Below are positions 1 to 64,000 of a stretch of DNA of 64,000 bases, one piece after another. The notes beneath the pieces were generated by a model. That model did no database searches and was not told the origin of the DNA. It saw only the letters and a program-made list of their open reading frames with translations. The number at the start of each line of letters is the position of its first letter. The first letter of the stretch is position 1. Source of the DNA: Chloroflexi bacterium HGW-Chloroflexi-4 (lineage in GTDB: Bacteria > Chloroflexota > Anaerolineae > Anaerolineales > Anaerolineaceae); the NCBI GenBank assembly GCA_002840715.1, contig PHBW01000005.1:1-64000 (forward strand). The letters run 5' to 3'. The position numbers and the translations under genes are program-made.

Positions 1-28
1 CATCTTGACCTGGTTATTCTTGCACTAA
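1..28 (+). CDS. 3' end of an upstream gene, probably nuoL
   Basis: The first 28 bases read in frame as the last eight codons of a protein ending I-L-T-W-L-F-L-H, followed by TAA at 26-28. The next gene is nuoM, starting 16 bases later, and complex I operons usually run nuoL-nuoM-nuoN. The stump is therefore most likely the hydrophobic C-terminus of NuoL. The assignment rests on position; eight residues cannot identify a protein. Confidence 0.5.
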
Positions 29-44
29 AGGACGGACGATAAAC

Positions 45-1547
45 ATGAGTCTAAATCCTCTCCTCTTGACCACGGCTTTGCCCCTCGCGGGTGTTGTGGT
101 GATTCTGCTGCTCAAAGCAAAATGGAAAAACGCCATCCGCTGGACGGCTCTGCTTACTTCTTTGGTGACCTTCGGGCTATCCCTCTGGATGCTCAGCCAG
201 TTCAATGCTGCCGATCCTGACCTGCAGTTTGAGATCAATCAAGCCTGGTTTACACTGGGCGGCAATCCGATTGGCTTTCACATCGGTGTGGACGGCATCA
301 GCATCCTGATGGTGCTCTTGACCACCTTCCTTACCCCGCTGGCCATCCTCTCCACCTGGAAGGCCGTAGAAGAGAAGGTTAAAGGCTTTATGACCTTCTT
401 CCTGCTGCTTGAAGTCGGCATGCTGGGCGTCTTCCTCTCATTGGATATGGTGCTCTTCTACATCTTCTGGGAATTCACGCTCATCCCGATGTACTTCCTG
501 ATCGGTCTTTGGGGCGGCGAACGCCGCGTTTACGCTGCCGTCAAATTCTTCCTTTACACCATGGCCGGTTCCGTATTGATGCTGGCCGGCATCTTGTGGA
601 TCGGCTTGCAGTACGGCAGTTTCGACCTGACCCAATTGGTCGGCAGCGGAATGATCCCCGCGGCAGCTCAATTGTGGTTGTTTGGCGCTTTTGGACTGGC
701 TTTTGCCATCAAAGTGCCAATGTTCCCGCTGCATTCCTGGCTGCCCGATGCACACACCGAAGCCCCCACCGCCGGATCTGTGATTTTGGCCGGTGTACTG
801 CTCAAAATGGGCGCGTACGGCTTTTTGCGCTTCAATCTGCCGCTCTTTCCTGAGGCATCAGTGAAGTTGGCGCCCTGGATGGCTGCCCTGGCTGTCGTTG
901 GTATCATCTACGGCGCACTGGTGGCTTACCGTCAGAAAGACGTCAAAAAATTGGTGGCTTATTCATCCATCAGCCACCTCGGCTTCGTAGTGCTGGGCAC
1001 TTTCGCACTTAATCAACAGGGTCTGCAAGGTGCGATCCTGCAAATGGTCAATCACGGTCTTTCCACCGGCGCGCTCTTTTTGGTGGTGGGCATGCTCTAC
1101 GAACGCCGTCATACCCGTCTGCTCGAGAATTTCGGCGGCTTGTGGAAGGTCGTTCCGGTGATGGGCACCCTGGCATTGATCACCATGCTTTCATCCGTCG
1201 GTCTGCCCGGTCTCAACGGTTTTGTAGGTGAGTTCAGCATTTTGTTGGGCGCTTTCAGCTCAGAAGCCATTGGCTCCCCGTGGTTCGGCGGAGTGGCTGC
1301 CCTCGGTGTCATTTTGGCTGCGGTTTACCTGTTCTTCATGTTCCAGAAGCTCTTCCTTGGCCCCGTCACTCACGACGAAAATCAAAAACTCAAAGACATC
1401 TCGGTGCGTGAAATTCTGGTGCTTGCGCCCATCCTGCTCATGGCTTTCTGGATCGGCTTGTATCCGAAACCGTTCTTCATGTTGATGGCGCCGGCGGTTG
1501 AAAAACTGACTGCCATCGTCCAATCTGCCGCGCTGTTGGCGCATTAA
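45..1547 (+). CDS. nuoM: NADH-quinone oxidoreductase subunit M (complex I proton channel)
   Basis: A 500-residue polytopic protein, the usual NuoM/ND4 length, with about 14 membrane helices. It forms one of the antiporter-like proton channels in the membrane arm of respiratory complex I. Visible family marks are the helix with the channel glutamate (FWEF, Glu143), the lysine before a conserved proline-rich break (AIKVPMFPLHSWLPDAHTEA, Lys223), and the later KKLVAYSSISHLG motif near residue 305. The ATG at 45 follows an AAGGACGG stretch. The gene lies 16 nt after the preceding stop and 14 nt before nuoN, so the three are one transcript. Intact, with no odd features. Confidence 0.96.
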   Translation: MSLNPLLLTTALPLAGVVVILLLKAKWKNAIRWTALLTSLVTFGLSLWMLSQFNAADPDLQFEINQAWFTLGGNPIGFHIGVDGISILMVLLTTFLTPLAILSTWKAVEEKVKGFMTFFLLLEVGMLGVFLSLDMVLFYIFWEFTLIPMYFLIGLWGGERRVYAAVKFFLYTMAGSVLMLAGILWIGLQYGSFDLTQLVGSGMIPAAAQLWLFGAFGLAFAIKVPMFPLHSWLPDAHTEAPTAGSVILAGVLLKMGAYGFLRFNLPLFPEASVKLAPWMAALAVVGIIYGALVAYRQKDVKKLVAYSSISHLGFVVLGTFALNQQGLQGAILQMVNHGLSTGALFLVVGMLYERRHTRLLENFGGLWKVVPVMGTLALITMLSSVGLPGLNGFVGEFSILLGAFSSEAIGSPWFGGVAALGVILAAVYLFFMFQKLFLGPVTHDENQKLKDISVREILVLAPILLMAFWIGLYPKPFFMLMAPAVEKLTAIVQSAALLAH

Positions 1548-1561
1548 CGGAAGGTGAATAA

Positions 1562-3007
1562 ATGACCTTGAACGATTTCTACTCCATTCTTCCGGCTGTA
1601 ATCCTGATTGTCTGGGCGCTGGTGCTGCTGCTCGCAGACCTGTGGCTCTCAAAACACACGCCTGTTGTCACCCCCATGCTCGCTGTTTTAGGCCTGATCG
1701 CCTCAATAGCGGCTTCGGTGTTTTACACCGGCAATGTTGACAGCGGCTTTAACGGTTTCATTCTATTGGATGGCTTCAGCCGTTTCCTGATTCCGTTGTT
1801 TGCAGTAACCGGCATTTTTGCCATCGGCCTGGCTTACGATTACCTCAAACGACTTGGCTTGCAGCGCGGCGAGTATTACACCCTGCTGCTTTTCAGCGTC
1901 AGCGGTATGATGCTTATGGCCACCGCCGGCGACCTGGTGGTCATCTTCCTGTCGCTTGAGCTGCTTTCCATCCCGTTATACATCCTCTCAGGGTTTGCAT
2001 CTCCCAAGGCGCATTCTGAAGAGTCCGCTTTAAAATACTTTTTACTGGGCACCTTCGCTTCGGCGTTCTTTTTGTTTGGTGCAGCCTTCTTATTCGGCGC
2101 CTCTGCCACCACCAGCCTGAACGGCATTGTCGAAGCAGTAAAAGCCGGCAGCGCCAACAGTACTTTTATGATCATCGGCAGCGGTCTGCTGCTGGCCGGT
2201 TTTGCCTTCAAAGTAGCTGTGGTGCCTTTTCATAGCTGGACGCCTGATGTCTACCACGGCGCACCTGCCCCTGTTTCAGCCTTCATGTCAGTGGGGGCTA
2301 AAGCTGCCGGTTTTGCCGCGTTGATTCGTGTCTTTTCGTTGATCTTTCCGTCGCTGGCTGAACAATACATGCCCATCTTCTGGGGTTTGGCCGCGCTCAC
2401 CATGCTGGTGGGCAACGTGGTGGCTATTGCACAGACCAATTTAAAACGCATGCTGGCCTATTCAAGCATCGCGCATGCCGGTTATATCTTGATGGCGTTT
2501 GTGCCCTTCGGGGATGCCGCCATCCGCGCCAATTCGATAGCCTCTGCCCTGTTTTACCTGGCAGTTTACGCCCTGGGGTCCCTGGGCGCATGGGCAGTCG
2601 TGATCGGCATGGAAAAAGAAGACAATGCCGGCACCGAAATCAATGATTTGGCCGGGCTGGGAAAACGCTACCCGCTCACAGCCGCCACCATGACCGTCTT
2701 CATGCTCTCATTTACCGGCATTCCGCTCACCCTGGGCTTCTGGGGCAAGTTCTACCTCTTCCGCACCGCCATCGAAGGCGGATTTATCAGCCTGGCAGTC
2801 ATCGGCCTGCTCACCTCGCTGGTCTCCGCGTTCTACTACCTGCGTGTGGTGGTCAAAATGTACTTCACTGAAGGCAGCTCCGAATTCCATTGGAACTTCT
2901 GGACGGCAGCAGTAGCCATCTTCAGCGCCCTGGCCATCGTAGTGCTCAGCTTCATCCCCGGCAGTTTGTTTGACCTGGCGGTCAAAGCGCTGTTGACGGG
3001 GTCGTAA
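1562..3007 (+). CDS. nuoN: NADH-quinone oxidoreductase subunit N (complex I proton channel)
   Basis: A 481-residue membrane protein with the NuoN/ND2 pattern. It has the glutamate helix LELLSIPLYIL (Glu133), the FKVAVVPFHSWTPDVYHGAP segment near residue 217 carrying the pumping lysine and the helix break, and NLKRMLAYSSIAHAGY near residue 300. It is a proton-translocating subunit of complex I. The start follows a strong GGAAGGTGAATAA leader only 14 nt after nuoM. It is the last gene of the operon, because a clear intrinsic terminator follows within 20 nt. Confidence 0.96.
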   Translation: MTLNDFYSILPAVILIVWALVLLLADLWLSKHTPVVTPMLAVLGLIASIAASVFYTGNVDSGFNGFILLDGFSRFLIPLFAVTGIFAIGLAYDYLKRLGLQRGEYYTLLLFSVSGMMLMATAGDLVVIFLSLELLSIPLYILSGFASPKAHSEESALKYFLLGTFASAFFLFGAAFLFGASATTSLNGIVEAVKAGSANSTFMIIGSGLLLAGFAFKVAVVPFHSWTPDVYHGAPAPVSAFMSVGAKAAGFAALIRVFSLIFPSLAEQYMPIFWGLAALTMLVGNVVAIAQTNLKRMLAYSSIAHAGYILMAFVPFGDAAIRANSIASALFYLAVYALGSLGAWAVVIGMEKEDNAGTEINDLAGLGKRYPLTAATMTVFMLSFTGIPLTLGFWGKFYLFRTAIEGGFISLAVIGLLTSLVSAFYYLRVVVKMYFTEGSSEFHWNFWTAAVAIFSALAIVVLSFIPGSLFDLAVKALLTGS

Positions 3008-3025
3008 ACACTTTATATTTCACTC

Positions 3026-3056
3026 AACAAAAACCACCCGACTGGGTGGTTTTTTT
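3026..3056 (+). terminator. intrinsic terminator after nuoN
   Basis: Perfect 9-bp stem AAACCACCC / GGGTGGTTT (3031-3039 and 3044-3052) with a GACT loop, preceded by an A-run and running into a T tract. It ends the complex I operon. Confidence 0.92.
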
Positions 3057-3110
3057 GTTATCTGTACAAACACCACATGCTAAATGAAGAGTGTCGCCAT
3101 AGACTCGTAG

Positions 3111-3150
3111 TTCGAACCTAGCGAGATAATGTTCATGCCTTGCGGGTATA
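3111..3150 (+). repeat. 40-bp imperfect direct repeat, copy 1 (flanks lipoprotein gene)
   Basis: Matches 4456-4495 at 35 of 40 positions in the same orientation. Together the copies bracket the lipoprotein gene at 3246-4331. On the minus strand its edge (3101-3122) also matches the anticodon-arm/T-arm part of tRNA-Asn (29370-29391) at 20 of 22 positions. The rest of 3057-3245 holds no recognisable gene. Confidence 0.75.
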
Positions 3151-3245
3151 TGATCGAAAACAAATAATCAAACCAAATACAATATTCAAAAATGGCCTAG
3201 GGTTATTAGCCATGCCATTAATATTGCGCTTTTAATAAAGGTTTA

Positions 3246-4331
3246 CTAATTATCAAAATCTACGTAATACCCTGTTCCATCGTGCCATTCCCATGAGTAA
3301 TTACCATTTGCAGACCATGTCCATGTGCCCATATGATCAATATGGTGTTCAAGAGAGTTACCCGTCAGGGTGCCAAAAGCCTGGTTATTACTCGAGGGGT
3401 CCGATTGAGGAAGCCACCCGATTGACACATATGGACGGTAATTAATGTTGGGTGTATTTGGAACAACATTGACGCTGAATGAATAACTATATGGTTGACT
3501 TGTTTCGAGCGATGGTATGCTAATAAACAAATTTTTCTTATCTGGAGAGACAGAAATTTGTTCACCCAATTTCCCTTTATATTCGCCGGGGGAGAGGTTG
3601 CTAATTTCCGCATTTGCTACATTGCCATGCGGTCCACCATTTAGATGGACGGTAATACCTACAAATGTAAGTTTCTGTTGTGGAGTGATGGTGATAATTA
3701 CGGTCTGGGTTCCAGCTTCTGCGAAGGATTGAACGTCTGTGATGATTGAAGCGTCAAACCCCGGCGTAAACGGATTACTTGATCCTTCATCGGTCTCAAC
3801 ATAGGCTTCAGATTTATAAACATCGTGGACGGTTTCTTCAGGTACATCCTCAAAAAACCAAGCATAGTTCGGATGCTCGGCTTTGATAAGAAATTCCTGC
3901 CGAATATTACTGCTTATACGGTCCAATTCTGATAAATAAGTTAAGCCTAATCCATACACAGGTGCTTTACTCTGATCCGGTTGATTAGTGAAAATGGTGT
4001 TCCAATGGCTGAGACCTGGCACTTCTTGATTTGTGAATTCCTGACTTTTAGTATGAAACTCAACCGAGTTTATGAAATCCACCCTGATCAAATTTTCGAT
4101 ACCCTGCGGCAGGGTTGGGGCTGGCGTCATGGTAAAGGTAGGAAATGGCGTTTCGGTGGGAAGCTGCGTCTGTGTTGGGAGGGGAGTGGCGGTGATGATT
4201 GAGGTTTCAGAAACCGATGAGGTTGAAGTCACAACGGCTACCGAGGTTCCACTTTGGTTCGGACCGCAGCTTGTTATTCCCAGAATAAGAGAAATTGCAA
4301 AAACAAATGCTGTTTTGCGAAAATTGAACAT
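3246..4331 (-). CDS. secreted lipoprotein of unknown function
   Basis: About 361 residues. The N-terminus has a short basic stretch, a hydrophobic helix and a lipobox ending ITSC, so it should be exported and lipid-anchored. A Thr/Ser/Pro-rich linker of about 55 residues follows, then a globular region of about 280 residues rich in Asn, Tyr and Trp that I do not recognise. I chose the ATG at 4331, which has AGGAG four bases upstream, over a GTG one codon earlier. The gene stands alone and is AT-rich compared with nuoMN. It is bracketed by 40-bp direct repeats and so looks like an accessory insertion. No catalytic motif is evident. Confidence 0.72.
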   Translation of the reverse strand: MFNFRKTAFVFAISLILGITSCGPNQSGTSVAVVTSTSSVSETSIITATPLPTQTQLPTETPFPTFTMTPAPTLPQGIENLIRVDFINSVEFHTKSQEFTNQEVPGLSHWNTIFTNQPDQSKAPVYGLGLTYLSELDRISSNIRQEFLIKAEHPNYAWFFEDVPEETVHDVYKSEAYVETDEGSSNPFTPGFDASIITDVQSFAEAGTQTVIITITPQQKLTFVGITVHLNGGPHGNVANAEISNLSPGEYKGKLGEQISVSPDKKNLFISIPSLETSQPYSYSFSVNVVPNTPNINYRPYVSIGWLPQSDPSSNNQAFGTLTGNSLEHHIDHMGTWTWSANGNYSWEWHDGTGYYVDFDN

Positions 4332-4455
4332 CACTCTCCTAATACAATCGAAATGTAATACATCAATCAGTATAGCTCACAATCAGTACTCGGCGCGTCA
4401 GAGACCCACCAACCAACCTCGTCTAAGACTCGAATGAAATCCTCCGATGGGGGAC

Positions 4456-4495
4456 TTCGAACCTGGCGAGATAATATTCAAGCCTTGTAGGTATA
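4456..4495 (+). repeat. 40-bp imperfect direct repeat, copy 2
   Basis: Second copy of the repeat at 3111-3150 (35 of 40 identical), lying upstream of the lipoprotein gene. It abuts the long hairpin at 4495-4540. Confidence 0.75.
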
Positions 4496-4540
4496 CACTT
4501 TTTTGGTTGCGATAAGAGAAGTTATCGAAACCAAAAGTGT
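4495..4540. other. long imperfect inverted repeat (hairpin)
   Basis: ACACTTTT, GGTT and CGATAA in the left arm pair with TTATCG, AACC and AAAAGTGT in the right arm, leaving a loop of about 6 nt. The stem is about 19 bp with small bulges. Its role is not clear; it could be the end of a small mobile repeat or a transcription barrier. A degraded relative of the right arm follows repeat copy 1 near 3151. Confidence 0.6.
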
Positions 4541-4610
4541 AGAGCTCATCCTTCGTGCTTTTTCATTTCGATTTGTGGCACAATCTAATTATATATCAAG
4601 CAGATAATTC

Positions 4611-4870
4611 CCCCTTGACAAAATAGAATTTTAGTTCTATTAATTAAATAGTTTATCGGTATTGCCCTTTTACAACTGAATACTACCAACCGTTTCAAAC
4701 GCCACTCATGTATTCGGATTCGTTTTACTTGTGCCCGAGCGAAGCGAAGGGTATTTGTTTTCGGTTTTCTTCTAAAACAAAAACGAATCATTTGATGCCC
4801 AAAAACGGTCGTTTTGAGATTGATTTTTTCTATTTTTGCTTCTTCTGCCGATTCGTGCATAAAAACAAAC
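4611..4870 (+). repeat. dispersed non-coding element, copy A (promoter-led)
   Basis: Shares collinear blocks with the reverse complement of 31074-31310. The blocks are the promoter block 4611-4643, a GGATTCGTTTT block at 4716-4732, a 36-nt block at 4754-4789, and a GATTCGTGCATAAAAAC block at 4850-4870. The gap between the last two blocks is about 60 nt in both copies. Arms GATTCGTTTT and AAAACGAATC are inverted in each copy and would fold. Short reading frames here are AT-rich and differ between copies, so I regard the element as non-coding. The downstream part, to about 4930, contains a TTTCGTGGTTAAG tail. Confidence 0.65.
4615..4643 (+). promoter_or_regulatory. near-consensus sigma-70 promoter inside dispersed element A
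   Basis: TTGACA, a 17-nt spacer, then TATTAA. The matching copy at 31278-31306 has TTGACA, 17 nt, TATAAA. Both would drive transcription into the element. Confidence 0.7.
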
Positions 4871-4954
4871 CGAATTCCAAAAACAAATATTTCCGTGTGT
4901 TTATAAACTTTTGTGTGTTTCGTGGTTAAGCATTTAATATCCAGCTTTAAATAA

Positions 4955-4985
4955 TTACAGCCACATTGTTTTAATGTGGCTGTAA
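4955..4985 (-). terminator. terminator of the sensory operon
   Basis: Perfect 13-bp stem TTACAGCCACATT / AATGTGGCTGTAA with a 5-nt loop, 22 nt beyond the response-regulator stop on the minus strand, followed there by a T-rich stretch. Confidence 0.75.
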
Positions 4986-5006
4986 GAATAAGCAAAAATC
5001 AACAAA

Positions 5007-5450
5007 TCAATCTTGCAGCGGACGGTTCAGCATCAACCAGTACATGCCGAGGGTATGCATGGCCTGCACAAACTTGGCAAAATCCACCGGTTTGACGATG
5101 TAGCTGTTGACACCCAATGAATACGTCTCAACAATATCGCGCTCTTCGTTGGACGAAGTCAGCACCACAACTGGGATGGATTTCGTAGCAGGATTGCCCT
5201 TTAATTGTCGCAGCACTTCCATGCCATCAATTTTTGGCAGCTTCAAATCCAGCAGAATAACCTTGGGGCCGGGGATTTTCTTATCAAGAATATTGTCAGG
5301 ATTGCCGAAGAAGAAAGCAAGTGCTTCTTCGCCATCGCGAACAACATGAATATTATTTGTGAGGTGACTTTTTTTGAGCGCGTGCAGTGTCAGTTCAACA
5401 TCATTGGGGTTGTCTTCAACAAGTAGTATTTCAACTTTTTCATTCTCCAT
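5007..5450 (-). CDS. CheY-like single-domain response regulator
   Basis: A 147-residue receiver domain with no output domain. The acidic pocket (VEDNPND, residues 11-17), phosphoacceptor Asp68 in ILLDLKLPKIDG, the switch threonine in VVVLTSS and the lysine in YIVKPVD are all present. It resembles the Rcp1-type regulators that pair with PAS/GAF kinases. It is the last gene of a three-gene minus-strand operon, and its start overlaps the end of the histidine kinase gene by 11 bases. That indicates translational coupling and makes it the likely phosphoacceptor of that kinase. The output is unknown. Confidence 0.9.
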   Translation of the reverse strand: MENEKVEILLVEDNPNDVELTLHALKKSHLTNNIHVVRDGEEALAFFFGNPDNILDKKIPGPKVILLDLKLPKIDGMEVLRQLKGNPATKSIPVVVLTSSNEERDIVETYSLGVNSYIVKPVDFAKFVQAMHTLGMYWLMLNRPLQD

Positions 5451-8160
5451 TGTCCGGTTCTCCCAAAGTAAAGTAAAAAGTTGTGCCCTGATTTATCACA
5501 GATTCTGCCCAAATATTGCCGCCGTGTTTTTTTACAATTCGATCAACGATTGCCAACCCCACACCGGTTCCTTCATAATCTTCGGCTCTATGCAAACGTT
5601 GAAATACACCAAATAGTTTATCATAAAACCTCATATCAAATCCGACCCCATTATCCTTTACGTAAAAATAGGCGTGAAACATACCATCTTCAATGATTTG
5701 AGTTTCAAAACCAATTTCAATTTTAGGCTCATCTTTGGTGCGTGAAAACTTGATTGAATTGGAAACCAAATTGACGAAGACTTGTCTCAATAACACAGCA
5801 TCTGCTTTCACTTCTGGTAAATTGACCATCTCAATTTGTATGTTTTGAGAATTGATATCTGTTTTTGCGGATTCAACAACCTCTTTTACAAGTGCCGCAG
5901 TATCAACTTTTACAAGGTTAAGTGATTGCCTGCCGAGGCGCGAAAAATTCAAAAGATCATCGACCAAATTGCCCATCATGGTGGCATTTTGTCTAATAAG
6001 GTCAAAATAATGATTAACCTCGGGGTTAAGATTTTCAGAATATTCTTCGAGAATTATTTGCGAAAACCCATTGATAGATCGCAGCGGTGCACGAAGATCG
6101 TGAGATATTGAGTATGAAAATGACTCAAGTTCGTGGTTTGCTCTCTCTAATTCTGCGGTGCGGTCTTTAACCCTGTTTTCCAAAACAAGATTGAAGTTTT
6201 GAATGTCAAGCTCATATTTCTTGCGTTCTGTGATATCTGAAACCACAACTGCAAAATATCCGATTTCTGGACAAAATGCCGTGACTTCATAATATTTGCC
6301 AATGGTCGCTGTATAATCTTCAAAATGGATGGGGGCTCCAGTTAGCGCAACAGTTCCAAATTTCTCGATCCAGGAGGGTTCAATATCTGGAAGAATATCA
6401 AGTAAAGTTTTGCCGATTGTGTTATCGGCAATTAGACCTGTCATTTTTTCATATGCCGGATTAATGGCCAAAAACCTATAATTTATGGGATTTCCTGATT
6501 CATCGGTCATGATTTTATGCAAGGCAAAACCCTGAGTGATATTTTCAAACAATGACCGGTAACTTTGTTCGCTTTTTCTTAAAGCTTCTTCGATTTCTTT
6601 CTGATCTTCAATCACACTCAGCAATGCTTTGCGTGAATTATCCGATGTATAGAGTAATGCCTGCAATTCTTGCTGGGTCTGCAAAACGACTTGATCGGCT
6701 CTCTTTCGTTCTGTGATGTTTCTTACAACCTTTTGAATACGCCCATCATTTAATTTTTGTGTCGTAATTTCAACATCGATCATGCTGCCAGATTTTGTTT
6801 TTAAGGTTCTTTCACTAACTATAATTTTGCCAGACAATATCTCTTTTACATTGTATTCAATATTCAAAGTCGGATCATTGTCTGCCAGTATTTCTTTTAA
6901 ATTTGATTGTATTTCTTCTCGAGAATATCCAAGCATCTCACAACCACTATCGTTGACCTCAACATTCGAGCCGTCCGCGGCAGTAATAAAGATTCCGTCC
7001 ACAGCTTGATTAAATAATTGCCGGTAGTTCTCTTCACTTATGCGCAAACTTTCAATGGTCCTTTTTCGATCAATTGCTTTCCATACCAATTCCATCAACA
7101 AGGTTAATTGATCAATATCTTCGTCATCATAGTCCACTGCCTTATTACCTACACCAACAACTGCAACAATTTGATGATCCACCCAGACAGGAATTTCTAA
7201 TACTCGGGAAAGTTTCAAATGTCCGGTTGGAAACCCCTTGATCATTGGATTATCGAGATTAAAATTGTTAATGACAATTGGTTTTTGCTGCCTGATTGGT
7301 TCACCTAACATGGTCGTTTTTTCCAGGTCATAAACAGTTTGCGCTTCTGAAACTTCGCAGAAATCAACAGCTTTTCTAGACCAGGCACATAAAGAAAATT
7401 GTTTTGTTTTTTCAGAATAATAAAAAATAAAACCCAACTCACTTGCCATAAGTTTTACCGCTTCTTCCAATGCAAAACGCATGAAAGATTGATCATCTTC
7501 GGTCAGATTTTGTAAAATATCAACTGTACTTTTCAATCTGCCGCGGCTTTTCTTTATTTCCTGAAGTGAGGTGTCGCGCCGAACACGATTTTGCATTAAT
7601 AGTCCCAGCAACAAAGATGCACTAGGGTAGATAATCATTATTGGCAGGCTGATTTTAGATAAAAGCGGAAGGGCAACATTAATGGGTTGGGTGAACATCA
7701 ACAGCAGCATTACAATGTGGACAATTATTCCAAAAAGATATATGTTCCACCACTTCAGATTGGTTAAATTTCCTTTGCGTAAAATCCTCCAACCAATCCC
7801 TAAAAGACTAGTGACAATTATTACGCTTATTCCTGTAACATATGCTCCGCCTTGAGAAAAGCGATATACGGCGGTCATTATCATGGCAATAATTGTCGGT
7901 ATGGCACCAAAAAAGAGACCCGAAAGACTCAACAAAATGGATCGAGTGTCAAAAACCAACCCTTCTCCATAAATCCATGGCGTATTCAATAACACAATTC
8001 CAATTCCACCAAGCAAAATACCAAACAGAACTTGCTTGATGTATTTTCCCCTAATATTCCAATATTGGATCGTGGTATCAAAAAATAAAGCCATGGCCAA
8101 CAATAAAGCAGTATTTTGAATTAACGCCAAGATCGATGAATAATTAGTCATGTTCATCAT
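5440..8160 (-). CDS. membrane sensor histidine kinase (5TM-GAF-PAS-PAS-HisKA-HATPase)
   Basis: 906 residues. The N-terminal ~190 residues form several membrane helices with the look of the 5TM-5TMR_LYT sensor module. A GAF domain (about 215-365), two PAS domains (about 375-500 and 535-650) and a coiled linker follow. Next is a HisKA dimerisation domain with SISHDLRAPLRSINGF carrying the phosphorylated His near residue 690. A C-terminal HATPase domain has N box (NLVSNSIKFS), G1 (DNGVGFD) and G2 (GTGVGLAI). The coding region overlaps the upstream PAS-sensor gene by 17 bases and the downstream regulator by 11, so the three proteins are probably made together as one phosphorelay. The signal sensed is unknown. 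Confidence 0.9.
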   Translation of the reverse strand: MMNMTNYSSILALIQNTALLLAMALFFDTTIQYWNIRGKYIKQVLFGILLGGIGIVLLNTPWIYGEGLVFDTRSILLSLSGLFFGAIPTIIAMIMTAVYRFSQGGAYVTGISVIIVTSLLGIGWRILRKGNLTNLKWWNIYLFGIIVHIVMLLLMFTQPINVALPLLSKISLPIMIIYPSASLLLGLLMQNRVRRDTSLQEIKKSRGRLKSTVDILQNLTEDDQSFMRFALEEAVKLMASELGFIFYYSEKTKQFSLCAWSRKAVDFCEVSEAQTVYDLEKTTMLGEPIRQQKPIVINNFNLDNPMIKGFPTGHLKLSRVLEIPVWVDHQIVAVVGVGNKAVDYDDEDIDQLTLLMELVWKAIDRKRTIESLRISEENYRQLFNQAVDGIFITAADGSNVEVNDSGCEMLGYSREEIQSNLKEILADNDPTLNIEYNVKEILSGKIIVSERTLKTKSGSMIDVEITTQKLNDGRIQKVVRNITERKRADQVVLQTQQELQALLYTSDNSRKALLSVIEDQKEIEEALRKSEQSYRSLFENITQGFALHKIMTDESGNPINYRFLAINPAYEKMTGLIADNTIGKTLLDILPDIEPSWIEKFGTVALTGAPIHFEDYTATIGKYYEVTAFCPEIGYFAVVVSDITERKKYELDIQNFNLVLENRVKDRTAELERANHELESFSYSISHDLRAPLRSINGFSQIILEEYSENLNPEVNHYFDLIRQNATMMGNLVDDLLNFSRLGRQSLNLVKVDTAALVKEVVESAKTDINSQNIQIEMVNLPEVKADAVLLRQVFVNLVSNSIKFSRTKDEPKIEIGFETQIIEDGMFHAYFYVKDNGVGFDMRFYDKLFGVFQRLHRAEDYEGTGVGLAIVDRIVKKHGGNIWAESVINQGTTFYFTLGEPDNGE

Positions 8161-10477
8161 CCATCACACTTTGGTATTTTGGAGGGTTTCCGCATTCGAT
8201 GAGAAGTTTGTTAATCTCCATTTTTAATTCTCGAATTCTGGTTTCTCTCCCCAAAGTAGCCAGGTTCCATCTGCGCAGTTCGTCTAATTGTGCTGAGAGT
8301 TGTTCTTCAGCTTTCTTGAGTTCTGAAATATCAAGATTAAGAACAATTGCGCCTTCCAATTTCCCGTCTTCATCCAAAATTGGTGTTGAATAATTGAGAA
8401 TGGTTTTTGTCTTTCCATCATAGGCGTCAATCTCGATCATCTCATCGCGGATGGTTACACCTTCACGAACAGTATGAACTGAAGCCCAGTCATCGGCTAT
8501 TATTTCCTCCCGCGAAGGAAGTCTGCGTCCGCGAAAAACTTGAAATTCCTCAATACCGACAAGAATATCTCTGCCCCATATTTCTTTGACCATCTTGTTG
8601 GATCTAATCAACTTCCCATTTTCATCAGTAAGCCACAGCCCTACGGGAAGTAAATCATAAATTCGTTGAAGCAGATTTTCACTTTTTCTGATTTCTTTTT
8701 CAGCAGCTTTTTTATCGGTGATATCTTGAGTGATGCCAGAAAGACTAACGACTTCTCCATGTTCATCTACTGAATACTCACCAACCTCAGCCCAAATATC
8801 TCGAATACTCCCATCCGGTCTGATAATTCGATACTCATAAGAAAATAAGGTTTTGCTATTAATGCCTTCATGATTTAACCGCGTTATTCGTTCAAGATCA
8901 TCACCATAAGTAGTTGTTTTTATGATTTCAGAAATATCAGCGTTGAAGTTTTGTTTATCCAACCCATAGATCGCAAACATTTCATCAGACCATTCAACTG
9001 TGTTTTCTTTTAGGTACCAGACCCAGGATCCCACGTGAGAGACGGCTTGAGCTTTTTTTAATGCAAGTTCTGATAAACGCAATTCTTCTTCTGCCTGCTT
9101 CGTTTTGGTGATATCCCTGATCAGGCTTTGAAAAACCCCTTTTCCATCTATTGAAAGATATCTTGAGCTGACACCAACCTGAAACAATTCGCCATTCTTT
9201 TTTTTATGGGTGGTCTGGAAAATATTTGCAGACCCATTTTTTACCTGTTCCATATCCAGAGGAACCGTATGTTTTACCGAGTCATCCCTCAATTCACTGA
9301 CGGATAATTTGATCAATTCCTCTTCAGAGTAACCATACATTTGTACTGCCTGTGCGTTGGCTTCCAAAATTCTGCCATTTTCTTCTACTAATAAAATTGC
9401 ATCGTTCGCCTGATTGAAAAGCGTTGAATATTTCTCTTCAAGATTTTTCCGGAGTTTTTCTGAGTCAGATAGTCCTTTGGTCACACTTGCAGACTGTTTT
9501 CGCCATAAAACCGAGACACTTATAAGACCAGCAGCAATTAATAAAACTGCTGTCATTAATGTGCTAATTAACTGCTGCCTGATGGGTTTATTTATTTCTT
9601 CCAAATCGATTTTGGCAATTATTTTCCAATCTGTCCCTTCAACAGAAACAATAGATGCCATAACAGGTATGCCGCGATAATCAACGCCTGTAACTGTTCC
9701 AGTTACCCCATTAACGGCCATGACTGCTAGAGTTTGAGATTCAGTGATTGGTATTGTCAAATCTAAAGCTGAATTATCTATAAATCGCAATTCATTTAAA
9801 TATTCAACTTCATCATTTTTTCTATGAACCAACAAAGTTTCAGCAGTACTAAAAGATGTAGGTTGAGATTGAAGCAGTGGATATAAAATTTCGTCAGGGG
9901 TGATTATGTAAACAAGATATGCCAAGATAGGTTGAAAATGATCTCCCCTTAGAAAAACGGGGGCAACCATATCCATTTTTACTTTCCCATTAGCATCTCT
10001 ATACAAGCTGGTGATTTCAATTTCTCGAGTTAGACTTATCGAGTATATCTGGTCAAAAATGTTTTCTCTAAGTGTGTCGTAAAAATATCCAACATGATAA
10101 ATTTCATTGCCCTTATCATCTAGCAAGAAAATTGACGAATAATTAGGATCTTTCAATAAAGAACGCATGCGATCCATACTTTTTTTAGTGGCAAGGTAAT
10201 CAGTTAGATCTTGAAAAAGCAAATAGATATCTTCTGAAACGAGATAATCAGTTTGATAAGTTTGTCCATCGATCAATCTTTCTGATCGCCAATTATGAAT
10301 TTGCAGTGATTTCAAATTTGCCATGGTAGTTAATTGGCTGCTTACTTCGGCTATTGCTCTTTGTTTACGGGTGGTGTTAATAATGACTTCAAATATTACT
10401 ATTGAGCTGATAAAAAAGGTGACTACTATGAACAAAAACCAATTTCTTTGTAGACTTAGAAAAATTCGTTTTAGCAT
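8144..10477 (-). CDS. membrane multi-PAS sensor protein without kinase domain
   Basis: 777 residues. One membrane helix lies near residues 12-32. An extracytoplasmic region of about 260 residues follows, with a Cache-like pattern including a DDKGNEIYHVGYF segment. A second helix is near 300-320, then three PAS domains (about 345-460, 470-585, 590-725). The tail is a coiled segment with the RRWNLATLGRETRIRELK pattern found at the end of some PAS signalling proteins. No HisKA, HATPase, GGDEF or EAL motif is present. As first gene of the operon with the histidine kinase and receiver, it may act as an accessory sensor that docks on the kinase. Confidence 0.82.
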   Translation of the reverse strand: MLKRIFLSLQRNWFLFIVVTFFISSIVIFEVIINTTRKQRAIAEVSSQLTTMANLKSLQIHNWRSERLIDGQTYQTDYLVSEDIYLLFQDLTDYLATKKSMDRMRSLLKDPNYSSIFLLDDKGNEIYHVGYFYDTLRENIFDQIYSISLTREIEITSLYRDANGKVKMDMVAPVFLRGDHFQPILAYLVYIITPDEILYPLLQSQPTSFSTAETLLVHRKNDEVEYLNELRFIDNSALDLTIPITESQTLAVMAVNGVTGTVTGVDYRGIPVMASIVSVEGTDWKIIAKIDLEEINKPIRQQLISTLMTAVLLIAAGLISVSVLWRKQSASVTKGLSDSEKLRKNLEEKYSTLFNQANDAILLVEENGRILEANAQAVQMYGYSEEELIKLSVSELRDDSVKHTVPLDMEQVKNGSANIFQTTHKKKNGELFQVGVSSRYLSIDGKGVFQSLIRDITKTKQAEEELRLSELALKKAQAVSHVGSWVWYLKENTVEWSDEMFAIYGLDKQNFNADISEIIKTTTYGDDLERITRLNHEGINSKTLFSYEYRIIRPDGSIRDIWAEVGEYSVDEHGEVVSLSGITQDITDKKAAEKEIRKSENLLQRIYDLLPVGLWLTDENGKLIRSNKMVKEIWGRDILVGIEEFQVFRGRRLPSREEIIADDWASVHTVREGVTIRDEMIEIDAYDGKTKTILNYSTPILDEDGKLEGAIVLNLDISELKKAEEQLSAQLDELRRWNLATLGRETRIRELKMEINKLLIECGNPPKYQSVMDDEHD

Positions 10478-10642
10478 AATTTACCCGTGTATTTGACAAA
10501 AGAATAATCAACCACTATTAGTATACAATCCTAATAAACAAATTTTCCGTAAGTAAAGAGTAAAATGTAATTGTGTTTATTATGTAAAATGAGTAACAAA
10601 AAATGGCATAAAACCATGAATATATTTGATGAGGCTCTAATA

Positions 10643-10909
10643 ATGGCAAACCCACCTGTTGTACTGGAATACCCCATTCCCTTCCCGTTAAAAGTAATTG
10701 GCCTAGATGAACCGGATTTTGAGGATTTCGTTATTGCCATTGTACGTACACATGTCCCTGAATTATTGGAAGAAAATATAATGAGTAAATTATCCAATGG
10801 CAATAAATATCGATCAGTCTCATTAAAGTTTATTGCAGAAAGCCGCGCCCAAATGGATGCGCTTTATGCTGAATTGAGCAGCCATAAACGGATACTCATG
10901 ATCTTGTAA
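10643..10909 (+). CDS. DUF493 / YbeD-like small protein
   Basis: An 88-residue protein starting MANPPVVLEYPIPFPLKVIG. The FPLKVIG motif, the acidic DEPDFEDFV stretch and the SLKFIAESRAQMDALYAELS segment match the DUF493 (YbeD) fold, whose members are about 87 residues long. I chose the ATG at 10643, preceded by GAGG at 8-nt spacing, over earlier in-frame starts that would add 24 residues. Function is unknown in the family; a regulatory ACT-like fold is known. It lies 76 nt upstream of zwf on the same strand. Confidence 0.68.
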   Translation: MANPPVVLEYPIPFPLKVIGLDEPDFEDFVIAIVRTHVPELLEENIMSKLSNGNKYRSVSLKFIAESRAQMDALYAELSSHKRILMIL

Positions 10910-10985
10910 CAATTTGTATAAGGATTTAGTTATTTGGCATAAGACCCTGTTTTATTCGGATTGTTTGTGTCATAATTGTTGAATT

Positions 10986-12461
10986 ATGGATCAAAAAATG
11001 ACTGAAAACACTTCCATCCTTATTTTTGGCGCTTCAGGCGATCTTTCTCATCGCAAACTCATCCCGGCTTTGTACAATTTGTACATTAAAAAACGAATGC
11101 CGGAAAATTTCCGCATTTTTGGAGCAGCGACTCGTCTATGGAGTGACGAAGACTTGCGTCAGACATGCCGTACTAGTCTGGTCGAACATTCATCCGAGCC
11201 AATTGATGAGAAAGCCTGGCAGATTTTTTCACAAAAAATAACCTATCGCTCTGGCGATTTTTCAGACCCCAAAACATACAACCGTTTTAATAAAGAATTA
11301 ACTGAAATGGAAAATGGCGCAGCCAACCGCATGTATTATCTAGCCACACCGCCTGACTTCTTTTCGCTGATCGTCAAAGGGCTAGCTGCCAAAAAAATGT
11401 TGGATGAGAAAGAAGGTTGGCGAAGGGTGGTGATCGAAAAACCGTTCGGTGCTGATTTGCCAAGTGCACGTGCTCTCAATGAGATGCTGCATGAGGTATT
11501 AAAAGAAAAACAAGTGTTCAGAATAGACCACTATTTGGGCAAAGAAACAGTTCAAAATATTTTGATCGCCAGATTTGCCAACACAATTTTTGAGCCGGTC
11601 TGGAATCGCAATTATATTGAAAACGTTCAAATTACAGTTGCAGAAACGGTTGGAGTTGAAGGTCGCGGAAAATATTATGAAAAGGCCGGGGTGGTGAGAG
11701 ATATGTTTCAAAATCACCTGCTTCAACTTTTAACCCTGGTGGCCATGGAACCGACCAGTTCTTCAAACGCCGATGCTCTGCGGGATGAAAAAGTAAAAGT
11801 AATCAGTGCCATCAGACCCATTGCTGAAACTGATGTGAAACTGCATACTGTCAGAGGGCAATATGTCGGCTACCGAAAAGAGCCAAATGTAGCCCCAGAC
11901 AGTCAAACAGCTACTTATGCTGCTTTTCGCTTTTATATCGATAATTGGCGCTGGCAGGGTGTGCCATTCTATTTGCGTTCCGGTAAAAAGTTGAAAGAAA
12001 AGATTAGTGAAATTATCATTCAGTTCAAAAGCCCTCCACACATGATCTTTCCAAATCGAACCTGCGTTGAGGCGCCTTCAAATCTCTTTTCAATGTCTCT
12101 GCAGCCTGATGAGGGAATTCATATCCAGTTCGAAGCTAAAGTGCCAGATACCCTGGCAGACACAAAATCAGTGCGAATGGATTATCACTACCGCGATGAA
12201 TTTGGATCCCGTCCGCTGCCGGAAGCCTATGAACGTTTGTTATTGGATGTGATTAACGGAGACGCGTCGCTTTTTACGCGCGCGGATCAGACCGAACTAT
12301 CATGGGAATTGATTGATCCTATCTTACGAGGATGGCAAAGCCCTGACGCACCGCCGCTAAGCTTTTATAATCCTGGTGATTGGGGGCCAGTGGAAAGCAA
12401 CCAGTTGTTGGCAACCACCGGCCACCGCTGGATGCAAATTGGCGACGATACCTGCCATTAA
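10986..12461 (+). CDS. zwf: glucose-6-phosphate 1-dehydrogenase
   Basis: 491 residues, the full family length. The N-terminal GASGDLSHRKL is the NADP-binding fingerprint, and RIDHYLGKE near residue 180 is the active-site signature with the substrate-binding lysine and histidine. It oxidises glucose 6-phosphate to 6-phosphogluconolactone, giving NADPH and opening the oxidative pentose phosphate route. A CATAAT box lies nine bases before the ATG at 10986, so the message may have almost no leader. It is convergent with folE across a palindromic hairpin. Confidence 0.96.
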   Translation: MDQKMTENTSILIFGASGDLSHRKLIPALYNLYIKKRMPENFRIFGAATRLWSDEDLRQTCRTSLVEHSSEPIDEKAWQIFSQKITYRSGDFSDPKTYNRFNKELTEMENGAANRMYYLATPPDFFSLIVKGLAAKKMLDEKEGWRRVVIEKPFGADLPSARALNEMLHEVLKEKQVFRIDHYLGKETVQNILIARFANTIFEPVWNRNYIENVQITVAETVGVEGRGKYYEKAGVVRDMFQNHLLQLLTLVAMEPTSSSNADALRDEKVKVISAIRPIAETDVKLHTVRGQYVGYRKEPNVAPDSQTATYAAFRFYIDNWRWQGVPFYLRSGKKLKEKISEIIIQFKSPPHMIFPNRTCVEAPSNLFSMSLQPDEGIHIQFEAKVPDTLADTKSVRMDYHYRDEFGSRPLPEAYERLLLDVINGDASLFTRADQTELSWELIDPILRGWQSPDAPPLSFYNPGDWGPVESNQLLATTGHRWMQIGDDTCH

Positions 12462-12463
12462 TC

Positions 12464-12502
12464 ACAGAACCCCTTCTGACAATAACGCAGAAGGGGTTCT
12501 GT
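12464..12502. terminator. bidirectional hairpin between zwf and folE
   Basis: Perfect 15-bp inverted repeat ACAGAACCCCTTCTG / CAGAAGGGGTTCTGT with a 9-nt loop between two convergent genes. A T tract is weak on both sides, so it may work as a hairpin barrier for both. Confidence 0.75.
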
Positions 12503-12517
12503 CTTCGAAATAATCAG

Positions 12518-13165
12518 CTATTTTGTGATGCCGCACACATTAAGAAATTCAGATCGTAAGGCAGGATCGTTGGCATATTCGCCTCTGAAAACGGTGGTGC
12601 GGGTGGCAGGTGAAATCTCACGCACACCGCGCATCTCAACACACATATGTTTGGCTCTGATGAAGACTGCCACACCGTGCGGTTTCATCAATGCTTCAAG
12701 GGTATCAGCGATTTGATAGCCTATGCGTTCTTGAACAGCAAAACGTTTGGTATACAAGCGCACCAGGCGGGTTAACTTTGAAATACCCAAAATGCGTTCA
12801 TCGGCCACATAGCCCACATAAGCCTCTCCGTAAAACGGAAATACATGATGCTCGCATAAAGAGTGAAAATGAATCGGCCCTTCAATCACCTGGCTTAAAC
12901 GGCAATCCGGCTCACCGCGGCACTCCTTGGGGAAAGCCTTGATCAATTTGGGATCACCTTCGTATCCACTGGTGGATTCAAGCATGGCCTCAAGAAAACG
13001 GCGCGGAGTCTCATGCGTTGAAGGGGTATTGACATCCATGCCGAGGGCAGTGAAAATCTCGGCCATGTATCCCTCAAAACGTTTCTGATCTTCAGTAGTA
13101 ATCTTACGTTGATTTAATTGCATTAATTCATCAATTGAAAAATCATCTACAGAAATTTCTGTCAT
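12518..13165 (-). CDS. folE: GTP cyclohydrolase I
   Basis: 215 residues. It converts GTP to 7,8-dihydroneopterin triphosphate, the first step of tetrahydrofolate synthesis. The zinc and active-site signature is intact: SLCEHHVFPFYG with the Cys and two His, QVQERIGYQIADTLEAL-type helix (here VQERIGYQIADTLEAL), and the second zinc cysteine in AKHMCVEMRG. The family's homodecamer region is complete. It stands as a single minus-strand gene, convergent with zwf and followed upstream by a 100-nt AT-rich gap before cbiO. Confidence 0.96.
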   Translation of the reverse strand: MTEISVDDFSIDELMQLNQRKITTEDQKRFEGYMAEIFTALGMDVNTPSTHETPRRFLEAMLESTSGYEGDPKLIKAFPKECRGEPDCRLSQVIEGPIHFHSLCEHHVFPFYGEAYVGYVADERILGISKLTRLVRLYTKRFAVQERIGYQIADTLEALMKPHGVAVFIRAKHMCVEMRGVREISPATRTTVFRGEYANDPALRSEFLNVCGITK

Positions 13166-13261
13166 GGTTATCTCTTTTCCGAAAATAGTAGTAAAACCTA
13201 TCTATGATTATAGTCACTATTTTGAGATAATGAAGATTGGTATAACGTTTGTATATCAAAA

Positions 13262-13957
13262 TTATAGTAGATCGTTTTCATGAAGAATTTCTTCATTTAA
13301 AAGAATATCTTTTGTTTTTCCATCAGCCGCAATTTTGCCGTGATTTATGAGAATCACCCTATCGGTTAAATCGAGCGCCATCTTCAAATCATGGGTGGCA
13401 ATGATCAAAGATTGGGGAAGGGTTTTTAATAGCGCCATCAATTCTTTACGTGATTTAGGGTCAAGCCCGGCAGTGGGTTCATCCAGTACCAGATATTCAG
13501 GTGACATTGAAAGAACCGTGGCAACGGATGCGCGTTTCTTTTCGCCACCACTTAAGTGAAAGGGATGTCTATCTTCAAAACCGGATAATTGAACATCAGA
13601 CAAAGCGTTTTTTACTTTATCATCAACGATATGCGACTCAAACCCTTGATAAATCGGACCAAAAGCCACATCCTCGCCAACCGTTAATGAAAATAACTGA
13701 TCATCCGGGTTTTGAAAGACCATGCCCACCAGTGACCGAATTTTTGGCAAATTTTGTTTGTTGACTTCAAATCCGTTTATTTTCACCAAGCCTTCGTCCT
13801 GTAAAATGCCATTAAGATGTAACAATAAGGTCGATTTTCCAGCGCCATTTGCCCCAACCAGTGCAACTTTTTCACCGGGATGAATGACAAGGTTTATCTT
13901 ATCAAGCGCTGCTCTGCCGTCAGGATAATGAAAAACAAGGTTAACGATTTCAATCAT
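13262..13957 (-). CDS. cbiO: ECF transporter ATPase for nickel/cobalt (CbiO-like)
   Basis: 231 residues. This is an ABC ATPase with Walker A (GANGAGKST), a Q loop (MVFQNPDDQLFS, the sequence typical of ECF/CbiO ATPases), the signature LSGGEKKR, Walker B (YLVLDEPTAG) and the switch histidine (IATHDL). It energises metal uptake together with CbiQ and CbiM. The start is 11 nt after the cbiQ stop. It is the last gene of the cbiM-cbiQ-cbiO operon. Confidence 0.92.
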   Translation of the reverse strand: MIEIVNLVFHYPDGRAALDKINLVIHPGEKVALVGANGAGKSTLLLHLNGILQDEGLVKINGFEVNKQNLPKIRSLVGMVFQNPDDQLFSLTVGEDVAFGPIYQGFESHIVDDKVKNALSDVQLSGFEDRHPFHLSGGEKKRASVATVLSMSPEYLVLDEPTAGLDPKSRKELMALLKTLPQSLIIATHDLKMALDLTDRVILINHGKIAADGKTKDILLNEEILHENDLL

Positions 13958-13968
13958 TGCTTAAATCC

Positions 13969-14745
13969 TTATTGTGATAATATGGCAAAAGCAAGGATCA
14001 ACAAGCAGAGCATGACTCCGCAAGTTAATATCCAATAATCGCCCTTGGTAAATGATTTTGAAGTTCGATACAAAGGATCCCCTGTATACCCCCTCGCTGC
14101 CATGGCCGCATATACCCTTTCACTGCGCTCCAGCGACCTAAGCAGCAGATTGCCGACCATTTTGCCGGTTACTCCTGCGCGCCATCCAATCGTCCTCACA
14201 TTGGATTTCCCTGCACTGCGACTGTCTCTCGCTCTCGCAAGTGATCTGCCTTCATCAATCATAAGTGACAGATAACGCCACATCAATGACAAAATTGAGA
14301 CTATTGGTTTGGGTAGCCCCAGTTTTCGCAAAGCAGAAAGTAATTCTTCAAAATGCGTCGAGGAAGAAAGCAAAATTGCAGCCAGTAAAGACATCCAGGA
14401 TTTAATGGCAATGCTGATAAACCGCTCGAAACCCGGTTGACTGATCAAGATCTTAATCTTTTCATTGATGCTTAATTGCCAATGCGGTTCAGGTGCTGTA
14501 AATAAAATCGGAAAGGCGGCTAAAACAAAGGGCAGGCTGATAAGAGATCGAATCAACAGCAATTTAAAACTTAATCTTGATAAAATAATGCCCGCCAAAA
14601 TCACGGTTAAAAAGAGCAAGTAAGCCGGCCAGGTTCCGGTCGGCGATAAACTGACACACAGAATAAAAACGAGGGTGAAGAGGGTCTTCACTCTCGTATT
14701 TAATAAATGAATATAACTTTTCTGGTGTTGATAGATTTCGATCAA
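13969..14745 (-). CDS. cbiQ: ECF transporter transmembrane T component (CbiQ-like)
   Basis: About 258 residues with five or so membrane helices. The two cytoplasmic coupling motifs of T components are visible as ARDSRSAG-like (RSLARARDSRSAGKS) and AMAARGYTG. It joins the substrate-binding CbiM to the ATPase CbiO. I prefer the TTG at 14745, 13 nt after the cbiM stop, because it gives the usual CbiQ N-terminus (IEIYQHQKSYIHLLNTRVK). A TTG at 14796 would force a 38-base overlap with cbiM and has no ribosome binding site. Confidence 0.88.
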   Translation of the reverse strand: MIEIYQHQKSYIHLLNTRVKTLFTLVFILCVSLSPTGTWPAYLLFLTVILAGIILSRLSFKLLLIRSLISLPFVLAAFPILFTAPEPHWQLSINEKIKILISQPGFERFISIAIKSWMSLLAAILLSSSTHFEELLSALRKLGLPKPIVSILSLMWRYLSLMIDEGRSLARARDSRSAGKSNVRTIGWRAGVTGKMVGNLLLRSLERSERVYAAMAARGYTGDPLYRTSKSFTKGDYWILTCGVMLCLLILAFAILSQ

Positions 14746-14758
14746 GGTATTCCGTCTG

Positions 14759-15706
14759 TTATGAACTGGTCTTTTTTCTCGTTTGAGCAACGCCAATGAT
14801 TAAAACAAACACCACAGCAGCCCCTATGATACCGGCAATAATTGTTGCCACAGCTTCGTTTGTTAACCCAGGCATGACATAATCTGGAATTAAATTATAT
14901 ATCGAATCTTGAGCCACAGACAAGAATCCTTGTTTTTCGGCCACCCACTCAAGCCCGTCTGGATGGCTTGAAGCCATGGGAGAAAGAATCGCAAGAATTA
15001 TTGTGATTACACTTCCACCTATCAAGATGCCTTTGTTTGTTGATTTTGAGGCGGAGCCAATTTTTAATAGATCTTTGCGGGCTGTATAAACAAAACTGAT
15101 TGCCCCAAGGGTGATCAAAGCTTCACCAACTCCGATCAGCGCATGGATTGAAGCCATGGCCGGGATTGCTATATTTGCAGGAGAAGTGCCAGATAACACC
15201 AATTCAACCGCACAACCCAAAGAGACAATAAATATGGAAAACCATGACGCGATAACAGAACTTGAGAAAAGAGCTGTTTTTTCGCTTTTGATTATTTTAT
15301 TTACAACTGTTAAAATGGCATATGAAACAAACACACCTACGATAGCCATATTAAACAAATTTGAGCCGAGAGATATCAATCCGCCATCTTGAAAAACAAG
15401 CGCTTGAATAGAAACCACAGACGTCATCACCAAAATCGCAGCCCAAGGTCCGAGCAGGATTGTGACAAGAGCAGCGCCTAACAAATGACCAGAGGTGCCG
15501 CCAGTGACGCTGAAGTTCAACATCTGCCCAGCAAAAATTGCGGCAGCTAAAATTCCCATTAAGGGAATTTCTTTTTCGCCCAACTGTTTGCTGGTTTTAC
15601 GTAAAGCGATGCCTATAACAACGATGCTAACCACCCAAAGCACAATCGAAACAGGTATACTCAAAAAACCATCTGGAATATGCATAAACAGTTTGCCTGG
15701 CAACAT
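14759..15706 (-). CDS. cbiM: nickel/cobalt-binding S component, CbiM fused to a PDGLE-type domain
   Basis: About 315 residues. The N-terminus contains MHIPDGFLS, where the His after the Met is a metal ligand in CbiM/NikM proteins. The next histidines (GGTSGHLLGAALV) form the rest of the site. After six or seven helices comes a C-terminal segment starting HPDGLEWVAE with one further helix; this PDGLE domain is a separate CbiN-like protein in other species. A GGAG eight bases before the ATG at 15706 supports that start. The family pattern would also allow 15685, which puts Met-His at the very N-terminus. First gene of the importer operon, divergent from a Fur-type regulator. Confidence 0.88.
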   Translation of the reverse strand: MLPGKLFMHIPDGFLSIPVSIVLWVVSIVVIGIALRKTSKQLGEKEIPLMGILAAAIFAGQMLNFSVTGGTSGHLLGAALVTILLGPWAAILVMTSVVSIQALVFQDGGLISLGSNLFNMAIVGVFVSYAILTVVNKIIKSEKTALFSSSVIASWFSIFIVSLGCAVELVLSGTSPANIAIPAMASIHALIGVGEALITLGAISFVYTARKDLLKIGSASKSTNKGILIGGSVITIILAILSPMASSHPDGLEWVAEKQGFLSVAQDSIYNLIPDYVMPGLTNEAVATIIAGIIGAAVVFVLIIGVAQTRKKTSS

Positions 15707-15764
15707 GATGTTCACTCCGAGTTATGAATGATGATACAATTTCTTAACAACTTGATAATTATAA

Positions 15765-15785
15765 TGCAAATCTTTGCAATTGCAA
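15765..15785. promoter_or_regulatory. TGCAA/TTGCA half-sites, candidate Nur-like operator
   Basis: TGCAA (15765-15769), four bases, then TTGCAATTGCAA (15774-15785). The latter is a perfect palindrome. The published Nur box of streptomycetes is built from TTGCAA half-sites. The site lies in the 90-nt divergent region between cbiM and the Fur-family gene, where it could control both. Confidence 0.5.
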
Positions 15786-15796
15786 TAAATTGAAAA

Positions 15797-16180
15797 ATGA
15801 GAAACTCATCTGCCGACCAATTAATCCTTGAAACCCTGGGAGTGCAAAAATCCCACCTCACCTCACATCAAATTTATGAGGGAGTTCATCTTCGCTTGCC
15901 TGCTTTGAATCCGTCTACTGTGTATCGGGCACTCGACAGATTGGTGAGCCAGGGTAAAGTTACCGTGTCCGACATGGGACTGGGTGCTGCAGTTTTCGAA
16001 TTGGCCGGCGAAAAACCTCATCACCACCTGGTCTGCCAGGGCTGCGGCTATATCACAATGATTGCAGATGATCAAATCGCCCCACTAATGGAAACCCTTG
16101 AAAAAAATTATCACTACAAAATAAAAACAAACCATCTTGTTTTGTTTGGTTTGTGTGAACAATGCCAACAAAATCATTAA
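15797..16180 (+). CDS. Fur-family metalloregulator (possible nickel regulator)
   Basis: 127 residues. The winged-helix half has the HLTSHQIYEGVHLRLPALN / STVYRALDRLV pattern of Fur proteins. The C-terminal half has the metal-site HHHLVCQGCG and a final CEQC pair for structural zinc. It is divergent from cbiM with TGCAA half-sites between, so control of the nickel/cobalt importer is the natural inference. Iron, zinc or peroxide sensing cannot be excluded from sequence alone. The family's longer members start about 10 residues earlier, but no earlier start is present. Confidence 0.88.
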   Translation: MRNSSADQLILETLGVQKSHLTSHQIYEGVHLRLPALNPSTVYRALDRLVSQGKVTVSDMGLGAAVFELAGEKPHHHLVCQGCGYITMIADDQIAPLMETLEKNYHYKIKTNHLVLFGLCEQCQQNH

Positions 16181-16304
16181 TTATTAATAAAAATTAATAT
16201 TCACACCTTTTTAATTCCAAAACAATTCTTTTTACGCCATACTATTGATGACCTTTTAATCTTTAACTGATTTCTATGTTAATGGCAATTATCACTACGG
16301 TAAG

Positions 16305-16334
16305 ATCATTTGACTAATTAATTTATCAAATGAT
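16305..16334. other. 9-bp inverted repeat upstream of chemoreceptor gene
   Basis: ATCATTTGA and TCAAATGAT separated by 12 nt. It lies in the 249-nt AT-rich gap between the Fur-family gene and the chemoreceptor. It may be a regulator site. I see no convincing promoter boxes and no gene in the gap. Confidence 0.4.
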
Positions 16335-16429
16335 TGTTTTGACATTATCTAACCATGAGGGTCTCCTTATCAATATAACAAACATTAAAATTCTATTGCA
16401 TCAATCATCGTTAAAAAACCAGGAGATTT

Positions 16430-18049
16430 ATGACAATTTTTAATCACTTTAAAATATCAATGAAAATATTTATTTCTTTCGGCGTTGTATTGCTTGCTCT
16501 TCTATTTGTCAGCTTTTTGGCAATTTCTTCGATCTTACAATCAACTTCAGAATCTAATAATCCGGGCTTTGTAAATATTTTCAGTAATAAAACTATTATC
16601 TTAATCTTTATTTTGGATGGATTAGCCATTGGGTTGGGATTGCTTTTATCAAACATGACAGCTAACAGCATAGGTAAACCCTTGCGTCAAATTTCAAACA
16701 GCATGGCAAAACTGGCTTTTGGTGATCAAAATAGAGATAGTACTACACGCATCACTGAAGCGATTACAGGAAGAAAAGATGAAATCGGCGCCATCGGCCG
16801 TGCATTTTGCGAGATAAGTGATTACATGATCGGGGCTGTTGAAGTTGCAAACAAAATTTCAACAGGAGACTTAACTACAGATGTCAAACCCTATTCAGAG
16901 AAAGATGAATTGGGAATTGCATTTAAAGAGATGTCAATCTACCTGAGTTCTTCCGTGAAAACGATTGCAGAAAAAGCGGCCATTGTGAATTCATCCTCAA
17001 TACAACTCGCAAGTGCCGCAAATGAAGCCGGTCTGGCAACATCGCAAATTGCAACCACAATTCAGCAGGTGGCTCAAGGAACATCAGAACAAAGCACTTC
17101 CATCAACAAAACTGTATTTTCAGTCGAACAAATGACCCGCGCTATTGAAGGCATTTCATCTGGCGCACAAGAACAGGCAAACGCCACCAACAAGGCTGCA
17201 GAAATTACAAATAAACTAAACAGCGCCATTGAACAAGTTTCTAGAAACTCTCAAATAGTTGTGGAACAAGCCAATATCGCGGCTTCATCAGCCAAATTGG
17301 GTTCCAATAAAGTTCAAGAAACCCTGAAAGGTATGCAAGTAATTAAAGAAAGCGTGGATTTCTCGGCTCAAAAAATCCAAATCATGGGCACCCAATCCGC
17401 AGAAATCAATGACATTGTCGACACGATTGAAGATATAGCCTCACAAACGAATTTGTTGGCTCTAAATGCAGCCATTGAAGCTGCCCGTGCCGGAGAAGCA
17501 GGTAAGGGCTTTGCTGTTGTAGCGGATGAAGTCAGAAAACTGGCAGAACACACATCTTCAGCAACCAAAGAAATCGGATCATTAATCAACTCCATTCAAA
17601 AAGTTGTTGCAGAATCTGTTTCGGCAATGCAAAAAGAAGTATATGAAGTCGAAAATGGTGTACTCATCGCAAACGAAGCTGGTGTGACCCTTGAAGAAAT
17701 TTTGAAAGCCACTGAAGAAGTAAATCGTCAAGCCGAAGAATCTGCTGATGCGGCAAGATTAATGACCTGGTCGGCCAACGAATTAGTAACTGCAGTGGAC
17801 TCTGTTTCAGCGGTCGTTGAAGAAAATACTGCTTCCACGGAACAGATGTCAGCAGGATCATCAGAGGTATCTCAAGCTATCGAGAATATTGCATCGATCT
17901 CTCAAGAAAACTCCGCCGCAATTGAAGAAGTATCTTCCTCAGCATCTGAAATGGCAACCCATGTTGACGAAGTCAGTTCTTCTGCCTCTTCATTAGCTGA
18001 ACTTGCAAATGATTTAGAACAAGTGGTTCTGCGATTTAAATTACACTAA
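16430..18049 (+). CDS. methyl-accepting chemotaxis protein without periplasmic sensor domain
   Basis: 539 residues. Two membrane helices (about 11-32 and 48-68) are separated by only about 15 residues, so there is no external ligand domain. A HAMP domain and a second HAMP-like segment (residues about 70-190) lead into a long coiled coil. The signalling hairpin tip reads [20 protein letters not shown], followed by [19 protein letters not shown]. It should sense an internal state or signal through HAMP alone. The start ATG follows CCAGGAGATTT. No cheA or cheW is nearby. Confidence 0.93.
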
Positions 18050-18166
18050 AGTGACAATTAACTGACAATCTGTCACTTTCAAATCTTACAAATAAGGTTT
18101 ATTATCTAGTAATTGTGCGTTTGTCCAATCAATTATTAGCAAGAAATAAACAGAAGGTGATAAGTA

Positions 18167-18826
18167 ATGGAAAATATGGAATTAATAAACCTACTGGAAA
18201 AGCAAAAAACGGCTGCGTTCAATATAAAGGGGGCGGCCGGTGAGATCAATATGATCGCCATAAACGCAGCGATCGAATCTGCCCACGCTGCCGCAGGCAT
18301 CCGTTCCATGATGGAAAAAGTATTGGACGGCATGATGACCACAGTCTGCCGAATGATCACCAGATTGTTGGACTCAGGAAGCTTCTCATTGGACCAGAAA
18401 AGTGTAAATGAATTCGCGAATTGGGTGGGGATTGAAGAGATCTACATCACCGATTCAGACGGCGTAACAGTTGGTTCAAATTTAGAACCTGCCTATGGTT
18501 GGCGATTTCCAGATGACCCGAAAGCGCAAGCTTTTGTATTTCGAAAACTGATCGAATCCAAAGACGGTGTGGTGACGCAGCCCATCAAATCACGTGATTT
18601 GGATTCACAAATGTTTAAATTTGTGGGTGTTTCACGCACGGATGAGCCCGGCATTGTGCAAATTGGCTACAGGGCTGAAACAATCACCAAATATCAAGTT
18701 GAAATTGGTGCTGTTTTTGGAATTCTCGCCAGTGAGATCAAAAACCTGGGCGGACGGGTCACCAACGCATCAAAAGCCATGTTGGAAATGACGGATGAAC
18801 TTGAAAAAGCGTCCAAAGACAAATAA
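18167..18826 (+). CDS. short chemoreceptor-tip-like protein with sensor domain
   Basis: 219 residues and no membrane helix. Residues about 25-45 read INMIAINAAIESAHAAA, closely resembling the chemoreceptor hairpin tip ([16 protein letters not shown]). A domain of about 120 residues follows with a PAS/Cache-like flow (IEEIYITDSDGVTVGSN and later MFKFVGVSRTDEPGIVQIGY). The C-terminus is a coiled segment with AS-rich heptads. It lies 117 nt after the chemoreceptor gene and could be co-transcribed. A soluble sensor that joins receptor arrays is one reading. The arrangement tip first, sensor second is unusual. Confidence 0.75.
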   Translation: MENMELINLLEKQKTAAFNIKGAAGEINMIAINAAIESAHAAAGIRSMMEKVLDGMMTTVCRMITRLLDSGSFSLDQKSVNEFANWVGIEEIYITDSDGVTVGSNLEPAYGWRFPDDPKAQAFVFRKLIESKDGVVTQPIKSRDLDSQMFKFVGVSRTDEPGIVQIGYRAETITKYQVEIGAVFGILASEIKNLGGRVTNASKAMLEMTDELEKASKDK

Positions 18827-18832
18827 CTTCTG

Positions 18833-18864
18833 AAAGGTTCAGGCGTTTCGCCTGAACCTTTTTT
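18833..18864 (+). terminator. intrinsic terminator
   Basis: Perfect 13-bp stem AAAGGTTCAGGCG / CGCCTGAACCTTT with a TTT loop and a T run, 7 nt after the preceding stop. It could also help end the convergent minus-strand gene, whose stop is at 18867. Confidence 0.92.
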
Positions 18865-18866
18865 GT

Positions 18867-19856
18867 CTAATTTAACCAAGCTTTTTGATAATTCGAAAGA
18901 AGCAAATCACACATTTGGTCAAATTTGGGGTCTATTTTTTGCCTTGAAGGCTCAGCATTGTGCCAACCAATAATCTCTTTTGCGCCTAATGAGAATGGCA
19001 CCGTGCAGACAAACTCTGGCACGACTTGTTTGATCTTGCTATTGTCAAAAATGGCGCTGTGAGTCTTATCACCCAACAGGCTGGAACCGATATTCTGGTC
19101 ATATGCTGCGATCAGATCAGAGGGGATATGTACCAACTGTGGAGTCACCCCAGCTGCCTCACCTAATAAATTATGAATTTGATTCCATGTCAACCATTCA
19201 TCCGAGGTGATGTGAAAGATCTCTCCCCTGGCGCGTGAGTTCCCCAATAACCCGACAAAACCTTTGGCAAAATCCGTGTTATGGGTCAGGGTCCAGATGG
19301 AGGTGCCATCGCCGTGTACGATGACCGGCTTGCCTTTGAGCATACGATCGATGACCGTATAGCCTCCTTCAATAGGCAGACTGGTGCGATCATACGTGTG
19401 AGAAGGACGCACAATAGTGAATGGGAATTTATTCTTCCTATATTCAGCCACCAACAGTTCTTCGCAAGCAATCTTATTGCGAGAGTAATCCCAAAATGGA
19501 TTCTCAAGCGGTGTTGATTCGCGGATGGGCAGATTGGATGCCGGCGTTTGATAAGCTGACGCGGAACTGATAAACACAAACTGACCGGTCTTGCCGCTGA
19601 AGAGATCAATGTCTTTTTGCACATCATGGGGCGTGTATGCAATCCAATCCACGACCGCATCAAAGTCTTTACCCGCCAATGCCGAACGCATGGAGGCTAT
19701 GTCGTGAATATCAGCATGAATGATCGCTGCACCTTCTGCCGTTGGCCGTGCGGATTTTCCGCGGTTCAGCAGGGTCAAGTCAATCCCTTTTACAATTGCG
19801 CGCGCGGCGCAAGCTGTGCTGATGATGCCGGTACCGCCGATAAATAGAACTTTCAT
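18867..19856 (-). CDS. NAD-dependent epimerase/dehydratase-family protein
   Basis: 329 residues of extended short-chain dehydrogenase type. The N-terminus MKVLFIGGTGIIST is the Rossmann glycine motif, FVFISSASAYQ the strand before the active site, and YSRNK the YxxxK catalytic pair. IVRPSHTYD follows, as in sugar-nucleotide epimerases. I chose the ATG at 19856, with AAGGAGAGATAGCC in front, over an upstream start 40 codons earlier that has no such site. Substrate is not predictable; relatives include plant-type CSP41/RNA-binding epimerase-like proteins and nucleotide-sugar enzymes. It is divergent from arfB with about 90 nt between. Confidence 0.85.
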   Translation of the reverse strand: MKVLFIGGTGIISTACAARAIVKGIDLTLLNRGKSARPTAEGAAIIHADIHDIASMRSALAGKDFDAVVDWIAYTPHDVQKDIDLFSGKTGQFVFISSASAYQTPASNLPIRESTPLENPFWDYSRNKIACEELLVAEYRKNKFPFTIVRPSHTYDRTSLPIEGGYTVIDRMLKGKPVIVHGDGTSIWTLTHNTDFAKGFVGLLGNSRARGEIFHITSDEWLTWNQIHNLLGEAAGVTPQLVHIPSDLIAAYDQNIGSSLLGDKTHSAIFDNSKIKQVVPEFVCTVPFSLGAKEIIGWHNAEPSRQKIDPKFDQMCDLLLSNYQKAWLN

Positions 19857-19937
19857 GGCTATCTCTCCTTTAAGGAACAACGTATTTGTTTCATTATAGA
19901 AGAAAATATCAAAAATAATTGAGTTATTGTTTTGGGC

Positions 19938-19943
19938 TATACT
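19938..19943 (+). promoter_or_regulatory. -10 box of arfB (leaderless arrangement)
   Basis: TATACT ends six bases before the ATG at 19950, so transcription would begin at or next to the start codon. No clear -35 box is seen. Confidence 0.5.
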
Positions 19944-19949
19944 TAATTC

Positions 19950-20375
19950 ATGCTTGAGATATCCAAACACATACATCTTGAAGACGAAGAATTACACTTT
20001 GACTATATCCGTTCTGCCGGACCTGGCGGACAGAATGTGAACAAGGTCGCCACCGCCTGCCAGTTGCGCTTCGATGTGCGTCAATCTCCATCCATACCTG
20101 AACCTATCAAAACCAGGTTGATCAAATTGGCTGGCAGCCGCATGACGGATGACGTCGTTTTGGTGATTGAAGCCAAACGCTACCGCACGCAAGAACAAAA
20201 TCGGGCAGATGCAATCCTTCGTCTGACCACCTTGATCCAGAAAGCAACCATCGAACCCAAAACACGTCGCCCAACCCGCCCCAGTTTGAGCGCCAAAGCA
20301 GAACGCGTGGACTCAAAGAAAAAACGCGGCGAAACAAAACTGGCCCGCCGCATCCACCCCTCAGATCTCGAATAA
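19950..20375 (+). CDS. arfB: alternative ribosome-rescue factor / peptidyl-tRNA hydrolase ArfB
   Basis: 141 residues. The GGQ motif (residues 26-28, in RSAGPGGQNVNKV) hydrolyses peptidyl-tRNA on stalled ribosomes. The basic C-terminal tail (SKKKRGETKLARR) is the part that enters the empty mRNA channel in ArfB/YaeJ. Length fits ArfB (about 140) and rules out a full release factor, which would need codon-recognition domains. Possibly leaderless. Followed convergently by proA with one base between the stops. Confidence 0.92.
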   Translation: MLEISKHIHLEDEELHFDYIRSAGPGGQNVNKVATACQLRFDVRQSPSIPEPIKTRLIKLAGSRMTDDVVLVIEAKRYRTQEQNRADAILRLTTLIQKATIEPKTRRPTRPSLSAKAERVDSKKKRGETKLARRIHPSDLE

Positions 20376-20376
20376 T

Positions 20377-21648
20377 TCATGATCTTACGTGATAATCACC
20401 CTGAACCACCCATTTAAAGGTGGTTAGTTCGCGCAGCCCCATCGGTCCACGAGCGTGCATGCGCTGTGTTGAGATGGCAATCTCGGCACCCAGCCCCATT
20501 TGTGAGCCGTCTGTAAAGCGGGTGGAGGCGTTTACGTACACCGCCGCGGAATCCACCATCTCTAAAAAGTGTGCCGCATTAGCCGGATCGTTGGTCAAGA
20601 TACCATCTGAGTGGGCAGTGGAATGCCGGGCAATATGCTCGATGGCTTCTTCCAGATTGTTAACCACCTTTAACCCAAGCATCAATGAAAGCCACTCGGT
20701 ATCAAAATCTTCATCGCCAGCCAGTTTGACGCTTTCATCACCTTTGAGCAGCGCGTAGGCTGTTGCATCGGCTCGGAACGCCACCCCGTCTGCACTCAGC
20801 CGTTTTACCAGGCGCGGCAGCAGTTCAGAAGCCACACTTTGATGCACCAAGGCAGTATCCAGTGAGTTGCAAACCGACGGGCGCTGAATCTTGGCGTTGC
20901 GGATGACCTCAATGGATTTATCGAGGTCAGCGCTTTCATCCACAAACAGGTGGCAAATACCAATACCACCGGTGATCACCGGAATGCGGCTGTTTTGACG
21001 GCAGAAGTCGTGAAGCCCAGCCCCGCCTCGTGGAATGATCATATCCACGTACTGATCCATTTGCAGCAGTTCAAGCACCAGCCCGCGGTCAGTATCGGCA
21101 ACCAGTTGAATGGCTTCAGCAGGAATCTCTGACCCTTTCAAGCCGCGCTGGATGGCACCGATAAAAGCAACATTTGAACGCAGCGTTTCTTTGCCGCCGC
21201 GCATAATCACACAGTTGCCCGATTTTAAAGCGAGCCCTGCCACATCCACAGTTACATTGGGGCGAGATTCATAGATGACCCCCAGCACTCCCATGGGTAC
21301 ACGCTGTTTGTGCATCTTCAACCCATTGGGCATGAGTTGCTCATCAAAATGCTCCCCCGCCGGGTCAGGCAGGCTGATCACACTGCGCAGGTCTGAAACG
21401 ATGGTTTGCAAGCGCTTCTCGTTGAGTAGCAATCGGTCAAGCATGGCTTCACCTAGCCCTGAAGCGCCCGCCTCGGCATGATCTGCTGCATTGGCAGCTA
21501 AAATTTCAGGGGTTTCTTTTTCAATCTGCTCTGCAACCTTTTCAAGCGCTGCGTTCTTCTGCGCCGTGCTCACATGAGCCAGGGTTCGTGAGGCCGCTTT
21601 GGCTTGTTGACCAAGTTTTAACATGTAGTTGGACATTGTATTTGTCAT
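20377..21648 (-). CDS. proA: glutamate-5-semialdehyde dehydrogenase (gamma-glutamyl phosphate reductase)
   Basis: 423 residues. It reduces gamma-glutamyl phosphate with NADPH to glutamate semialdehyde in proline synthesis. Family marks include the cofactor-binding GNCVIMRGGKET stretch, IPRGGAGLHDFC, and the catalytic cysteine in QRPSVCNSLDTAL. It overlaps the end of proB by four bases (ATGA), the classic coupled proBA arrangement. Confidence 0.96.
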   Translation of the reverse strand: MTNTMSNYMLKLGQQAKAASRTLAHVSTAQKNAALEKVAEQIEKETPEILAANAADHAEAGASGLGEAMLDRLLLNEKRLQTIVSDLRSVISLPDPAGEHFDEQLMPNGLKMHKQRVPMGVLGVIYESRPNVTVDVAGLALKSGNCVIMRGGKETLRSNVAFIGAIQRGLKGSEIPAEAIQLVADTDRGLVLELLQMDQYVDMIIPRGGAGLHDFCRQNSRIPVITGGIGICHLFVDESADLDKSIEVIRNAKIQRPSVCNSLDTALVHQSVASELLPRLVKRLSADGVAFRADATAYALLKGDESVKLAGDEDFDTEWLSLMLGLKVVNNLEEAIEHIARHSTAHSDGILTNDPANAAHFLEMVDSAAVYVNASTRFTDGSQMGLGAEIAISTQRMHARGPMGLRELTTFKWVVQGDYHVRS

Positions 21649-22754
21649 AAGAGCACCATGTGATCGCGGTGAATGGCTTCATCCCCAAAGGTAAAGCCCA
21701 AAATTGTCTCAATCTCTGCGGATTGCTTGCCGCACAATTTTTGCAAATCAGCCGTGCCATAGTTGGTCAGGCCGACTGCCACAGATTTCTTGTCGGCTGT
21801 AACCAGCTTTACCGCATCGCCGCGCTCAAAGTTACCGTTGATTTGTGTCACTCCGGCTGGCAGCAGCGATCCGCCACGAGAAAGCGCTTGAACGGCTCCG
21901 TCATCTATCACGATCTCATTTTTGGTGTGACTGCCTGAGAGAATGCGCCTCTTGCGTCCTTCCAGTTTATTGACCACTGGCACCAGTTTCGTGCCGGTTA
22001 TCTCTCCACTTGTCAGACGCAACAAAACATTTTCAATGGAGCCGCGGGCAATGACCACCTCGGTGCCGCCGTGGCGCGCCAGGTCAGCCGCTTGAAGCTT
22101 GGTCATCATACCGCCTGTCCCCAGACCGCTTTCACTGCCCCCGGCAGATTGCCACAATTCTTTTGAAAAGGGTTCTGGTCCAACTTCTGAGATCAATTTG
22201 GCATTTTTGTTTGAGCGTGGATCAGCGGTATAGAGTCCATCCTGATCGGTAAGGAGAATCAACAAGTCCGCTTCGATCAGGTTGGCCACCTGTGCAGAAA
22301 GATTGTCATTGTCGCCGATACGGATCTCTTCGGTGGCGATGGTGTCATTTTCGTTTACGATCGGGATGATGCCTTGACCCAGCAGCGCTTCAAGCGTGGC
22401 GCGCGCGTTGAGATAACCATGACGGTCGGCCAGGTCCGCGCGGGTGAGCAGCACCTGCGCCACATGCACCTTGTAAATGCCAAAATATTGTTCATACATG
22501 GCCATCAAGCGCGGTTGACCCACCGCTGCAAGCATCTGTTTGGCAGGAACGCCCTTGGGCAGGGTTGGATAGCCCAATTCTTCACGCCCAGCTGCCATGG
22601 CACCGGATGAAACCAGCACCACCTGGTATTTTTGAGTGTATAGTGCAGCGCACTGGCGGGCAAGATCCACCATCTGGGCAGGGTTCAGCTTTTTGCTGCC
22701 AGCCGTGAGCGTGGATGTGCCAATCTTGATAACAATGCGCTGTTGGGATGCCAT
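21645..22754 (-). CDS. proB: glutamate 5-kinase with PUA domain
   Basis: 369 residues. It phosphorylates glutamate, the first and feedback-controlled step of proline synthesis. The amino-acid-kinase fold shows KIGTSTLT at the N-terminus, VSSGAMAAGREELGY, and the NENDTIATEEIRIGDNDNLSA substrate/nucleotide region. A PUA domain occupies about the last 90 residues (DDGAVQALSRGGSLLPAGV), as in the long form of the enzyme. A GAGG site stands before the ATG. First gene of the proBA operon. Confidence 0.96.
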   Translation of the reverse strand: MASQQRIVIKIGTSTLTAGSKKLNPAQMVDLARQCAALYTQKYQVVLVSSGAMAAGREELGYPTLPKGVPAKQMLAAVGQPRLMAMYEQYFGIYKVHVAQVLLTRADLADRHGYLNARATLEALLGQGIIPIVNENDTIATEEIRIGDNDNLSAQVANLIEADLLILLTDQDGLYTADPRSNKNAKLISEVGPEPFSKELWQSAGGSESGLGTGGMMTKLQAADLARHGGTEVVIARGSIENVLLRLTSGEITGTKLVPVVNKLEGRKRRILSGSHTKNEIVIDDGAVQALSRGGSLLPAGVTQINGNFERGDAVKLVTADKKSVAVGLTNYGTADLQKLCGKQSAEIETILGFTFGDEAIHRDHMVLL

Positions 22755-22823
22755 TATTTTGCCTCAATCGTTAATATTGAAGGATTGTAGCATAAAAAGA
22801 AAACCTTGATTTGCAGTTTGGGT

Positions 22824-23699
22824 CTATCCGGCTTCGGCTGAAAGGTTGCTTTTAGGCTGCCTGACGATCAATATAACAGCTACCAGAATGAGTACTCCAC
22901 CTGCAACCATCAGCGGCTGCACCTTTTCACCCAGCAGCATGGCCGCCAAAATTACCGTCACCACCGGCTCAAGGGTGGAAAGCAGAGAAGCATCTGTGGC
23001 GCCAATGATCTTCAAACCGCCCAGAAAAGTCGCCACAGGCAGCAGGGTGGCAATCACAGCGATGCCGCTGATTGCCAGCCAGCCGTTTGGTGTGGTCGGC
23101 CAGTGCGGTCCGCGGATGACTGTCAAAACACCAAACACCAGCGCAGCCGAAGCAAAGATAACGGCCGAGGATTGCACGGCTGACACCTTTTTCATCACCC
23201 CTGTGCCCACTAAAATGTAAACCGCATAGATAGCCGCAGCCGAAATGGCTAATAGAATACCGGGGAGCTGTCCACCCTGCGGGTTGGCGGTCAGCGCAGC
23301 GCCGACTGTTGCCAGCACGAGTGCAAAAACGGTTCGCGAGGTCAATTTGACCTTCTGAACAATCACGGTCAATATAGTCACAAACACCGGGTAAAGATAA
23401 AGCAGCAATGCCACCAACCCGGTGGAAGCATAACTGATGGCGCTCATGAAACAGAAAGATTGGCCAACATACCCAAGCCCGCCCATGCCAGCCAGTTGCA
23501 GTAGAGTACGTCCGCGGGGCAGCGGCTCTTTGCGAATCGCCAGCCAGGCAAACATTAGAATGGCGGCAATGGTAAACCGCAGGAACAACATGGTGGTCAC
23601 ATCCAGACCGTCTGCATAAGCATAACGCCCGATAATAGCCAGTGTGCCAAAAGAGGCCGCTGACACGACAATGAGGAAAATACCCAGGAGGCGATTCAT
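22824..23699 (-). CDS. EamA-family (DMT superfamily) transporter
   Basis: 291 residues with ten predicted membrane helices in two five-helix EamA repeats. The first covers residues about 5-140 (FGTLAIIGRYAYADGLD) and the second about 150-280 (ASLLSTLEPVVTVILAAMLLGE, the usual repeat signature). These proteins export amino acids, nucleosides or other small metabolites. The substrate cannot be read from sequence. It follows proBA on the same strand, upstream by 69 nt. Confidence 0.9.
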   Translation of the reverse strand: MNRLLGIFLIVVSAASFGTLAIIGRYAYADGLDVTTMLFLRFTIAAILMFAWLAIRKEPLPRGRTLLQLAGMGGLGYVGQSFCFMSAISYASTGLVALLLYLYPVFVTILTVIVQKVKLTSRTVFALVLATVGAALTANPQGGQLPGILLAISAAAIYAVYILVGTGVMKKVSAVQSSAVIFASAALVFGVLTVIRGPHWPTTPNGWLAISGIAVIATLLPVATFLGGLKIIGATDASLLSTLEPVVTVILAAMLLGEKVQPLMVAGGVLILVAVILIVRQPKSNLSAEAG

Positions 23700-23735
23700 G
23701 GGGATTATTGTATCAAACGAAACCCGAAAATCCGT

Positions 23736-25310
23736 CTAATTGATCACTTTGTAAAGCAACGCATCTGAGCTTTCAAACACTGGTGTCAGGTTATTTCCAG
23801 GTGAAAAATCTGGTGCCAGTCTTTTTTCATCCGGACCGTAAACCACCCACTTTACCGCGCTGATTTCAAGCGCCTCGTCGGGCAAGTTTGATTGATACCA
23901 CAACGCTACCTGTTTGAGTTTTTCCGAGTAAAAAATGGTTTCCATTTCGTGACCTGCAAAAACGCGCAGACCGCTTTTTTGGGCGACTAGCTGACTTGTG
24001 CGTTCACTTGCCAGCACAAAATCAGCGGGGTCGGCGTTCTCAGCCAACCACTCGAAGGCCGGGTTCAAACTTGCCGGGTAGAAACTGGCATCAGGCAAGG
24101 TTTTAAGCAACTGCATATTACCGTAGATTAAATAGATCGAAGAAATTGATACCAGCAAAATAGTCGTCATGACAACAACGGGTTTTCTACGCTCTGTTTT
24201 TTCTCCGAGCCAATCAATGAGTTTTTCCAACCCATATAAGCCAAGGATCGCCAGTGGAAGCGTAACGGCCAGTAAAAAGCGTCTCTGGATCAAGGTGGGC
24301 AGATATGCCAGAATATACGCGCTCAAGAGCCATCCCAACAACCCAATGAATTCGGGGTTGCGCTCTCTGATGGCAGAAACCGCTCCGGTCAGAACCAAGG
24401 GCCAGAAGAGGCCAAAACCCATCAGGTAATGCAACGGCGATGGCGACAAAGTGATGTTCTGAGCCGTGTACTGGCTCCAGATGGGATCGCGGCTGAGGAT
24501 CACGAGGTTATAGACCAGCATTGGAACCTGCGACAGTCCGATCAATCCGACTGCAAACGCCAGGTTCTTTAATCGGCTGCGGTCTTTGAAGCAGGTTAAA
24601 AGCGCTGAAAATAAGATGGCAGCATCCACCACCACAAAAGCAATCGGGTTGACCAGTTGGGTTAGCACGCCTGCTACACACACAAGTAACATAAAACGCC
24701 ATTGCCGCAACTCAAGGAATTTCAAAAAGCCCAGCAGCCCAAACGCCATTAAGGCAATCGTGCACGAAAAATGCGGAAAGAGCGAAAGGCTAAAGAAGAC
24801 ATAGGCATCGATCAGCCAAAAATCCACAGGGGTGATGGGGCCGATCTGCCAGCCTGCCAGCAGTTGCAACCAACCCAGACCCGACCCAAAAACCGCCAGC
24901 AAAAAAGCCGCCCAGACCAATAATTTTTTCTCGAAATAATTCCTGCTCAATCCGTAGATTGCAAACAGCGCCAGGTAGCCAAAGATCCAGCGGAAAAGGC
25001 CGTATGTGGATTCCGGCTCAAGCCCAATCACACGGCTGATGTGACCCAATGCCAGGTAAAACAAGCGGATGGAGACTGCCTTGTGCTCCTCAGTGGTGAA
25101 GCGCATCTGGTAGTGCCACTCACCTTTCATGCCGGCCTGCATCATGGCAATATCCACGGCGTAATCCTGGTTGTCAAAGTACTGCCCTCTGAAAGAGACC
25201 TTTTCATTTTGAAGCGAACGCCCCATCCAGTTTGGCAGCGAAGATGCCGACATGATGGCCGTTGAGATTAGAAGGAGGAACATGATTTCAAGCAAGTGTT
25301 TTTTCATCAT
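23736..25310 (-). CDS. polytopic membrane protein, GT-C glycosyltransferase-like
   Basis: 524 residues with about eleven membrane helices. The first external loop (residues about 25-75) carries acidic residues, and a soluble C-terminal region of about 110 residues follows the last helix (DASFYPASLNPAFEWLAENADPADFVLAS). That layout is shared by GT-C enzymes that use lipid-linked sugars, but no diagnostic motif is certain. It meets the GT39-like gene at a single shared base (25310), so the two are translated from one message and probably act in the same cell-surface pathway. Confidence 0.65.
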   Translation of the reverse strand: MMKKHLLEIMFLLLISTAIMSASSLPNWMGRSLQNEKVSFRGQYFDNQDYAVDIAMMQAGMKGEWHYQMRFTTEEHKAVSIRLFYLALGHISRVIGLEPESTYGLFRWIFGYLALFAIYGLSRNYFEKKLLVWAAFLLAVFGSGLGWLQLLAGWQIGPITPVDFWLIDAYVFFSLSLFPHFSCTIALMAFGLLGFLKFLELRQWRFMLLVCVAGVLTQLVNPIAFVVVDAAILFSALLTCFKDRSRLKNLAFAVGLIGLSQVPMLVYNLVILSRDPIWSQYTAQNITLSPSPLHYLMGFGLFWPLVLTGAVSAIRERNPEFIGLLGWLLSAYILAYLPTLIQRRFLLAVTLPLAILGLYGLEKLIDWLGEKTERRKPVVVMTTILLVSISSIYLIYGNMQLLKTLPDASFYPASLNPAFEWLAENADPADFVLASERTSQLVAQKSGLRVFAGHEMETIFYSEKLKQVALWYQSNLPDEALEISAVKWVVYGPDEKRLAPDFSPGNNLTPVFESSDALLYKVIN

Positions 25311-26824
25311 TACCTATGCTCAAAGAGATAAAGCTGCACATTTCCATAGCTGGTGAAAGAATTCTGTTTGAAATGCTCGTCCAAGTAGCTTAAGTGAGCA
25401 TGGGTGGAATAACCTGCCTCAACATACTCCTTCACAGACTCTTCATATATTACAAACCAGATTCTTTGGGCGCTACTGACTGCGGATTCTACGTCAGGTG
25501 CATCGTTGACGCCTAAAATCTTGCGTGTCGCCTTTGAAAGCGTATCGGTTGAACCGCCGGGTTCGTCGCCGATAAAACTCATCGGCATCTCAGGGTCATA
25601 ATAGAAAAGCGGCAAATAGGTCAGCTTGTTGGAATGCACCACCACATCATCGGGCTGCATTTCGGTTGACAGGACTTCGTTAATCTTTTTTAGCGGATCG
25701 TAACCAAAACCGTTGTTGGTGGCCAATTGGTTCAATCCCATCCCAATGCCAGCGGTCAGCAAAACGGCGGTTGCCCATTGAATCACTTTGGGCATGGAGG
25801 TTTTCTTGATCACCCAGGCCAGCCAGATGCAGAAGACAGCCTGGGAGGCCAGCAAGGCACGGTCCACGTAAACCGGCGTCCACTGCGACAAGAGCCACAA
25901 GAAAAGCGGTGGTGCGAAAGACATCCAGGCAAGCCATAAACCGATCGGGTATCCGTCTGATTTTTGCCGCAGCATGCGAAAGGTTAGAAGCAAGCCCATT
26001 GCAGTGGTCAAAAAAGCAATCAACAGCGCAGGCAGCATCCATGGGTCAGGCAGCGGCAGATTGGTGGTGAAGCGCAGCAAGAGGTTGATCAAGACTACCA
26101 CCGAAGGACGCTCGATCCAGTAATGATGCTGAATTTTGGCAAATTGGGCGGGCAGATGGATCAGCCACGGAAGGTAGAGCAACACAGCGCCCAACCCTGC
26201 AAACAATGTTTGTTTGATCAGCTTTCGATCCCATTTAATAATGCCAGTCAGCGCAAGCGAGACCAGGTAGAAGGCTGCCAGGTTTTGGGTGTACTGTGCC
26301 AGCGCCGCGGATAAAGCAAACAGCAACCACCAACGCCAAGACCTGGAGCGCATGCCCTTGATGAAGGCAAAAGTAGCCAGTGTAAGAAAGAAAGTCAGGA
26401 GCGCGTACATGCGGATCTCGGTGGCAAACTGCACCTGGAATGGGAAAACCGCTGCCAATAAACATGCCAGAAGCGCGGAGGGTTCCCCAAGCAATTCTTT
26501 GGTCAACAGGTAGAGGTTAACCAGAATACCCAACCCCAGGAGTAACGAGAGCAATCTGGCGGCCAAAATGGAGGTGCCAACCAAGCGCATCCAGCCGTCC
26601 AGCAAAAAGTAGTATGTCGGAGGGTGAATATCTGCAGTGACTGACGGTTCATCCTTGGTCAGAGTGCCGGCAAGGATGGCTTGCGGTCCTTTCTCGGAGA
26701 TCAGGATCGAGAATGCCTCGTCATACCAGAAACTGCGGTTAATCATGGCTCCGCACCTGATCAGGATGGCCAGCAACAGAATGATGAAGAAAATTAATGT
26801 TACGCGCTTTTTTGTTAAGACCAT
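25310..26824 (-). CDS. glycosyltransferase family 39-like membrane protein
   Basis: 504 residues with about eleven to twelve membrane helices. The first external loop reads NRSFWYDEAFS, carrying the Asp-Glu pair characteristic of GT39/ArnT-like enzymes that take sugars from polyprenyl phosphate. A DIHPPTYYFLLDGWM motif follows near residue 85. A soluble domain of about 120 residues ends the protein. First gene of a two-gene operon with the membrane protein at 23736. Confidence 0.82.
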   Translation of the reverse strand: MVLTKKRVTLIFFIILLLAILIRCGAMINRSFWYDEAFSILISEKGPQAILAGTLTKDEPSVTADIHPPTYYFLLDGWMRLVGTSILAARLLSLLLGLGILVNLYLLTKELLGEPSALLACLLAAVFPFQVQFATEIRMYALLTFFLTLATFAFIKGMRSRSWRWWLLFALSAALAQYTQNLAAFYLVSLALTGIIKWDRKLIKQTLFAGLGAVLLYLPWLIHLPAQFAKIQHHYWIERPSVVVLINLLLRFTTNLPLPDPWMLPALLIAFLTTAMGLLLTFRMLRQKSDGYPIGLWLAWMSFAPPLFLWLLSQWTPVYVDRALLASQAVFCIWLAWVIKKTSMPKVIQWATAVLLTAGIGMGLNQLATNNGFGYDPLKKINEVLSTEMQPDDVVVHSNKLTYLPLFYYDPEMPMSFIGDEPGGSTDTLSKATRKILGVNDAPDVESAVSSAQRIWFVIYEESVKEYVEAGYSTHAHLSYLDEHFKQNSFTSYGNVQLYLFEHR

Positions 26825-26890
26825 ATGAATATTATAGGTGCAAAAAGAATACCGGAAGTAATGATCCCTTTATTTCTTTTAAAGGCTTGC

Positions 26891-26896
26891 TATAAT
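26891..26896 (+). promoter_or_regulatory. -10 box (TATAAT) directly before the moeB-like start
   Basis: A perfect TATAAT ends seven bases before the ATG at 26904, implying a leaderless message. It also overlaps an upstream in-frame ATG at 26895, which argues that 26904 is the real start. Confidence 0.6.
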
Positions 26897-26903
26897 GCTT
26901 GTT

Positions 26904-28049
26904 ATGACACAAACTATTTTCACGCAGGATGAACTTTACCGCTACTCGCGCCATTTGATGGTGCCAGAGATCGGATTGCATGGTCAGGCCAGGCTGAAAG
27001 CGGCTTCGGTGCTGATCGTGGGTGCAGGTGGTCTCGGATCGCCGGCAGCGCTCTACCTGTCAGCAGCCGGGGTGGGACGGATCGGAATCGTGGATGATGA
27101 CGTGGTGGATACTTCGAATCTGCAGCGTCAAGTGCTGCACGGCAGCAGTCAAATTAGCCGCCCCAAGGTGGAATCTGCTCGCGAACGAATGCTTGACCTT
27201 AATCCTTTCATCAAGGTGGAAGCCATTCTTGAGTCTTTCGATCAGAAAAACGCTGAACGGATCGCTGACGGTTTTGACCTGCTGCTGGATTGCTCGGATA
27301 ACTTTGCCACACGCTACTTGATCAACGATCTTTGTGCACTGACTCACCGTCCGGTGGTCTACGGCGCGATCTACCGCTTTGAGGGTCAGGTCAGCGTCTT
27401 TGACGCCACCAAGGGCGCCTGTTATCGCTGTCTCTTCCCTGAGCCGCCGCCTGATGGCGCTGCACCTGCCTGCGGTGAAGCAGGGGTTTTTAGCATCACA
27501 CCCGGCATCATCGGCACCTTGCAAGCCGTAGAAGCACTCAAATTGATTTTAGGCACAGGTGAACCACTGATCAATAAATTGCTGATGGTCGACACATTGG
27601 CCATGAGCTTCAGAACCATTAATTTAAAGAAAAACCCTGCCTGTCCGCTATGCAGTGAAAAGCCGCAGATCACGGCATTAATTGATTACCCAACTTTCTG
27701 TGCTGTGAGTCTGGCGGAGCCGCTGGAAGCCAACGAGATGATCCCAGCCCACGATCTGGCGCTAGAGATCCTCTCTTCTTCACCACCGCAGGTGCTGGAC
27801 GTCCGTTCAGAAGTTGAACTGCAAATCTCCACGCTGCCAAACGTTGTGCATATCCCGGCCGAACAGTTGATGGATCGCATCGGCGAGTTGGATCGCGACC
27901 GCGCGCTTGTGGTTTTCTGCCGCAACGGCACCCGTTCAAGAAGAGCACTTCACCAACTGAAAGAAGCGGGCTTCAACCAGGTAAAAAACCTGACCGGGGG
28001 GATCAATGCCTGGGCGAGAGAAGTGGACACCACCCTTTTTGAATACTAA
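26904..28049 (+). CDS. moeB: MoeB/ThiF-type adenylyltransferase with C-terminal rhodanese domain
   Basis: About 381 residues. The E1-like domain has the nucleotide loop VGAGGLGSPAA (residues about 39-49), the DNLQRQ-type segment (DTSNLQRQVLH), and two zinc-binding Cys pairs (CYRC and CPLC). It adenylates the C-terminal glycine of a ubiquitin-like sulfur carrier such as MoaD or ThiS. A rhodanese domain (residues about 275-380) ends with the active-site loop VVFCRNGTRSRRA, able to carry a persulfide. This domain pairing makes it a sulfur-loading enzyme for molybdopterin, thiamine or thiolated tRNA. No carrier gene is adjacent, so the pathway is open. Confidence 0.88.
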   Translation: MTQTIFTQDELYRYSRHLMVPEIGLHGQARLKAASVLIVGAGGLGSPAALYLSAAGVGRIGIVDDDVVDTSNLQRQVLHGSSQISRPKVESARERMLDLNPFIKVEAILESFDQKNAERIADGFDLLLDCSDNFATRYLINDLCALTHRPVVYGAIYRFEGQVSVFDATKGACYRCLFPEPPPDGAAPACGEAGVFSITPGIIGTLQAVEALKLILGTGEPLINKLLMVDTLAMSFRTINLKKNPACPLCSEKPQITALIDYPTFCAVSLAEPLEANEMIPAHDLALEILSSSPPQVLDVRSEVELQISTLPNVVHIPAEQLMDRIGELDRDRALVVFCRNGTRSRRALHQLKEAGFNQVKNLTGGINAWAREVDTTLFEY

Positions 28050-28145
28050 ATCATAAAATCGAATGCCCTTCGCAACTCTTGCTCACCAAGAGTGTTTGAA
28101 ACACACATGCAATTATCTTAATTAAGCATTGAGAGGCATTTTGCC

Positions 28146-29276
28146 ATGCAACCTGTGATTAAGGAAGTCAAGACCCTTAAGGAACTGCGCACGTTTATCC
28201 GCTATACCAAACAGCTTTACAAAGGCAACCCCTATTATGTACCGACCCTGTTCATGGACGACTACGAAACCCTGCTCTGGGACAGGAACCCTGCCTTTGA
28301 CCACTGTGAAGCCAAATACTGGCTGGCTTACCAGGACGGAAAGATCGTCGGTCGGGTGGCTGGCATCGTTAACAAACGCTATCAAGAACACTGGGGCGTT
28401 AATTACGGCCGCTTTAACTGGATCGATTTCATCGATGACCCTGATGTCTCAAAAGCACTGCTTGACACTGTGGAATCCTGGGTTAAAACCTTTAATGTTG
28501 AAGCACTTCACGGCCCACTGGGCTTCACCGATATGGATCGCGAAGCAATGCTGGTGGAGGGTTTTGACCAGTTGGGTACCATGGTGGGATTCTACAATCA
28601 TCCTTATTACCGCGAACATCTTGAACGGCTGGGCTACGCCAAGGCCGTGGATTGGGTGGAGTACGAGATCACAGTCCCCAAGGAACCAATTGAAGTCATC
28701 TCAAAAGTGGCCGAAGCCGCCAAGAAGCGCAGCAACCTGCACATCTTGAAGGTCAAAAAGAAAAAAGACATTCTCAAATATGCTCCTCAGATGTTTGCGG
28801 TTTTTAACGAAGCCTATAAGCACCTTTATGGTGTAATCCCACTGACCGAAAAACAGATTGCATTGGCGATCAAACAGTATTTCGGCATGATCGTGCCTGA
28901 TTATGCACCTTTCGTGATCAATGACAAGGATGAACTGGTAGGCTTTGGCATCACCATGCCCTCTTTCTCGCGTGCGCTGCAGAAATCCGGCGGGGAGCTC
29001 TTTCCATTTGGGTTCATCCACCTGCTGAAGGCGATGAAAAAGAATGACCGAGCGGACCTGTATCTGATCGGCGTCAAAGATGAATATAAAGGCAAGGGCG
29101 TGAACGCCATCATGATGGATCACATCATCAAGGTGTTTCAACGCAACGGCATCACCAAAGTGGAATCCAACCCCGAGTTGGAGACCAACTCTCTGGTGCA
29201 GACCCAATGGAAGTATTTTGAGAAGCGCCAGCATAAACGCCGGCGGGTGTTCATCAAGTCGATGCTCGAGGCATAA
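28146..29276 (+). CDS. GNAT-like acyltransferase of unknown substrate
   Basis: 376 residues. The N-terminal part (LRTFIRYTKQLYKGNPYYVPTL, then GRVAGIVNKRYQEHW) and the C-terminal part (DLYLIGVKDEYKGKGVNAIM with a V-x-x-x-G-K-G acetyl-CoA loop) look like two GNAT-type halves. Similar long proteins are widespread and annotated only as N-acetyltransferase-like. The ATG follows GAGAGG. It ends 53 nt before the tRNA-Asn promoter region and appears monocistronic. Confidence 0.72.
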   Translation: MQPVIKEVKTLKELRTFIRYTKQLYKGNPYYVPTLFMDDYETLLWDRNPAFDHCEAKYWLAYQDGKIVGRVAGIVNKRYQEHWGVNYGRFNWIDFIDDPDVSKALLDTVESWVKTFNVEALHGPLGFTDMDREAMLVEGFDQLGTMVGFYNHPYYREHLERLGYAKAVDWVEYEITVPKEPIEVISKVAEAAKKRSNLHILKVKKKKDILKYAPQMFAVFNEAYKHLYGVIPLTEKQIALAIKQYFGMIVPDYAPFVINDKDELVGFGITMPSFSRALQKSGGELFPFGFIHLLKAMKKNDRADLYLIGVKDEYKGKGVNAIMMDHIIKVFQRNGITKVESNPELETNSLVQTQWKYFEKRQHKRRRVFIKSMLEA

Positions 29277-29290
29277 TCTGCGTGATGCGC

Positions 29291-29318
29291 TTGACAGCGT
29301 GGGAGCATGAATTATAAT
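29291..29318 (+). promoter_or_regulatory. promoter of tRNA-Asn
   Basis: TTGACA (29291-29296), a 16-nt spacer and TATAAT (29313-29318), with the mature tRNA starting 12 nt later. Confidence 0.85.
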
Positions 29319-29329
29319 AGTGCTCACGT

Positions 29330-29402
29330 TCCTCGTTAGCTCAATCGGCAGAGCGGGCGGCTGTTAACCGCTAGGTTCGAAGTTCGAGTCTTCGACGAGG
29401 AG
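29330..29402 (+). tRNA. tRNA-Asn (anticodon GTT)
   Basis: A 73-nt cloverleaf. The acceptor stem TCCTCGT pairs with ACGAGGA, the D arm is GCTC/GAGC, and the anticodon arm has GTT at 29363-29365. The T arm CGAAG/CTTCG carries the TTCGAGT loop. Discriminator base is G. The genome then reads CCT, so the CCA end is not encoded. The 3' end is repeated downstream at 29525-29547, the usual mark of an integration site. Confidence 0.97.
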
Positions 29403-29404
29403 CC

Positions 29405-29442
29405 TATAAAAGAAACACCCGATATCGGGTGTTTCTTTTATA
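29405..29442 (+). terminator. terminator of tRNA-Asn
   Basis: A perfect palindrome of 19 bp per arm centred at 29423/29424, with GAAACACCC in one arm and a T-rich 3' side. Confidence 0.85.
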
Positions 29443-29455
29443 TTACTACCTTGCT

Positions 29456-29548
29456 ACGAGTCGCTCCCGAAGGGAGCAAGAGGAGCCTAAATTAGGTTCG
29501 GCGTTCCCCATTCGTGGAATAAGTATTCGAGTCTTCGACGAGGAGCCT
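29456..29548 (+). repeat. nested fragments of the tRNA-Asn 3' end (integration scars)
   Basis: A 23-nt block at 29525-29547 repeats the T-arm loop and acceptor 3' strand of tRNA-Asn exactly apart from its first base. Upstream, TAGGTTCG (about 29493-29500) and a CGAGTC...AGGAGCCT pair (about 29457-29488, split by a GCTCCC/GGGAGC hairpin) look like older, broken copies. This fits repeated insertion and loss of elements at the tRNA. Confidence 0.7.
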
Positions 29549-29560
29549 TTTGCCAAAAAC

Positions 29561-29598
29561 GACATATTTGAACTTGACATGTCATTTTGTTTTTAACT
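29561..29598 (+). repeat. direct repeat, copy 1, left of NERD gene
   Basis: About 38 nt, largely matching 30605-30644 in the same orientation (shared words CAT-TTTGAACT, GACATGT, ATTTT and TTTTAACT). It covers the -35 region of the NERD promoter. Confidence 0.6.
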
Positions 29599-29603
29599 AT
29601 AAT
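29574..29603 (+). promoter_or_regulatory. promoter of the NERD gene
   Basis: TTGACA (29574-29579), an 18-nt spacer and TATAAT (29598-29603), followed by GGGAGG and the ATG at 29627. Confidence 0.82.
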
Positions 29604-29626
29604 TATTGAAAATAGGGAGGCTATTA

Positions 29627-30538
29627 ATGGATTTTATTAAAAATCTGATTAGAAATATTGTTATATTGGTAGCATGCGGTTTTGCTATATACCTTGTAGC
29701 TCCAAGCATGATGAGCCAAGTTTACAGCTTATTTGGCTCGTTTTTTGGGCCTTTAGCAATAATTATGATTGTTGTTCTTGCAATTCCTAAGAAAAGAAAA
29801 ACACAACCGCCAAAAACAGAGAAAAATAAAAATCTGGCTGGTGAATCCACAAATCAACTTGCCGATAAACGCTATAAGAAAATGATCATTTATGGGATTG
29901 TTGGTGTTGCTATTTTTATTCTACTAATTCTTATTATAAATAATTCAAAGGCTCTTGGAATTGGTGGTGCAGGAATACTTATCCTTTTAGTTGTAATTAA
30001 AATCTTTCCTGATATTTTTGACAGGCAACTTAATAAAAAAGTCAAAGAAGTTACTCGTGCTCGCAAAGGAGCAAAAGCAGAAGTAAGAGTTGATTCAATA
30101 TTTTTAGATATGAAAGAAGATTATTTTATTATTAATGATATAGAAACCACATATGGAAACATAGATCATGTAATAATTAAAAGGGATGCGGGCATATTCT
30201 TAATCGAAACTAAATCTCACTATGGAAAAGTAACTGTTCAAGACAACACAATATATATAAACGAGCACCTTCCCGAAAAAGATTTTATATCCCAAACTAT
30301 GAAAAACACATATTGGCTTCGGGATAGATTAAAAGAATGTATTGGTTTTGATGTTTGGGTTCATCCTATAATCGTTTTTACAAATGCTTTTGTTTCTCCA
30401 ATCGCTCCAATAAAAGGAATTAACATTGTAAATATTAAGTTCCTTATAAAAACAATGGAAAGAGATTCTCGCATAAATTCTACTAACGATGAGATTTGGG
30501 ACAATAGGGATATTATATATGCTGATTTAAAGCAATAG
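29627..30538 (+). CDS. membrane-anchored NERD (nuclease-related) domain protein
   Basis: 303 residues. The first ~120 residues hold about four membrane helices in two pairs. The rest is a NERD domain: AKAEVRVDSIF, NIDHVIIKRDAGIFLIETKS with the D...E-x-K nuclease-type residues, then YWLRDRL. NERD resembles restriction-type endonuclease folds, but its biochemical role is not settled. The gene is strongly AT-rich beside its neighbours. It has its own near-consensus promoter, GGGAGG ribosome site and flanking direct repeats, and lies in the tRNA-Asn island. It is likely horizontally acquired, and a defence role is only a guess. Confidence 0.8.
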   Translation: MDFIKNLIRNIVILVACGFAIYLVAPSMMSQVYSLFGSFFGPLAIIMIVVLAIPKKRKTQPPKTEKNKNLAGESTNQLADKRYKKMIIYGIVGVAIFILLILIINNSKALGIGGAGILILLVVIKIFPDIFDRQLNKKVKEVTRARKGAKAEVRVDSIFLDMKEDYFIINDIETTYGNIDHVIIKRDAGIFLIETKSHYGKVTVQDNTIYINEHLPEKDFISQTMKNTYWLRDRLKECIGFDVWVHPIIVFTNAFVSPIAPIKGINIVNIKFLIKTMERDSRINSTNDEIWDNRDIIYADLKQ

Positions 30539-30604
30539 ACTGCTTCATTTGGAATTGATTCTATCAAGATTTTGAAACATATACAGTTGTAACATTTCAA
30601 GAAT

Positions 30605-30644
30605 GGCATGTTTGAACTCGGACATGTAATTTTAAATTTTAACT
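30605..30644 (+). repeat. direct repeat, copy 2, right of NERD gene
   Basis: Counterpart of 29561-29598. It lies 67 nt beyond the NERD stop. The -10 region is degraded here, so it should not act as a promoter. Confidence 0.6.
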
Positions 30645-30703
30645 TTTTCCAAGCTGAAAACATGTCTAAATTCTTCAAAATCCTGATCTGACTTTTCACG
30701 TAA

Positions 30704-30985
30704 TTACCCCCAAAAGAACATCGAATCAATTCGATTCTTTTTCATATCATCATCCGTGTTGGAATAAAACTGATCAGTAATACCTGTACTTGAATGCATC
30801 ACATTTTGACTAATTGCTTTATAGTCTTCTTGCGTTTTGGAATGTGCCTGGCCATATTGAACATGACCATGGCGAAATTTAAGAGGGGAATGATAGGTTA
30901 ATCCGTTCTTCGGAAGCCAAGTTTTCAGATTCTTTCTGAACAGGCTTGACCTGGCAAATAAAAAGTTTTTTTGTGGTGGGTTCAA
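30704..30985 (-). pseudogene. C-terminal remnant of a tyrosine recombinase (integrase)
   Basis: About 93 residues read on the minus strand. They contain HSPLKFRHGHVQYG (the R-x-x-H catalytic box), NVMHSSTGITDQFYSNT (the H/W position and the nucleophilic tyrosine) and a D-D-M-K-K tail. This is the last third of a phage-type integrase; the N-terminal DNA-binding and first catalytic arginine regions are absent. The 5' edge runs into a GGTGGGTTCA inverted repeat at 30975-30999. Position 1.3 kb from tRNA-Asn with repeated tRNA ends suggests the decayed integrase of an element once inserted there. Confidence 0.75.
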
Positions 30986-30999
30986 AGATTGAACCCACC
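30975..30999. other. perfect 10-bp inverted repeat at the integrase break point
   Basis: GGTGGGTTCA (30975-30984) and TGAACCCACC (30990-30999) around a 5-nt loop. There is no T tract on the 3' side in either direction, so it is not a clear terminator. It marks the boundary of the truncated integrase. Downstream, 31000-31070 shows no recognisable gene. Confidence 0.55.
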
Positions 31000-31073
31000 C
31001 TGCCTTTCGTGCCTAAACAACTCGGGCGCGCAACCATCTCGACAATTCAGCGAAAAAATCAACGGTTTGTTTT

Positions 31074-31310
31074 GCATTCGTTTTTATGCACGAATCAAAA
31101 TTCAGGGTTAAAAAAGGCAATAGACCATCACAAAAAAGTGTCTTTTTAGTAGTTGAGGATTCGTTTTTGTTTCAAGAAAAAACCGAAAACAAAGAAAACG
31201 AATCCAAAACGGGAATGGAATTGCGAAGCTGCCATGTATATTTAGTTGGAAAAGATCAAAACCAATAGATTTAATAATTTATAGAACTTAAATTCTATTT
31301 TGTCAAGGGG
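31074..31310 (-). repeat. dispersed non-coding element, copy B (promoter-led)
   Basis: Reverse-complement relative of 4611-4870. The promoter block is at 31278-31310 and a block at 31157-31205 has arms GGATTCGTTTT and AAAACGAATCC around an A/T-rich loop. A block at 31074-31096 contains the GATTCGTGCATAAAAAC match. The 60-nt gap between the last two blocks is kept. The rest of 30986-31429 shows no gene. Confidence 0.65.
31278..31306 (-). promoter_or_regulatory. near-consensus promoter inside dispersed element B
   Basis: On the minus strand TTGACA, 17 nt, TATAAA. It is the counterpart of the promoter at 4615-4643, and the spacer is nearly identical. Confidence 0.7.
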
Positions 31311-31429
31311 TTTTTTCTTCCATTAAAGGCGAGGGGTGATAAAAAATAGGGGCATCACAGAGGCGTCCTGGTATATAATTTAATCCATCAATGCGAATCT
31401 GTACCTCACGATCACCACAGAAGGGGAAA

Positions 31430-32545
31430 ATGAAGCAAAAAATCATCAATGCAATCATTTTAGTCAGTTTCGCAATCATGGTCAGCGTGGTCTATGCCCG
31501 AAACATCATCCCGGCCATGATCGACTATCCACTGCGCTACGACATTGCGCAAGATTATATCGGCGCACAAGCCCTCGTTCACCCGTCCGAAGAACTTTAT
31601 CCCGTGCTGGTCACCGCTTTTGAAAAGATGGGCATCCTATGGCAGGCTGACCATCGTTCGACGCATCCGCCAACGGCTTTTCTGTTGGTTGTGCCGTTCA
31701 CTTTGTTAGACTACCCCCTTGCGCAAACACTCTGGATGTTGTGCATGCTGGCCTGCATCGTGGTCACGGCAAGATTATTCAACTTGAATTGGAAAATGAG
31801 CATGCTTGCCGGGCTGCTGTCGCTGGCCTGGCCGCCTGCGATCTGGTCACTTGGTCAATTCACACCCATCTGGATGTTAGGGCTGGCATTGGCATATCGC
31901 TTCAGAGAAAAACCATTATTAAGCGGACTTTTTATCGGACTGGCTTCTTTGCCCAAATATTTTGCTGCGGCTCTGCTGATGCACCCCATCTGGCGAAAAC
32001 GCTGGTCGGCGCTGATCGGTTTTGCCGCTGTTTGGGCGGCCGCCATTGCTCTGCTGCTATTGCTGCGTTTGGATTCAATTTCAGCTTATATGGCAAGTAA
32101 TGTAGGTAATTCGTTGGATCAGATTTTACGACCCGATAACGGCGCTCTGGCCATTGTTGCCTGGCGCATGGGCGGATGGCCGGGACTCGCAGTGGTCGGT
32201 GTCTTAGCCGCTTGTGTGTTTTGGATTGGCTTACACAGCGACAGTGTTTTTGGCTGGGCCTGCATGGTCTGGCTGGGAATTGCCTGCCTGCCCATCGCCT
32301 GGGTTTACTCTCTATTGCCCCTGCTGCCCTGGCTGATACTCACACTTAAATCTGAAAACAAGATTCCACGAATGCTGGTGCTGATCGCATTGGCCTTGCC
32401 TTATCTCTCTGCGGCATGGCTTCCAATATCCAATCCGTGGTTTGTGGCATTGAGTCTGGTCTTTTCAGGGCTTGCATTTTCGTTGGAAGCATCCACAGAA
32501 AAGCGTAAAAAATCACCCGTTAATCAACCATTAGTAATACAATAA
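31430..32545 (+). CDS. GT87-like (DUF2029) membrane glycosyltransferase
   Basis: 371 residues with about nine to ten membrane helices. The first loop has RYDIAQDYIGAQAL, the acidic stretch typical of mannosyltransferases that use polyprenyl-phosphate sugars. STHPPTAFLLVVP follows, then LASLPKYFAAAL. I took the ATG at 31430, preceded by AAGGGG. A TATAAT box sits at 31374-31379. The acceptor is unknown. It is the first GC-richer gene after the tRNA-Asn island, so the island's right edge lies before it. Confidence 0.78.
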   Translation: MKQKIINAIILVSFAIMVSVVYARNIIPAMIDYPLRYDIAQDYIGAQALVHPSEELYPVLVTAFEKMGILWQADHRSTHPPTAFLLVVPFTLLDYPLAQTLWMLCMLACIVVTARLFNLNWKMSMLAGLLSLAWPPAIWSLGQFTPIWMLGLALAYRFREKPLLSGLFIGLASLPKYFAAALLMHPIWRKRWSALIGFAAVWAAAIALLLLLRLDSISAYMASNVGNSLDQILRPDNGALAIVAWRMGGWPGLAVVGVLAACVFWIGLHSDSVFGWACMVWLGIACLPIAWVYSLLPLLPWLILTLKSENKIPRMLVLIALALPYLSAAWLPISNPWFVALSLVFSGLAFSLEASTEKRKKSPVNQPLVIQ

Positions 32546-32615
32546 TTAATGTGAATAAACGATTTGTTCATGGTTAGCAATCTACTATTATTAAAATGGG
32601 GTTTTTCAGACAAAC

Positions 32616-32984
32616 ATGGAAGTCAATATTTCTTACTTACCGGATGATCAAATTGTCGTCGTTAAAACCCATGGCGATGCAGATGCAAAAAGCTCTGGTG
32701 AAATGGTGAAGAGCATCATGCTGTCCATGAAAGAGCATCGTTCACTCCGTTGTCTTTTAGACCACACAGAAATTCATTTTGTGACAGGCAAAACACTTGA
32801 AGTTTTCTACCGACCTGATGAAATTAAAAAATCGGGTATGCCGATGAATGTAAAATTGGCGGCTGTTATCCCTGAAATCTACAGAGAACATTTTAAATTT
32901 CTTGAAACGGTGTGCCAAAATCGGGGGATTAGTTACAGGATATTTGAGAGCAATCAATCAGCCCTAAATTGGTTGAAAATGTAA
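32616..32984 (+). CDS. small STAS-like (SpoIIAA-like) protein
   Basis: 122 residues. Alternating strands and helices (VNISYLPDDQIVVVKTHGDAD, LRCLLDHTEIHFVTG, VKLAAVIPEIYREHFKFLETVCQNRG, then a C-terminal ALNWL) match the flow of SpoIIAA-like/STAS proteins. A protein of the same size and ending (ALDWL) is encoded at 52317-52703, so the two are likely distant paralogs. Function unknown; STAS proteins usually bind a partner. It stands alone with a terminator after it. Confidence 0.65.
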   Translation: MEVNISYLPDDQIVVVKTHGDADAKSSGEMVKSIMLSMKEHRSLRCLLDHTEIHFVTGKTLEVFYRPDEIKKSGMPMNVKLAAVIPEIYREHFKFLETVCQNRGISYRIFESNQSALNWLKM

Positions 32985-33012
32985 AAAACAGAGTATCAAG
33001 ATACTCTGTTTT
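32985..33012 (+). terminator. intrinsic terminator
   Basis: 12-bp stem AAAACAGAGTAT / ATACTCTGTTTT with a CAAG loop, starting directly after the stop of the small STAS-like gene. Confidence 0.85.
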
Positions 33013-33061
33013 GGTTTGTACCAATAATGGATTATAAATTGATGCGAGTTTCAGCAATCTT

Positions 33062-34075
33062 TTAATGCAATTCCGGATGAGCTGCCCAAAGTCGAGCAAG
33101 CTTTTCGGCATCGGTTAATTCAGCTGGAGGTGGTGTCGGTGTGGTTATCTTTTGAACATAATCGGGCGACAGGCTGAGCCATTCAGATTTAATATCGCTA
33201 ATGCGCCCAAAACCGTTCTTTTCTTCATAAATATTATATTCACCAGGGAAATCTGCCCTGCGCAAGCGTGGATAAAGCACGCCCGGCCCTGTGCGTACGG
33301 TTAAGTTATAGATCAAGATCTTAATTCTGTAGAGTGCCACTTGTTGTACCTCCTTGCCAAACAACTCAGTATATTGTGCGCTCGTTCCGAGCCAGGCATT
33401 TAAATCCAGTGTTTTGTAGGCCATACCCATTGCCACACCGTCGCCAGCGCCGTCATCATCCATATCGCCATCAGAGGCATACTGCCAGATCAGGCATTTG
33501 CCAAGCCACCCATTAGTCGCCACAGAACTTAAAACAGTCTGGGGCGTTTGGTTTTCGTTATACCAGGCCACCCACAAGGGACGATCTTTGAACCAGGCGT
33601 TGAACCAGTTTAGCAAACCTAACGAACAATAGATACCGTTTCGTTTGCTGCTCAACTCATCCATGCGTTCAAGAAAAGCTTTAGCGATGGCTTGCGCCCT
33701 GACAGACACAGTTGAAATTGCTGGCGAGTATGATGGGTGACCATTTTCGATATCCAGAAATACACTGCCATCAGGGTCATTCTTGAGATTTGCCCAACAA
33801 GTTTCAGCCTGTTCCTTGCCCCAATCAGCATCCGCCATCCCGTTCACGGTCGCTCCTGAAGTGTGGTTGGAGTAATAATCCATATACCAGTAGGGGATAC
33901 GATTGACCTTGCCTTTTGAATTCAGCCAGTTTTCTTTAAATTTGGTGTCAATGGTGCGGCCATAACCGACCCTGATTCCCGAAAAATTGGCACTTACTTT
34001 GGTCCAGTCTATGGTGCCATTAAATTGACTGACATCAATTCCGCGGATTGCAAAGGATGAATACTTTAAACCCAT
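33062..34075 (-). CDS. glycoside hydrolase family 25 lysozyme with SH3-like tail
   Basis: About 337 residues. The GH25 domain opens with IRGIDVSQFNGTIDWTKV and shows the catalytic Asp-x-Glu in SVFLDIEN, later WVAWYNE and LIWQYASDGD. It would cut the sugar backbone of peptidoglycan. A bacterial SH3-like segment follows (ILIYNLTVRTGPGVLYPRLR). I chose the ATG at 34075 because GGAG precedes it by six bases; two earlier in-frame ATGs lack one. No signal peptide is visible from any start. That is unusual for a wall hydrolase and suggests a prophage-type endolysin or leaderless export. Confidence 0.82.
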   Translation of the reverse strand: MGLKYSSFAIRGIDVSQFNGTIDWTKVSANFSGIRVGYGRTIDTKFKENWLNSKGKVNRIPYWYMDYYSNHTSGATVNGMADADWGKEQAETCWANLKNDPDGSVFLDIENGHPSYSPAISTVSVRAQAIAKAFLERMDELSSKRNGIYCSLGLLNWFNAWFKDRPLWVAWYNENQTPQTVLSSVATNGWLGKCLIWQYASDGDMDDDGAGDGVAMGMAYKTLDLNAWLGTSAQYTELFGKEVQQVALYRIKILIYNLTVRTGPGVLYPRLRRADFPGEYNIYEEKNGFGRISDIKSEWLSLSPDYVQKITTPTPPPAELTDAEKLARLWAAHPELH

Positions 34076-34164
34076 AACATTCTCCATAACCATCTTAAAG
34101 GTTCTGAAGAATAATGGTGCAAGAAAAGAGCCAGTCCTGTCGCCAATCGCCTAATTGAGAGTGG

Positions 34165-34196
34165 CAAAAAAATAGACACGCTTTTGACAGCGTGTC
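34165..34196 (-). terminator. terminator of the Cache chemoreceptor gene
   Basis: GACACGC / GCGTGTC stem with an 8-nt loop. On the minus strand it is followed by TATTTTTTT, about 30 nt past the stop at 34226. Confidence 0.82.
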
Positions 34197-34225
34197 CATT
34201 TCATCATTCAGAACCTACAGTGAGA

Positions 34226-36253
34226 TTAGCTCAATTTGAATCGATTTACAACAGATTGCAGCATTTTTGACATTTCAGAAAGCTGCTGAGCTGAGGCGGT
34301 AACTTCTTCCACCTGGGCACTCATCTCTTCAGTACTGGCGCTGACCTCTTCCACCGAGGCACTGTTCTCTTCACTGATACTGGCGATGCTTTCAATGGCA
34401 GTATGAACCTCTGATGTATTGGCAGCCATTTGCTCGGTTGACGCTGTGTTTTCTTCAACCACTGCTGAAACGGAATCGACTGCGGTCACCAATTCTTCAG
34501 ATACTTGTCTCATGTGCTGTGTGGCTTCACCAGCCAAAACTGCCTGCTTGTTGACCGCTTCGGCAGCATTCAAGATTTCAGACAATACCGTACCGGCCTG
34601 GTTCGCGTTTTCGACACCCCTTTCGACTTCTTGTGAGCCGTCTTCCATGGCTTTGACTGCGTCTTCGACACTGGTGAGTATGCGGCTGATCAAATCGGAG
34701 ATTTCTTTGGTTGCCAGTGAAGAACGCTCGGCCAGTTTGCGGACTTCATCTGCCACGACTGCAAAGCCCTTGCCATACTCGCCTGCGCGGGCTGCTTCAA
34801 TGGCGGCATTCAAAGCAAGTAAGTTGGTTTGAGAAGAAATATCTTCAATGGTTTCAACAATCTTGCCAATTTCTTCAGATCGGCGGCCCATCTCTTCCAC
34901 TTTTTCAGCGGAAATGCCAACTTTTTGTTTGATGCTCTGCATACCCGCCAAAGTTTGTTCAATGGTAATGGCACCTTTTCTCGCAGCTTCTGCAGCAACA
35001 TCAGATTCTGCGGTCACTGCAGCGGCATTGCCAGCAACTTGAATAATGGCTTTGTTGATCTGATCGGTGGCATTGCTGACTTTGAATACTGAGGCGCTTT
35101 GTTCCTGCGCACCCTTGGCTACACCATTGATCGCCTGAGCCATCTGATCGACTGCACTGGCAGTCTTGCTTATTGCATCAGCCTGAACGTTAGACCCATT
35201 CGCCACTTGCTGAATGGTGGTCGCAATCTGGCTGGTCGCCTGTGCGGCTTGATTAGAAGCCTGTGAAAGATCATCTGCAGCTGAATCTAATGATGCAGCA
35301 TTTAAAGAAACCTGGCCAATGGCGTCGCGAAGACTATTAAGCATCTTCACAAACGAATTACCAAGCCGGTCTTTTTCGCTGTTGGGCTGTATGGTAGCAG
35401 TCAGGTCGCCCTCTGCCATTTGATCTGCAACTTCTGAGGCAGCCCTTTGATATTGGATCATTCTTTCGAAAGCATTTGCGAGTGATCCTATTTCGTCCTT
35501 GCGCTGCATTGAAACTTTATCGGAAATATCACCAAGGGCTAAACGTCCGGCAATACCGGTCATCATACCAAGCGGTTTGGCGATTGATCTTCCTATTAAG
35601 ATGGCAACAAAAATACTGAGACCAACAATTACGAGAATCATAATTAATGCGCTTACCATCGCTGTGTTGATTGTTTTCTGCACATCATCCACATAGATGC
35701 CAGTGCCTACCACCCAACCCCAATCAGGCACCAATTTAACGTACGAGATCTTGGGGGCTGAAGGGTCGCCTGTTTTACCAGATTTAGGCCATTCATAATC
35801 CACATGACCTTCACCCTGTTCATTAGCGACATTCACCATTTCAACAAAAAGCTTTTTACCCGTTGGATCGGCATAGTCAGATAAACCGCCATCTTCATAC
35901 CACTCGGGCTTGTCTTCAATAGAAACGTTTGGATGCATTACTAATTTGAGTTTTATATCGTTGATCCAGAAATAGTTGCCGTTATCATAGCGCATGTAAC
36001 GTACCGCATTGATGGCTTCAGATTGAGCCTCTTCGGTGGTCATTGCCCCGCTTTTTTCAAGCTCAGCATAATGTTCAACCACAGCCACGGCTGAATCGAC
36101 CATATTCTTGGTTTGTGCTTCTTTTGAATTAAACAAATTTTGCTTAAAAAGTGGATAAATGTATGCTGCTAATAGCACTGCAAAGGCAGCTATGATGATC
36201 ACCCCTAACAATAAGACTTTCTGAAACACTTTAACGTTCTGTAAAAATTTCAT
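34226..36253 (-). CDS. methyl-accepting chemotaxis protein with single Cache domain
   Basis: 675 residues. One membrane helix (about 11-32) is followed by an extracellular sCache_2-type domain (about 35-185). Its usual landmarks are [38 protein letters not shown] and [13 protein letters not shown]; the family binds small organic acids. A second helix (about 195-220), HAMP and a long signalling coiled coil follow. The hairpin tip is [20 protein letters not shown]. It lies alone with its own terminator; no other che gene is in the window. Confidence 0.95.
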
Positions 36254-36504
36254 GGCAGGTTTTCCTTTTATATAATATTCACCTTATTTATCTAAATTGT
36301 CAGATTTTCAATCACCCTCTTATACAGACAAGAAGGTTACCGAGATTTTCAATGTATTTTCTGACCGATGAATATCGCTGTTTACAATTATATAATCACA
36401 AAATTACAGATTTGGTTGCATAAAAAACGGATAAAATCGCTCTATTTCTAAAATAGTAGGTATGGACATTTTTGTGTATTAGAATTTATCCAGTGAGGAT
36501 GACT

Positions 36505-37095
36505 ATGTTCCAGTCAATTCGCAGACCGATACAAGAACGCATGCGCTGCCTTGAATCAATAGATCAGCAAGACCGCTTAAATGGTACACAACGTTTGCAG
36601 CGCTTGCGCCAAATCCCCCCAGAAACGGGCCGATTTCTGGCATTAATGCTCGCCGGCTCCCCTGAGGGTGAAGTGGTTGAAATTGGCACAAGCGCAGGTT
36701 ATTCTGCACTATGGTTGGTTTTGGCCTGTGAAGCCAGTCAACGCAAGCTTACGACTTTTGAAGTACTACCAGAAAAAATTGCCCTGGCGCGAGAAACCTT
36801 TAAAATGGCAGAAGTTGAAAACAGGGTAACCCTGATACAAGGTGACGCCCGCCATTATCTTTCAAAAATGGAAAAGATCGCTTTTTGTTTTCTGGATGCC
36901 GAGAAAGAAGTTTATCAAGAATGCTATGAGATGGTGATTCCAAAATTGGTAAAAGGCGGTTTATTAATTGCAGACAATGCCATAAATCACCAGAAAACCT
37001 TGCAACCCTTGCTAGACTGGGCTCTCTCTGACGAACGGATTGACGCAATGATCGTTCCAATAGGGAAAGGTGAGTTGGTCTGCCGAAAGATATAA
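36505..37095 (+). CDS. class I SAM-dependent O-methyltransferase
   Basis: About 196 residues. [18 protein letters not shown] is the SAM-binding loop, [12 protein letters not shown] the acidic ribose-binding strand, and [10 protein letters not shown] plus [10 protein letters not shown] the metal/substrate region of the caffeoyl-CoA/catechol-type O-methyltransferase family (Methyltransf_3/24). GAGG six bases upstream supports the ATG at 36505 rather than an upstream TTG. The substrate is unknown. It stands 150 nt before pdxS on the same strand. Confidence 0.85.
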
Positions 37096-37253
37096 TACTA
37101 AGCCTTTTAATCAAGGTTGAAATCTTAAAGAATAAATGACAAGACTCTCCCAAGTTGATTGGTTGCCTGCCTTTGGGGGGCGTGGTAGAATCACGATACA
37201 CGAAAAATTCCTCTTCTATTTTAAAGAAGAGTTAGCATTCAGGAGGCTGGATT

Positions 37254-38141
37254 ATGGAACAAAAAACAGGTTCGTTTGAAGTCAAAAAGGGTTTAGCTCA
37301 AATGCTCAAAGGCGGCGTGATCATGGATGTGGTCAACGCCGATCATGCCAAGATTGCAGAAGACGCTGGCGCTTGTGCCGTTATGGCGCTTGAACGTGTT
37401 CCCGCAGACATCCGTGCGGATGGCGGTGTGGCTCGTATGAGCGACCCCGATATGATCCAAAAGATCATTGAATCGGTCAGCATCCCGGTAATGGCAAAAT
37501 GCCGCATCGGTCATTTTGTAGAAGCACAAATTCTTGAATCCATTGGTGTGGATTACATTGATGAATCAGAAGTGCTCACCCCCGCGGATGAAGCCAATCA
37601 CATCTACAAACACGATTTCAAAGTTCCTTTTGTTTGCGGCTGCCGCAATCTCGGTGAAGCCCTGCGACGCATTGGCGAAGGCGCTGCCATGATCCGCACC
37701 AAGGGAGAAGCTGGAACCGGCGACGTGGTTGAAGCCGTGCGCCATGCCCGCACCGTACTGGGTGAGATCCGCAAATTGCAGAATTTACCCGTAGAAGAAT
37801 TAATGACCTTTGCCAAAGAAATTGGCGCACCATATGAACTGGTTGTTGAGACTCGCAAATTAGGGCGAATGCCCGTGGTGAATTTTGCCGCCGGCGGCAT
37901 TGCCACCCCGGCGGATGCAGCTTTAATGATGCAATTGGGTGTAGACGGCGTGTTCGTTGGTTCCGGCATCTTTAAATCAGGTGATCCTTCAAAACGCGCG
38001 ACCGCCATTGTCAAAGCCACCACCCACTATCAAGACGCCAAGATTTTGGCCGATGTCAGCCGCAACCTGGGTGAAGCCATGGTTGGCCGTCAGATATCCT
38101 CCATGACCGACGCAGAGAAAATCGCCACCCGCGGTTGGTAA
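37254..38141 (+). CDS. pdxS: pyridoxal 5'-phosphate synthase, PdxS subunit
   Basis: 295 residues, a (beta/alpha)8 enzyme that builds PLP from ribose 5-phosphate, glyceraldehyde 3-phosphate and ammonia supplied by PdxT. Key segments are [34 protein letters not shown] with an active-site lysine, and [16 protein letters not shown] plus [11 protein letters not shown] phosphate loops. AGGAGG before the ATG is a strong ribosome site. A TAGAAT -10 box lies about 65 nt upstream. Co-transcribed with pdxT, 8 nt away. Confidence 0.97.
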
Positions 38142-38149
38142 GGGATCGT

Positions 38150-38728
38150 ATGAAAATAGGCGTCCTGGCATTACAAGGCGACTTCGCCGAGCACCAGGTG
38201 ATGCTCAAAACATTGGGAGCCGATGTTGTACAAGTCAGACTTCCTGAACAGCTTAACGGATTGAGCGGCTTAATCATCCCGGGCGGCGAATCTACCACTA
38301 TCGGCAAACTGGCTACCGCATACGGGTTGATTGAACCTCTGAAAACATTTGGCAAAACTCAAGCCATTTGGGGCACCTGCGCTGGCGCCATCTTTTTAGC
38401 TAAAGACGCACACCGTCCGCAGCCCCTGTTAGGATTGATGGATATCGTGATCGAACGCAATGCATTTGGCCGTCAGGTGGATAGTTTTGAAGTCGACCTG
38501 AATGTGACCGGATTGAACGCGGACGAAAAGGATCAATCTCCGTTCCATGCCGTGTTCATCCGCGCACCGTTGATCGAATCGGTTGGCAAAGGTGTTGAAG
38601 TGATTTCCACGCTTGAAGACGGGAGAATCGTGGCAGCCAGACAAGGAAAATTGCTGGCAACCTCCTTCCACCCCGAATTGACCCGTGACAACCGCTTCCA
38701 CCGCTACTTTATGGAGTTGGCAAAATAA
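38150..38728 (+). CDS. pdxT: pyridoxal 5'-phosphate synthase, glutaminase subunit PdxT
   Basis: 192 residues. It hydrolyses glutamine and channels ammonia to PdxS. The triad is present: nucleophile cysteine in GTCAGAIFLA, His and Glu in SFHPELT. GGESTTIGKL is the glutamine-binding loop. I used the ATG at 38150 (AAGG six bases upstream). An upstream TTG inside pdxS is in frame but less likely. Confidence 0.97.
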   Translation: MKIGVLALQGDFAEHQVMLKTLGADVVQVRLPEQLNGLSGLIIPGGESTTIGKLATAYGLIEPLKTFGKTQAIWGTCAGAIFLAKDAHRPQPLLGLMDIVIERNAFGRQVDSFEVDLNVTGLNADEKDQSPFHAVFIRAPLIESVGKGVEVISTLEDGRIVAARQGKLLATSFHPELTRDNRFHRYFMELAK

Positions 38729-39684
38729 CCGTTCGCCCGTTCGCCTGGTATGATCTTCCCTCCTTGATTCGCCATCACGACGGATTGATCTGCCTCAATC
38801 AAAGACATTTCCTCACCCACGGCAATCCATTAGGAATTTCCTCAGTGGCTTTACGGCTTAATCCCTCTGCTGAAAGTTTTACGGCTGTGGCTGAATCTTC
38901 TGATGCAAACACTTGCCTGATCAGCCAGGTGCTGCATAAAACGAGTGACCGTTCTGCACGATTAAATTTTTTGGTCACAGCAAATTCAACCGATATCAAT
39001 GAAGTGCTTGAACTTTGGGATTATCTGAACGGCAAAGCCGGAGAAATGGGCGCTTCAAATGTGCTCGCAGAGGTTTCAGAGTCTTCACCGGTCTTTGAGT
39101 CTTTGCGTAAAGCTGGTTTTTCGCCTTATGGTTGGGAATCCGCCTGGAAGCTGCCCAAAAAAATCAATTTGACCCTGGACTCGGAACATGAATGGGCGAT
39201 CGCCGTGCCAACAGACGAGCCGCAGTTACGCAGCCTATACCAGTCGCTGGTTCCACCCATCGTTCAGGCGGCTGAGGCTTTTTCAAACGGGGGAACACGA
39301 CGATTGGTGTATCGTGAAAACGATGAAATTGTAGCCTTCGTAGAAAGCAGCACAGGGCCAAATGGTTTATATCTGCGCCCGCTCATCCATCCTGCGGTGT
39401 TAGATATCAGTGCTTTGTTGAATGCATTATTCAGTCAATTTACCGACATTGGGCAGCCTGTTTATCTTCAAGTTCGGTCGTATCAAGCGTGGCTGCTGAA
39501 CACTTTGGAAATCATCGGTGGGGAATCCTCCAGCCAATTCACTTTGTTGGTGAAACACCTGGCCATCTTGCAACGCAACGGCGTGATCATCACCAACGGT
39601 AAATTGGTGAACAACCGCCAGGTTGAGCCATCCGCCCCCATGGTCAGCCATCTATCTGTGGATGAGCCGCCTTCTCCACATTAG
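38725..39684 (+). CDS. GNAT-like protein, start codon uncertain
   Basis: About 319 residues if read from 38725, or 306 from the TTG at 38764. The N-terminus read upstream of 38764 (ITVRPFAWYDLPSLIRH) is exactly the opening expected of a GNAT-type domain, yet it contains no ATG, GTG or TTG. The first codon available is ATA at 38725, with GGAG eight bases upstream and overlapping the pdxT stop. Two weak GNAT-like halves follow (VLAEVSESSPVFESLRKAGFSPYG; LVYRENDEIVAFVES). Substrate unknown. Translationally coupled to pdxT if the upstream start is real. Confidence 0.62.
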   Translation: MTVRPFAWYDLPSLIRHHDGLICLNQRHFLTHGNPLGISSVALRLNPSAESFTAVAESSDANTCLISQVLHKTSDRSARLNFLVTANSTDINEVLELWDYLNGKAGEMGASNVLAEVSESSPVFESLRKAGFSPYGWESAWKLPKKINLTLDSEHEWAIAVPTDEPQLRSLYQSLVPPIVQAAEAFSNGGTRRLVYRENDEIVAFVESSTGPNGLYLRPLIHPAVLDISALLNALFSQFTDIGQPVYLQVRSYQAWLLNTLEIIGGESSSQFTLLVKHLAILQRNGVIITNGKLVNNRQVEPSAPMVSHLSVDEPPSPH

Positions 39685-39698
39685 GAAAGGAAGTTGTT

Positions 39699-40277
39699 AT
39701 TTTTTTCCTGCAGTTTTTTCCCATTCCTTTAATTGTTAGTTTTGTTGTCTTAATCCTCGTGATCTGGCGCAATCGCAAACAGGGATGGAAAACCTTATTC
39801 GCAACCCTCCTCTTTGGCCTATATGTGATTGCCGTCATCGGTGTTATCTACTTCCCCATTTCAATCCCGCTCAATTGGCCAAATAATCTTTCATGGCAAG
39901 AAACCTTGCATAACTTAAATCGCACCAATCTATCTCCTCTTTATTTTCTATCGATCACCCACCATCCTTTTTCACTTAGATGGCTGTTGATCGATTTTGG
40001 ATTGAACGCAATTTTGACCGTACCTTTTGGGTTTGGGCTTGGCTATTTTTTTAGACCAAAATGGCTTAAACTCTTCTTTTGGGCACTGCTGACAGGTTTG
40101 GCGTTGGAAGGGACACAACTGATTGTTATTCTCGCAATTGGCACTTTTTACCACACCGTGGATGTCAATGATGTTATCCTCAATGCATTGGGAGTCATCA
40201 TTGGATTCGGCGTTTTTTGCATCTTGAATGGTCTCAATCAAAAGCTCAAAAAAATAAGACCTCATTATCTGTTTTGA
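39699..40277 (+). CDS. VanZ-like membrane protein, start codon uncertain
   Basis: The clear part has GWKTLFATLLFGLYVIAVIG, LNAILTVPFGFGLGYF, GLALEGTQLI and VDVNDVILNALGVIIGFG, the conserved core of the VanZ-like family. In-frame codons upstream of the first usable start (GTG 39759) encode another membrane helix (FFLQFFPIPLIVSFVVLILV), which related proteins also have. Reading it requires ATT at 39699, with AGGAAAGGAAG upstream. Alternatively a one-base slip in the T7 run at 39700-39706 would join it to the TTG at 39694. Function unknown. Confidence 0.68.
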   Translation: MFFLQFFPIPLIVSFVVLILVIWRNRKQGWKTLFATLLFGLYVIAVIGVIYFPISIPLNWPNNLSWQETLHNLNRTNLSPLYFLSITHHPFSLRWLLIDFGLNAILTVPFGFGLGYFFRPKWLKLFFWALLTGLALEGTQLIVILAIGTFYHTVDVNDVILNALGVIIGFGVFCILNGLNQKLKKIRPHYLF

Positions 40278-40326
40278 AAGCGGATTAAATTTAGGATTAA
40301 CGTTAAAATAGAATAACAAGGTTAAT

Positions 40327-41970
40327 ATGACACAAAAAAGAATAACTGATGATTTACATATTTTAATGACTGTCTTGCCTGCACGCATTGTAGAAGCGGT
40401 CAAAAAAGCCAACAACAGCGATAATTTGCTCGAGATTATCCTTGATCTCGGCCGTCAGCCCATTGCCCGATTCGTCAGTGGTGAAGTGATCTTAAGTGAA
40501 GAAGAAATCAAACGTAATGATATTGATTTTGTGATCTCACATATTGGCGAATTTGACGCAGATAACCGCGCCGGTCTTGAACGCACCTTGCACCGTATTT
40601 CTGCCATTCGCAACCGGCATAATGTGATCGTGGGTTTGACCTGCCGGGTGGGGCGCGCCGTCTACGGCACGATTGATATCATTCAGGATCTGGTGGAATC
40701 GGGCAAGAGTATATTGCTTCTGGGCAAACCCGGCATTGGCAAGACCACCATGCTGCGTGAATCTGCCCGCATTTTGGCAGAAACCAAACGCGTGATCATT
40801 GTGGATACCTCCAATGAGATCGGCGGCGACGGGGATGTGCCCCACCCGGCGGTGGGTAAAGCCCGCCGCATGCAGGTGGCCACCCCTTCACTGCAGCATG
40901 AAGTGATGATTGAGGCAGTTGAAAACCACAATCCAGAAGTGATCATTATTGACGAGATTGGCCGCGAACTTGAAGCCATGGCCGCCCGCACCATCGCCGA
41001 GCGCGGCGTGCAACTCGTTGCCACTGCCCACGGCCGCACTATGGAAAATTTACTGCTCAACCCCACGCTTTCTGACCTGATCGGCGGCATCGAATCGGTG
41101 ACGCTTTCTGACGAAGAAGCCCGCCGCCGCGGAACCCAGAAAACAGTACTTGAAAGACGCTCTCCGCCGACCTTCGACGTGCTGGTGGAACTTCAGGATC
41201 GCGATCGGGTGGCCATTCATCCAGATGTGGCTGAAGTGGTTGACACCATTGTGCGCGGCTACCCCGTGACCCCAGAGATCCGCTGGCGGGATGCAAAAGA
41301 TGAAATACACATCGAAAAACCAATTAAACCCGCAGGCACAAAAGGCATGGTGCAGGGCACCAGGCGTCTCAACCAGGCCAGCGGCGACTCAAAACGGGGA
41401 GAGCAACCCCAGCCTTACATCACAAACCGGCAAAGACCTGAAGTTTCTTTTGAACCGGAGACATACGATCAGCCGCCTCAACGGGTGGTTTCACAACGCA
41501 ACCCCAACCGCATTATCCGCATTTACCCTTACGGCGTGGCTCGCAACCGCATGCAGCAAGCCGCTGCAAGGCTTGGCGTGCCTGCCACCATCGCCAGAGA
41601 TGTTGATGACGCGGATATCGTGCTCACACTGAGAGCTTATTACCGTTCACGCCAACAACCTATCATGGATGCCGAAGCACGCGGCGTGCCCATTTATGTG
41701 CTGCGCGCCAACACCATCAACCAGATCGAACAATCGCTGGCAGAAGTGTTCAACCTGCCCGGCGATAGTGTGGCGGCCAATTATGATGATGTTGCCCGTC
41801 AGACCGAATCAGCCATTCAGGCTGTCATCAACGGTCAAAAATGGGTCGATCTACCCCCGGCCAACTCCAATGTGCGCAGAATTCAACATGAAATGGCTCG
41901 GCAGGCAGAACTGGTCTCACATTCCTACGGTAAGGATCCCAATCGCAGGGTCAGAATCTTCAGAGAATAA
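40327..41970 (+). CDS. R3H-domain AAA-type ATPase (SpoIIIAA/Ycf45-like)
   Basis: 547 residues. The ATPase part (about 40-310) has Walker A LLGKPGIGKTTMLRE, Walker B VIIIDEIGREL and a sensor-like LVATAHGRTMENLL, matching the SpoIIIAA-like/Ycf45 single-stranded-nucleic-acid-associated ATPases. A variable basic linker (about 340-400) is followed by an alpha/beta segment (RIIRIYPYGVARNRM). A C-terminal R3H domain follows (LPPANSNVRRIQHEMARQAELVSHSYG). R3H binds single-stranded nucleic acid. It precedes tmk by 9 nt. The exact role is unknown; DNA or RNA metabolism is inferred. Confidence 0.85.
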   Translation: MTQKRITDDLHILMTVLPARIVEAVKKANNSDNLLEIILDLGRQPIARFVSGEVILSEEEIKRNDIDFVISHIGEFDADNRAGLERTLHRISAIRNRHNVIVGLTCRVGRAVYGTIDIIQDLVESGKSILLLGKPGIGKTTMLRESARILAETKRVIIVDTSNEIGGDGDVPHPAVGKARRMQVATPSLQHEVMIEAVENHNPEVIIIDEIGRELEAMAARTIAERGVQLVATAHGRTMENLLLNPTLSDLIGGIESVTLSDEEARRRGTQKTVLERRSPPTFDVLVELQDRDRVAIHPDVAEVVDTIVRGYPVTPEIRWRDAKDEIHIEKPIKPAGTKGMVQGTRRLNQASGDSKRGEQPQPYITNRQRPEVSFEPETYDQPPQRVVSQRNPNRIIRIYPYGVARNRMQQAAARLGVPATIARDVDDADIVLTLRAYYRSRQQPIMDAEARGVPIYVLRANTINQIEQSLAEVFNLPGDSVAANYDDVARQTESAIQAVINGQKWVDLPPANSNVRRIQHEMARQAELVSHSYGKDPNRRVRIFRE

Positions 41971-41979
41971 GAAGGTCGC

Positions 41980-42606
41980 ATGTTCATAACGCTTGAAGGC
42001 CCCGAAGGCAGCGGCAAATCAATGCAAATTCGCGAACTGGCTGATTTCATCAGGCAGCGCGGGTTTGAAGTCTTAACCACCCGCGAACCCGGCGGCACTT
42101 TTATTGGCGACCAGATCCGTGAAGTCATCATGCGCATGGATAACACCATGATGCATCCAAACACCGAAATTTTGCTTTTTTGTGCCGCACGAGCCCAAAT
42201 TGTCACCGAGGTCATCCGTCCCAACCTTGAAAAAGGGGTGGTGGTGATCAGCGACCGCTACGGAGATTCAACACTGGCATATCAAGGTTACGGTCACGGC
42301 CTGGATCGAATCATTCTCAAAGAGATTCTCAAGTTTGCCACCGGCGGTTTAACCCCGGATCTGACCCTTTTGCTGGATGTGGATGTGGACGAGGGACTAA
42401 ATCGTAAAATTAAAGGCGGCAGCGAGTGGAACCGCCTGGACGCGCAAAAAGTTGAATTTCACAAACGTGTCAGAGATGGCTACCTTGAAATGGCGAGCGC
42501 AGAACCGCAGCGCTGGCACGTAATCAATGCAGCCAACGATCCGCAAATTGTTCAACGCGATATCAGAGAAGTGATCTTAAAGAAACTGGAGAGCGTCAAA
42601 CAATGA
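41980..42606 (+). CDS. tmk: thymidylate kinase
   Basis: 208 residues. It phosphorylates dTMP to dTDP. P-loop GPEGSGKSMQ (residues 7-16), the TREPGGT dTMP-site motif, and DRYGDSTLAYQGYG with the conserved DR(Y/F) are all present. The LID-type segment is SEWNRLDAQKVEFHKRVRDG. It starts 9 nt after the R3H ATPase and overlaps the next gene by four bases (ATGA). Confidence 0.96.
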   Translation: MFITLEGPEGSGKSMQIRELADFIRQRGFEVLTTREPGGTFIGDQIREVIMRMDNTMMHPNTEILLFCAARAQIVTEVIRPNLEKGVVVISDRYGDSTLAYQGYGHGLDRIILKEILKFATGGLTPDLTLLLDVDVDEGLNRKIKGGSEWNRLDAQKVEFHKRVRDGYLEMASAEPQRWHVINAANDPQIVQRDIREVILKKLESVKQ

Positions 42607-43934
42607 AAACAGCCCTTAGAATCATCAGCCTGGCCGTTATTGTGACGAGCATTCTCTTGTTATCGGCCTGCCAAGCCCTGTTTGGCCCCAATATTCCCAC
42701 TGAAACCCAGCGCGCAACGATCGGCAACCCCACCCGCACGCTGGCGCCGACAGCAACCGCCGTGCCCACCACAAAAGCATCCTCCACCCCCACCAGTATG
42801 CCTACGCTAGCCATCACCCCTAGCGGACCCGCAACCTGCAGTGTGGCGCCAATTTTGCCTGCGGTCTCGGCGGAAGTGGATAAGATGATCCCTGATCCCT
42901 CCAAATCAGATTGGGTAATAGGCTCCGACACAGCTGAGATCGTTATTTATGAATATACAGATTATCAATGTCAAATATGCGCCAGTCTGGCTTTAAATTT
43001 ACGCCAACTTCAAATTCTCTACCCCGATGACGTGAAAATCGTTTTGCGCTACCTACCATTAACCGACGAGCACGATAAAGCCACACTGGCTGCCCAGGCT
43101 GCTGAGGCAGCTGGTTTGCAAGACAAATATTGGGAAATGCACGATGTTCTTTTTAGCCTTCAGGATGAATGGATCTCGCTTTCGGTCACAGAATTTTCAA
43201 CCTGGCTGGTCGATCAAACTGACGAACTGGAATTGGACAAGGTCCAATTTATGGCCGATATGACCAGTGACGATACCATTCAAAAGATTTTTGATGCCAC
43301 ACAAAAAAGCGCTGAAACCACGCTGACCACACCGCCAGCCCTGTTTTTCAACAAAACACTCTATCAAGATTGGGTGGATCTTAGCAGCCTCTTCAACATG
43401 GTTCAATATTACAAATTGCCCGAAAACGCATTTACCGAGTGCCCCGAAATAACGATTGACGAAAACAAACAATATACGGTTACCTTTACCACCGAAAAAG
43501 GGGATATTGTTTTTGAACTCTATCCGCAGGAAGCTCCAATGGCGGTGAACAATTTTATCTTTTTAGCCACGCAAAAATGGTATGACAATAACCCATTCTA
43601 CAGGGTGGTTCCTGGCTATCTGGTTCAGGCGGGCGACACGACCGGATCGGGAAACGGCCGGCCTGGTTACCAATTTTCGATCGAAGTCACCCCCAAGCTG
43701 CGCTTTAACCAGCCCGGCATGTTGGCCATGACCGCTGACAAGAACAATATGAACGGGTCGCAATTTTTCATTACCTACACTTCGATCCCTGAATTTGACG
43801 GCAAGTTCACCATTTTTGGCAAAGTCATCGAAGGCTTGGATGTGCTGCAATCCCTGCGTCCGCGCGACCCATATTATGATCAGGTGTTGTTATCACCCGA
43901 TATTCTGCAAACCGTGATCATCGAGGAAAATTAA
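42603..43934 (+). CDS. lipoprotein fusing a DsbA/thioredoxin-like domain to a cyclophilin
   Basis: 443 residues. A lipoprotein signal peptide ends LLLSAC (Cys23), then a Thr/Pro-rich linker. Residues about 95-280 are a DsbA-type thioredoxin fold with the redox pair in DYQCQICASLALNLR. Residues about 290-440 are a cyclophilin peptidyl-prolyl isomerase (VTFTTEKGDIVFELYPQEAP, FYRVVPGYLVQAGD with the catalytic Arg, GSQFFITY). It should sit outside the cytoplasmic membrane and couple disulfide chemistry with proline isomerisation in folding secreted proteins. The start overlaps tmk. It precedes a PrsW-like gene by two bases. Confidence 0.9.
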   Translation: MKTALRIISLAVIVTSILLLSACQALFGPNIPTETQRATIGNPTRTLAPTATAVPTTKASSTPTSMPTLAITPSGPATCSVAPILPAVSAEVDKMIPDPSKSDWVIGSDTAEIVIYEYTDYQCQICASLALNLRQLQILYPDDVKIVLRYLPLTDEHDKATLAAQAAEAAGLQDKYWEMHDVLFSLQDEWISLSVTEFSTWLVDQTDELELDKVQFMADMTSDDTIQKIFDATQKSAETTLTTPPALFFNKTLYQDWVDLSSLFNMVQYYKLPENAFTECPEITIDENKQYTVTFTTEKGDIVFELYPQEAPMAVNNFIFLATQKWYDNNPFYRVVPGYLVQAGDTTGSGNGRPGYQFSIEVTPKLRFNQPGMLAMTADKNNMNGSQFFITYTSIPEFDGKFTIFGKVIEGLDVLQSLRPRDPYYDQVLLSPDILQTVIIEEN

Positions 43935-43936
43935 TC

Positions 43937-45169
43937 TTGTCAGATCAACCGGTGCGAACTCACCTGCCCTCAGTCGCCCAGCTCATTATCAGCATTATTG
44001 GGTTTTCCACCTCGCTTTTATGTGCGCTGGCTTTTGTGCTGCTCATCAAATTTGCCAACTCGATGCAGTCTTTTGGTGGTCAAACTGACCAATCAATTTA
44101 CAATTTCGTCTGGTTAAGTGTTTTTTTGTCACTCATTGCAATACCCTCTTTAGTGCTTTCCATTCGCCGTCTGGCCAGACTGCCCATATACAACCACCCC
44201 CGCTCAAATCTGTTTGCTGCCAGTATTGCTTTTTTAGTCGTAATCCCGTTGGGATATTTGGCACATATCTATCCCAATCTTTTAACGAATTCATTCTTGA
44301 AGGTATTATTCTCTTTTTTCATGGTAACCCTTCCGCTGTGGTGGTTTCTTGAGCTCGGTCAAAACAAACTGGTAAAAAGCAGCTCTCAGCGCTTTTGGGG
44401 ATTATTCAACTTTCAGATCTTTGCAGGCCTGCCTCTGGTTATCATTGTGGAATTTACATTGCTCACTCTGGGGATCGCCTTTGGAAGCATCGTGCTTTTC
44501 AAATTAAACACATTTGCACCATTGTTAATGACGCTTCAAACACAAATGATGATTGATCCCACAAACATGAACTCAGTGATCGAACAATTTGGTACGCTGC
44601 TGCAAGACCCAGGCGTTCTGGCTGCCATCTTTTTTTCGCTCTCCATAGTAACCCCACTGGTGGAAGAAATATTAAAACCGCTGGCTCTTTGGTTTTTTAT
44701 CAAACGTGACTGGTCTGAGACTGAAGGCTTCAGCGCAGGTCTGGTGTGCGGTGCTGCCTTTGCCCTAGTTGAAAGTGTGAGTGCGGTTGCCTCGCTTCCT
44801 CAAGAAAACTGGACGCTGCTGCTGATCGCCAGAATTGGTACCGGGCTGCTGCACACACTAACCACCGGTTTAACGGGTTGGGCGCTGGTTTCCGCGTGGA
44901 AAAATGGCAATTACAAACGACTGGGTGTCACCTACCTGATCAGCATGTCGCTGCACGGTGTATGGAATTTCTTCGCGCTGATGTCAGGATTAGGCACAAA
45001 TCTTCAAATCTTTGCTAATTTATCACTGACTGGTATTTCAAGCATTGCCCCCTGGGTTTTGGGCGGCTTGTTTGTCGCAATGCTGGCGGCATTAACCTTG
45101 ATGAACCAAAGAATCCGCTCAACCCAATTCCCGCCGTTTCCGCCTCCTCTGCCAACAGAAATCGTCTGA
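43937..45169 (+). CDS. PrsW-family intramembrane metalloprotease-like protein
   Basis: 410 residues and about nine helices. The PrsW motifs are in order: VTPLVEEILKPLALWF (E-E-x-x-K), GLVCGAAFALVES, IGTGLLHTLTTGLTGW (His) and YLISMSLHGVWNF (His). PrsW cleaves anti-sigma factors in Bacillus, but target and activity are unproven here. The start is TTG at 43937 with GAGGAAAATTAATC in front, just two bases after the preceding stop. The N-terminal ~200 residues are an extra membrane region. Confidence 0.82.
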   Translation: MSDQPVRTHLPSVAQLIISIIGFSTSLLCALAFVLLIKFANSMQSFGGQTDQSIYNFVWLSVFLSLIAIPSLVLSIRRLARLPIYNHPRSNLFAASIAFLVVIPLGYLAHIYPNLLTNSFLKVLFSFFMVTLPLWWFLELGQNKLVKSSSQRFWGLFNFQIFAGLPLVIIVEFTLLTLGIAFGSIVLFKLNTFAPLLMTLQTQMMIDPTNMNSVIEQFGTLLQDPGVLAAIFFSLSIVTPLVEEILKPLALWFFIKRDWSETEGFSAGLVCGAAFALVESVSAVASLPQENWTLLLIARIGTGLLHTLTTGLTGWALVSAWKNGNYKRLGVTYLISMSLHGVWNFFALMSGLGTNLQIFANLSLTGISSIAPWVLGGLFVAMLAALTLMNQRIRSTQFPPFPPPLPTEIV

Positions 45170-45294
45170 CCACCAATGGTTGTTGAAATAACCAGCTCAA
45201 AACTTTTGTCAGTACTTGGGTAAGCGGGTTTCATCCTGCCATATGATAAAATCGGGCAGTATGAAATTTTTGCAGACAGTAAAAGGATTGACTC

Positions 45295-46155
45295 ATGACA
45301 ACTTCTGAAACAACGCCCAAAAACAACAACGGACTCTTAAACTGGATTATTCGCCTTGTGAAAGGTGTGTTAGTAGGAATTGGCGCGATCGTGCCAGGGC
45401 TTTCGGGCGGTGTTTTGATGGTCATTTTTGGCATTTATGAGCCGTTAATCAAGTTTCTTGCCAACCTGAAACACAAATTCATCCAGAATGTGCTGTTCTT
45501 CATCCCAATTGGCATTGGCGGTGTAATTGGCGTGGTGGCGTTTTCAGCAGTCATCGATTATGCGTTTACCCATTTTGCAGCGCCATTCATCTGGCTGTTC
45601 ATTGGCTTTATCACGGGCACTTTTCCTTCTTTATGGAAGACTGCCGGCAAGGAAGGCCGCAAGCCCTATCATTTTATAATATTGGTTCTCTTTAGCGTGG
45701 GCATTTTCTTTACCATGCGCTGGCTCGAAACCATTGGCAATACCACCATGACCCCCAACTTTTTGGTGTGGATCATGAGCGGCGCAATTTTTGCCCTGGG
45801 TATGATCGTGCCCGGTATGAGCCCATCCAATTTCTTAATCTACATGGGGCTTTACCAACCCATGTCAAACGGCATTAAATCGCTTGATTTTGGCGTGATC
45901 ATCCCCTTGATGATTGGCGTGGTTTTATGCATCTTGCTGTTCTCCAAGCTGGTGGCCTGGTTGTTTAAGAAGGCTTATCCCTTTATGTACCACTTCATTT
46001 TGGGCATTGTGATCGGCTCCACCGCAGCCATCATCCCGTCAGGCGTCAGCGGTTGGACCATCGCCATCTGCGCCGGTTTGTTCATTGTCGGCGGAGCAGC
46101 TTCATACGCGCTCGCCAAGGTGGATGAAAAACATCCGCACGAGTCAATCTTGTAA
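45295..46155 (+). CDS. DUF368 membrane protein (PopT-like undecaprenyl-phosphate translocase family)
   Basis: 286 residues with about eight helices. The repeated signatures GIGAIVPGLSGGVLMVIFGIYEPL and ALGMIVPGMSPSNFLIYMGLY are the DUF368 hallmarks, with a third IIPSGVSGW near the end. Members of DUF368 (PopT) have been shown to recycle undecaprenyl phosphate across the membrane. That role fits but is inferred. It opens a run of membrane-lipid genes with the PlsC-like and methyltransferase genes. Confidence 0.88.
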   Translation: MTTSETTPKNNNGLLNWIIRLVKGVLVGIGAIVPGLSGGVLMVIFGIYEPLIKFLANLKHKFIQNVLFFIPIGIGGVIGVVAFSAVIDYAFTHFAAPFIWLFIGFITGTFPSLWKTAGKEGRKPYHFIILVLFSVGIFFTMRWLETIGNTTMTPNFLVWIMSGAIFALGMIVPGMSPSNFLIYMGLYQPMSNGIKSLDFGVIIPLMIGVVLCILLFSKLVAWLFKKAYPFMYHFILGIVIGSTAAIIPSGVSGWTIAICAGLFIVGGAASYALAKVDEKHPHESIL

Positions 46156-46233
46156 TTCAACTGCTGATCTAAGTTGAAGAATTTTGCACAAAAAGGCTAT
46201 TGACCTTCTCAAAAAAAATAGGACAATAGAAAT

Positions 46234-46902
46234 ATGAAACCTAATGAATTAAGAAGAATACTGGTTTGGCTCTTAAAAAGATTAACGGTTACCGAATTTC
46301 TCGGGGTCGAAAATATCCCGTTAACCGGCGGCGTTTTAATTGCCACGAACCACATGAGCCGCATGGATATTCCGGTATTATTCTTAACCCCCAACCGGCC
46401 TGACATGACCGCGCTGGTCACCACCAAATACCTCAAATATCCGCTCATTCGCTGGTTCATCGTTACCGCGCAGGGCATCTGGCTGGATCGTGATTCTGCT
46501 GATTTCGGAGCCTTTCGCACCGCCGTAACCGCCCTTAACCAGGGCATGGCCATTGGCATTGCCCCTGAAGGTACACGCAGCAAAGACGCACAGCTTCTCG
46601 AAGGCAAACCCGGCGCCGCCTTGTTAGCCTTGCGGGCAGGTGTGCCCATTCTGCCGGTGGCGCTTTCAGGCACCGAAGACGCTGTTACCAAAATGAAACA
46701 ATTTAAACGCCCGCACATCACCGCCCAGTTTGGCAAACTAATCCCCGCACCGGAACTGGACCGCAACAACCGTGAAGAGCAGCTTCAGCAGCTCACGGAT
46801 GAGATCATGTGTCAAATCGGCGCCATGCTGCCGGAACATTACCGTGGATTCTACAAAGATCATCCGCGTCTTAAAGAAATCCTGGCCGAAAATTCCAATT
46901 AA
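46234..46902 (+). CDS. 1-acyl-sn-glycerol-3-phosphate acyltransferase family (PlsC-like)
   Basis: 222 residues. The catalytic box is ATNHMSRMDIP (N-H-x4-D) near residue 38. The later GIAPEGTRSKDA is the substrate-binding EGTR motif. It would acylate lysophosphatidic acid to phosphatidic acid in membrane lipid synthesis. The family also covers related acyl acceptors. Monocistronic spacing of 78 nt from DUF368. Confidence 0.9.
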   Translation: MKPNELRRILVWLLKRLTVTEFLGVENIPLTGGVLIATNHMSRMDIPVLFLTPNRPDMTALVTTKYLKYPLIRWFIVTAQGIWLDRDSADFGAFRTAVTALNQGMAIGIAPEGTRSKDAQLLEGKPGAALLALRAGVPILPVALSGTEDAVTKMKQFKRPHITAQFGKLIPAPELDRNNREEQLQQLTDEIMCQIGAMLPEHYRGFYKDHPRLKEILAENSN

Positions 46903-46943
46903 CTTATTGGTATCACTTTCTTGCAGTTGAATATGGGGTACAA

Positions 46944-47546
46944 ATGAATCAATCCGGTTTTTGGTGGATATTGATCGCCAGCGCGGTTTACGGAGTCATT
47001 CACTCCGTGACAGCCTCTTTACAATGTAAACAAATTGCTGCAAAAATCTTTGGCGAACCAGGCCGCCGCTATTACCGCCTGGCTTATGTGATCTTCTCTT
47101 TGATTACAACACCGCTTTATGCAGCCCTGGTCTTGCTGCTTCCTGATACCCGCCTTTATATCATCCCCCAACCGTGGATCATCATCACTGGCTTTATTCA
47201 ATTATTAGCGCTTGTGGGGATGATGCTCAGTTTCAGAGGAACCGGTGCAATCGCCTTCCTCGGATTGGACAGCCTGTTTACCAAAAATGCTGCACCGGTC
47301 AAGAACACTCTTAACACAGGCGGGTTTTACAAGTATTCACGGCATCCCATTTATTTCTTTTCGCTGGTTTTTCTTTGGTTGTTTCCGTTGATGAGCTGGA
47401 ACATCCTGGCTTTGGCCATCGGTGTGACAGTCTACACTTTGATCGGCTCTCTTATTGAAGAGCGCAAACTGGTTGGGGAATTCGGACAAGCCTACATCGA
47501 CTATCGCAAAGTGACACCCTGGATCATCCCCATAAAACTCAAATAA
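46944..47546 (+). CDS. membrane methyltransferase of the isoprenylcysteine/phospholipid type
   Basis: 200 residues and about five helices. The C-terminal signature NTGGFYKYSRHPIYFFSLVF followed by EERKLVGEFGQAYIDYRK matches the ICMT/PEMT-like family, in which RHPxY and the EE pair bind SAM and substrate. The N-terminal half resembles NnrU-type proteins. The substrate may be a lipid. It lies 42 nt downstream of the PlsC-like gene and 16 nt before comEC. Confidence 0.82.
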   Translation: MNQSGFWWILIASAVYGVIHSVTASLQCKQIAAKIFGEPGRRYYRLAYVIFSLITTPLYAALVLLLPDTRLYIIPQPWIIITGFIQLLALVGMMLSFRGTGAIAFLGLDSLFTKNAAPVKNTLNTGGFYKYSRHPIYFFSLVFLWLFPLMSWNILALAIGVTVYTLIGSLIEERKLVGEFGQAYIDYRKVTPWIIPIKLK

Positions 47547-47561
47547 TCGGGCAGGCTGCCT

Positions 47562-49868
47562 ATGCCGCTTTTATGGGTCTCTCTTGCGTTTATCGCCGGC
47601 CTTTTGATCGGGGATGGATTTCATTTGAGCATTTGGGTCTGGATTACACTCTGCCTACTTTTCTTACTTCTTTCCTGTTTTGAACGAATAATCCACAATA
47701 AATTTCAGCCGTGGCGAAAGCTGCGCCAATGGCTGCCCCTGTCGCTAGGCGTATTGCTGCTTTTCGTTGCCCTGGGAGGTCTGCGCGTGTGGTTTACCAA
47801 CCATCCTGTTTACAAACCGGATGATCTGGCCTTTTATAACGATAGGGGCGCCATTATTGTCACCGGCTGGGTTTCGGCTGCCCCAGACCGCAGAACAGAC
47901 GCCACGGTTTACCAAATCTCTGCCATAGAAATCACCGATCTCAACAACCAGGATTGGGTGCATGCCACCCGGAAAATTAATGGGCTAGCCCAAGTGCAAA
48001 TGCCTGCGGATGCAGAATGGCAGTACAGCGACCTGCTGCAGTTCACAGCCCTTCCACAAACACCTTCAGATAACAGTGATTTCTCATATAGTGATTACCT
48101 GGCCAAGTCAGGCATCTTAAGCGTCATCTACCATCCGCGCAGTGTGACCCAGGTCGGCAGCGGTTACGGCAACGTGCTGCGCAAGGGATTGATCAAATTT
48201 CGCGAAAACGCACGGAAGACCATTTTTGAGATCTTTCCGCAGCCTGAAGCCGGGCTGCTGACAGGCATCTTGCTGGGCATGGATAATGATCTTCCGCCCG
48301 ATCTGACCCAGGCTTACCGCGATACCGGCGTGGCGCACATCATTGCCATCTCGGGTTTCAATATGGCCGTTTTAGCCGGGCTCTTCTTATGGGCATTTTC
48401 CCTGCTGGTGGGCCCCTATTGGGCAGCCTTTGTTTCTGTCATTTTGCTTGGTTTTTACGCTTCCATGGTGGACGCCTCTGAATCCGTGACGCGCGCGGTG
48501 ATCATGGCGGTGCTGGCCATGGGCGGACACTTGATCGGCCGGCGGCAGGCTGGTTTAAATGCGCTGATGTTTACGGCAGCAGTGATGTGCCTGCTTCAGC
48601 CGCTGCTGTTGAAAGATGCCAGTTTTCAACTCTCATTTTCCGCCAGCTTTGGTCTGGTGGTCTTTGCCCAGCCCATGCAAGACTGGTTGACAGGAGTGCT
48701 TGAGAATAAAACCTCAGAGAAAACCGCTGCCAAATGGACCAAACCGCTCAGTGAATATTTTTTGTTTACGTTGGCAGCCCAAGTCGCCACACTGCCGTTT
48801 ATTGCCGCCAACTTTGGGCGCATCTCGATCAGCGCGCTGCTCGCCAACCCGCTGGTGCTGCCGGTACAGCCCGCTGTGATGGTCAGCGGTGCCATTACGC
48901 TTGTTGCTGGTTTTGTTCATCCGCTGGCAGGCAAGCTGGTCATGCTTTTATCGTGGCTTTTTTTGAAATATACCAATGGCATGGTGGCTTTGCTGGCGAG
49001 AATTAAAGGAGGGGTCTTGTCCATTCAACCGGCGTTTACGATCTGGATTTTCATCGTTGTGGCATTAATCGTTGCCCTCTTTTTCTTGCGTGAGAAACTG
49101 GCCAAGTTCTTTCAGTCCAGCCGATTTATCTGGCTGGTGCTGCTGCTGGCCGCCGCCGGTTTTTCAACATGGTCCATTGCCAGTAATCAACCAGATGGCC
49201 GGCTGCATCTGCATCTGGTGCGCTGTAATGATGAATCCAGTGTTTATCTTATCGCCCCAAACGGAGAAACGTTGGCGATTGATCCGCGCGGCAGCATGGA
49301 TGAATTCACATCCAGCCTCGAAAAAGAGCTCTCGCCCTGGTCTTTTCACCTTGATTCGGTGTTGATCACTGACCGAAAGCTCACTGATCCGCTGGCTGAA
49401 CTGGCGGGTGCGATCAACGTCAGGCAGGTGCAGTTGGCGCCTTCGAGCTACCGTTCTGAAGAAGACAGCCGTCCGCTGCACATCCCGGATGGTATTGAAG
49501 TTGAAAAGTTGCTGCCCTCTGAAATTGTTGAGCTCGAACCAGGCGTGCAATTGACCCTCGCGGCGGAGGATTTGAATGGCACCGCCCTGCTGCTGCAAAA
49601 CGGCAGCCTGCGCATTTTGATCCCAAATGGGGTGGATTACGCGGTGATCAAAGAAGTTTCGCCAGACGCACTAACCGGGTTGACTGCCTTGCTGCTCGGT
49701 CCGGAAGATGTCAGCTACATCCCGCCGCGCGTATGGCTCAACCTACAACCGCAGCTGATCTTGTGGAAAGATCGAGGTATCTCGCCTTTTGAGAATTCTC
49801 TGGGCGTGGATGTTGTTGCCGATGTGCATCTGGTTTCAGACGGCACGAAGATATGGCTGACAGAATAA
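47562..49868 (+). CDS. comEC: ComEC/Rec2 DNA-uptake channel with a degenerate beta-lactamase-like domain
   Basis: 768 residues, the usual full length. The N-terminal DUF4131-type region (about 1-190) and the competence domain (about 225-500, with GLLTGILLGMDNDLPPDLTQAYRDTGVAHIIAISGFNMA) are intact. The C-terminal metallo-beta-lactamase-like region (about 545-765) has lost its metal ligands. Where active relatives read THxHxDH, this one reads LITDRKLTDPLAELAG without histidines. The pore would import single-stranded DNA, while the nuclease-like part is probably structural here. Confidence 0.92.
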   Translation: MPLLWVSLAFIAGLLIGDGFHLSIWVWITLCLLFLLLSCFERIIHNKFQPWRKLRQWLPLSLGVLLLFVALGGLRVWFTNHPVYKPDDLAFYNDRGAIIVTGWVSAAPDRRTDATVYQISAIEITDLNNQDWVHATRKINGLAQVQMPADAEWQYSDLLQFTALPQTPSDNSDFSYSDYLAKSGILSVIYHPRSVTQVGSGYGNVLRKGLIKFRENARKTIFEIFPQPEAGLLTGILLGMDNDLPPDLTQAYRDTGVAHIIAISGFNMAVLAGLFLWAFSLLVGPYWAAFVSVILLGFYASMVDASESVTRAVIMAVLAMGGHLIGRRQAGLNALMFTAAVMCLLQPLLLKDASFQLSFSASFGLVVFAQPMQDWLTGVLENKTSEKTAAKWTKPLSEYFLFTLAAQVATLPFIAANFGRISISALLANPLVLPVQPAVMVSGAITLVAGFVHPLAGKLVMLLSWLFLKYTNGMVALLARIKGGVLSIQPAFTIWIFIVVALIVALFFLREKLAKFFQSSRFIWLVLLLAAAGFSTWSIASNQPDGRLHLHLVRCNDESSVYLIAPNGETLAIDPRGSMDEFTSSLEKELSPWSFHLDSVLITDRKLTDPLAELAGAINVRQVQLAPSSYRSEEDSRPLHIPDGIEVEKLLPSEIVELEPGVQLTLAAEDLNGTALLLQNGSLRILIPNGVDYAVIKEVSPDALTGLTALLLGPEDVSYIPPRVWLNLQPQLILWKDRGISPFENSLGVDVVADVHLVSDGTKIWLTE

Positions 49869-49970
49869 GTGCAGCGGCGATGCTGCATGATTTACAGATG
49901 ATAAATGAAGCATTGTCAAAGGGTTAAACCTCAGTTACACTCAAGGGAATCTAGCGCCGAGGAGACACTC

Positions 49971-50438
49971 TTGATCAAATATACAGGCATTCTGGTCTTT
50001 TTGATTTTTAGCGGAATTGGCTTTTTGCTGCTCAGGCAGGCCGTCAATGCCCGCCGCATGGGCAAACTGGCGCAAAAATGGCCTTCCACCACCGCCACCA
50101 TTTTGGAATCCAACATTGTTGAAGAGCCCGGCCGCAACGCCATGGGCAACATCAATTTAGCGTTCACGGTTTCGGTGAAATATGAATACATGGTGGGCGG
50201 CAAAACGCATCAGGGCAGCCGGGTTTCATTTGGACGCCCCACTTTTGATTACGTGACCGCCAGCAATGTCAAAGACCAATTTGCCGAGGGCAAACAAGTG
50301 CCGGTGTGGTACAACCCTGAAAATTACGAAGACACTGTGCTGGCCCCCAAAACCACCGTGGGTATGCTGTCGCGTGTTCCTGGCATTTTCCTGATCGCCA
50401 CCGGTGTGATCATCGGTCTGGTTTCAGTTCTTTTCTAG
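49971..50438 (+). CDS. DUF3592 membrane protein
   Basis: About 155 residues. One N-terminal helix (YTGILVFLIFSGIGFLLL) and one C-terminal helix flank a beta-rich region with WPSTTATILES, VKYEYMVGGKTHQGSRVSFG and VPVWYNPENYEDTVL, the DUF3592 pattern. I chose TTG at 49971, which has GAGGAG six bases upstream, over an ATG at 49905 without one. Function unknown. Confidence 0.75.
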   Translation: MIKYTGILVFLIFSGIGFLLLRQAVNARRMGKLAQKWPSTTATILESNIVEEPGRNAMGNINLAFTVSVKYEYMVGGKTHQGSRVSFGRPTFDYVTASNVKDQFAEGKQVPVWYNPENYEDTVLAPKTTVGMLSRVPGIFLIATGVIIGLVSVLF

Positions 50439-50472
50439 CCTGCTGCTTGATCCAGAGAATTCCCTCTGGATC

Positions 50473-50492
50473 AATTGTTTCTAGAAATAAAT
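50473..50492. repeat. palindromic intergenic motif, copy 1
   Basis: AATTGTTTCTAGAAATAAAT, close to the consensus AATTATTTCTAGAAATAATT. It lies between DUF3592 and galE. Confidence 0.6.
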
Positions 50493-50577
50493 ACCCTGTT
50501 CAAGAATGGGTTTTTATCGGTATACTTGGTGGGTAAGCAATAAACAGAACGAGCAAGCGCAAGACATAAGGAGCCCC

Positions 50578-51591
50578 ATGAAATATTTAATCACCGGCGG
50601 AGCCGGTTACATTGGAAGCACAATCTGTTCCGCGTTGAAAGATGCCGGGCACACCCCCATCATTCTGGATTCACTGGTCACGGGTCGGGAAGAATTCACC
50701 AAAGACTACACCTTCTATAAGGCTGATATTGCCGATACTGAAGCCGTCGAAAAAGTCTTCAAGGATCACCCCGATATCCAGGCTACCATCCACTGCGCGG
50801 CGCTGATCGTGGTGCCCGAATCCGTCTCCATGCCTTATGATTATTACAAACACAACGTCTCGAAATCAATCGAGTTTTTCAATACGCTGCATCGCCTGAA
50901 CCACGGACGGGTGGTGTTCAGTTCCTCAGCCTCTTTGTACGACATCGTCCCCGGCTTTATGGTGACGGAAGAGGCGCCGCTCAAAGCCAGCAGCCCCTAC
51001 GCCCGCACCAAGCTAATGATGGAAATGGTCTTGAAAGATTTCTGCGCGGCCTACAAGATGAAGGGCATCGCCCTTCGCTACTTCAACCCCATCGGCGCTG
51101 ATCCACAGATGCGCAGTGGTATTCATGTGAAAAACCCCTCGCACGTGCTGGGCAAACTGGTGGATACCGCCCAGGGCAAGCAGCCCGTTTTTGAGATTAC
51201 CGGCACACACTTCCCCACCCGGGACGGCACGGGGATCCGCGATTATGTGCACGTATGGGATCTGGCGCGCGCGCATGTCAACGCGGTGACCCAGTTTGAC
51301 CAGGTCTTCGAACGCGCCGGCAGCCCGGTGAGCAACTACCTGGTGATCAACCTCGGCACCGGCCGCGGCGTCACCGTGCGCGAATTGGTGACCGCGTTTG
51401 AGAAAGTCTACGGCCAGACCATCAACAAGAAAGAGACCGGTCCCCGCCCCGGGGATGTAGCCGGTTCGTATACCAATGCCGACACGGCCAAGCGCCTGCT
51501 CGGCTGGCAAGCCGATTTGAGTATTGAACAGGGCATCTCTGACGCGCTAAAATGGGGCGAGATCAGAGAGAGCATTTTGAAGTTTGAATAA
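50578..51591 (+). CDS. galE: UDP-glucose 4-epimerase
   Basis: 337 residues. MKYLITGGAGYIGST is the NAD-binding GxxGxxG. FSSSASLYD and the catalytic tyrosine-lysine pair in SSPYARTKLMME are present, as are IRDYVHVWDLARAHV and NLGTGRGVTVRELV of GalE proteins. It interconverts UDP-glucose and UDP-galactose. The ATG at 50578 has AAGGAG in front; a longer reading from 50506 has no site. A perfect terminator follows. Confidence 0.9.
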   Translation: MKYLITGGAGYIGSTICSALKDAGHTPIILDSLVTGREEFTKDYTFYKADIADTEAVEKVFKDHPDIQATIHCAALIVVPESVSMPYDYYKHNVSKSIEFFNTLHRLNHGRVVFSSSASLYDIVPGFMVTEEAPLKASSPYARTKLMMEMVLKDFCAAYKMKGIALRYFNPIGADPQMRSGIHVKNPSHVLGKLVDTAQGKQPVFEITGTHFPTRDGTGIRDYVHVWDLARAHVNAVTQFDQVFERAGSPVSNYLVINLGTGRGVTVRELVTAFEKVYGQTINKKETGPRPGDVAGSYTNADTAKRLLGWQADLSIEQGISDALKWGEIRESILKFE

Positions 51592-51608
51592 TCCTGTTTA
51601 AGAATCAG

Positions 51609-51647
51609 GCCCCCTTGACAAAATTTTGTCAAGGGGGCTCTTTTTTT
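51609..51647 (+). terminator. intrinsic terminator of galE
   Basis: GCCCCCTTGACAAAA followed directly by its exact reverse complement (51609-51638), then a run of T. It lies between convergent genes. Confidence 0.9.
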
Positions 51648-51660
51648 CTCGAAATAATTA
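51641..51660. repeat. palindromic intergenic motif, copy 2
   Basis: Core TTTCTCGAAATAATTA. The last three bases are the stop codon of the minus-strand DUF1349 gene. Confidence 0.55.
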
Positions 51661-52260
51661 CCCGATCACCAAATTACTGAACCTGGCCGTGACGGTCTCG
51701 CCCGGGTTGTGCGAGGTGACGCCCAGCCCCACCAGCAGCGCGGACGCCAGCTTGAGCTGATGCGAACAATAGGGTTTCCAGGTGCTGCCATCCTGGCTGA
51801 AGGAAGCGTCAAAACGGTCGCCAGCGTGGGTCATCTTCATCCACACCAGCGGATAATCCACCGGGTAGACGGGGGGAACGGCCGTGTCATTTTCTGGATA
51901 GATCGCGACACATTCGCCGTCAGTCTCAGTGCGATACTGAAACTCGATGCCGCCATTATTGTGGTTGCGCAGATTGTTGTCGGGGAAGGCCACCATGAAG
52001 GCGTGCTTGCTGCCTGCATCCAGCGTTTCACGCACCATGATGCCCGCCTTGGAGTACAAGTCCGCTTTGCTGAAGGCTTCGAGGTGCACCGTCACATGAA
52101 AATCGCCGACCAATTCGCAATAAGCAAAATGGAACTGGTCTATGGTGCCCCAGATATCCGCGCCGCCAGCGGTGATTTCGATTACGTCATTGCTAATTGA
52201 AGTAGTGCCCGCTTTTTCGGGGTTGCCAATGTCGGTGTGGTGAAAGGTCAGGTTGGTCAT
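51658..52260 (-). CDS. DUF1349 concanavalin-like domain protein
   Basis: 200 residues without a signal peptide. The pattern GDFHVTVHLEAFSKADLYSKAGIMVRE, GIEFQYRTETDG, YPLVWMKMTHAGDRFDASFSQDG and VGLGVTSHNPGETVTARFSN matches the DUF1349 lectin-like beta sandwich. Members may bind sugars, but the role here is unknown. It and the small STAS-like gene upstream on the minus strand are 56 nt apart and could be co-transcribed. Confidence 0.82.
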   Translation of the reverse strand: MTNLTFHHTDIGNPEKAGTTSISNDVIEITAGGADIWGTIDQFHFAYCELVGDFHVTVHLEAFSKADLYSKAGIMVRETLDAGSKHAFMVAFPDNNLRNHNNGGIEFQYRTETDGECVAIYPENDTAVPPVYPVDYPLVWMKMTHAGDRFDASFSQDGSTWKPYCSHQLKLASALLVGLGVTSHNPGETVTARFSNLVIG

Positions 52261-52316
52261 TTATAAACTCCATTGGTTGTTTCAAATATGGTCGTGGTGA
52301 TGCTTCCCAAAAACGC

Positions 52317-52703
52317 TTACTCTCGCAGCCAATCCAGAGCTTCCTCCCGTTGGGAGAAAATTTTAACCCTGTGGAGATTGTTGACGGAGTATGTTTCAAA
52401 GAAACGGTAATTATCCTTGTTGGCTTTGATATTTTTTCTTACCATGGCTCTTTTTATGGTGATCGGATGAATTCCGTGAGCCCGCATGGAATCAGTGATG
52501 GTTTTTTCCAATTGAACCATTTCCGTTATATTCATCTTGATGGTTGATTTGGAAAGGTCACAAAGCAATTTGGTACCTCTATTTTCCAACAAGACCTTGA
52601 CTGTTTCATCCACTGAGGAAGAAAGGGAGCCATACTCTTCGCTGCCGATATAGGTAGCCAAAACGATACAGTCATTTGCATCAAAAATAATTGAGTATGT
52701 CAT
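52317..52703 (-). CDS. small STAS-like protein
   Basis: 128 residues with the same strand/helix flow as the protein at 32616-32984. It opens with an N-terminal strand (YSIIFDANDCIVLATYIG), has a central GTKLLCDLSKSTIKMNITE, and ends in EALDWLRE. Sequence identity is low, but size and end match. Function unknown. Confidence 0.6.
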   Translation of the reverse strand: MTYSIIFDANDCIVLATYIGSEEYGSLSSSVDETVKVLLENRGTKLLCDLSKSTIKMNITEMVQLEKTITDSMRAHGIHPITIKRAMVRKNIKANKDNYRFFETYSVNNLHRVKIFSQREEALDWLRE

Positions 52704-52790
52704 TTAGAACCTCTGAAAATCAACCAATAATAAGAAAAGTTGTTGATTAATGAAAACTTTTTACTGAATTATGATTGTTCTTTGCATGTT

Positions 52791-52810
52791 AATTATTTCA
52801 CGAAATAAAT
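52791..52810. repeat. palindromic intergenic motif, copy 3
   Basis: AATTATTTCACGAAATAAAT in the 246-nt gap between the STAS-like gene and the deaminase gene; nothing else is recognised in that gap. Confidence 0.55.
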
Positions 52811-52949
52811 GAAGGTGCTCCTTGAATAAAACTGAAGGTCACTTGAATTGTGGCATCCACAACACTCAAAGTAAAAATTTTTTCGAATCTAGGTCAGTAT
52901 CGGGTTGCCCTTAAATAATAAAAATAATTATTGGAAAAAATACCTGCTT

Positions 52950-53429
52950 CTATGCTGTCGTCCAAAAACCTGAATGAACCTCGCGAGCTTCTTTTTCCAA
53001 TAAGGGTTCAGGGCCGAGGACTTCGATCTTGCGCTGGCTGTGTGAAAAAACCTCACGACAAGGTAGGTAAAGGTGATCGGGTGAAGGACCGACAATTTCA
53101 TAAAGATCAATTTCACTCAGGGCAAAAACCACACGCTTGATGCCGCTCCAATAGATTGCTCCAGCACACATGGCGCAAGGGTCGGTGCTTGAATACAGGG
53201 TGCAATCCGCCAGTTCCACGGATGAGTAACGCTGTGTGGCCATCCGAACCAGGTTTGTCTCTGCATGGCCCGTGCAGTCATGTCCGGTCAGGACGGTGTT
53301 CTCCGCGCTCAACAGCACCTGGTTATTTTTATCCACCAGAATAGCGCCGAAAGGATGATTGCCATGCTCGCGTGCCTGCCTGGCAACGGCAATGGCTGAT
53401 TTTAGCTGTTCAATATCAAAACTATTCAT
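52950..53429 (-). CDS. nucleoside/guanine deaminase-like zinc enzyme
   Basis: 159 residues. The zinc site is CTGHAETNLVRMA (His-Ala-Glu) and TDPCAMCAGAIYWSGIKRVVF (P-C-x2-C). The length and AIYW following the second cysteine recall the Bacillus-type guanine deaminase, which is close to but shorter-tailed than tRNA adenosine deaminase TadA. It probably deaminates a free base or nucleoside; guanine is my best guess. Confidence 0.82.
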   Translation of the reverse strand: MNSFDIEQLKSAIAVARQAREHGNHPFGAILVDKNNQVLLSAENTVLTGHDCTGHAETNLVRMATQRYSSVELADCTLYSSTDPCAMCAGAIYWSGIKRVVFALSEIDLYEIVGPSPDHLYLPCREVFSHSQRKIEVLGPEPLLEKEAREVHSGFWTTA

Positions 53430-53512
53430 TAAGATAACTCTTCCTTTTGCATGCAGAAGATAATTGTTTTAATTCCTCTATCATCAACGATAAATCCTTA
53501 GCCAGGATCATT

Positions 53513-53532
53513 AATTATTTCTAGAAACAATT
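53513..53532. repeat. palindromic intergenic motif, copy 4
   Basis: AATTATTTCTAGAAACAATT, one mismatch from the consensus. It reaches the stop of holA on the minus strand. Confidence 0.6.
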
Positions 53533-54541
53533 ACCTTAATTCCATCACCAACATCTCAAGGTTGGTATCCAGTCCCACCGACGATGTTTTGGATTGCACA
53601 TCCATTTGCAGCAGGCGGGCGTAGATGTCTGCTAACTGGCTCATGGTGAAGCGCCGCGCTGCGGTGGAATATTTGCCCACCTGATTGCCAAACAGCACTT
53701 TACGGTCCACCAGCACTTTTAGATCCTCGCGGGCATCCAGCGCTTCGCGCACCTGGATGAGCTGCCTGAATCGATGGATCACCGCACCCAGAATCGCTTC
53801 GGGCGGGGTGCTTTCAAGCAGTCGCCTCATAAGCGACTGAGCCTGCGCGGTTTTACCATCAACCAGTTCATCCAGCATCACGAACACATCAGCGGAACCC
53901 TCGACGGAGACGCACTCGATCACGTCTTTCACATTGACCGCGCGATTGAAATCCACGAATGTCAGCAGCTTGGAGATCTCCTGGCTGGCGATGCCGGTGT
54001 CATTGCCGGTGTGGCGCGCCAGTTCGCGCGCCGCTTCGGTCTCAAAGCTGCCGCCCATGCGCTTGGCTTCCGCCGCCACCCATGAATCCATGCTTTTTTC
54101 ATCGGGCAGCGCAAGGTCAATGATTTCCGCATTCTCGTGCGCCGCGATCCACTTGATCAGCCAATGGGTGGGTGAAAGCGTCTCCCAGAGCTGGATCCAA
54201 GAACCGTTGGCGTCTTTGCGCCATTTGCGGTGATCTTCAACCTGAAATATTGCATGCGTGGAGCCGGGGGTGGCATCCAACAGTTTTAAGAATTTTTCCT
54301 GGCTGTTCTTGTCGATCTTTGAAAGTGCATTATCAACGAATACAAGCCGGCTGGAGCCAAAAAAGGGCAGCGTGGTCAGCGCGGTCTGCAGGTCTTCAAA
54401 GGATGCAGATTTTCCGTCCAGGCGTGAGGTGTTCATGGCGGCATCATATTCTGCTCCCAGCGAGGCGGTGATATTCTTGACCGCCAGCGCCACCGAAAAC
54501 AGATCGTCGCCGCGTAACAGGTGAATATTGGCTTTGCTCAA
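53531..54541 (-). CDS. holA: DNA polymerase III delta subunit
   Basis: 336 residues. It loads the sliding clamp. The weak but typical HolA pattern is present: IHLLRGDDLFSVALAVKNI at the N-terminus, TLPFFGSSRLVFVDN, a central TGNDTGIASQEISKLLTF and a C-terminal helical region (HRFRQLIQVREAL, LLQMDVQSKTSSVGLDTNLEMLVMEL). The start is TTG, overlapping the stop of DUF6391 in TTGA. Third gene of radA-DUF6391-holA. Confidence 0.88.
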   Translation of the reverse strand: MSKANIHLLRGDDLFSVALAVKNITASLGAEYDAAMNTSRLDGKSASFEDLQTALTTLPFFGSSRLVFVDNALSKIDKNSQEKFLKLLDATPGSTHAIFQVEDHRKWRKDANGSWIQLWETLSPTHWLIKWIAAHENAEIIDLALPDEKSMDSWVAAEAKRMGGSFETEAARELARHTGNDTGIASQEISKLLTFVDFNRAVNVKDVIECVSVEGSADVFVMLDELVDGKTAQAQSLMRRLLESTPPEAILGAVIHRFRQLIQVREALDAREDLKVLVDRKVLFGNQVGKYSTAARRFTMSQLADIYARLLQMDVQSKTSSVGLDTNLEMLVMELR

Positions 54542-55086
54542 GCAACTTCCTCCACAGGTTGGTTCATTTCACCTGTAAGGATGCGGTGCAGGGTGGGTCT
54601 TCCTGGTAGTTCACGCTCGTAGCGCACGATCTGTTTGACAATCAAGCTGCCGGGATCACCCGAGGTGGTGACGTGTTCCTGCACTTTGGGGCCAAGGGGC
54701 TGCGCCACGATCAGCGCACCGGTGACCAGCATGATCAGCAGCGGCCAGCGGTCTAATTTTTTCTTGAAAGAATTACCCGTGCCGAGCATCCCCAGCCAGG
54801 CAAGTGTTCCGGCAAGCAGACCGGCGGTGACAAAATTACTGCCGCAGTTGTCATGTATGGCCAGCTTGCGTTCGCCGCCCTTCATGCGAGTCAACGCCTG
54901 TTGAGCCGTTTCAAGCAGGGCATCTGTTGAAACATCTCCCACAATCCAGAAACCTTTATGGTCTGAATAACCTGAAAACGAGTTAGCCGGAAACTTTTTA
55001 GATAAGAGGTTTATGGTGGCGTGCTCCAATCCGTGGTTGCGACGGACGCGTGAGACAAGACCAAAATTGAGGGTTGATTTTTGCAT
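54538..55086 (-). CDS. DUF6391 membrane protein
   Basis: 182 residues. RNHGLEHATINLLSKKFP near residue 17 is the conserved motif of DUF6391. Two membrane helices (about 105-150) and a C-terminal region ending LHRILTGEM follow. Function unknown. It lies 15 nt after radA and overlaps holA by four bases, a tight operon with DNA-maintenance genes. Confidence 0.78.
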   Translation of the reverse strand: MQKSTLNFGLVSRVRRNHGLEHATINLLSKKFPANSFSGYSDHKGFWIVGDVSTDALLETAQQALTRMKGGERKLAIHDNCGSNFVTAGLLAGTLAWLGMLGTGNSFKKKLDRWPLLIMLVTGALIVAQPLGPKVQEHVTTSGDPGSLIVKQIVRYERELPGRPTLHRILTGEMNQPVEEVA

Positions 55087-55101
55087 TTATTCCTCCACGG
55101 A

Positions 55102-56523
55102 TTATTTTTCTTCGAGCAATGCCCAACCCAGTGCTTCACGCAGCGAGCGGGCTTCTTTGAGCTGGATGCCTTCGGGCAGTGGTTCACCCTGGCGTAGACG
55201 GCGTGGAATGATGGCCGTTTTAAAACCAAGTTTTTGGGCTTCGCGCAAACGGGCCGGCATCTGGCTCACCCAGCGCAGTTCGCCAGAAAGTCCCACCTCC
55301 CCGATTAAGACCGTATCCGCCTTTACGGGGATGTCTTTCATCGAGGATGCAATGGCGGTGGCAATGGCCAAATCCGCAGCGGGTTCACCCACCTGCAAGC
55401 CGCCGATGACGTTGACGAACACATCCTGTTCGGCCAGACGCAAGCCAAGCCGGCGGGTAAGTACGGCAGTGATCAGCAGCAGACGGTTGAAATCCACTCC
55501 GTTGGGGGTGCGGCGCGGGTTACCCAGGTTGCTCGGGCTGGTGAGGCCTTGCATTTCGACCAGCAGCGGACGGGTGCCTTCCATGGTGACGGCAATGGCC
55601 GAGCCGGGGGCATTGATCATGCGTTCGGCTAAAAAGGCTTCAGAGGGATTGGCAACTTCGATCATGCCGCGTTCGCGCATTTCAAAGACACCCACTTCTG
55701 CTGTGGCGCCAAAACGGTTCTTGACGGAACGCAGCAAACGGTAAGATTGAAAACGATCACCTTCAAGGTAGAGGACGGTGTCGACGATATGTTCAAGCAC
55801 GCGCGGACCGGCGATCACGCCTTCTTTGGTGACGTGCCCCACCAAAAAGACGGCCATGTCGCTGCTCTTGGCCAGTTCACGTAGTTTGTTGGCAGATTCG
55901 CGCACCTGGCTGACGGAGCCAGCCGACGAATTGAGGTCTGGAAGATAAACAGTCTGGATGGAATCCACAATCAGGATGTCAGGCTTGAGCGCCTGCACCT
56001 GCTCCAGCACAACATCCAGGTTGGTTTCGGTCAACAGCAGCAAGTCCTGGCTGAACTCGTGCTCGGGTTTATCATCATTCAGACGGGTCAGCCTTACGGC
56101 GCGCATTTTGATCTGGCGTTCAGATTCTTCACCTGAGACGTACAGCACCTTGAGCGCTTTTTTATGATTTTTGTGATCGGCCAGTTCAAGCGCCATTTGC
56201 AGCAGCAAAGTAGATTTGCCAATGCCGGGGTCGCCGCCCACCAGCACAATCGAGCCGGGCACGACACCTCCACCCAAGACGCGGGCAAACTCGCCAATAG
56301 GCAGGGGGATGCGCATTTCGGCGTCCCCTGAAATATCACCCATACGGCGCGGCTGTGAACGGGCATTCAAGCCTCTCACTTGAGACTTGGTAGGCGAAGA
56401 GGCTTCAACCACCACCTCTTCAACCATCGTGTCCCATCCGCCGCACTGCGGGCACTTGCCCAGGGCACGGGGAGAGGTTCTTCCGCACTGCTGGCAAACA
56501 TACTGTGTAATCGTTTTCGACAT
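55102..56523 (-). CDS. radA: DNA repair protein RadA
   Basis: 473 residues. The N-terminal zinc finger has C10-x2-C13 and C24-x2-C27 (CQQCGRTSPRALGKCPQCGG). Walker A is GGDPGIGKSTLL, and KNRFGATAEVGVFEM is the RadA-specific KNRFG motif. A C-terminal Lon-like P domain closes the protein (VNVIGGLQVGEPAADLAIATA). RadA drives branch migration in recombination. The ATG at 56523 sits six bases after a perfect TATAAT on its strand, so the message is probably leaderless and the upstream in-frame ATG at 56547 unused. Confidence 0.96.
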   Translation of the reverse strand: MSKTITQYVCQQCGRTSPRALGKCPQCGGWDTMVEEVVVEASSPTKSQVRGLNARSQPRRMGDISGDAEMRIPLPIGEFARVLGGGVVPGSIVLVGGDPGIGKSTLLLQMALELADHKNHKKALKVLYVSGEESERQIKMRAVRLTRLNDDKPEHEFSQDLLLLTETNLDVVLEQVQALKPDILIVDSIQTVYLPDLNSSAGSVSQVRESANKLRELAKSSDMAVFLVGHVTKEGVIAGPRVLEHIVDTVLYLEGDRFQSYRLLRSVKNRFGATAEVGVFEMRERGMIEVANPSEAFLAERMINAPGSAIAVTMEGTRPLLVEMQGLTSPSNLGNPRRTPNGVDFNRLLLITAVLTRRLGLRLAEQDVFVNVIGGLQVGEPAADLAIATAIASSMKDIPVKADTVLIGEVGLSGELRWVSQMPARLREAQKLGFKTAIIPRRLRQGEPLPEGIQLKEARSLREALGWALLEEK

Positions 56524-56529
56524 AGACTT

Positions 56530-56535
56530 ATTATA
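56530..56535 (-). promoter_or_regulatory. -10 box (TATAAT) of radA, leaderless arrangement
   Basis: A perfect TATAAT on the minus strand ends six bases before the radA ATG. Confidence 0.6.
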
Positions 56536-56647
56536 CTCACAAGGCAAAAACAGTACGCTTCTTTAAAGTTCACCCCAAAAATTCAAACAACCCTATAATA
56601 GAGATGAAATCATTATTGCATTACCCAACCATTCCAAGGAGGAGAAC

Positions 56648-57271
56648 TTGAATCAACCCGAACTCACCCAAAAGGCACTTGATCTGCTCAGAAACCCGGA
56701 TTATTTTCAATGGTATGTCATTCCGCTTTTGGCACTGGTGATGTATGTGTATGCCAATGAATTCACCAAGAAGAATTACAAAGCCATCGCCGCCGGGCTG
56801 GCCCTTTACGGCGTGCATTGGTTCTATGAGATTTTGAACGCCATGATCCAGCATTTCAGCGGCCACGCCTTGTGGACTGTCCCCACCGGAACCTCATACC
56901 TGCTGCTGGTAGGTGTGGGTATCGAGCTCAGCCTGATGTTTGCGATCGCCGGTCTGGTGATGAGCAAATTTCTGCCCGCTGACCCCAAACAAAAGATTTT
57001 GGGCATCAACAACCGCCTTTTCTTTGCCATCATGAACGCGGCCGGTTTTTCGATCATCGAAATCTTTTTGGCCACCACCCCCGCCTTCCACTGGGTATAC
57101 AACTGGTGGGGCGCCATCCCAGTTTTTATCACCACCTATATCCCATTCTTTTTGGCGGCCTTTTACTGTCACGACTGGCAGCCCAAAATGCAAAAACGCT
57201 TTTTGGCTATCATTTGGGGCATAGATGTGGCGGCTATGATAGTTTTTGCGGGTATTTTGCACTGGATCTAA
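56648..57271 (+). CDS. membrane protein of unknown function
   Basis: 207 residues with about six membrane helices (YVIPLLALVMYVYANEF, IELSLMFAIAGLVMSKF, AIPVFITTYIPFFLAAFYC and others). A conserved-looking HWFYEILNAMIQHFSG and FSIIEIFLAT lie between them. I do not recognise the family. AGGAGG precedes the TTG start at 56648. A strong terminator follows. Confidence 0.6.
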   Translation: MNQPELTQKALDLLRNPDYFQWYVIPLLALVMYVYANEFTKKNYKAIAAGLALYGVHWFYEILNAMIQHFSGHALWTVPTGTSYLLLVGVGIELSLMFAIAGLVMSKFLPADPKQKILGINNRLFFAIMNAAGFSIIEIFLATTPAFHWVYNWWGAIPVFITTYIPFFLAAFYCHDWQPKMQKRFLAIIWGIDVAAMIVFAGILHWI

Positions 57272-57290
57272 TCACTTCATTTTTCATCAT

Positions 57291-57326
57291 AAAAAGGATG
57301 CAGTTCTTATGAACTGCATCCTTTTT
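57291..57326 (+). terminator. intrinsic terminator
   Basis: Perfect 16-bp stem, 57291-57306 with 57311-57326, TTAT loop, A-run before and T-run after. It can work on both strands. Confidence 0.92.
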
Positions 57327-57422
57327 AATAACAGTATTGCAAAAGTGAACAGGATTATAAAAATCGTTCTATAATTTAGATATCAATCATTCCAAAAAAG
57401 TCATCCTGACCCGGGAGATGCC

Positions 57423-58298
57423 ATGGAAGGTTATTCACATTTCTGTAAAGATGAATGGGTACTTAAAGCGCTGCTGGATAACATTGGAGACAGCGTTTAT
57501 ATAAAAGATCGTGAATGCCGGTTGTGGCGTATCAGCACAAAAATGGCAAGTTATTTTGCAGAAAATGGCATTACCGATATCTATGGCAAAACCGATATTG
57601 ATCTATTCGGCGAATCTTTCGGCAGAAAGACCATGGTAGACGATAAGCAGGTGATGGAAACCGGTCTGCCAAAATTAAGCCTGATCGAAAACCATGTTGA
57701 CAGCACAAGCAGTGAAACCAATTGGACCTCCACCACCAAGTTGCCAATTTACAATGACCGCGGTGAGGTCGTTGGTCTATTAGGCATCACACGAGAAATT
57801 AACGAGTTGAAAAACTCCGAGATCGGGTTCCAATGGCTGGCAACGCATGATTCTCTTACATCTCTTGCCAACCGCTTCATGCTCTCTGATCGGGTTGAGC
57901 AGGCGATATTTCATGCCAAAAGAAACAATAGTCTTTTTGCATTGCTTTTTATTGATCTGAACGGATTTAAGGTAATTAACGATAAAGCTGGCCATGCCAT
58001 GGGGGACTTTTATTTAAAAAAAGTTGCCCAGACGCTTACCAAAAATGTGCGCTCTTCTGACACTGTAGCGCGCATCGGCGGTGATGAATTTGTGGTACTG
58101 CTGGATGGTATTGCCAGCATTGAAGAACCGGTCAGGGTGGCAGACAAACTCAGCGACATTATCCGCAGGTGGGTGGATGAAGAAGAACACAGCGTCACAG
58201 CCGCCATAGGCATAAGCACCTACCCGGCTGACGGAGAAGACGCGGAATTGTTATTAAAAGTAGCAGATCATGCCATGTATCTGGCAAAAAGCAAGTAA
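57423..58298 (+). CDS. PAS-GGDEF diguanylate cyclase
   Basis: 291 residues, soluble. A PAS domain (about 12-130, with SVYIKDRECRLWRISTKMASYF and GEVVGLLGITREI) precedes a GGDEF domain (about 135-290). The active loop is RIGGDEFVVLLDG and ATHDSLTSLANRFML is the domain start. It should make cyclic di-GMP in response to a signal sensed by PAS. No RxxD inhibitory site is evident before the GGDEF loop. A palindromic motif and a promoter follow the stop. Confidence 0.92.
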   Translation: MEGYSHFCKDEWVLKALLDNIGDSVYIKDRECRLWRISTKMASYFAENGITDIYGKTDIDLFGESFGRKTMVDDKQVMETGLPKLSLIENHVDSTSSETNWTSTTKLPIYNDRGEVVGLLGITREINELKNSEIGFQWLATHDSLTSLANRFMLSDRVEQAIFHAKRNNSLFALLFIDLNGFKVINDKAGHAMGDFYLKKVAQTLTKNVRSSDTVARIGGDEFVVLLDGIASIEEPVRVADKLSDIIRRWVDEEEHSVTAAIGISTYPADGEDAELLLKVADHAMYLAKSK

Positions 58299-58302
58299 TT
58301 CG

Positions 58303-58322
58303 CTTTTTTTCTAGAAATAATT
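58303..58322. repeat. palindromic intergenic motif, copy 5
   Basis: Core TTTCTAGAAATAATT, five bases after the cyclase stop. Confidence 0.55.
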
Positions 58323-58333
58323 ACAGAAAATCC

Positions 58334-58361
58334 TTGACAATCTGTGAGCTTGTGCGATAAT
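58334..58361 (+). promoter_or_regulatory. promoter of the RNHCP leader
   Basis: TTGACA (58334-58339), 16-nt spacer and GATAAT (58356-58361). The expected transcript starts near 58368, about 297 nt before the RNHCP start codon. Confidence 0.75.
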
Positions 58362-58491
58362 TCTGTCCGTTGTAAATTTCAATGGAAAGGTGTTTTTTGT
58401 TTAATTTCGTATCGGTCATTGTAACCACACTTAATGCAAGGGTGCGCCCGTAAGAAAAGGCTCAACCAGTTTTTGGTTTATACTTTTTCTG

Positions 58492-58525
58492 CCACGGATG
58501 CTCACTTGCACCGTGGTTTGTTTTT
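58492..58525 (+). terminator. first terminator-like hairpin in the RNHCP leader
   Basis: CCACGG-A-TGC pairs with GCA-CCGTGG around a 6-nt loop, followed by TTTGTTTTT. Confidence 0.7.
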
Positions 58526-58617
58526 AAGACGTACGATGACCGTTTTTCACCCATTGAAGTGTTAGACGTCCCCCAAAGTTCAGTCTTCATTTAATCAGTC
58601 ATTTTGATTAAAGACAG

Positions 58618-58652
58618 CCCGCCACGGTTAACTCCACGGCGGGTTGTTTTTT
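58618..58652 (+). terminator. second terminator-like hairpin, 12 nt before the RNHCP start codon
   Basis: CCCGCC (58618-58623) pairs with GGCGGG (58638-58643), with GG/CC inside, and is followed by TTGTTTTTT. The ribosome site GGGG and the ATG at 58665 come directly after. Confidence 0.7.
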
Positions 58653-58664
58653 GTTGGGGTACCC

Positions 58665-59324
58665 ATGAAACATAAGCATAACACGCGGTTTAACCAGGAT
58701 GAGTTCCTTGAAGCCGCTTTTGAAAAAAGAAATAAACAAAATTCCCACCGGTGGGAGGATAATTATCGCGAAGAACCACGACGCGACGGCAAGGTCTACG
58801 AAAAAGGATTCACCTGCGCGCAGTGCGGATTCTCAGTCACAACCTCGAGAGAACAGTCGGGGGTCAATAACCGCAACCATTGTCCGCGCTGTATGTGGTC
58901 AAAACATGTGGATGAGTTTAAAGCGGGCGACCGAAAAGCGGAGTGCAAGAGCCGAATGCAGCCGATAGGGCTGACGCTCAAGCAGTCACCAAAACGCTAC
59001 AATCGCGAAACTGCCGGAGAACTGATGTTGATCCACCGCTGCACCGGCTGCGGCAAGCTTTCTATCAACCGCATCGCCGCGGATGACGATGCCGTCGTGA
59101 TCTATCAGATATTCAACCGTTCATTAGGGCTTACCGAAAAATGGAAGGAATTGTTGAAAGACGAGGGTATCCGTTTATTGGGCAGTACCGATTTGACCGT
59201 GGTTTATTCACAGTTGTTCGGCTGGCAGAGCATACTTGGCGAGTTTGAACCTCACGGCATGATTGTGGATGAAACAAGCTTGATCCCCTTTGAACCGGAG
59301 TCTGAGATGGTAGGGTTGGAATAA
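58665..59324 (+). CDS. RNHCP-domain zinc-ribbon protein
   Basis: About 219 residues. FTCAQCG then NNRNHCPRCMWSKHVDEF is the name-giving RNHCP motif with two Cys pairs. GDRKAECKSRMQPIGL and the second ribbon HRCTGCGKLSINRIAADD follow. Basic N-terminus. The family is widespread, but its function is unknown; four Cys pairs suggest zinc and nucleic-acid binding. The C-terminal third is not conserved in a way I recognise. The ATG at 58665 follows GGGG. A long leader suggests control by attenuation. Confidence 0.85.
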   Translation: MKHKHNTRFNQDEFLEAAFEKRNKQNSHRWEDNYREEPRRDGKVYEKGFTCAQCGFSVTTSREQSGVNNRNHCPRCMWSKHVDEFKAGDRKAECKSRMQPIGLTLKQSPKRYNRETAGELMLIHRCTGCGKLSINRIAADDDAVVIYQIFNRSLGLTEKWKELLKDEGIRLLGSTDLTVVYSQLFGWQSILGEFEPHGMIVDETSLIPFEPESEMVGLE

Positions 59325-59330
59325 TAGTGT

Positions 59331-59353
59331 AAGGGCGACCATTAGTCGCCCTT
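59331..59353 (+). other. hairpin after RNHCP gene
   Basis: AAGGGCGAC / GTCGCCCTT with a 5-nt loop, 6 nt after the stop; weak T tract, so perhaps mRNA 3'-end protection. Confidence 0.6.
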
Positions 59354-59379
59354 AACTTATTAAGTTTAAGCGTTTAAGA

Positions 59380-59418
59380 GTGCGTCACACCAGCACAGCC
59401 AGGAGACGCACCCTTTTT
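59380..59418 (+). terminator. terminator between RNHCP gene and arsM
   Basis: GTGCGTC / GACGCAC stem with an 18-nt loop, then CCTTTTT. It lies between convergent genes. Confidence 0.6.
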
Positions 59419-59422
59419 AACC

Positions 59423-60271
59423 CTATGCCGGTTTCTCTGCGGAAATGTTGGCGCTGAATACCGTCTTTTTCAAGTCCTCAATGCTTAGATTGCCTTTGTA
59501 ATCCGCCTGCTGGATGGCATCAGCAACCATTTCTTCACTAAAATAGACCGGCTTTAAAGTAATGTTGGTAAACCCGGTCTTCTTTAATAATGTGGACATG
59601 GAATCAGCATCCATGGCGCCGGCGATGCAGCCAGCCCAGGCACTCATACTGGCTTTCACCTCGTCTGGCAAGTCTCCGCTGGTGACAATATCGCTCACAG
59701 CCATGCGCCCGCCTGGTTTAAGCACACGCAAGATTTCGCGAAGTACCTGCGGTTTGTCGGTGCTTAGGTTGATTACACAATTTGAAATGACCACATCCAC
59801 TGAGCTGTCTGAGACGGGCAGATGCTCAATTTCACCCAAACGGAACTCGACATTTTCAGCCCCCACCTTGACCTTGTTGGCTCGCGCTTTATCAAGCATT
59901 TCGGGGGTCATATCCACACCAATCACTCTGCCCGTCGGACCGACCTTCTTGCCAGCCAAGAAGCAGTCGATACCGCCGCCCGAGCCAAGATCAAGGACGG
60001 TTTGACCGGGTTTGAGTGAAGCCAGTGTAACCGGGTCACCGCAGCCCAGTGAAATATTGGTGACATCCTCTGGCAGGGCATTGAAATCTTCAGCTTGATA
60101 AAGTCCTTTGGTGGATGGTTCTGCTGCTGAAGCGGAATTACCGCAGCCGCAAGTGCTGCCTTTTCCACCACTTCCACAACAGCCGCTGGCGTTTCTGGCC
60201 GCGCCGGCATAATGTTCTCTGACCGCTTGGCGGACTTTGATATCTTCTTTATTAATTGTTTGACTTGACAT
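59423..60271 (-). CDS. arsM: arsenite methyltransferase
   Basis: 282 residues. A class I SAM methyltransferase (VLDLGSGGGIDCFLAGKKVG) with the three cysteines that bind As(III) in ArsM. They lie in ISLGCGDP, SNCVINLS and AWAGCIAGAM. An extra Cys-rich N-terminal stretch (CCGSGGKGSTCGCG) may pre-bind metal. It converts arsenite to methylated forms. GGAGG stands before the ATG at 60271. It is downstream of arsR on the same strand, so probably arsenic-induced. Confidence 0.93.
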   Translation of the reverse strand: MSSQTINKEDIKVRQAVREHYAGAARNASGCCGSGGKGSTCGCGNSASAAEPSTKGLYQAEDFNALPEDVTNISLGCGDPVTLASLKPGQTVLDLGSGGGIDCFLAGKKVGPTGRVIGVDMTPEMLDKARANKVKVGAENVEFRLGEIEHLPVSDSSVDVVISNCVINLSTDKPQVLREILRVLKPGGRMAVSDIVTSGDLPDEVKASMSAWAGCIAGAMDADSMSTLLKKTGFTNITLKPVYFSEEMVADAIQQADYKGNLSIEDLKKTVFSANISAEKPA

Positions 60272-60331
60272 AGTTCCTCCAATTACTATATTGATATATT
60301 TATATACTTCGATATGAGAGGGTAAAAATTT

Positions 60332-60622
60332 TTAGCTTGCTGGGTTTTTTATATCCACATCAGGCGCAAAAACTTCCGCAATCTGGCAGCATGATGAAGC
60401 CATTCTTTCCTGATTAAGGCAATAGTAAATCTCCTTCCCACGACGTTCAACATTTACCAAACCTGCTTCCCGTAGAATCTTAAGGTGATGAGAAACCGTG
60501 GGTTGGGTCACTCCGGTCTGTTCAACAATGTCATTCACATTTAAAACACTGCAGCAACAAATTCGCATAATTTGTTGCCTGGTTTCATCTGCAATGGCTT
60601 TGGCAAAGCTGACTGTACTCAT
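60332..60622 (-). CDS. arsR: ArsR-family arsenic-type repressor
   Basis: About 96 residues. Winged helix with QTGVTQPTVSHHLKILREAGL as recognition helix and ICCCSVLNVNDI, where consecutive cysteines take the place of the As(III) site ELCVCDL in ArsR. A second CC pair near the C-terminus (SSCCQIA) may contribute. The ATG at 60622 is preferred over an ATG at 60661, since the intervening stretch overlaps the promoter. An operator is between the -35 and -10 boxes, so it represses itself and arsM. Confidence 0.88.
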   Translation of the reverse strand: MSTVSFAKAIADETRQQIMRICCCSVLNVNDIVEQTGVTQPTVSHHLKILREAGLVNVERRGKEIYYCLNQERMASSCCQIAEVFAPDVDIKNPAS

Positions 60623-60632
60623 AATAAAACAA

Positions 60633-60661
60633 TTATATATAGATAAGTATCTATTTGTCAA
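60633..60661 (-). promoter_or_regulatory. arsR promoter with palindromic operator
   Basis: On the minus strand TTGACA (60656-60661), 18 nt, TATAAT. The spacer holds ATAGATA-N2-TATCTAT (60639-60654), a perfect palindrome of the ArsR type. The -10 box ends nine bases before the arsR ATG. Confidence 0.72.
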
Positions 60662-60684
60662 GCCTTCATACGTGTGATTTATCG

Positions 60685-61794
60685 TTACTCCTCTTGTGGC
60701 AAATCTAAGAAACGTTCAAGGTCATAAAAAAGTTTACGCACTTCTGAAGACACAACCTCGTGTCTGACAGACCGGCCGTCTTCGAGGGTCTTGATCAAAC
60801 CGGCTTCACGAAGCTGCTTGGCGTGGATGCTGACTGTCGGACGGGATACATTCAGAAAACCGGCAATTTCGGTATTATCCCGGCTGGATTGTCTGGCAAT
60901 TCGCATGATCAACAAACGGTTCGGGTCAGCCAGTGCTTTTAACCGGTCTGAAAGGTTGTTGACAAAACCGACAAACTTCTGAAAAGAAACATCGTTATCT
61001 GCAAAAGTGATTGCTAGTCCATTTGGCAAGATAAACCATGCATCGGGCAATTCAAAAGGTTCAACCAGAAAAATCACGTTGAGGTTCTTTTTTTGGATAG
61101 CCCCTATCAATACCGATGAAAAACGCAAAGGATTCACCTGTGGCAGCCAATCCACTAAAAGTTGGTCTGCAGATGCCCCCAGGCAAAGGCGCGCTTTTTC
61201 TTCTGATGCATGTAAAACGGGTTCCTTCATTTGGCGCCAGGGTTGATAAATTTGGTAATAGAAACGATCCATCCAGTGCCAGAATTGGTCGTGCTTTTCG
61301 CCGTCAGCCAGGAAGCCTGCCAGCAGTTCAATGTCTGATTTCAAAGACAGATTTTGGATATCGCCTGACTGTTCAAAATAACCAATGCGCTGACCAGATT
61401 GCCTAACCAATTGAGAATGGGCGTTTTTCATTTGCTCGACAAGCGATTGGTTTGGATCAACATCAATTGGAATGCCATATTCACTGGCTCGTGTAAGGGT
61501 GTTTTCAATAAAACCCTTACAGCTCATTTGGCGGATGGGCATGGTTGCCTGAACATAATCCTCTTCAAAAGCGGTATTTGTTGAAAACCCCGCCGCTAAG
61601 AGAAAACCAAAGTATTTTTTTCTGTCTCCCAACAATATGCGTAATTCCTCCACCATTTCTTGAGGAATTGACTCTGCAAGCTGATTGATCGAAATGGATA
61701 AACTTGCAAGAGGCAGGTAGTCATTTAATAATGAAAAAACGGTATCCAATTCAAAAAGGATAGAACATTGAATCTTCCAGGAATTTTGGGGCAT
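60685..61794 (-). CDS. ArsR-family regulator with large N-terminal domain
   Basis: 369 residues. The C-terminal ~90 residues are an ArsR winged helix (DPNRLLIMRIARQSSRDNTEIAGFLNVSRPTVSIHAKQLREAGL is the recognition region). The N-terminal ~270 residues resemble the DUF5937-type partner domain of long ArsR regulators and likely bind a ligand. No cysteine site for As(III) is seen in the wing. GGAGG lies at the end of the MFS gene and the ATG at 61794 overlaps that region, so it is cotranscribed with the transporter. Confidence 0.83.
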   Translation of the reverse strand: MPQNSWKIQCSILFELDTVFSLLNDYLPLASLSISINQLAESIPQEMVEELRILLGDRKKYFGFLLAAGFSTNTAFEEDYVQATMPIRQMSCKGFIENTLTRASEYGIPIDVDPNQSLVEQMKNAHSQLVRQSGQRIGYFEQSGDIQNLSLKSDIELLAGFLADGEKHDQFWHWMDRFYYQIYQPWRQMKEPVLHASEEKARLCLGASADQLLVDWLPQVNPLRFSSVLIGAIQKKNLNVIFLVEPFELPDAWFILPNGLAITFADNDVSFQKFVGFVNNLSDRLKALADPNRLLIMRIARQSSRDNTEIAGFLNVSRPTVSIHAKQLREAGLIKTLEDGRSVRHEVVSSEVRKLFYDLERFLDLPQEE

Positions 61795-61796
61795 GT

Positions 61797-63044
61797 TTAT
61801 TCCTCCAACATCACAATCATCTGATTGTCTGACTGTTTAATTCTCATATAGAAAAATAGGCCAAAAATAGCAACGGCCATAATAAGCAACGCCACCAAAG
61901 CAAAATAAACATCCACAGGAATCAAACCCGGTACCAGCGCGGAAGTTAGAATCGTGCCAATCAATTGTGCTGCGATAATGGTGCTTTGATATAAGCCGCT
62001 GACACGACCCAACATGCCAGTTGGCGAAAGGGTCTGAATCAGCGTATTGTCTTGAACCAGTTTCCGCCCTAAACCAAAACCGGCAAGAATGCAAAGGGGG
62101 ATTACCAATATTCGCATCAGGGCCAGATTACTGATATGGTACCCGGCTGCCATACAGGCAGGCATAATCGCCACAATGGCAAACCCGCTGATCACATCGC
62201 GCCAGGGATGTGATGCTTTTTTGCTTAACATCAGCGATGCTGCTCCTGCCAAAGTTCCCAATCCAATCATGCCGATTAAAAGCCCAAAGTAACTTTCGCC
62301 GCTAAGCAAGACATCTCTGGTAAAAATGGAAGCCAAAATATCGATACACACAATGCCCATAATGGCCATAAAGGCCATGCCAAATAAAAGTTTAATCTGG
62401 CTATTCAAGTGAAGCAGATCTTTGAATTGATCCGCCCCTTTATCTTTGCGTTCTTTATTTTCTGCTCTATTTTGTTGAGGCGGAAGGAGTGTGGGCAACA
62501 AGAACAAGATACCCGCAGAAAGAAAATATGAGACCACATCCAATATGACTGCTTGATGTGCGTTCATCACCGCCAGTACTGCACCGGCCAACACCGGTCC
62601 GAAAATCTTGACCACCGATGATATCTGCTGAAGAAAAGCGTTAGCCTGGGTCAACTGGGCTTGATCAACCACCTGTGGCACAGAAGATTGGCGGGCGGGT
62701 GTCATAATCGAACCACTTATTGCCTGAAGGGCTAACAATACGTATAAGAGGGTTGTCGATTCTGTGAAAATGATGCCGCTGACAGCCAACCCTGAAAGGA
62801 CCTCGCTGCTGATCATCATTTTTTTGCGGTCATAACGATCACACAGCCAGCCCGCCACCGGACTAAAAACCAGGGCTGGCAGCAGCCCAACCAGGTAGAT
62901 CAAACCGCTTTCTGTGACGTTGCCTTCACCTTTGAAAATGACAAGACTGAACACCGCCATCATGGTAATCCATGAACCAATACTGCTAACAGATTCGGAG
63001 ATTGCCATGATCACCAGGGAACGATTCTTAAGTATGTTTATCAT
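61797..63044 (-). CDS. MFS-type efflux transporter
   Basis: 415 residues with about twelve helices. The N-terminal GSWITMMAVFSLVIFKG and the loop motif GWLCDRYDRKKMMISSE (the MFS motif A, GxLxDRxGRR type) are clear. SIMTPARQSSVPQVVDQAQLTQANA marks the MFS_3/EntS-like drug or siderophore exporter family. Substrate unknown. First gene of the operon with the long ArsR regulator, under a strong palindromic operator. Confidence 0.88.
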   Translation of the reverse strand: MINILKNRSLVIMAISESVSSIGSWITMMAVFSLVIFKGEGNVTESGLIYLVGLLPALVFSPVAGWLCDRYDRKKMMISSEVLSGLAVSGIIFTESTTLLYVLLALQAISGSIMTPARQSSVPQVVDQAQLTQANAFLQQISSVVKIFGPVLAGAVLAVMNAHQAVILDVVSYFLSAGILFLLPTLLPPQQNRAENKERKDKGADQFKDLLHLNSQIKLLFGMAFMAIMGIVCIDILASIFTRDVLLSGESYFGLLIGMIGLGTLAGAASLMLSKKASHPWRDVISGFAIVAIMPACMAAGYHISNLALMRILVIPLCILAGFGLGRKLVQDNTLIQTLSPTGMLGRVSGLYQSTIIAAQLIGTILTSALVPGLIPVDVYFALVALLIMAVAIFGLFFYMRIKQSDNQMIVMLEE

Positions 63045-63059
63045 CGTATGTAATATCCT

Positions 63060-63119
63060 ATATTATTATCGTAGTTAAATAACTACGATAATAATATATC
63101 AAAGAAATCTGTTTGTCAA
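63060..63119 (-). promoter_or_regulatory. promoter and 38-bp perfect palindrome upstream of MFS operon
   Basis: On the minus strand TTGACA (63114-63119), 17 nt, TATTAT (63091-63096). A perfect 18-bp inverted repeat (63060-63077 and 63080-63097, core TCGTAGTTA / TAACTACGA, 2-nt gap) covers the -10 box and the transcription start. That is the classic position for a repressor, most simply the ArsR protein encoded in the same operon. Confidence 0.82.
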
Positions 63120-63125
63120 TACCAA

Positions 63126-63155
63126 TTGATTCTTCTGGCTCGTTTACGCTATAAT
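63126..63155 (+). promoter_or_regulatory. promoter of the nucleoside phosphorylase gene
   Basis: TTGATT (63126-63131), an 18-nt spacer and TATAAT (63150-63155), then a 30-nt leader with GAGG. It is divergent from the MFS promoter. Confidence 0.7.
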
Positions 63156-63185
63156 CAAAATCCATCCCTAAAACAGAGGTTACCC

Positions 63186-63962
63186 ATGCGCAATGAAGAA
63201 GGTCTGGCTTTTCATTTACACATCAAAGAAGGTGACGTCGGACGTTATGTGCTCCTGCCCGGCGACCCCGGCCGCTGTGAAAAAATCGCACAATATTTTG
63301 ACAACCCTCATTTCGTTGCCCAAAACCGCGAATATGTGACCTGGACGGGTACACTATTGGGCGAAAAAGTATCCGTCGTTTCAACGGGCATTGGCTGCCC
63401 ATCTGCCGCCATCGCCGTGGAGGAACTGGTGGATGTCGGCGCCGACACTTTCGTGCGCGTAGGATCATCAGGTTCCATGCAGGCGGACGTGCATATGGGT
63501 GATATCGTGGTGGTGACCGCTTCCATCCGCGACGAGGGCACCACTTCGCATTATCTGCCGGTGGAGTTCCCCGCCGTGGCTAATCTGGATGTGGTCAACG
63601 CCATGCAAGCCGGCGCCAAAACGCTCGGGTTTCAGTATCACTGCGGAGTTTCCCAATCCAAAGACTCATTTTACGGCGAGGTGGAGCGCACCCGCATGCC
63701 CATGGCTTCTCACCTTGAAGAACGATGGAACGCCTGGGTGGCCGGCGGTGCCTTGTGCTCTGAAATGGAATCTTCTGCCCTGTTTGTCTTATCTTCACTT
63801 TATCGCAAGCGGGCTGGTGGCGTGATGCTGGTGATCAACGAATCCGAACTGGCTGAAGAAACCGGCGAAGACAAACACATGAAAGAGTTCGATGCAGAAA
63901 GTGTGATCAAAGTGGCTGTCGAAGGGATTAAAAACCTGATCCAACTGGACAAAAAGAAATGA
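63186..63962 (+). CDS. udp: uridine phosphorylase-like nucleoside phosphorylase
   Basis: 258 residues, the usual length. VLLPGDPGRCEKIAQYF is the phosphate-binding loop, GIGCPSAAIAVEEL a substrate loop and VRVGSSGSMQADVHMGDIVV the central NP-I motif. CSEMESSALFVLS (Met-Glu-Ser) binds the ribose. It splits uridine or a related nucleoside with phosphate. I used the ATG at 63186 with GAGG upstream; an upstream start would lie inside the promoter. The stop falls 38 nt before the window ends; nothing further is seen. Confidence 0.88.
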   Translation: MRNEEGLAFHLHIKEGDVGRYVLLPGDPGRCEKIAQYFDNPHFVAQNREYVTWTGTLLGEKVSVVSTGIGCPSAAIAVEELVDVGADTFVRVGSSGSMQADVHMGDIVVVTASIRDEGTTSHYLPVEFPAVANLDVVNAMQAGAKTLGFQYHCGVSQSKDSFYGEVERTRMPMASHLEERWNAWVAGGALCSEMESSALFVLSSLYRKRAGGVMLVINESELAEETGEDKHMKEFDAESVIKVAVEGIKNLIQLDKKK

Positions 63963-64000
63963 CCCACAGTTGCATCCTCGATAAAAACTCACTTGAACAA

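Follow-up and report, generated by a model that had tools for sequence, protein, structure and literature searches.

The leader of the RNHCP gene in the window, the 64,000-nt stretch analyzed here (contig PHBW01000005.1 of Chloroflexi bacterium HGW-Chloroflexi-4), most probably controls transcription by ribosome-mediated attenuation, in the manner of erm and hflXr leaders, a reading to which we give a probability of roughly 0.78. In this reading, a ribosome stalled early in a short upstream ORF (uORF) would block termination, and RNHCP, or in relatives also an RsgA paralogue (RsgA2), would be switched on. The leader represents a new family with new cargo, of a known kind of control. Judging from comparison with related leaders, it is real, and its conservation and structure go beyond what the original prediction could show.

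Promoter and Leader

The gene under control of the leader encodes a 219-aa RNHCP protein (PF12647; 58665–59324, plus strand) starting with ATG at 58665. Upstream of it, a sigma-70-type promoter is located at 58334–58361 on the plus strand, consisting of TTGACA (58334–58339), a 16-nt spacer and GATAAT (58356–58361), from which transcription is expected to start near 58368. This promoter carries 11 of the 12 consensus letters in a consensus scan; in 58250–58720, one such site was found against a shuffle mean of 0.8, a single site being not above chance. A promoter with at least 10 of the 12 letters of TTGACA/TATAAT recurs at the equivalent place in 32/41 related leaders, compared with 1.6% of shuffles, and an exact TTGACA is found in 29/41, compared with 0.9% of shuffles, the 41 leaders being related and hence not independent. 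The promoter that the original prediction placed at 58334 is therefore present as described and recurrent. The prediction also regarded the approximately 297-nt leader as non-coding, which does not hold, since the leader contains a uORF at 58397–58453 that is conserved as an open frame.

The part of the leader that begins at 58397 has a more stable fold than its dinucleotide shuffles (z −5.6; 200 shuffles). Fourteen leaders can be aligned from promoter to start codon (the window, L002–L008, L010, L011, L112, L118, L121, and L122), and the predicted arrangement of the RNHCP gene behind a structured leader with mutually exclusive folds is conserved in all of them. A riboswitch or another known Rfam family was rejected as an identity for the leader: only a tRNA exceeded the threshold in the whole window, the best match in 58300–58680 was ncr1175 with 18.2 bits against a threshold of 60, and none of the 14 related loci gave a match at the gathering score, in agreement with the earlier statement that no known riboswitch consensus is recognizable. 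Beyond RNHCP, on the minus strand (59423–60661), a methyltransferase gene, arsM-like by eye, and a gene for an ArsR-type regulator (Pfam) are located.

Upstream ORF

The uORF (58397–58453, plus strand) starts with TTG, has 18 codons (MFNFVSVIVTTLNARVRP, with the first residue read as Met) and ends with TAA, and is preceded by a Shine-Dalgarno (SD)-like AAAGG at 58386–58390. An alternative earlier start is an in-frame ATG at 58382, which has no SD. A short ORF behind an SD-like or purine-rich stretch is found in every one of the 14 aligned leaders. With TTG or GTG starts read as Met, the encoded peptides are, for example, LFNFVSVIVTTLNARVRP in the window, LFNFASVIVVTLNAGVRL in L007 (the RNHCP locus of Leptolinea tardivitalis YMTK-2), LNNIASVVVVILNAGTCL in L010, LSNFASVVVSTFNAGTCLSGL in L118, VFNSFVSVIVSRNGWCLRP in L112, and MSNLASVLFENRAAWARRLNAG in L011. 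Among the 41 leaders, an AGG/GGA-type SD-like motif precedes the chosen uORF start in 38 (it is absent from L173, L185, and L205), and the chosen start is ATG, GTG, or TTG in 40. Within the set of 14, L122 is exceptional in having ATC at the aligned position. Frame 0 is open across 12 codons in 40/41 leaders, compared with 23/41 and 10/41 for the other two frames, in a count for which the starts were picked with the open frame in view; the exception, L188, has a uORF of 11 codons. The length ranges from 11 to 24 codons, mostly 13–24, and L190 alone has 46. Lying between the promoter and a terminator-like hairpin and conserved as a reading frame, the uORF has the placement of a leader-peptide ORF in an attenuator.

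Codons 6–9 of the window's uORF (58412–58423, plus strand) encode S-V-I-V, the proposed stall site. S-V-[LIV]-V occurs within the first 12 codons in 19/41 leaders and the strict core [AV]SV[LIV]V in only 15/41 uORFs, while a looser Val-rich pattern covers 34/41; the other seven do not fit even this loose pattern. Among 28 non-redundant loose cores, the third position of the Val codons has an entropy of 1.97 bits. Because the pattern used to find the cores demands V and thereby favors GT, the weight rests on this third-position freedom and on the open frames. Substitution tests on ten window-type uORFs, and also on six lineages, were not significant for synonymous and BLOSUM substitutions (P 0.15–0.36), and the absence of stops was borderline (P 0.04–0.05). 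The IFVI motif, the place of which is taken by S-V-I-V at codons 6–9 in the window, is found in none of the 41 peptides, and a conserved Arg/Lys-X-Arg/Lys (R-X-R, +X+) motif was not found across them; R-V-R or R-M-R at codons 15–17 is common to the window and L002–L005 only. By eye, ORFs upstream of RNHCP in L161 and L167, from the same phylum, contain RFASVLV, which is near the Anaerolineae core FASVIV.

Mutually Exclusive Helices

Segments 1′, 1, 2, 3, and 4 of the leader constitute a chain of mutually exclusive helices that leads from the uORF to the terminator-like hairpin. Segment 1′ (GCGCCCGT, 58444–58451) is the 3′ end of the uORF and the partner of segment 1 (CCACGGATGC, 58492–58501), which is also the 5′ arm of hairpin H1; segment 2 (ACCGTGG, 58510–58516) is the 3′ arm of H1; and segment 3 (CCACGGT, 58622–58628) can pair either with segment 2, as an antiterminator, or with segment 4 in hairpin H2, all on the plus strand. 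Five helices were counted on the alignment of the 14 leaders against shuffles and slid controls, and since the leaders are related, the shuffle results are not probabilities.

For 1′:1 (58444–58451 with 58494–58501), 105/112 cells are paired (93.8%) with five double-change cells, compared with 54.5% at most in the slid controls, and its covariation of 0.305, against 0.196, was reached by 0/500 shuffles. In the 41 model-aligned leaders, 86.6% of 322 cells are paired with nine double changes, again with 0/500 shuffles, in-register pairing being poor in L188, L190, and L191. The window's own 1′:1 contains a single mismatch, and the duplex is energetically no more favorable than shuffles (z −0.6); the median z in the leaders of rsgA/RNHCP type is −2.1, with values below −1.5 in 22/35, the 35 being those of the 41 leaders in which a script located H1. 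The outer six pairs of H1 (1:2) are invariant in the 14 leaders and two added inner pairs are each formed in one sequence, while H1 is paired in 97.5% of cells in the 41 leaders. For its inner bases, segment 1 finds partners in 1′ and only very rarely in the 3′ arm of H1; that these bases track the end of the uORF is as expected of an alternative pair. Judging from these alignments, the pairing that decides the fate of the H1 5′ arm is the one with segment 1′ inside the uORF, which had been missed in the original prediction.

For 2:3, all 98/98 cells are paired and the covariation was reached by 0/500 shuffles. Its end pair is C-G in nine leaders, U-A in four (L002–L005), and A-U in the window, so that this change of pair sits among the nearest relatives. 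H2 (3:4) is paired in 87.9% of cells with 13 double-change cells, and its covariation was likewise reached by 0/500 shuffles. The covariance check on related leaders that had been suggested for this locus therefore came out positive for 1′:1, 2:3, and 3:4. The predicted alternation of CCGTGG with copies of CCACGG corresponds to the covarying 2:3; there is a single CCGTGG (58511), and the three copies of CCACGG are located at 58492, 58622, and 58634, two of them in the H2 stem. The 9-bp long-range helix between arm 0 (CGGTCATTG, 58413–58421, inside the uORF) and arm 0′ (CGATGACCG, 58534–58542), both on the plus strand, which had been proposed to enclose a hairpin domain, is present and 80.7% paired, but its covariation was equaled in 122/500 shuffles, and as the main switch it was rejected for this reason.

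As to the hairpins, H1 (58492–58525, plus strand), with a T-rich tail, would serve as anti-antiterminator and possibly as a first terminator in the window, and H2 (58618–58652, plus strand), with a T tract, is likely an intrinsic terminator. Both are found with T-rich tails where they had been predicted, and H2 indeed ends 12 nt before the start codon at 58665, with a covarying stem. The U tract of H1 is weak (TTTGCATTTAA) in L006, L007, L008, L010, and L118, and conservation therefore extends to the hairpin but not to a first terminator. By eye, the H2 tail is U-rich in 13/14 leaders, with L008 being poor. A consensus terminator scan of the plus strand listed neither H1 nor H2.

The original prediction considered an RNA that senses a ligand or a protein, with the reading frame then being incidental. 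The very stable fold and the strong conservation within one genus, loops included, are in keeping with such a riboswitch-like element. The loops, however, differ between genera, no Rfam family matches above threshold, the frame of the uORF stays open across leaders and its Val codons are unconstrained at their third positions, and the partner in the switch is the 3′ end of the uORF. Since switch pairs that run through the end of a uORF are the layout of ribosome-mediated attenuators, ligand or protein sensing is not the best reading of the leader, and we regard it as very improbable.

Proposed Mechanism

In the proposed ribosome-mediated attenuation, RNA polymerase would start near 58368 and transcribe the uORF, and a ribosome translating it to the end would cover segment 1′ (58444–58451). 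With 1′ masked, segment 1 would pair with 2 (H1) and 3 with 4 (H2), and transcription would stop before RNHCP. A ribosome stalled early, at S-V-I-V of codons 6–9, would leave 1′ free; this would take segment 1, so that segment 2, thus freed, would take segment 3, the terminator H2 would not be formed, and RNHCP would be transcribed. In relatives, the same switch would act ahead of an rsgA paralogue that encodes a second such GTPase and has RNHCP behind it.

Minimum-energy estimates are −9.2, −16.8, −14.1, and −22.1 kcal/mol for 1′:1, 1:2, 2:3, and 3:4, respectively. When the site of a stalled ribosome is masked, the minimum-energy fold still contains 1:2 and 3:4, and the RNA is not flipped; while the helices from uORF to terminator are mutually exclusive and covary, the absence of a flip at equilibrium implies that the switch must be kinetic, decided by the order of synthesis. 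The SD region of the uORF is complementary to 1′ in L226, L201, and L202 (e.g., GGAGCGCGCT/AGCGCGCTCC in L226). Such complementarity would add one more OFF-state helix in the rsgA type. As a general feature SD:1′ pairing was rejected, since z is below −1.5 in 12/35 rsgA/RNHCP leaders and the pairing is absent in the window (z 0.6).

If the uORF sensed a scarce charged tRNA, for Val or another branched-chain amino acid, the RNA would switch by the same logic, and many uORFs have two or three Val/Ile codons together. There is, however, no long run of one codon, Val is rare in certain uORFs (L191, MANKTSVSAEK; L212, MAKKAPVCFEF; L185, MFKFASVFGF; first residue read as Met), and the controlled genes, those for RNHCP and the RsgA paralogue, are not biosynthetic. 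Amino-acid attenuation is therefore an unlikely account, albeit the first to be considered after drug- or stall-responsive attenuation. For the latter, the inducer would likely be an exit-tunnel drug (macrolide-like) or something else that makes elongation stall early. This is a guess by analogy, made because the V/I-rich core near codon 9 recalls ErmCL and because of the other genes found behind similar leaders (see below). In the case of ErmCL, the ribosome stalls at codon 9.

Relation to Known Leaders

The closest counterpart is the rli80 leader of hflXr (lmo0762) in Listeria monocytogenes, where a paralogue of HflX is placed under a transcription attenuator with a 14-codon uORF (PMC6310831). 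The two systems share a short uORF, an RNA that would here too provide anti-antiterminator, antiterminator, and terminator for transcription attenuation, and control of a second copy of a ribosome-associated GTPase; the leader-controlled RsgA paralogue would stand to rsgA as HflXr stands to HflX (PMC6310831). They differ in the peptide, which has an RLR motif and 14 codons in hflXr and a Val-rich core and mostly 13–24 codons here, and in the controlled genes, which here are RNHCP and the RsgA paralogue (PMC6310831). Similarly, uORFC-6-1 upstream of hflX in Bacillales combines a uORF with a covarying RNA, there before the gene of a rescue factor for stalled ribosomes (PMC8632094); it belongs to another phylum and has an Arg-Leu-Arg peptide and another gene, and the main text of that paper makes no mention of rsgA, Chloroflexi, or Anaerolinea (PMC8632094).

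The hydrophobic, V/I-rich stretch ending near codon 9 resembles those of ermC, whose leader peptide ErmCL is MGIFSIFVI (PMC5915450), and of erm(A) and erm(T), in which an IFVI motif is combined with an IR2-IR3 switch (PMC11836684). The core here, S-V-[LIV]-V or looser, resembles IFVI in kind and place only. The alternation of IR1:IR2 and IR3:IR4 with IR2:IR3 in the erm leaders is also similar, but these act on translation by releasing the SD, whereas a terminator-like hairpin lies ahead of the gene here (PMC11836684). In the leader of msrD, a ribosome stalled on the leader peptide msrDL prevents a Rho-independent terminator, which is the outcome proposed here as well; msrDL is a different peptide and its stalled ribosome obstructs the terminator itself, while a chain of alternative helices is inferred for the present leader (PMC10314930). 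For rsgA, there is one mention, in a table, in a study of organisms that produce inhibitors of protein synthesis (PMC9290621). Searches of the openly licensed literature found nothing on RsgA together with leader peptides, attenuation, and antibiotics, and no uORF attenuator in Chloroflexi among the matches listed. The present leader would thus extend uORF attenuators with covarying multi-segment RNA to Chloroflexota.

Leaders Before RNHCP and rsgA-RNHCP

A covariance model covering the region from the SD to H1, with the H1 pairs only (R1), was used to search 147 Anaerolineaceae genomes and 346 genomes of the class. In the class set, 11 genomes have a match with E ≤ 0.01, among them that of the window and two further members of the family. 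Of the best 30 R1 matches in the family, 27 share a contig with RNHCP or rsgA-RNHCP and lie upstream of it. According to coordinate comparison, the leader directly precedes RNHCP in 13 of the 57 RNHCP-bearing genomes among the 147, and precedes rsgA followed by RNHCP in 20. The other 24 genomes have no such leader adjoining RNHCP, and 13 of these belong to one genus (g17) with another context. If H1 and H2 were leftover hairpins and RNHCP were read through at a constant rate, there would be no regulation at all. The covariation of the alternative helices 1′:1 and 2:3, the recurrence of the promoter in related leaders, and the recurrence of the whole unit before rsgA-RNHCP all argue against this, and we give it hardly any weight compared with attenuation by a stalled ribosome.

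There are some irregular cases. In G109, the leader (L195) precedes an rsgA that is 57% identical to rsgA of L184, and RNHCP is cut by the contig end. In G022, the rsgA copy behind the leader (L190) is broken and carries an in-frame TGA, and no RNHCP match was found in the genome; H1 and H2 of this leader are apparently merged into one hairpin. G004 has an intact-looking leader (L180; 1501–1639, minus strand), and no RNHCP was found in the genome or at the locus. A relative of arsM adjoins this leader on the other strand, as it does after RNHCP in the window, and is 57% identical to the window's protein at 59423–60271.

RsgA Paralogue

The RsgA under control of the leader appears to be an accessory paralogue distinct from the ordinary one, because the two are separated in a tree and because most genomes with the leader-rsgA-RNHCP arrangement have a further rsgA. 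The tree of RsgA domains contained 20 leader-linked copies and a subset of 21 unlinked copies (20 plus L227). Nineteen of the 21 unlinked domains group in a single clade (100/99), the branch of which has a length of 1.13, apart from the 20 leader-linked ones, while the other two (G019b and G028c) fall outside this clade on long branches; the labels require two changes on the tree, compared with approximately 14 in shuffles. At least one further rsgA is present in 16 of the 20 leader-rsgA-RNHCP genomes, and the other four are 71–77% complete. In the genome of the window, a single rsgA exceeds the cut-off; it is located elsewhere and has no such leader. Among the seven genomes counted that have the leader before RNHCP alone, G003, G009, G013, G115, and G020 have one rsgA, whereas G025 and G116 have two despite this arrangement. 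Four genomes without RNHCP (G002, G015, G034, and G064) have one rsgA each.

Similar Leaders Before Other Genes

In Anaerolineae, weaker and mostly partial R1 matches are also found before genes for GNAT acetyltransferases (L201, L203, L207, L211, L213, L215, L216, and L222), RIO-like kinases (L199, L206, L214, and L225), and ABC (L204, L219, L221, and L224) and MFS (L218) transporters. The genes behind L199, L201, L203, L204, L218, L224, and L225 were examined with Pfam, and the rest were named by eye. Letters similar to those of 1′, 1, 2, and 3 are present in these leaders. Their uORFs are mostly longer, many of them ending with RIAPV or RSAPV at 1′, where a different frame is thus used for the same letters of the RNA. 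The median z of the 1′:1 duplex is −1.7, with values below −1.5 in 9/17, the 17 being those of 19 leaders in which a script located H1. Possibly, the leaders of the GNAT, RIO, ABC, and MFS genes constitute a lineage-wide stall-response set.

RNHCP Protein

To our knowledge, RNHCP proteins have no assigned function. The product of the window's gene matches PF12647 with 93.4 bits (cut-off 24). In 37 sequences, C51, C54, R70, H72, C73, C76, C94, C126, and C129 are invariant, and N71 and P74 are nearly so; the motif RNHCP is present as well. The only matches of the RNHCP profile among solved structures were eL42/L44e, with E-values of 0.042 and 0.17, which are not significant, and this likeness is a lead, no more. 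An AlphaFold model (mean pLDDT 74.5) gave no match in the PDB with E ≤ 0.001, and the name RNHCP in the openly licensed literature returned, by title, chemistry only.

The leader itself resembles switches that turn on protection genes when ribosomes are jammed by antibiotics, and this suggests what RNHCP may be for: a stall-sensing leader indicates when the protein is made and so points to a testable role, action on the ribosome, with the linked RsgA paralogue as a partner for joint testing. Tentatively, and at somewhat less than even odds, RsgA2-RNHCP may be a new drug- or stall-induced module for ribosome protection or recycling. RNHCP would then be a ribosome factor of zinc-ribbon-like type, produced solely when ribosomes become jammed near the start of the leader peptide, partnering the RsgA paralogue as HflXr does. 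The attenuator design, in turn, would have been passed on within Anaerolineae to genes for acetyltransferases, efflux, and RIO kinases, making up an antibiotic response network of the whole lineage.

According to record titles, RNHCP proteins are found in several phyla. By eye, RNHCP is also located behind short ORFs in Clostridia (L065, L067, L072, and L079) and Spirochaetes (L077 and L081), and the Clostridia loci have GGGAGG/CCTCCC repeats that could cover the SD of RNHCP.
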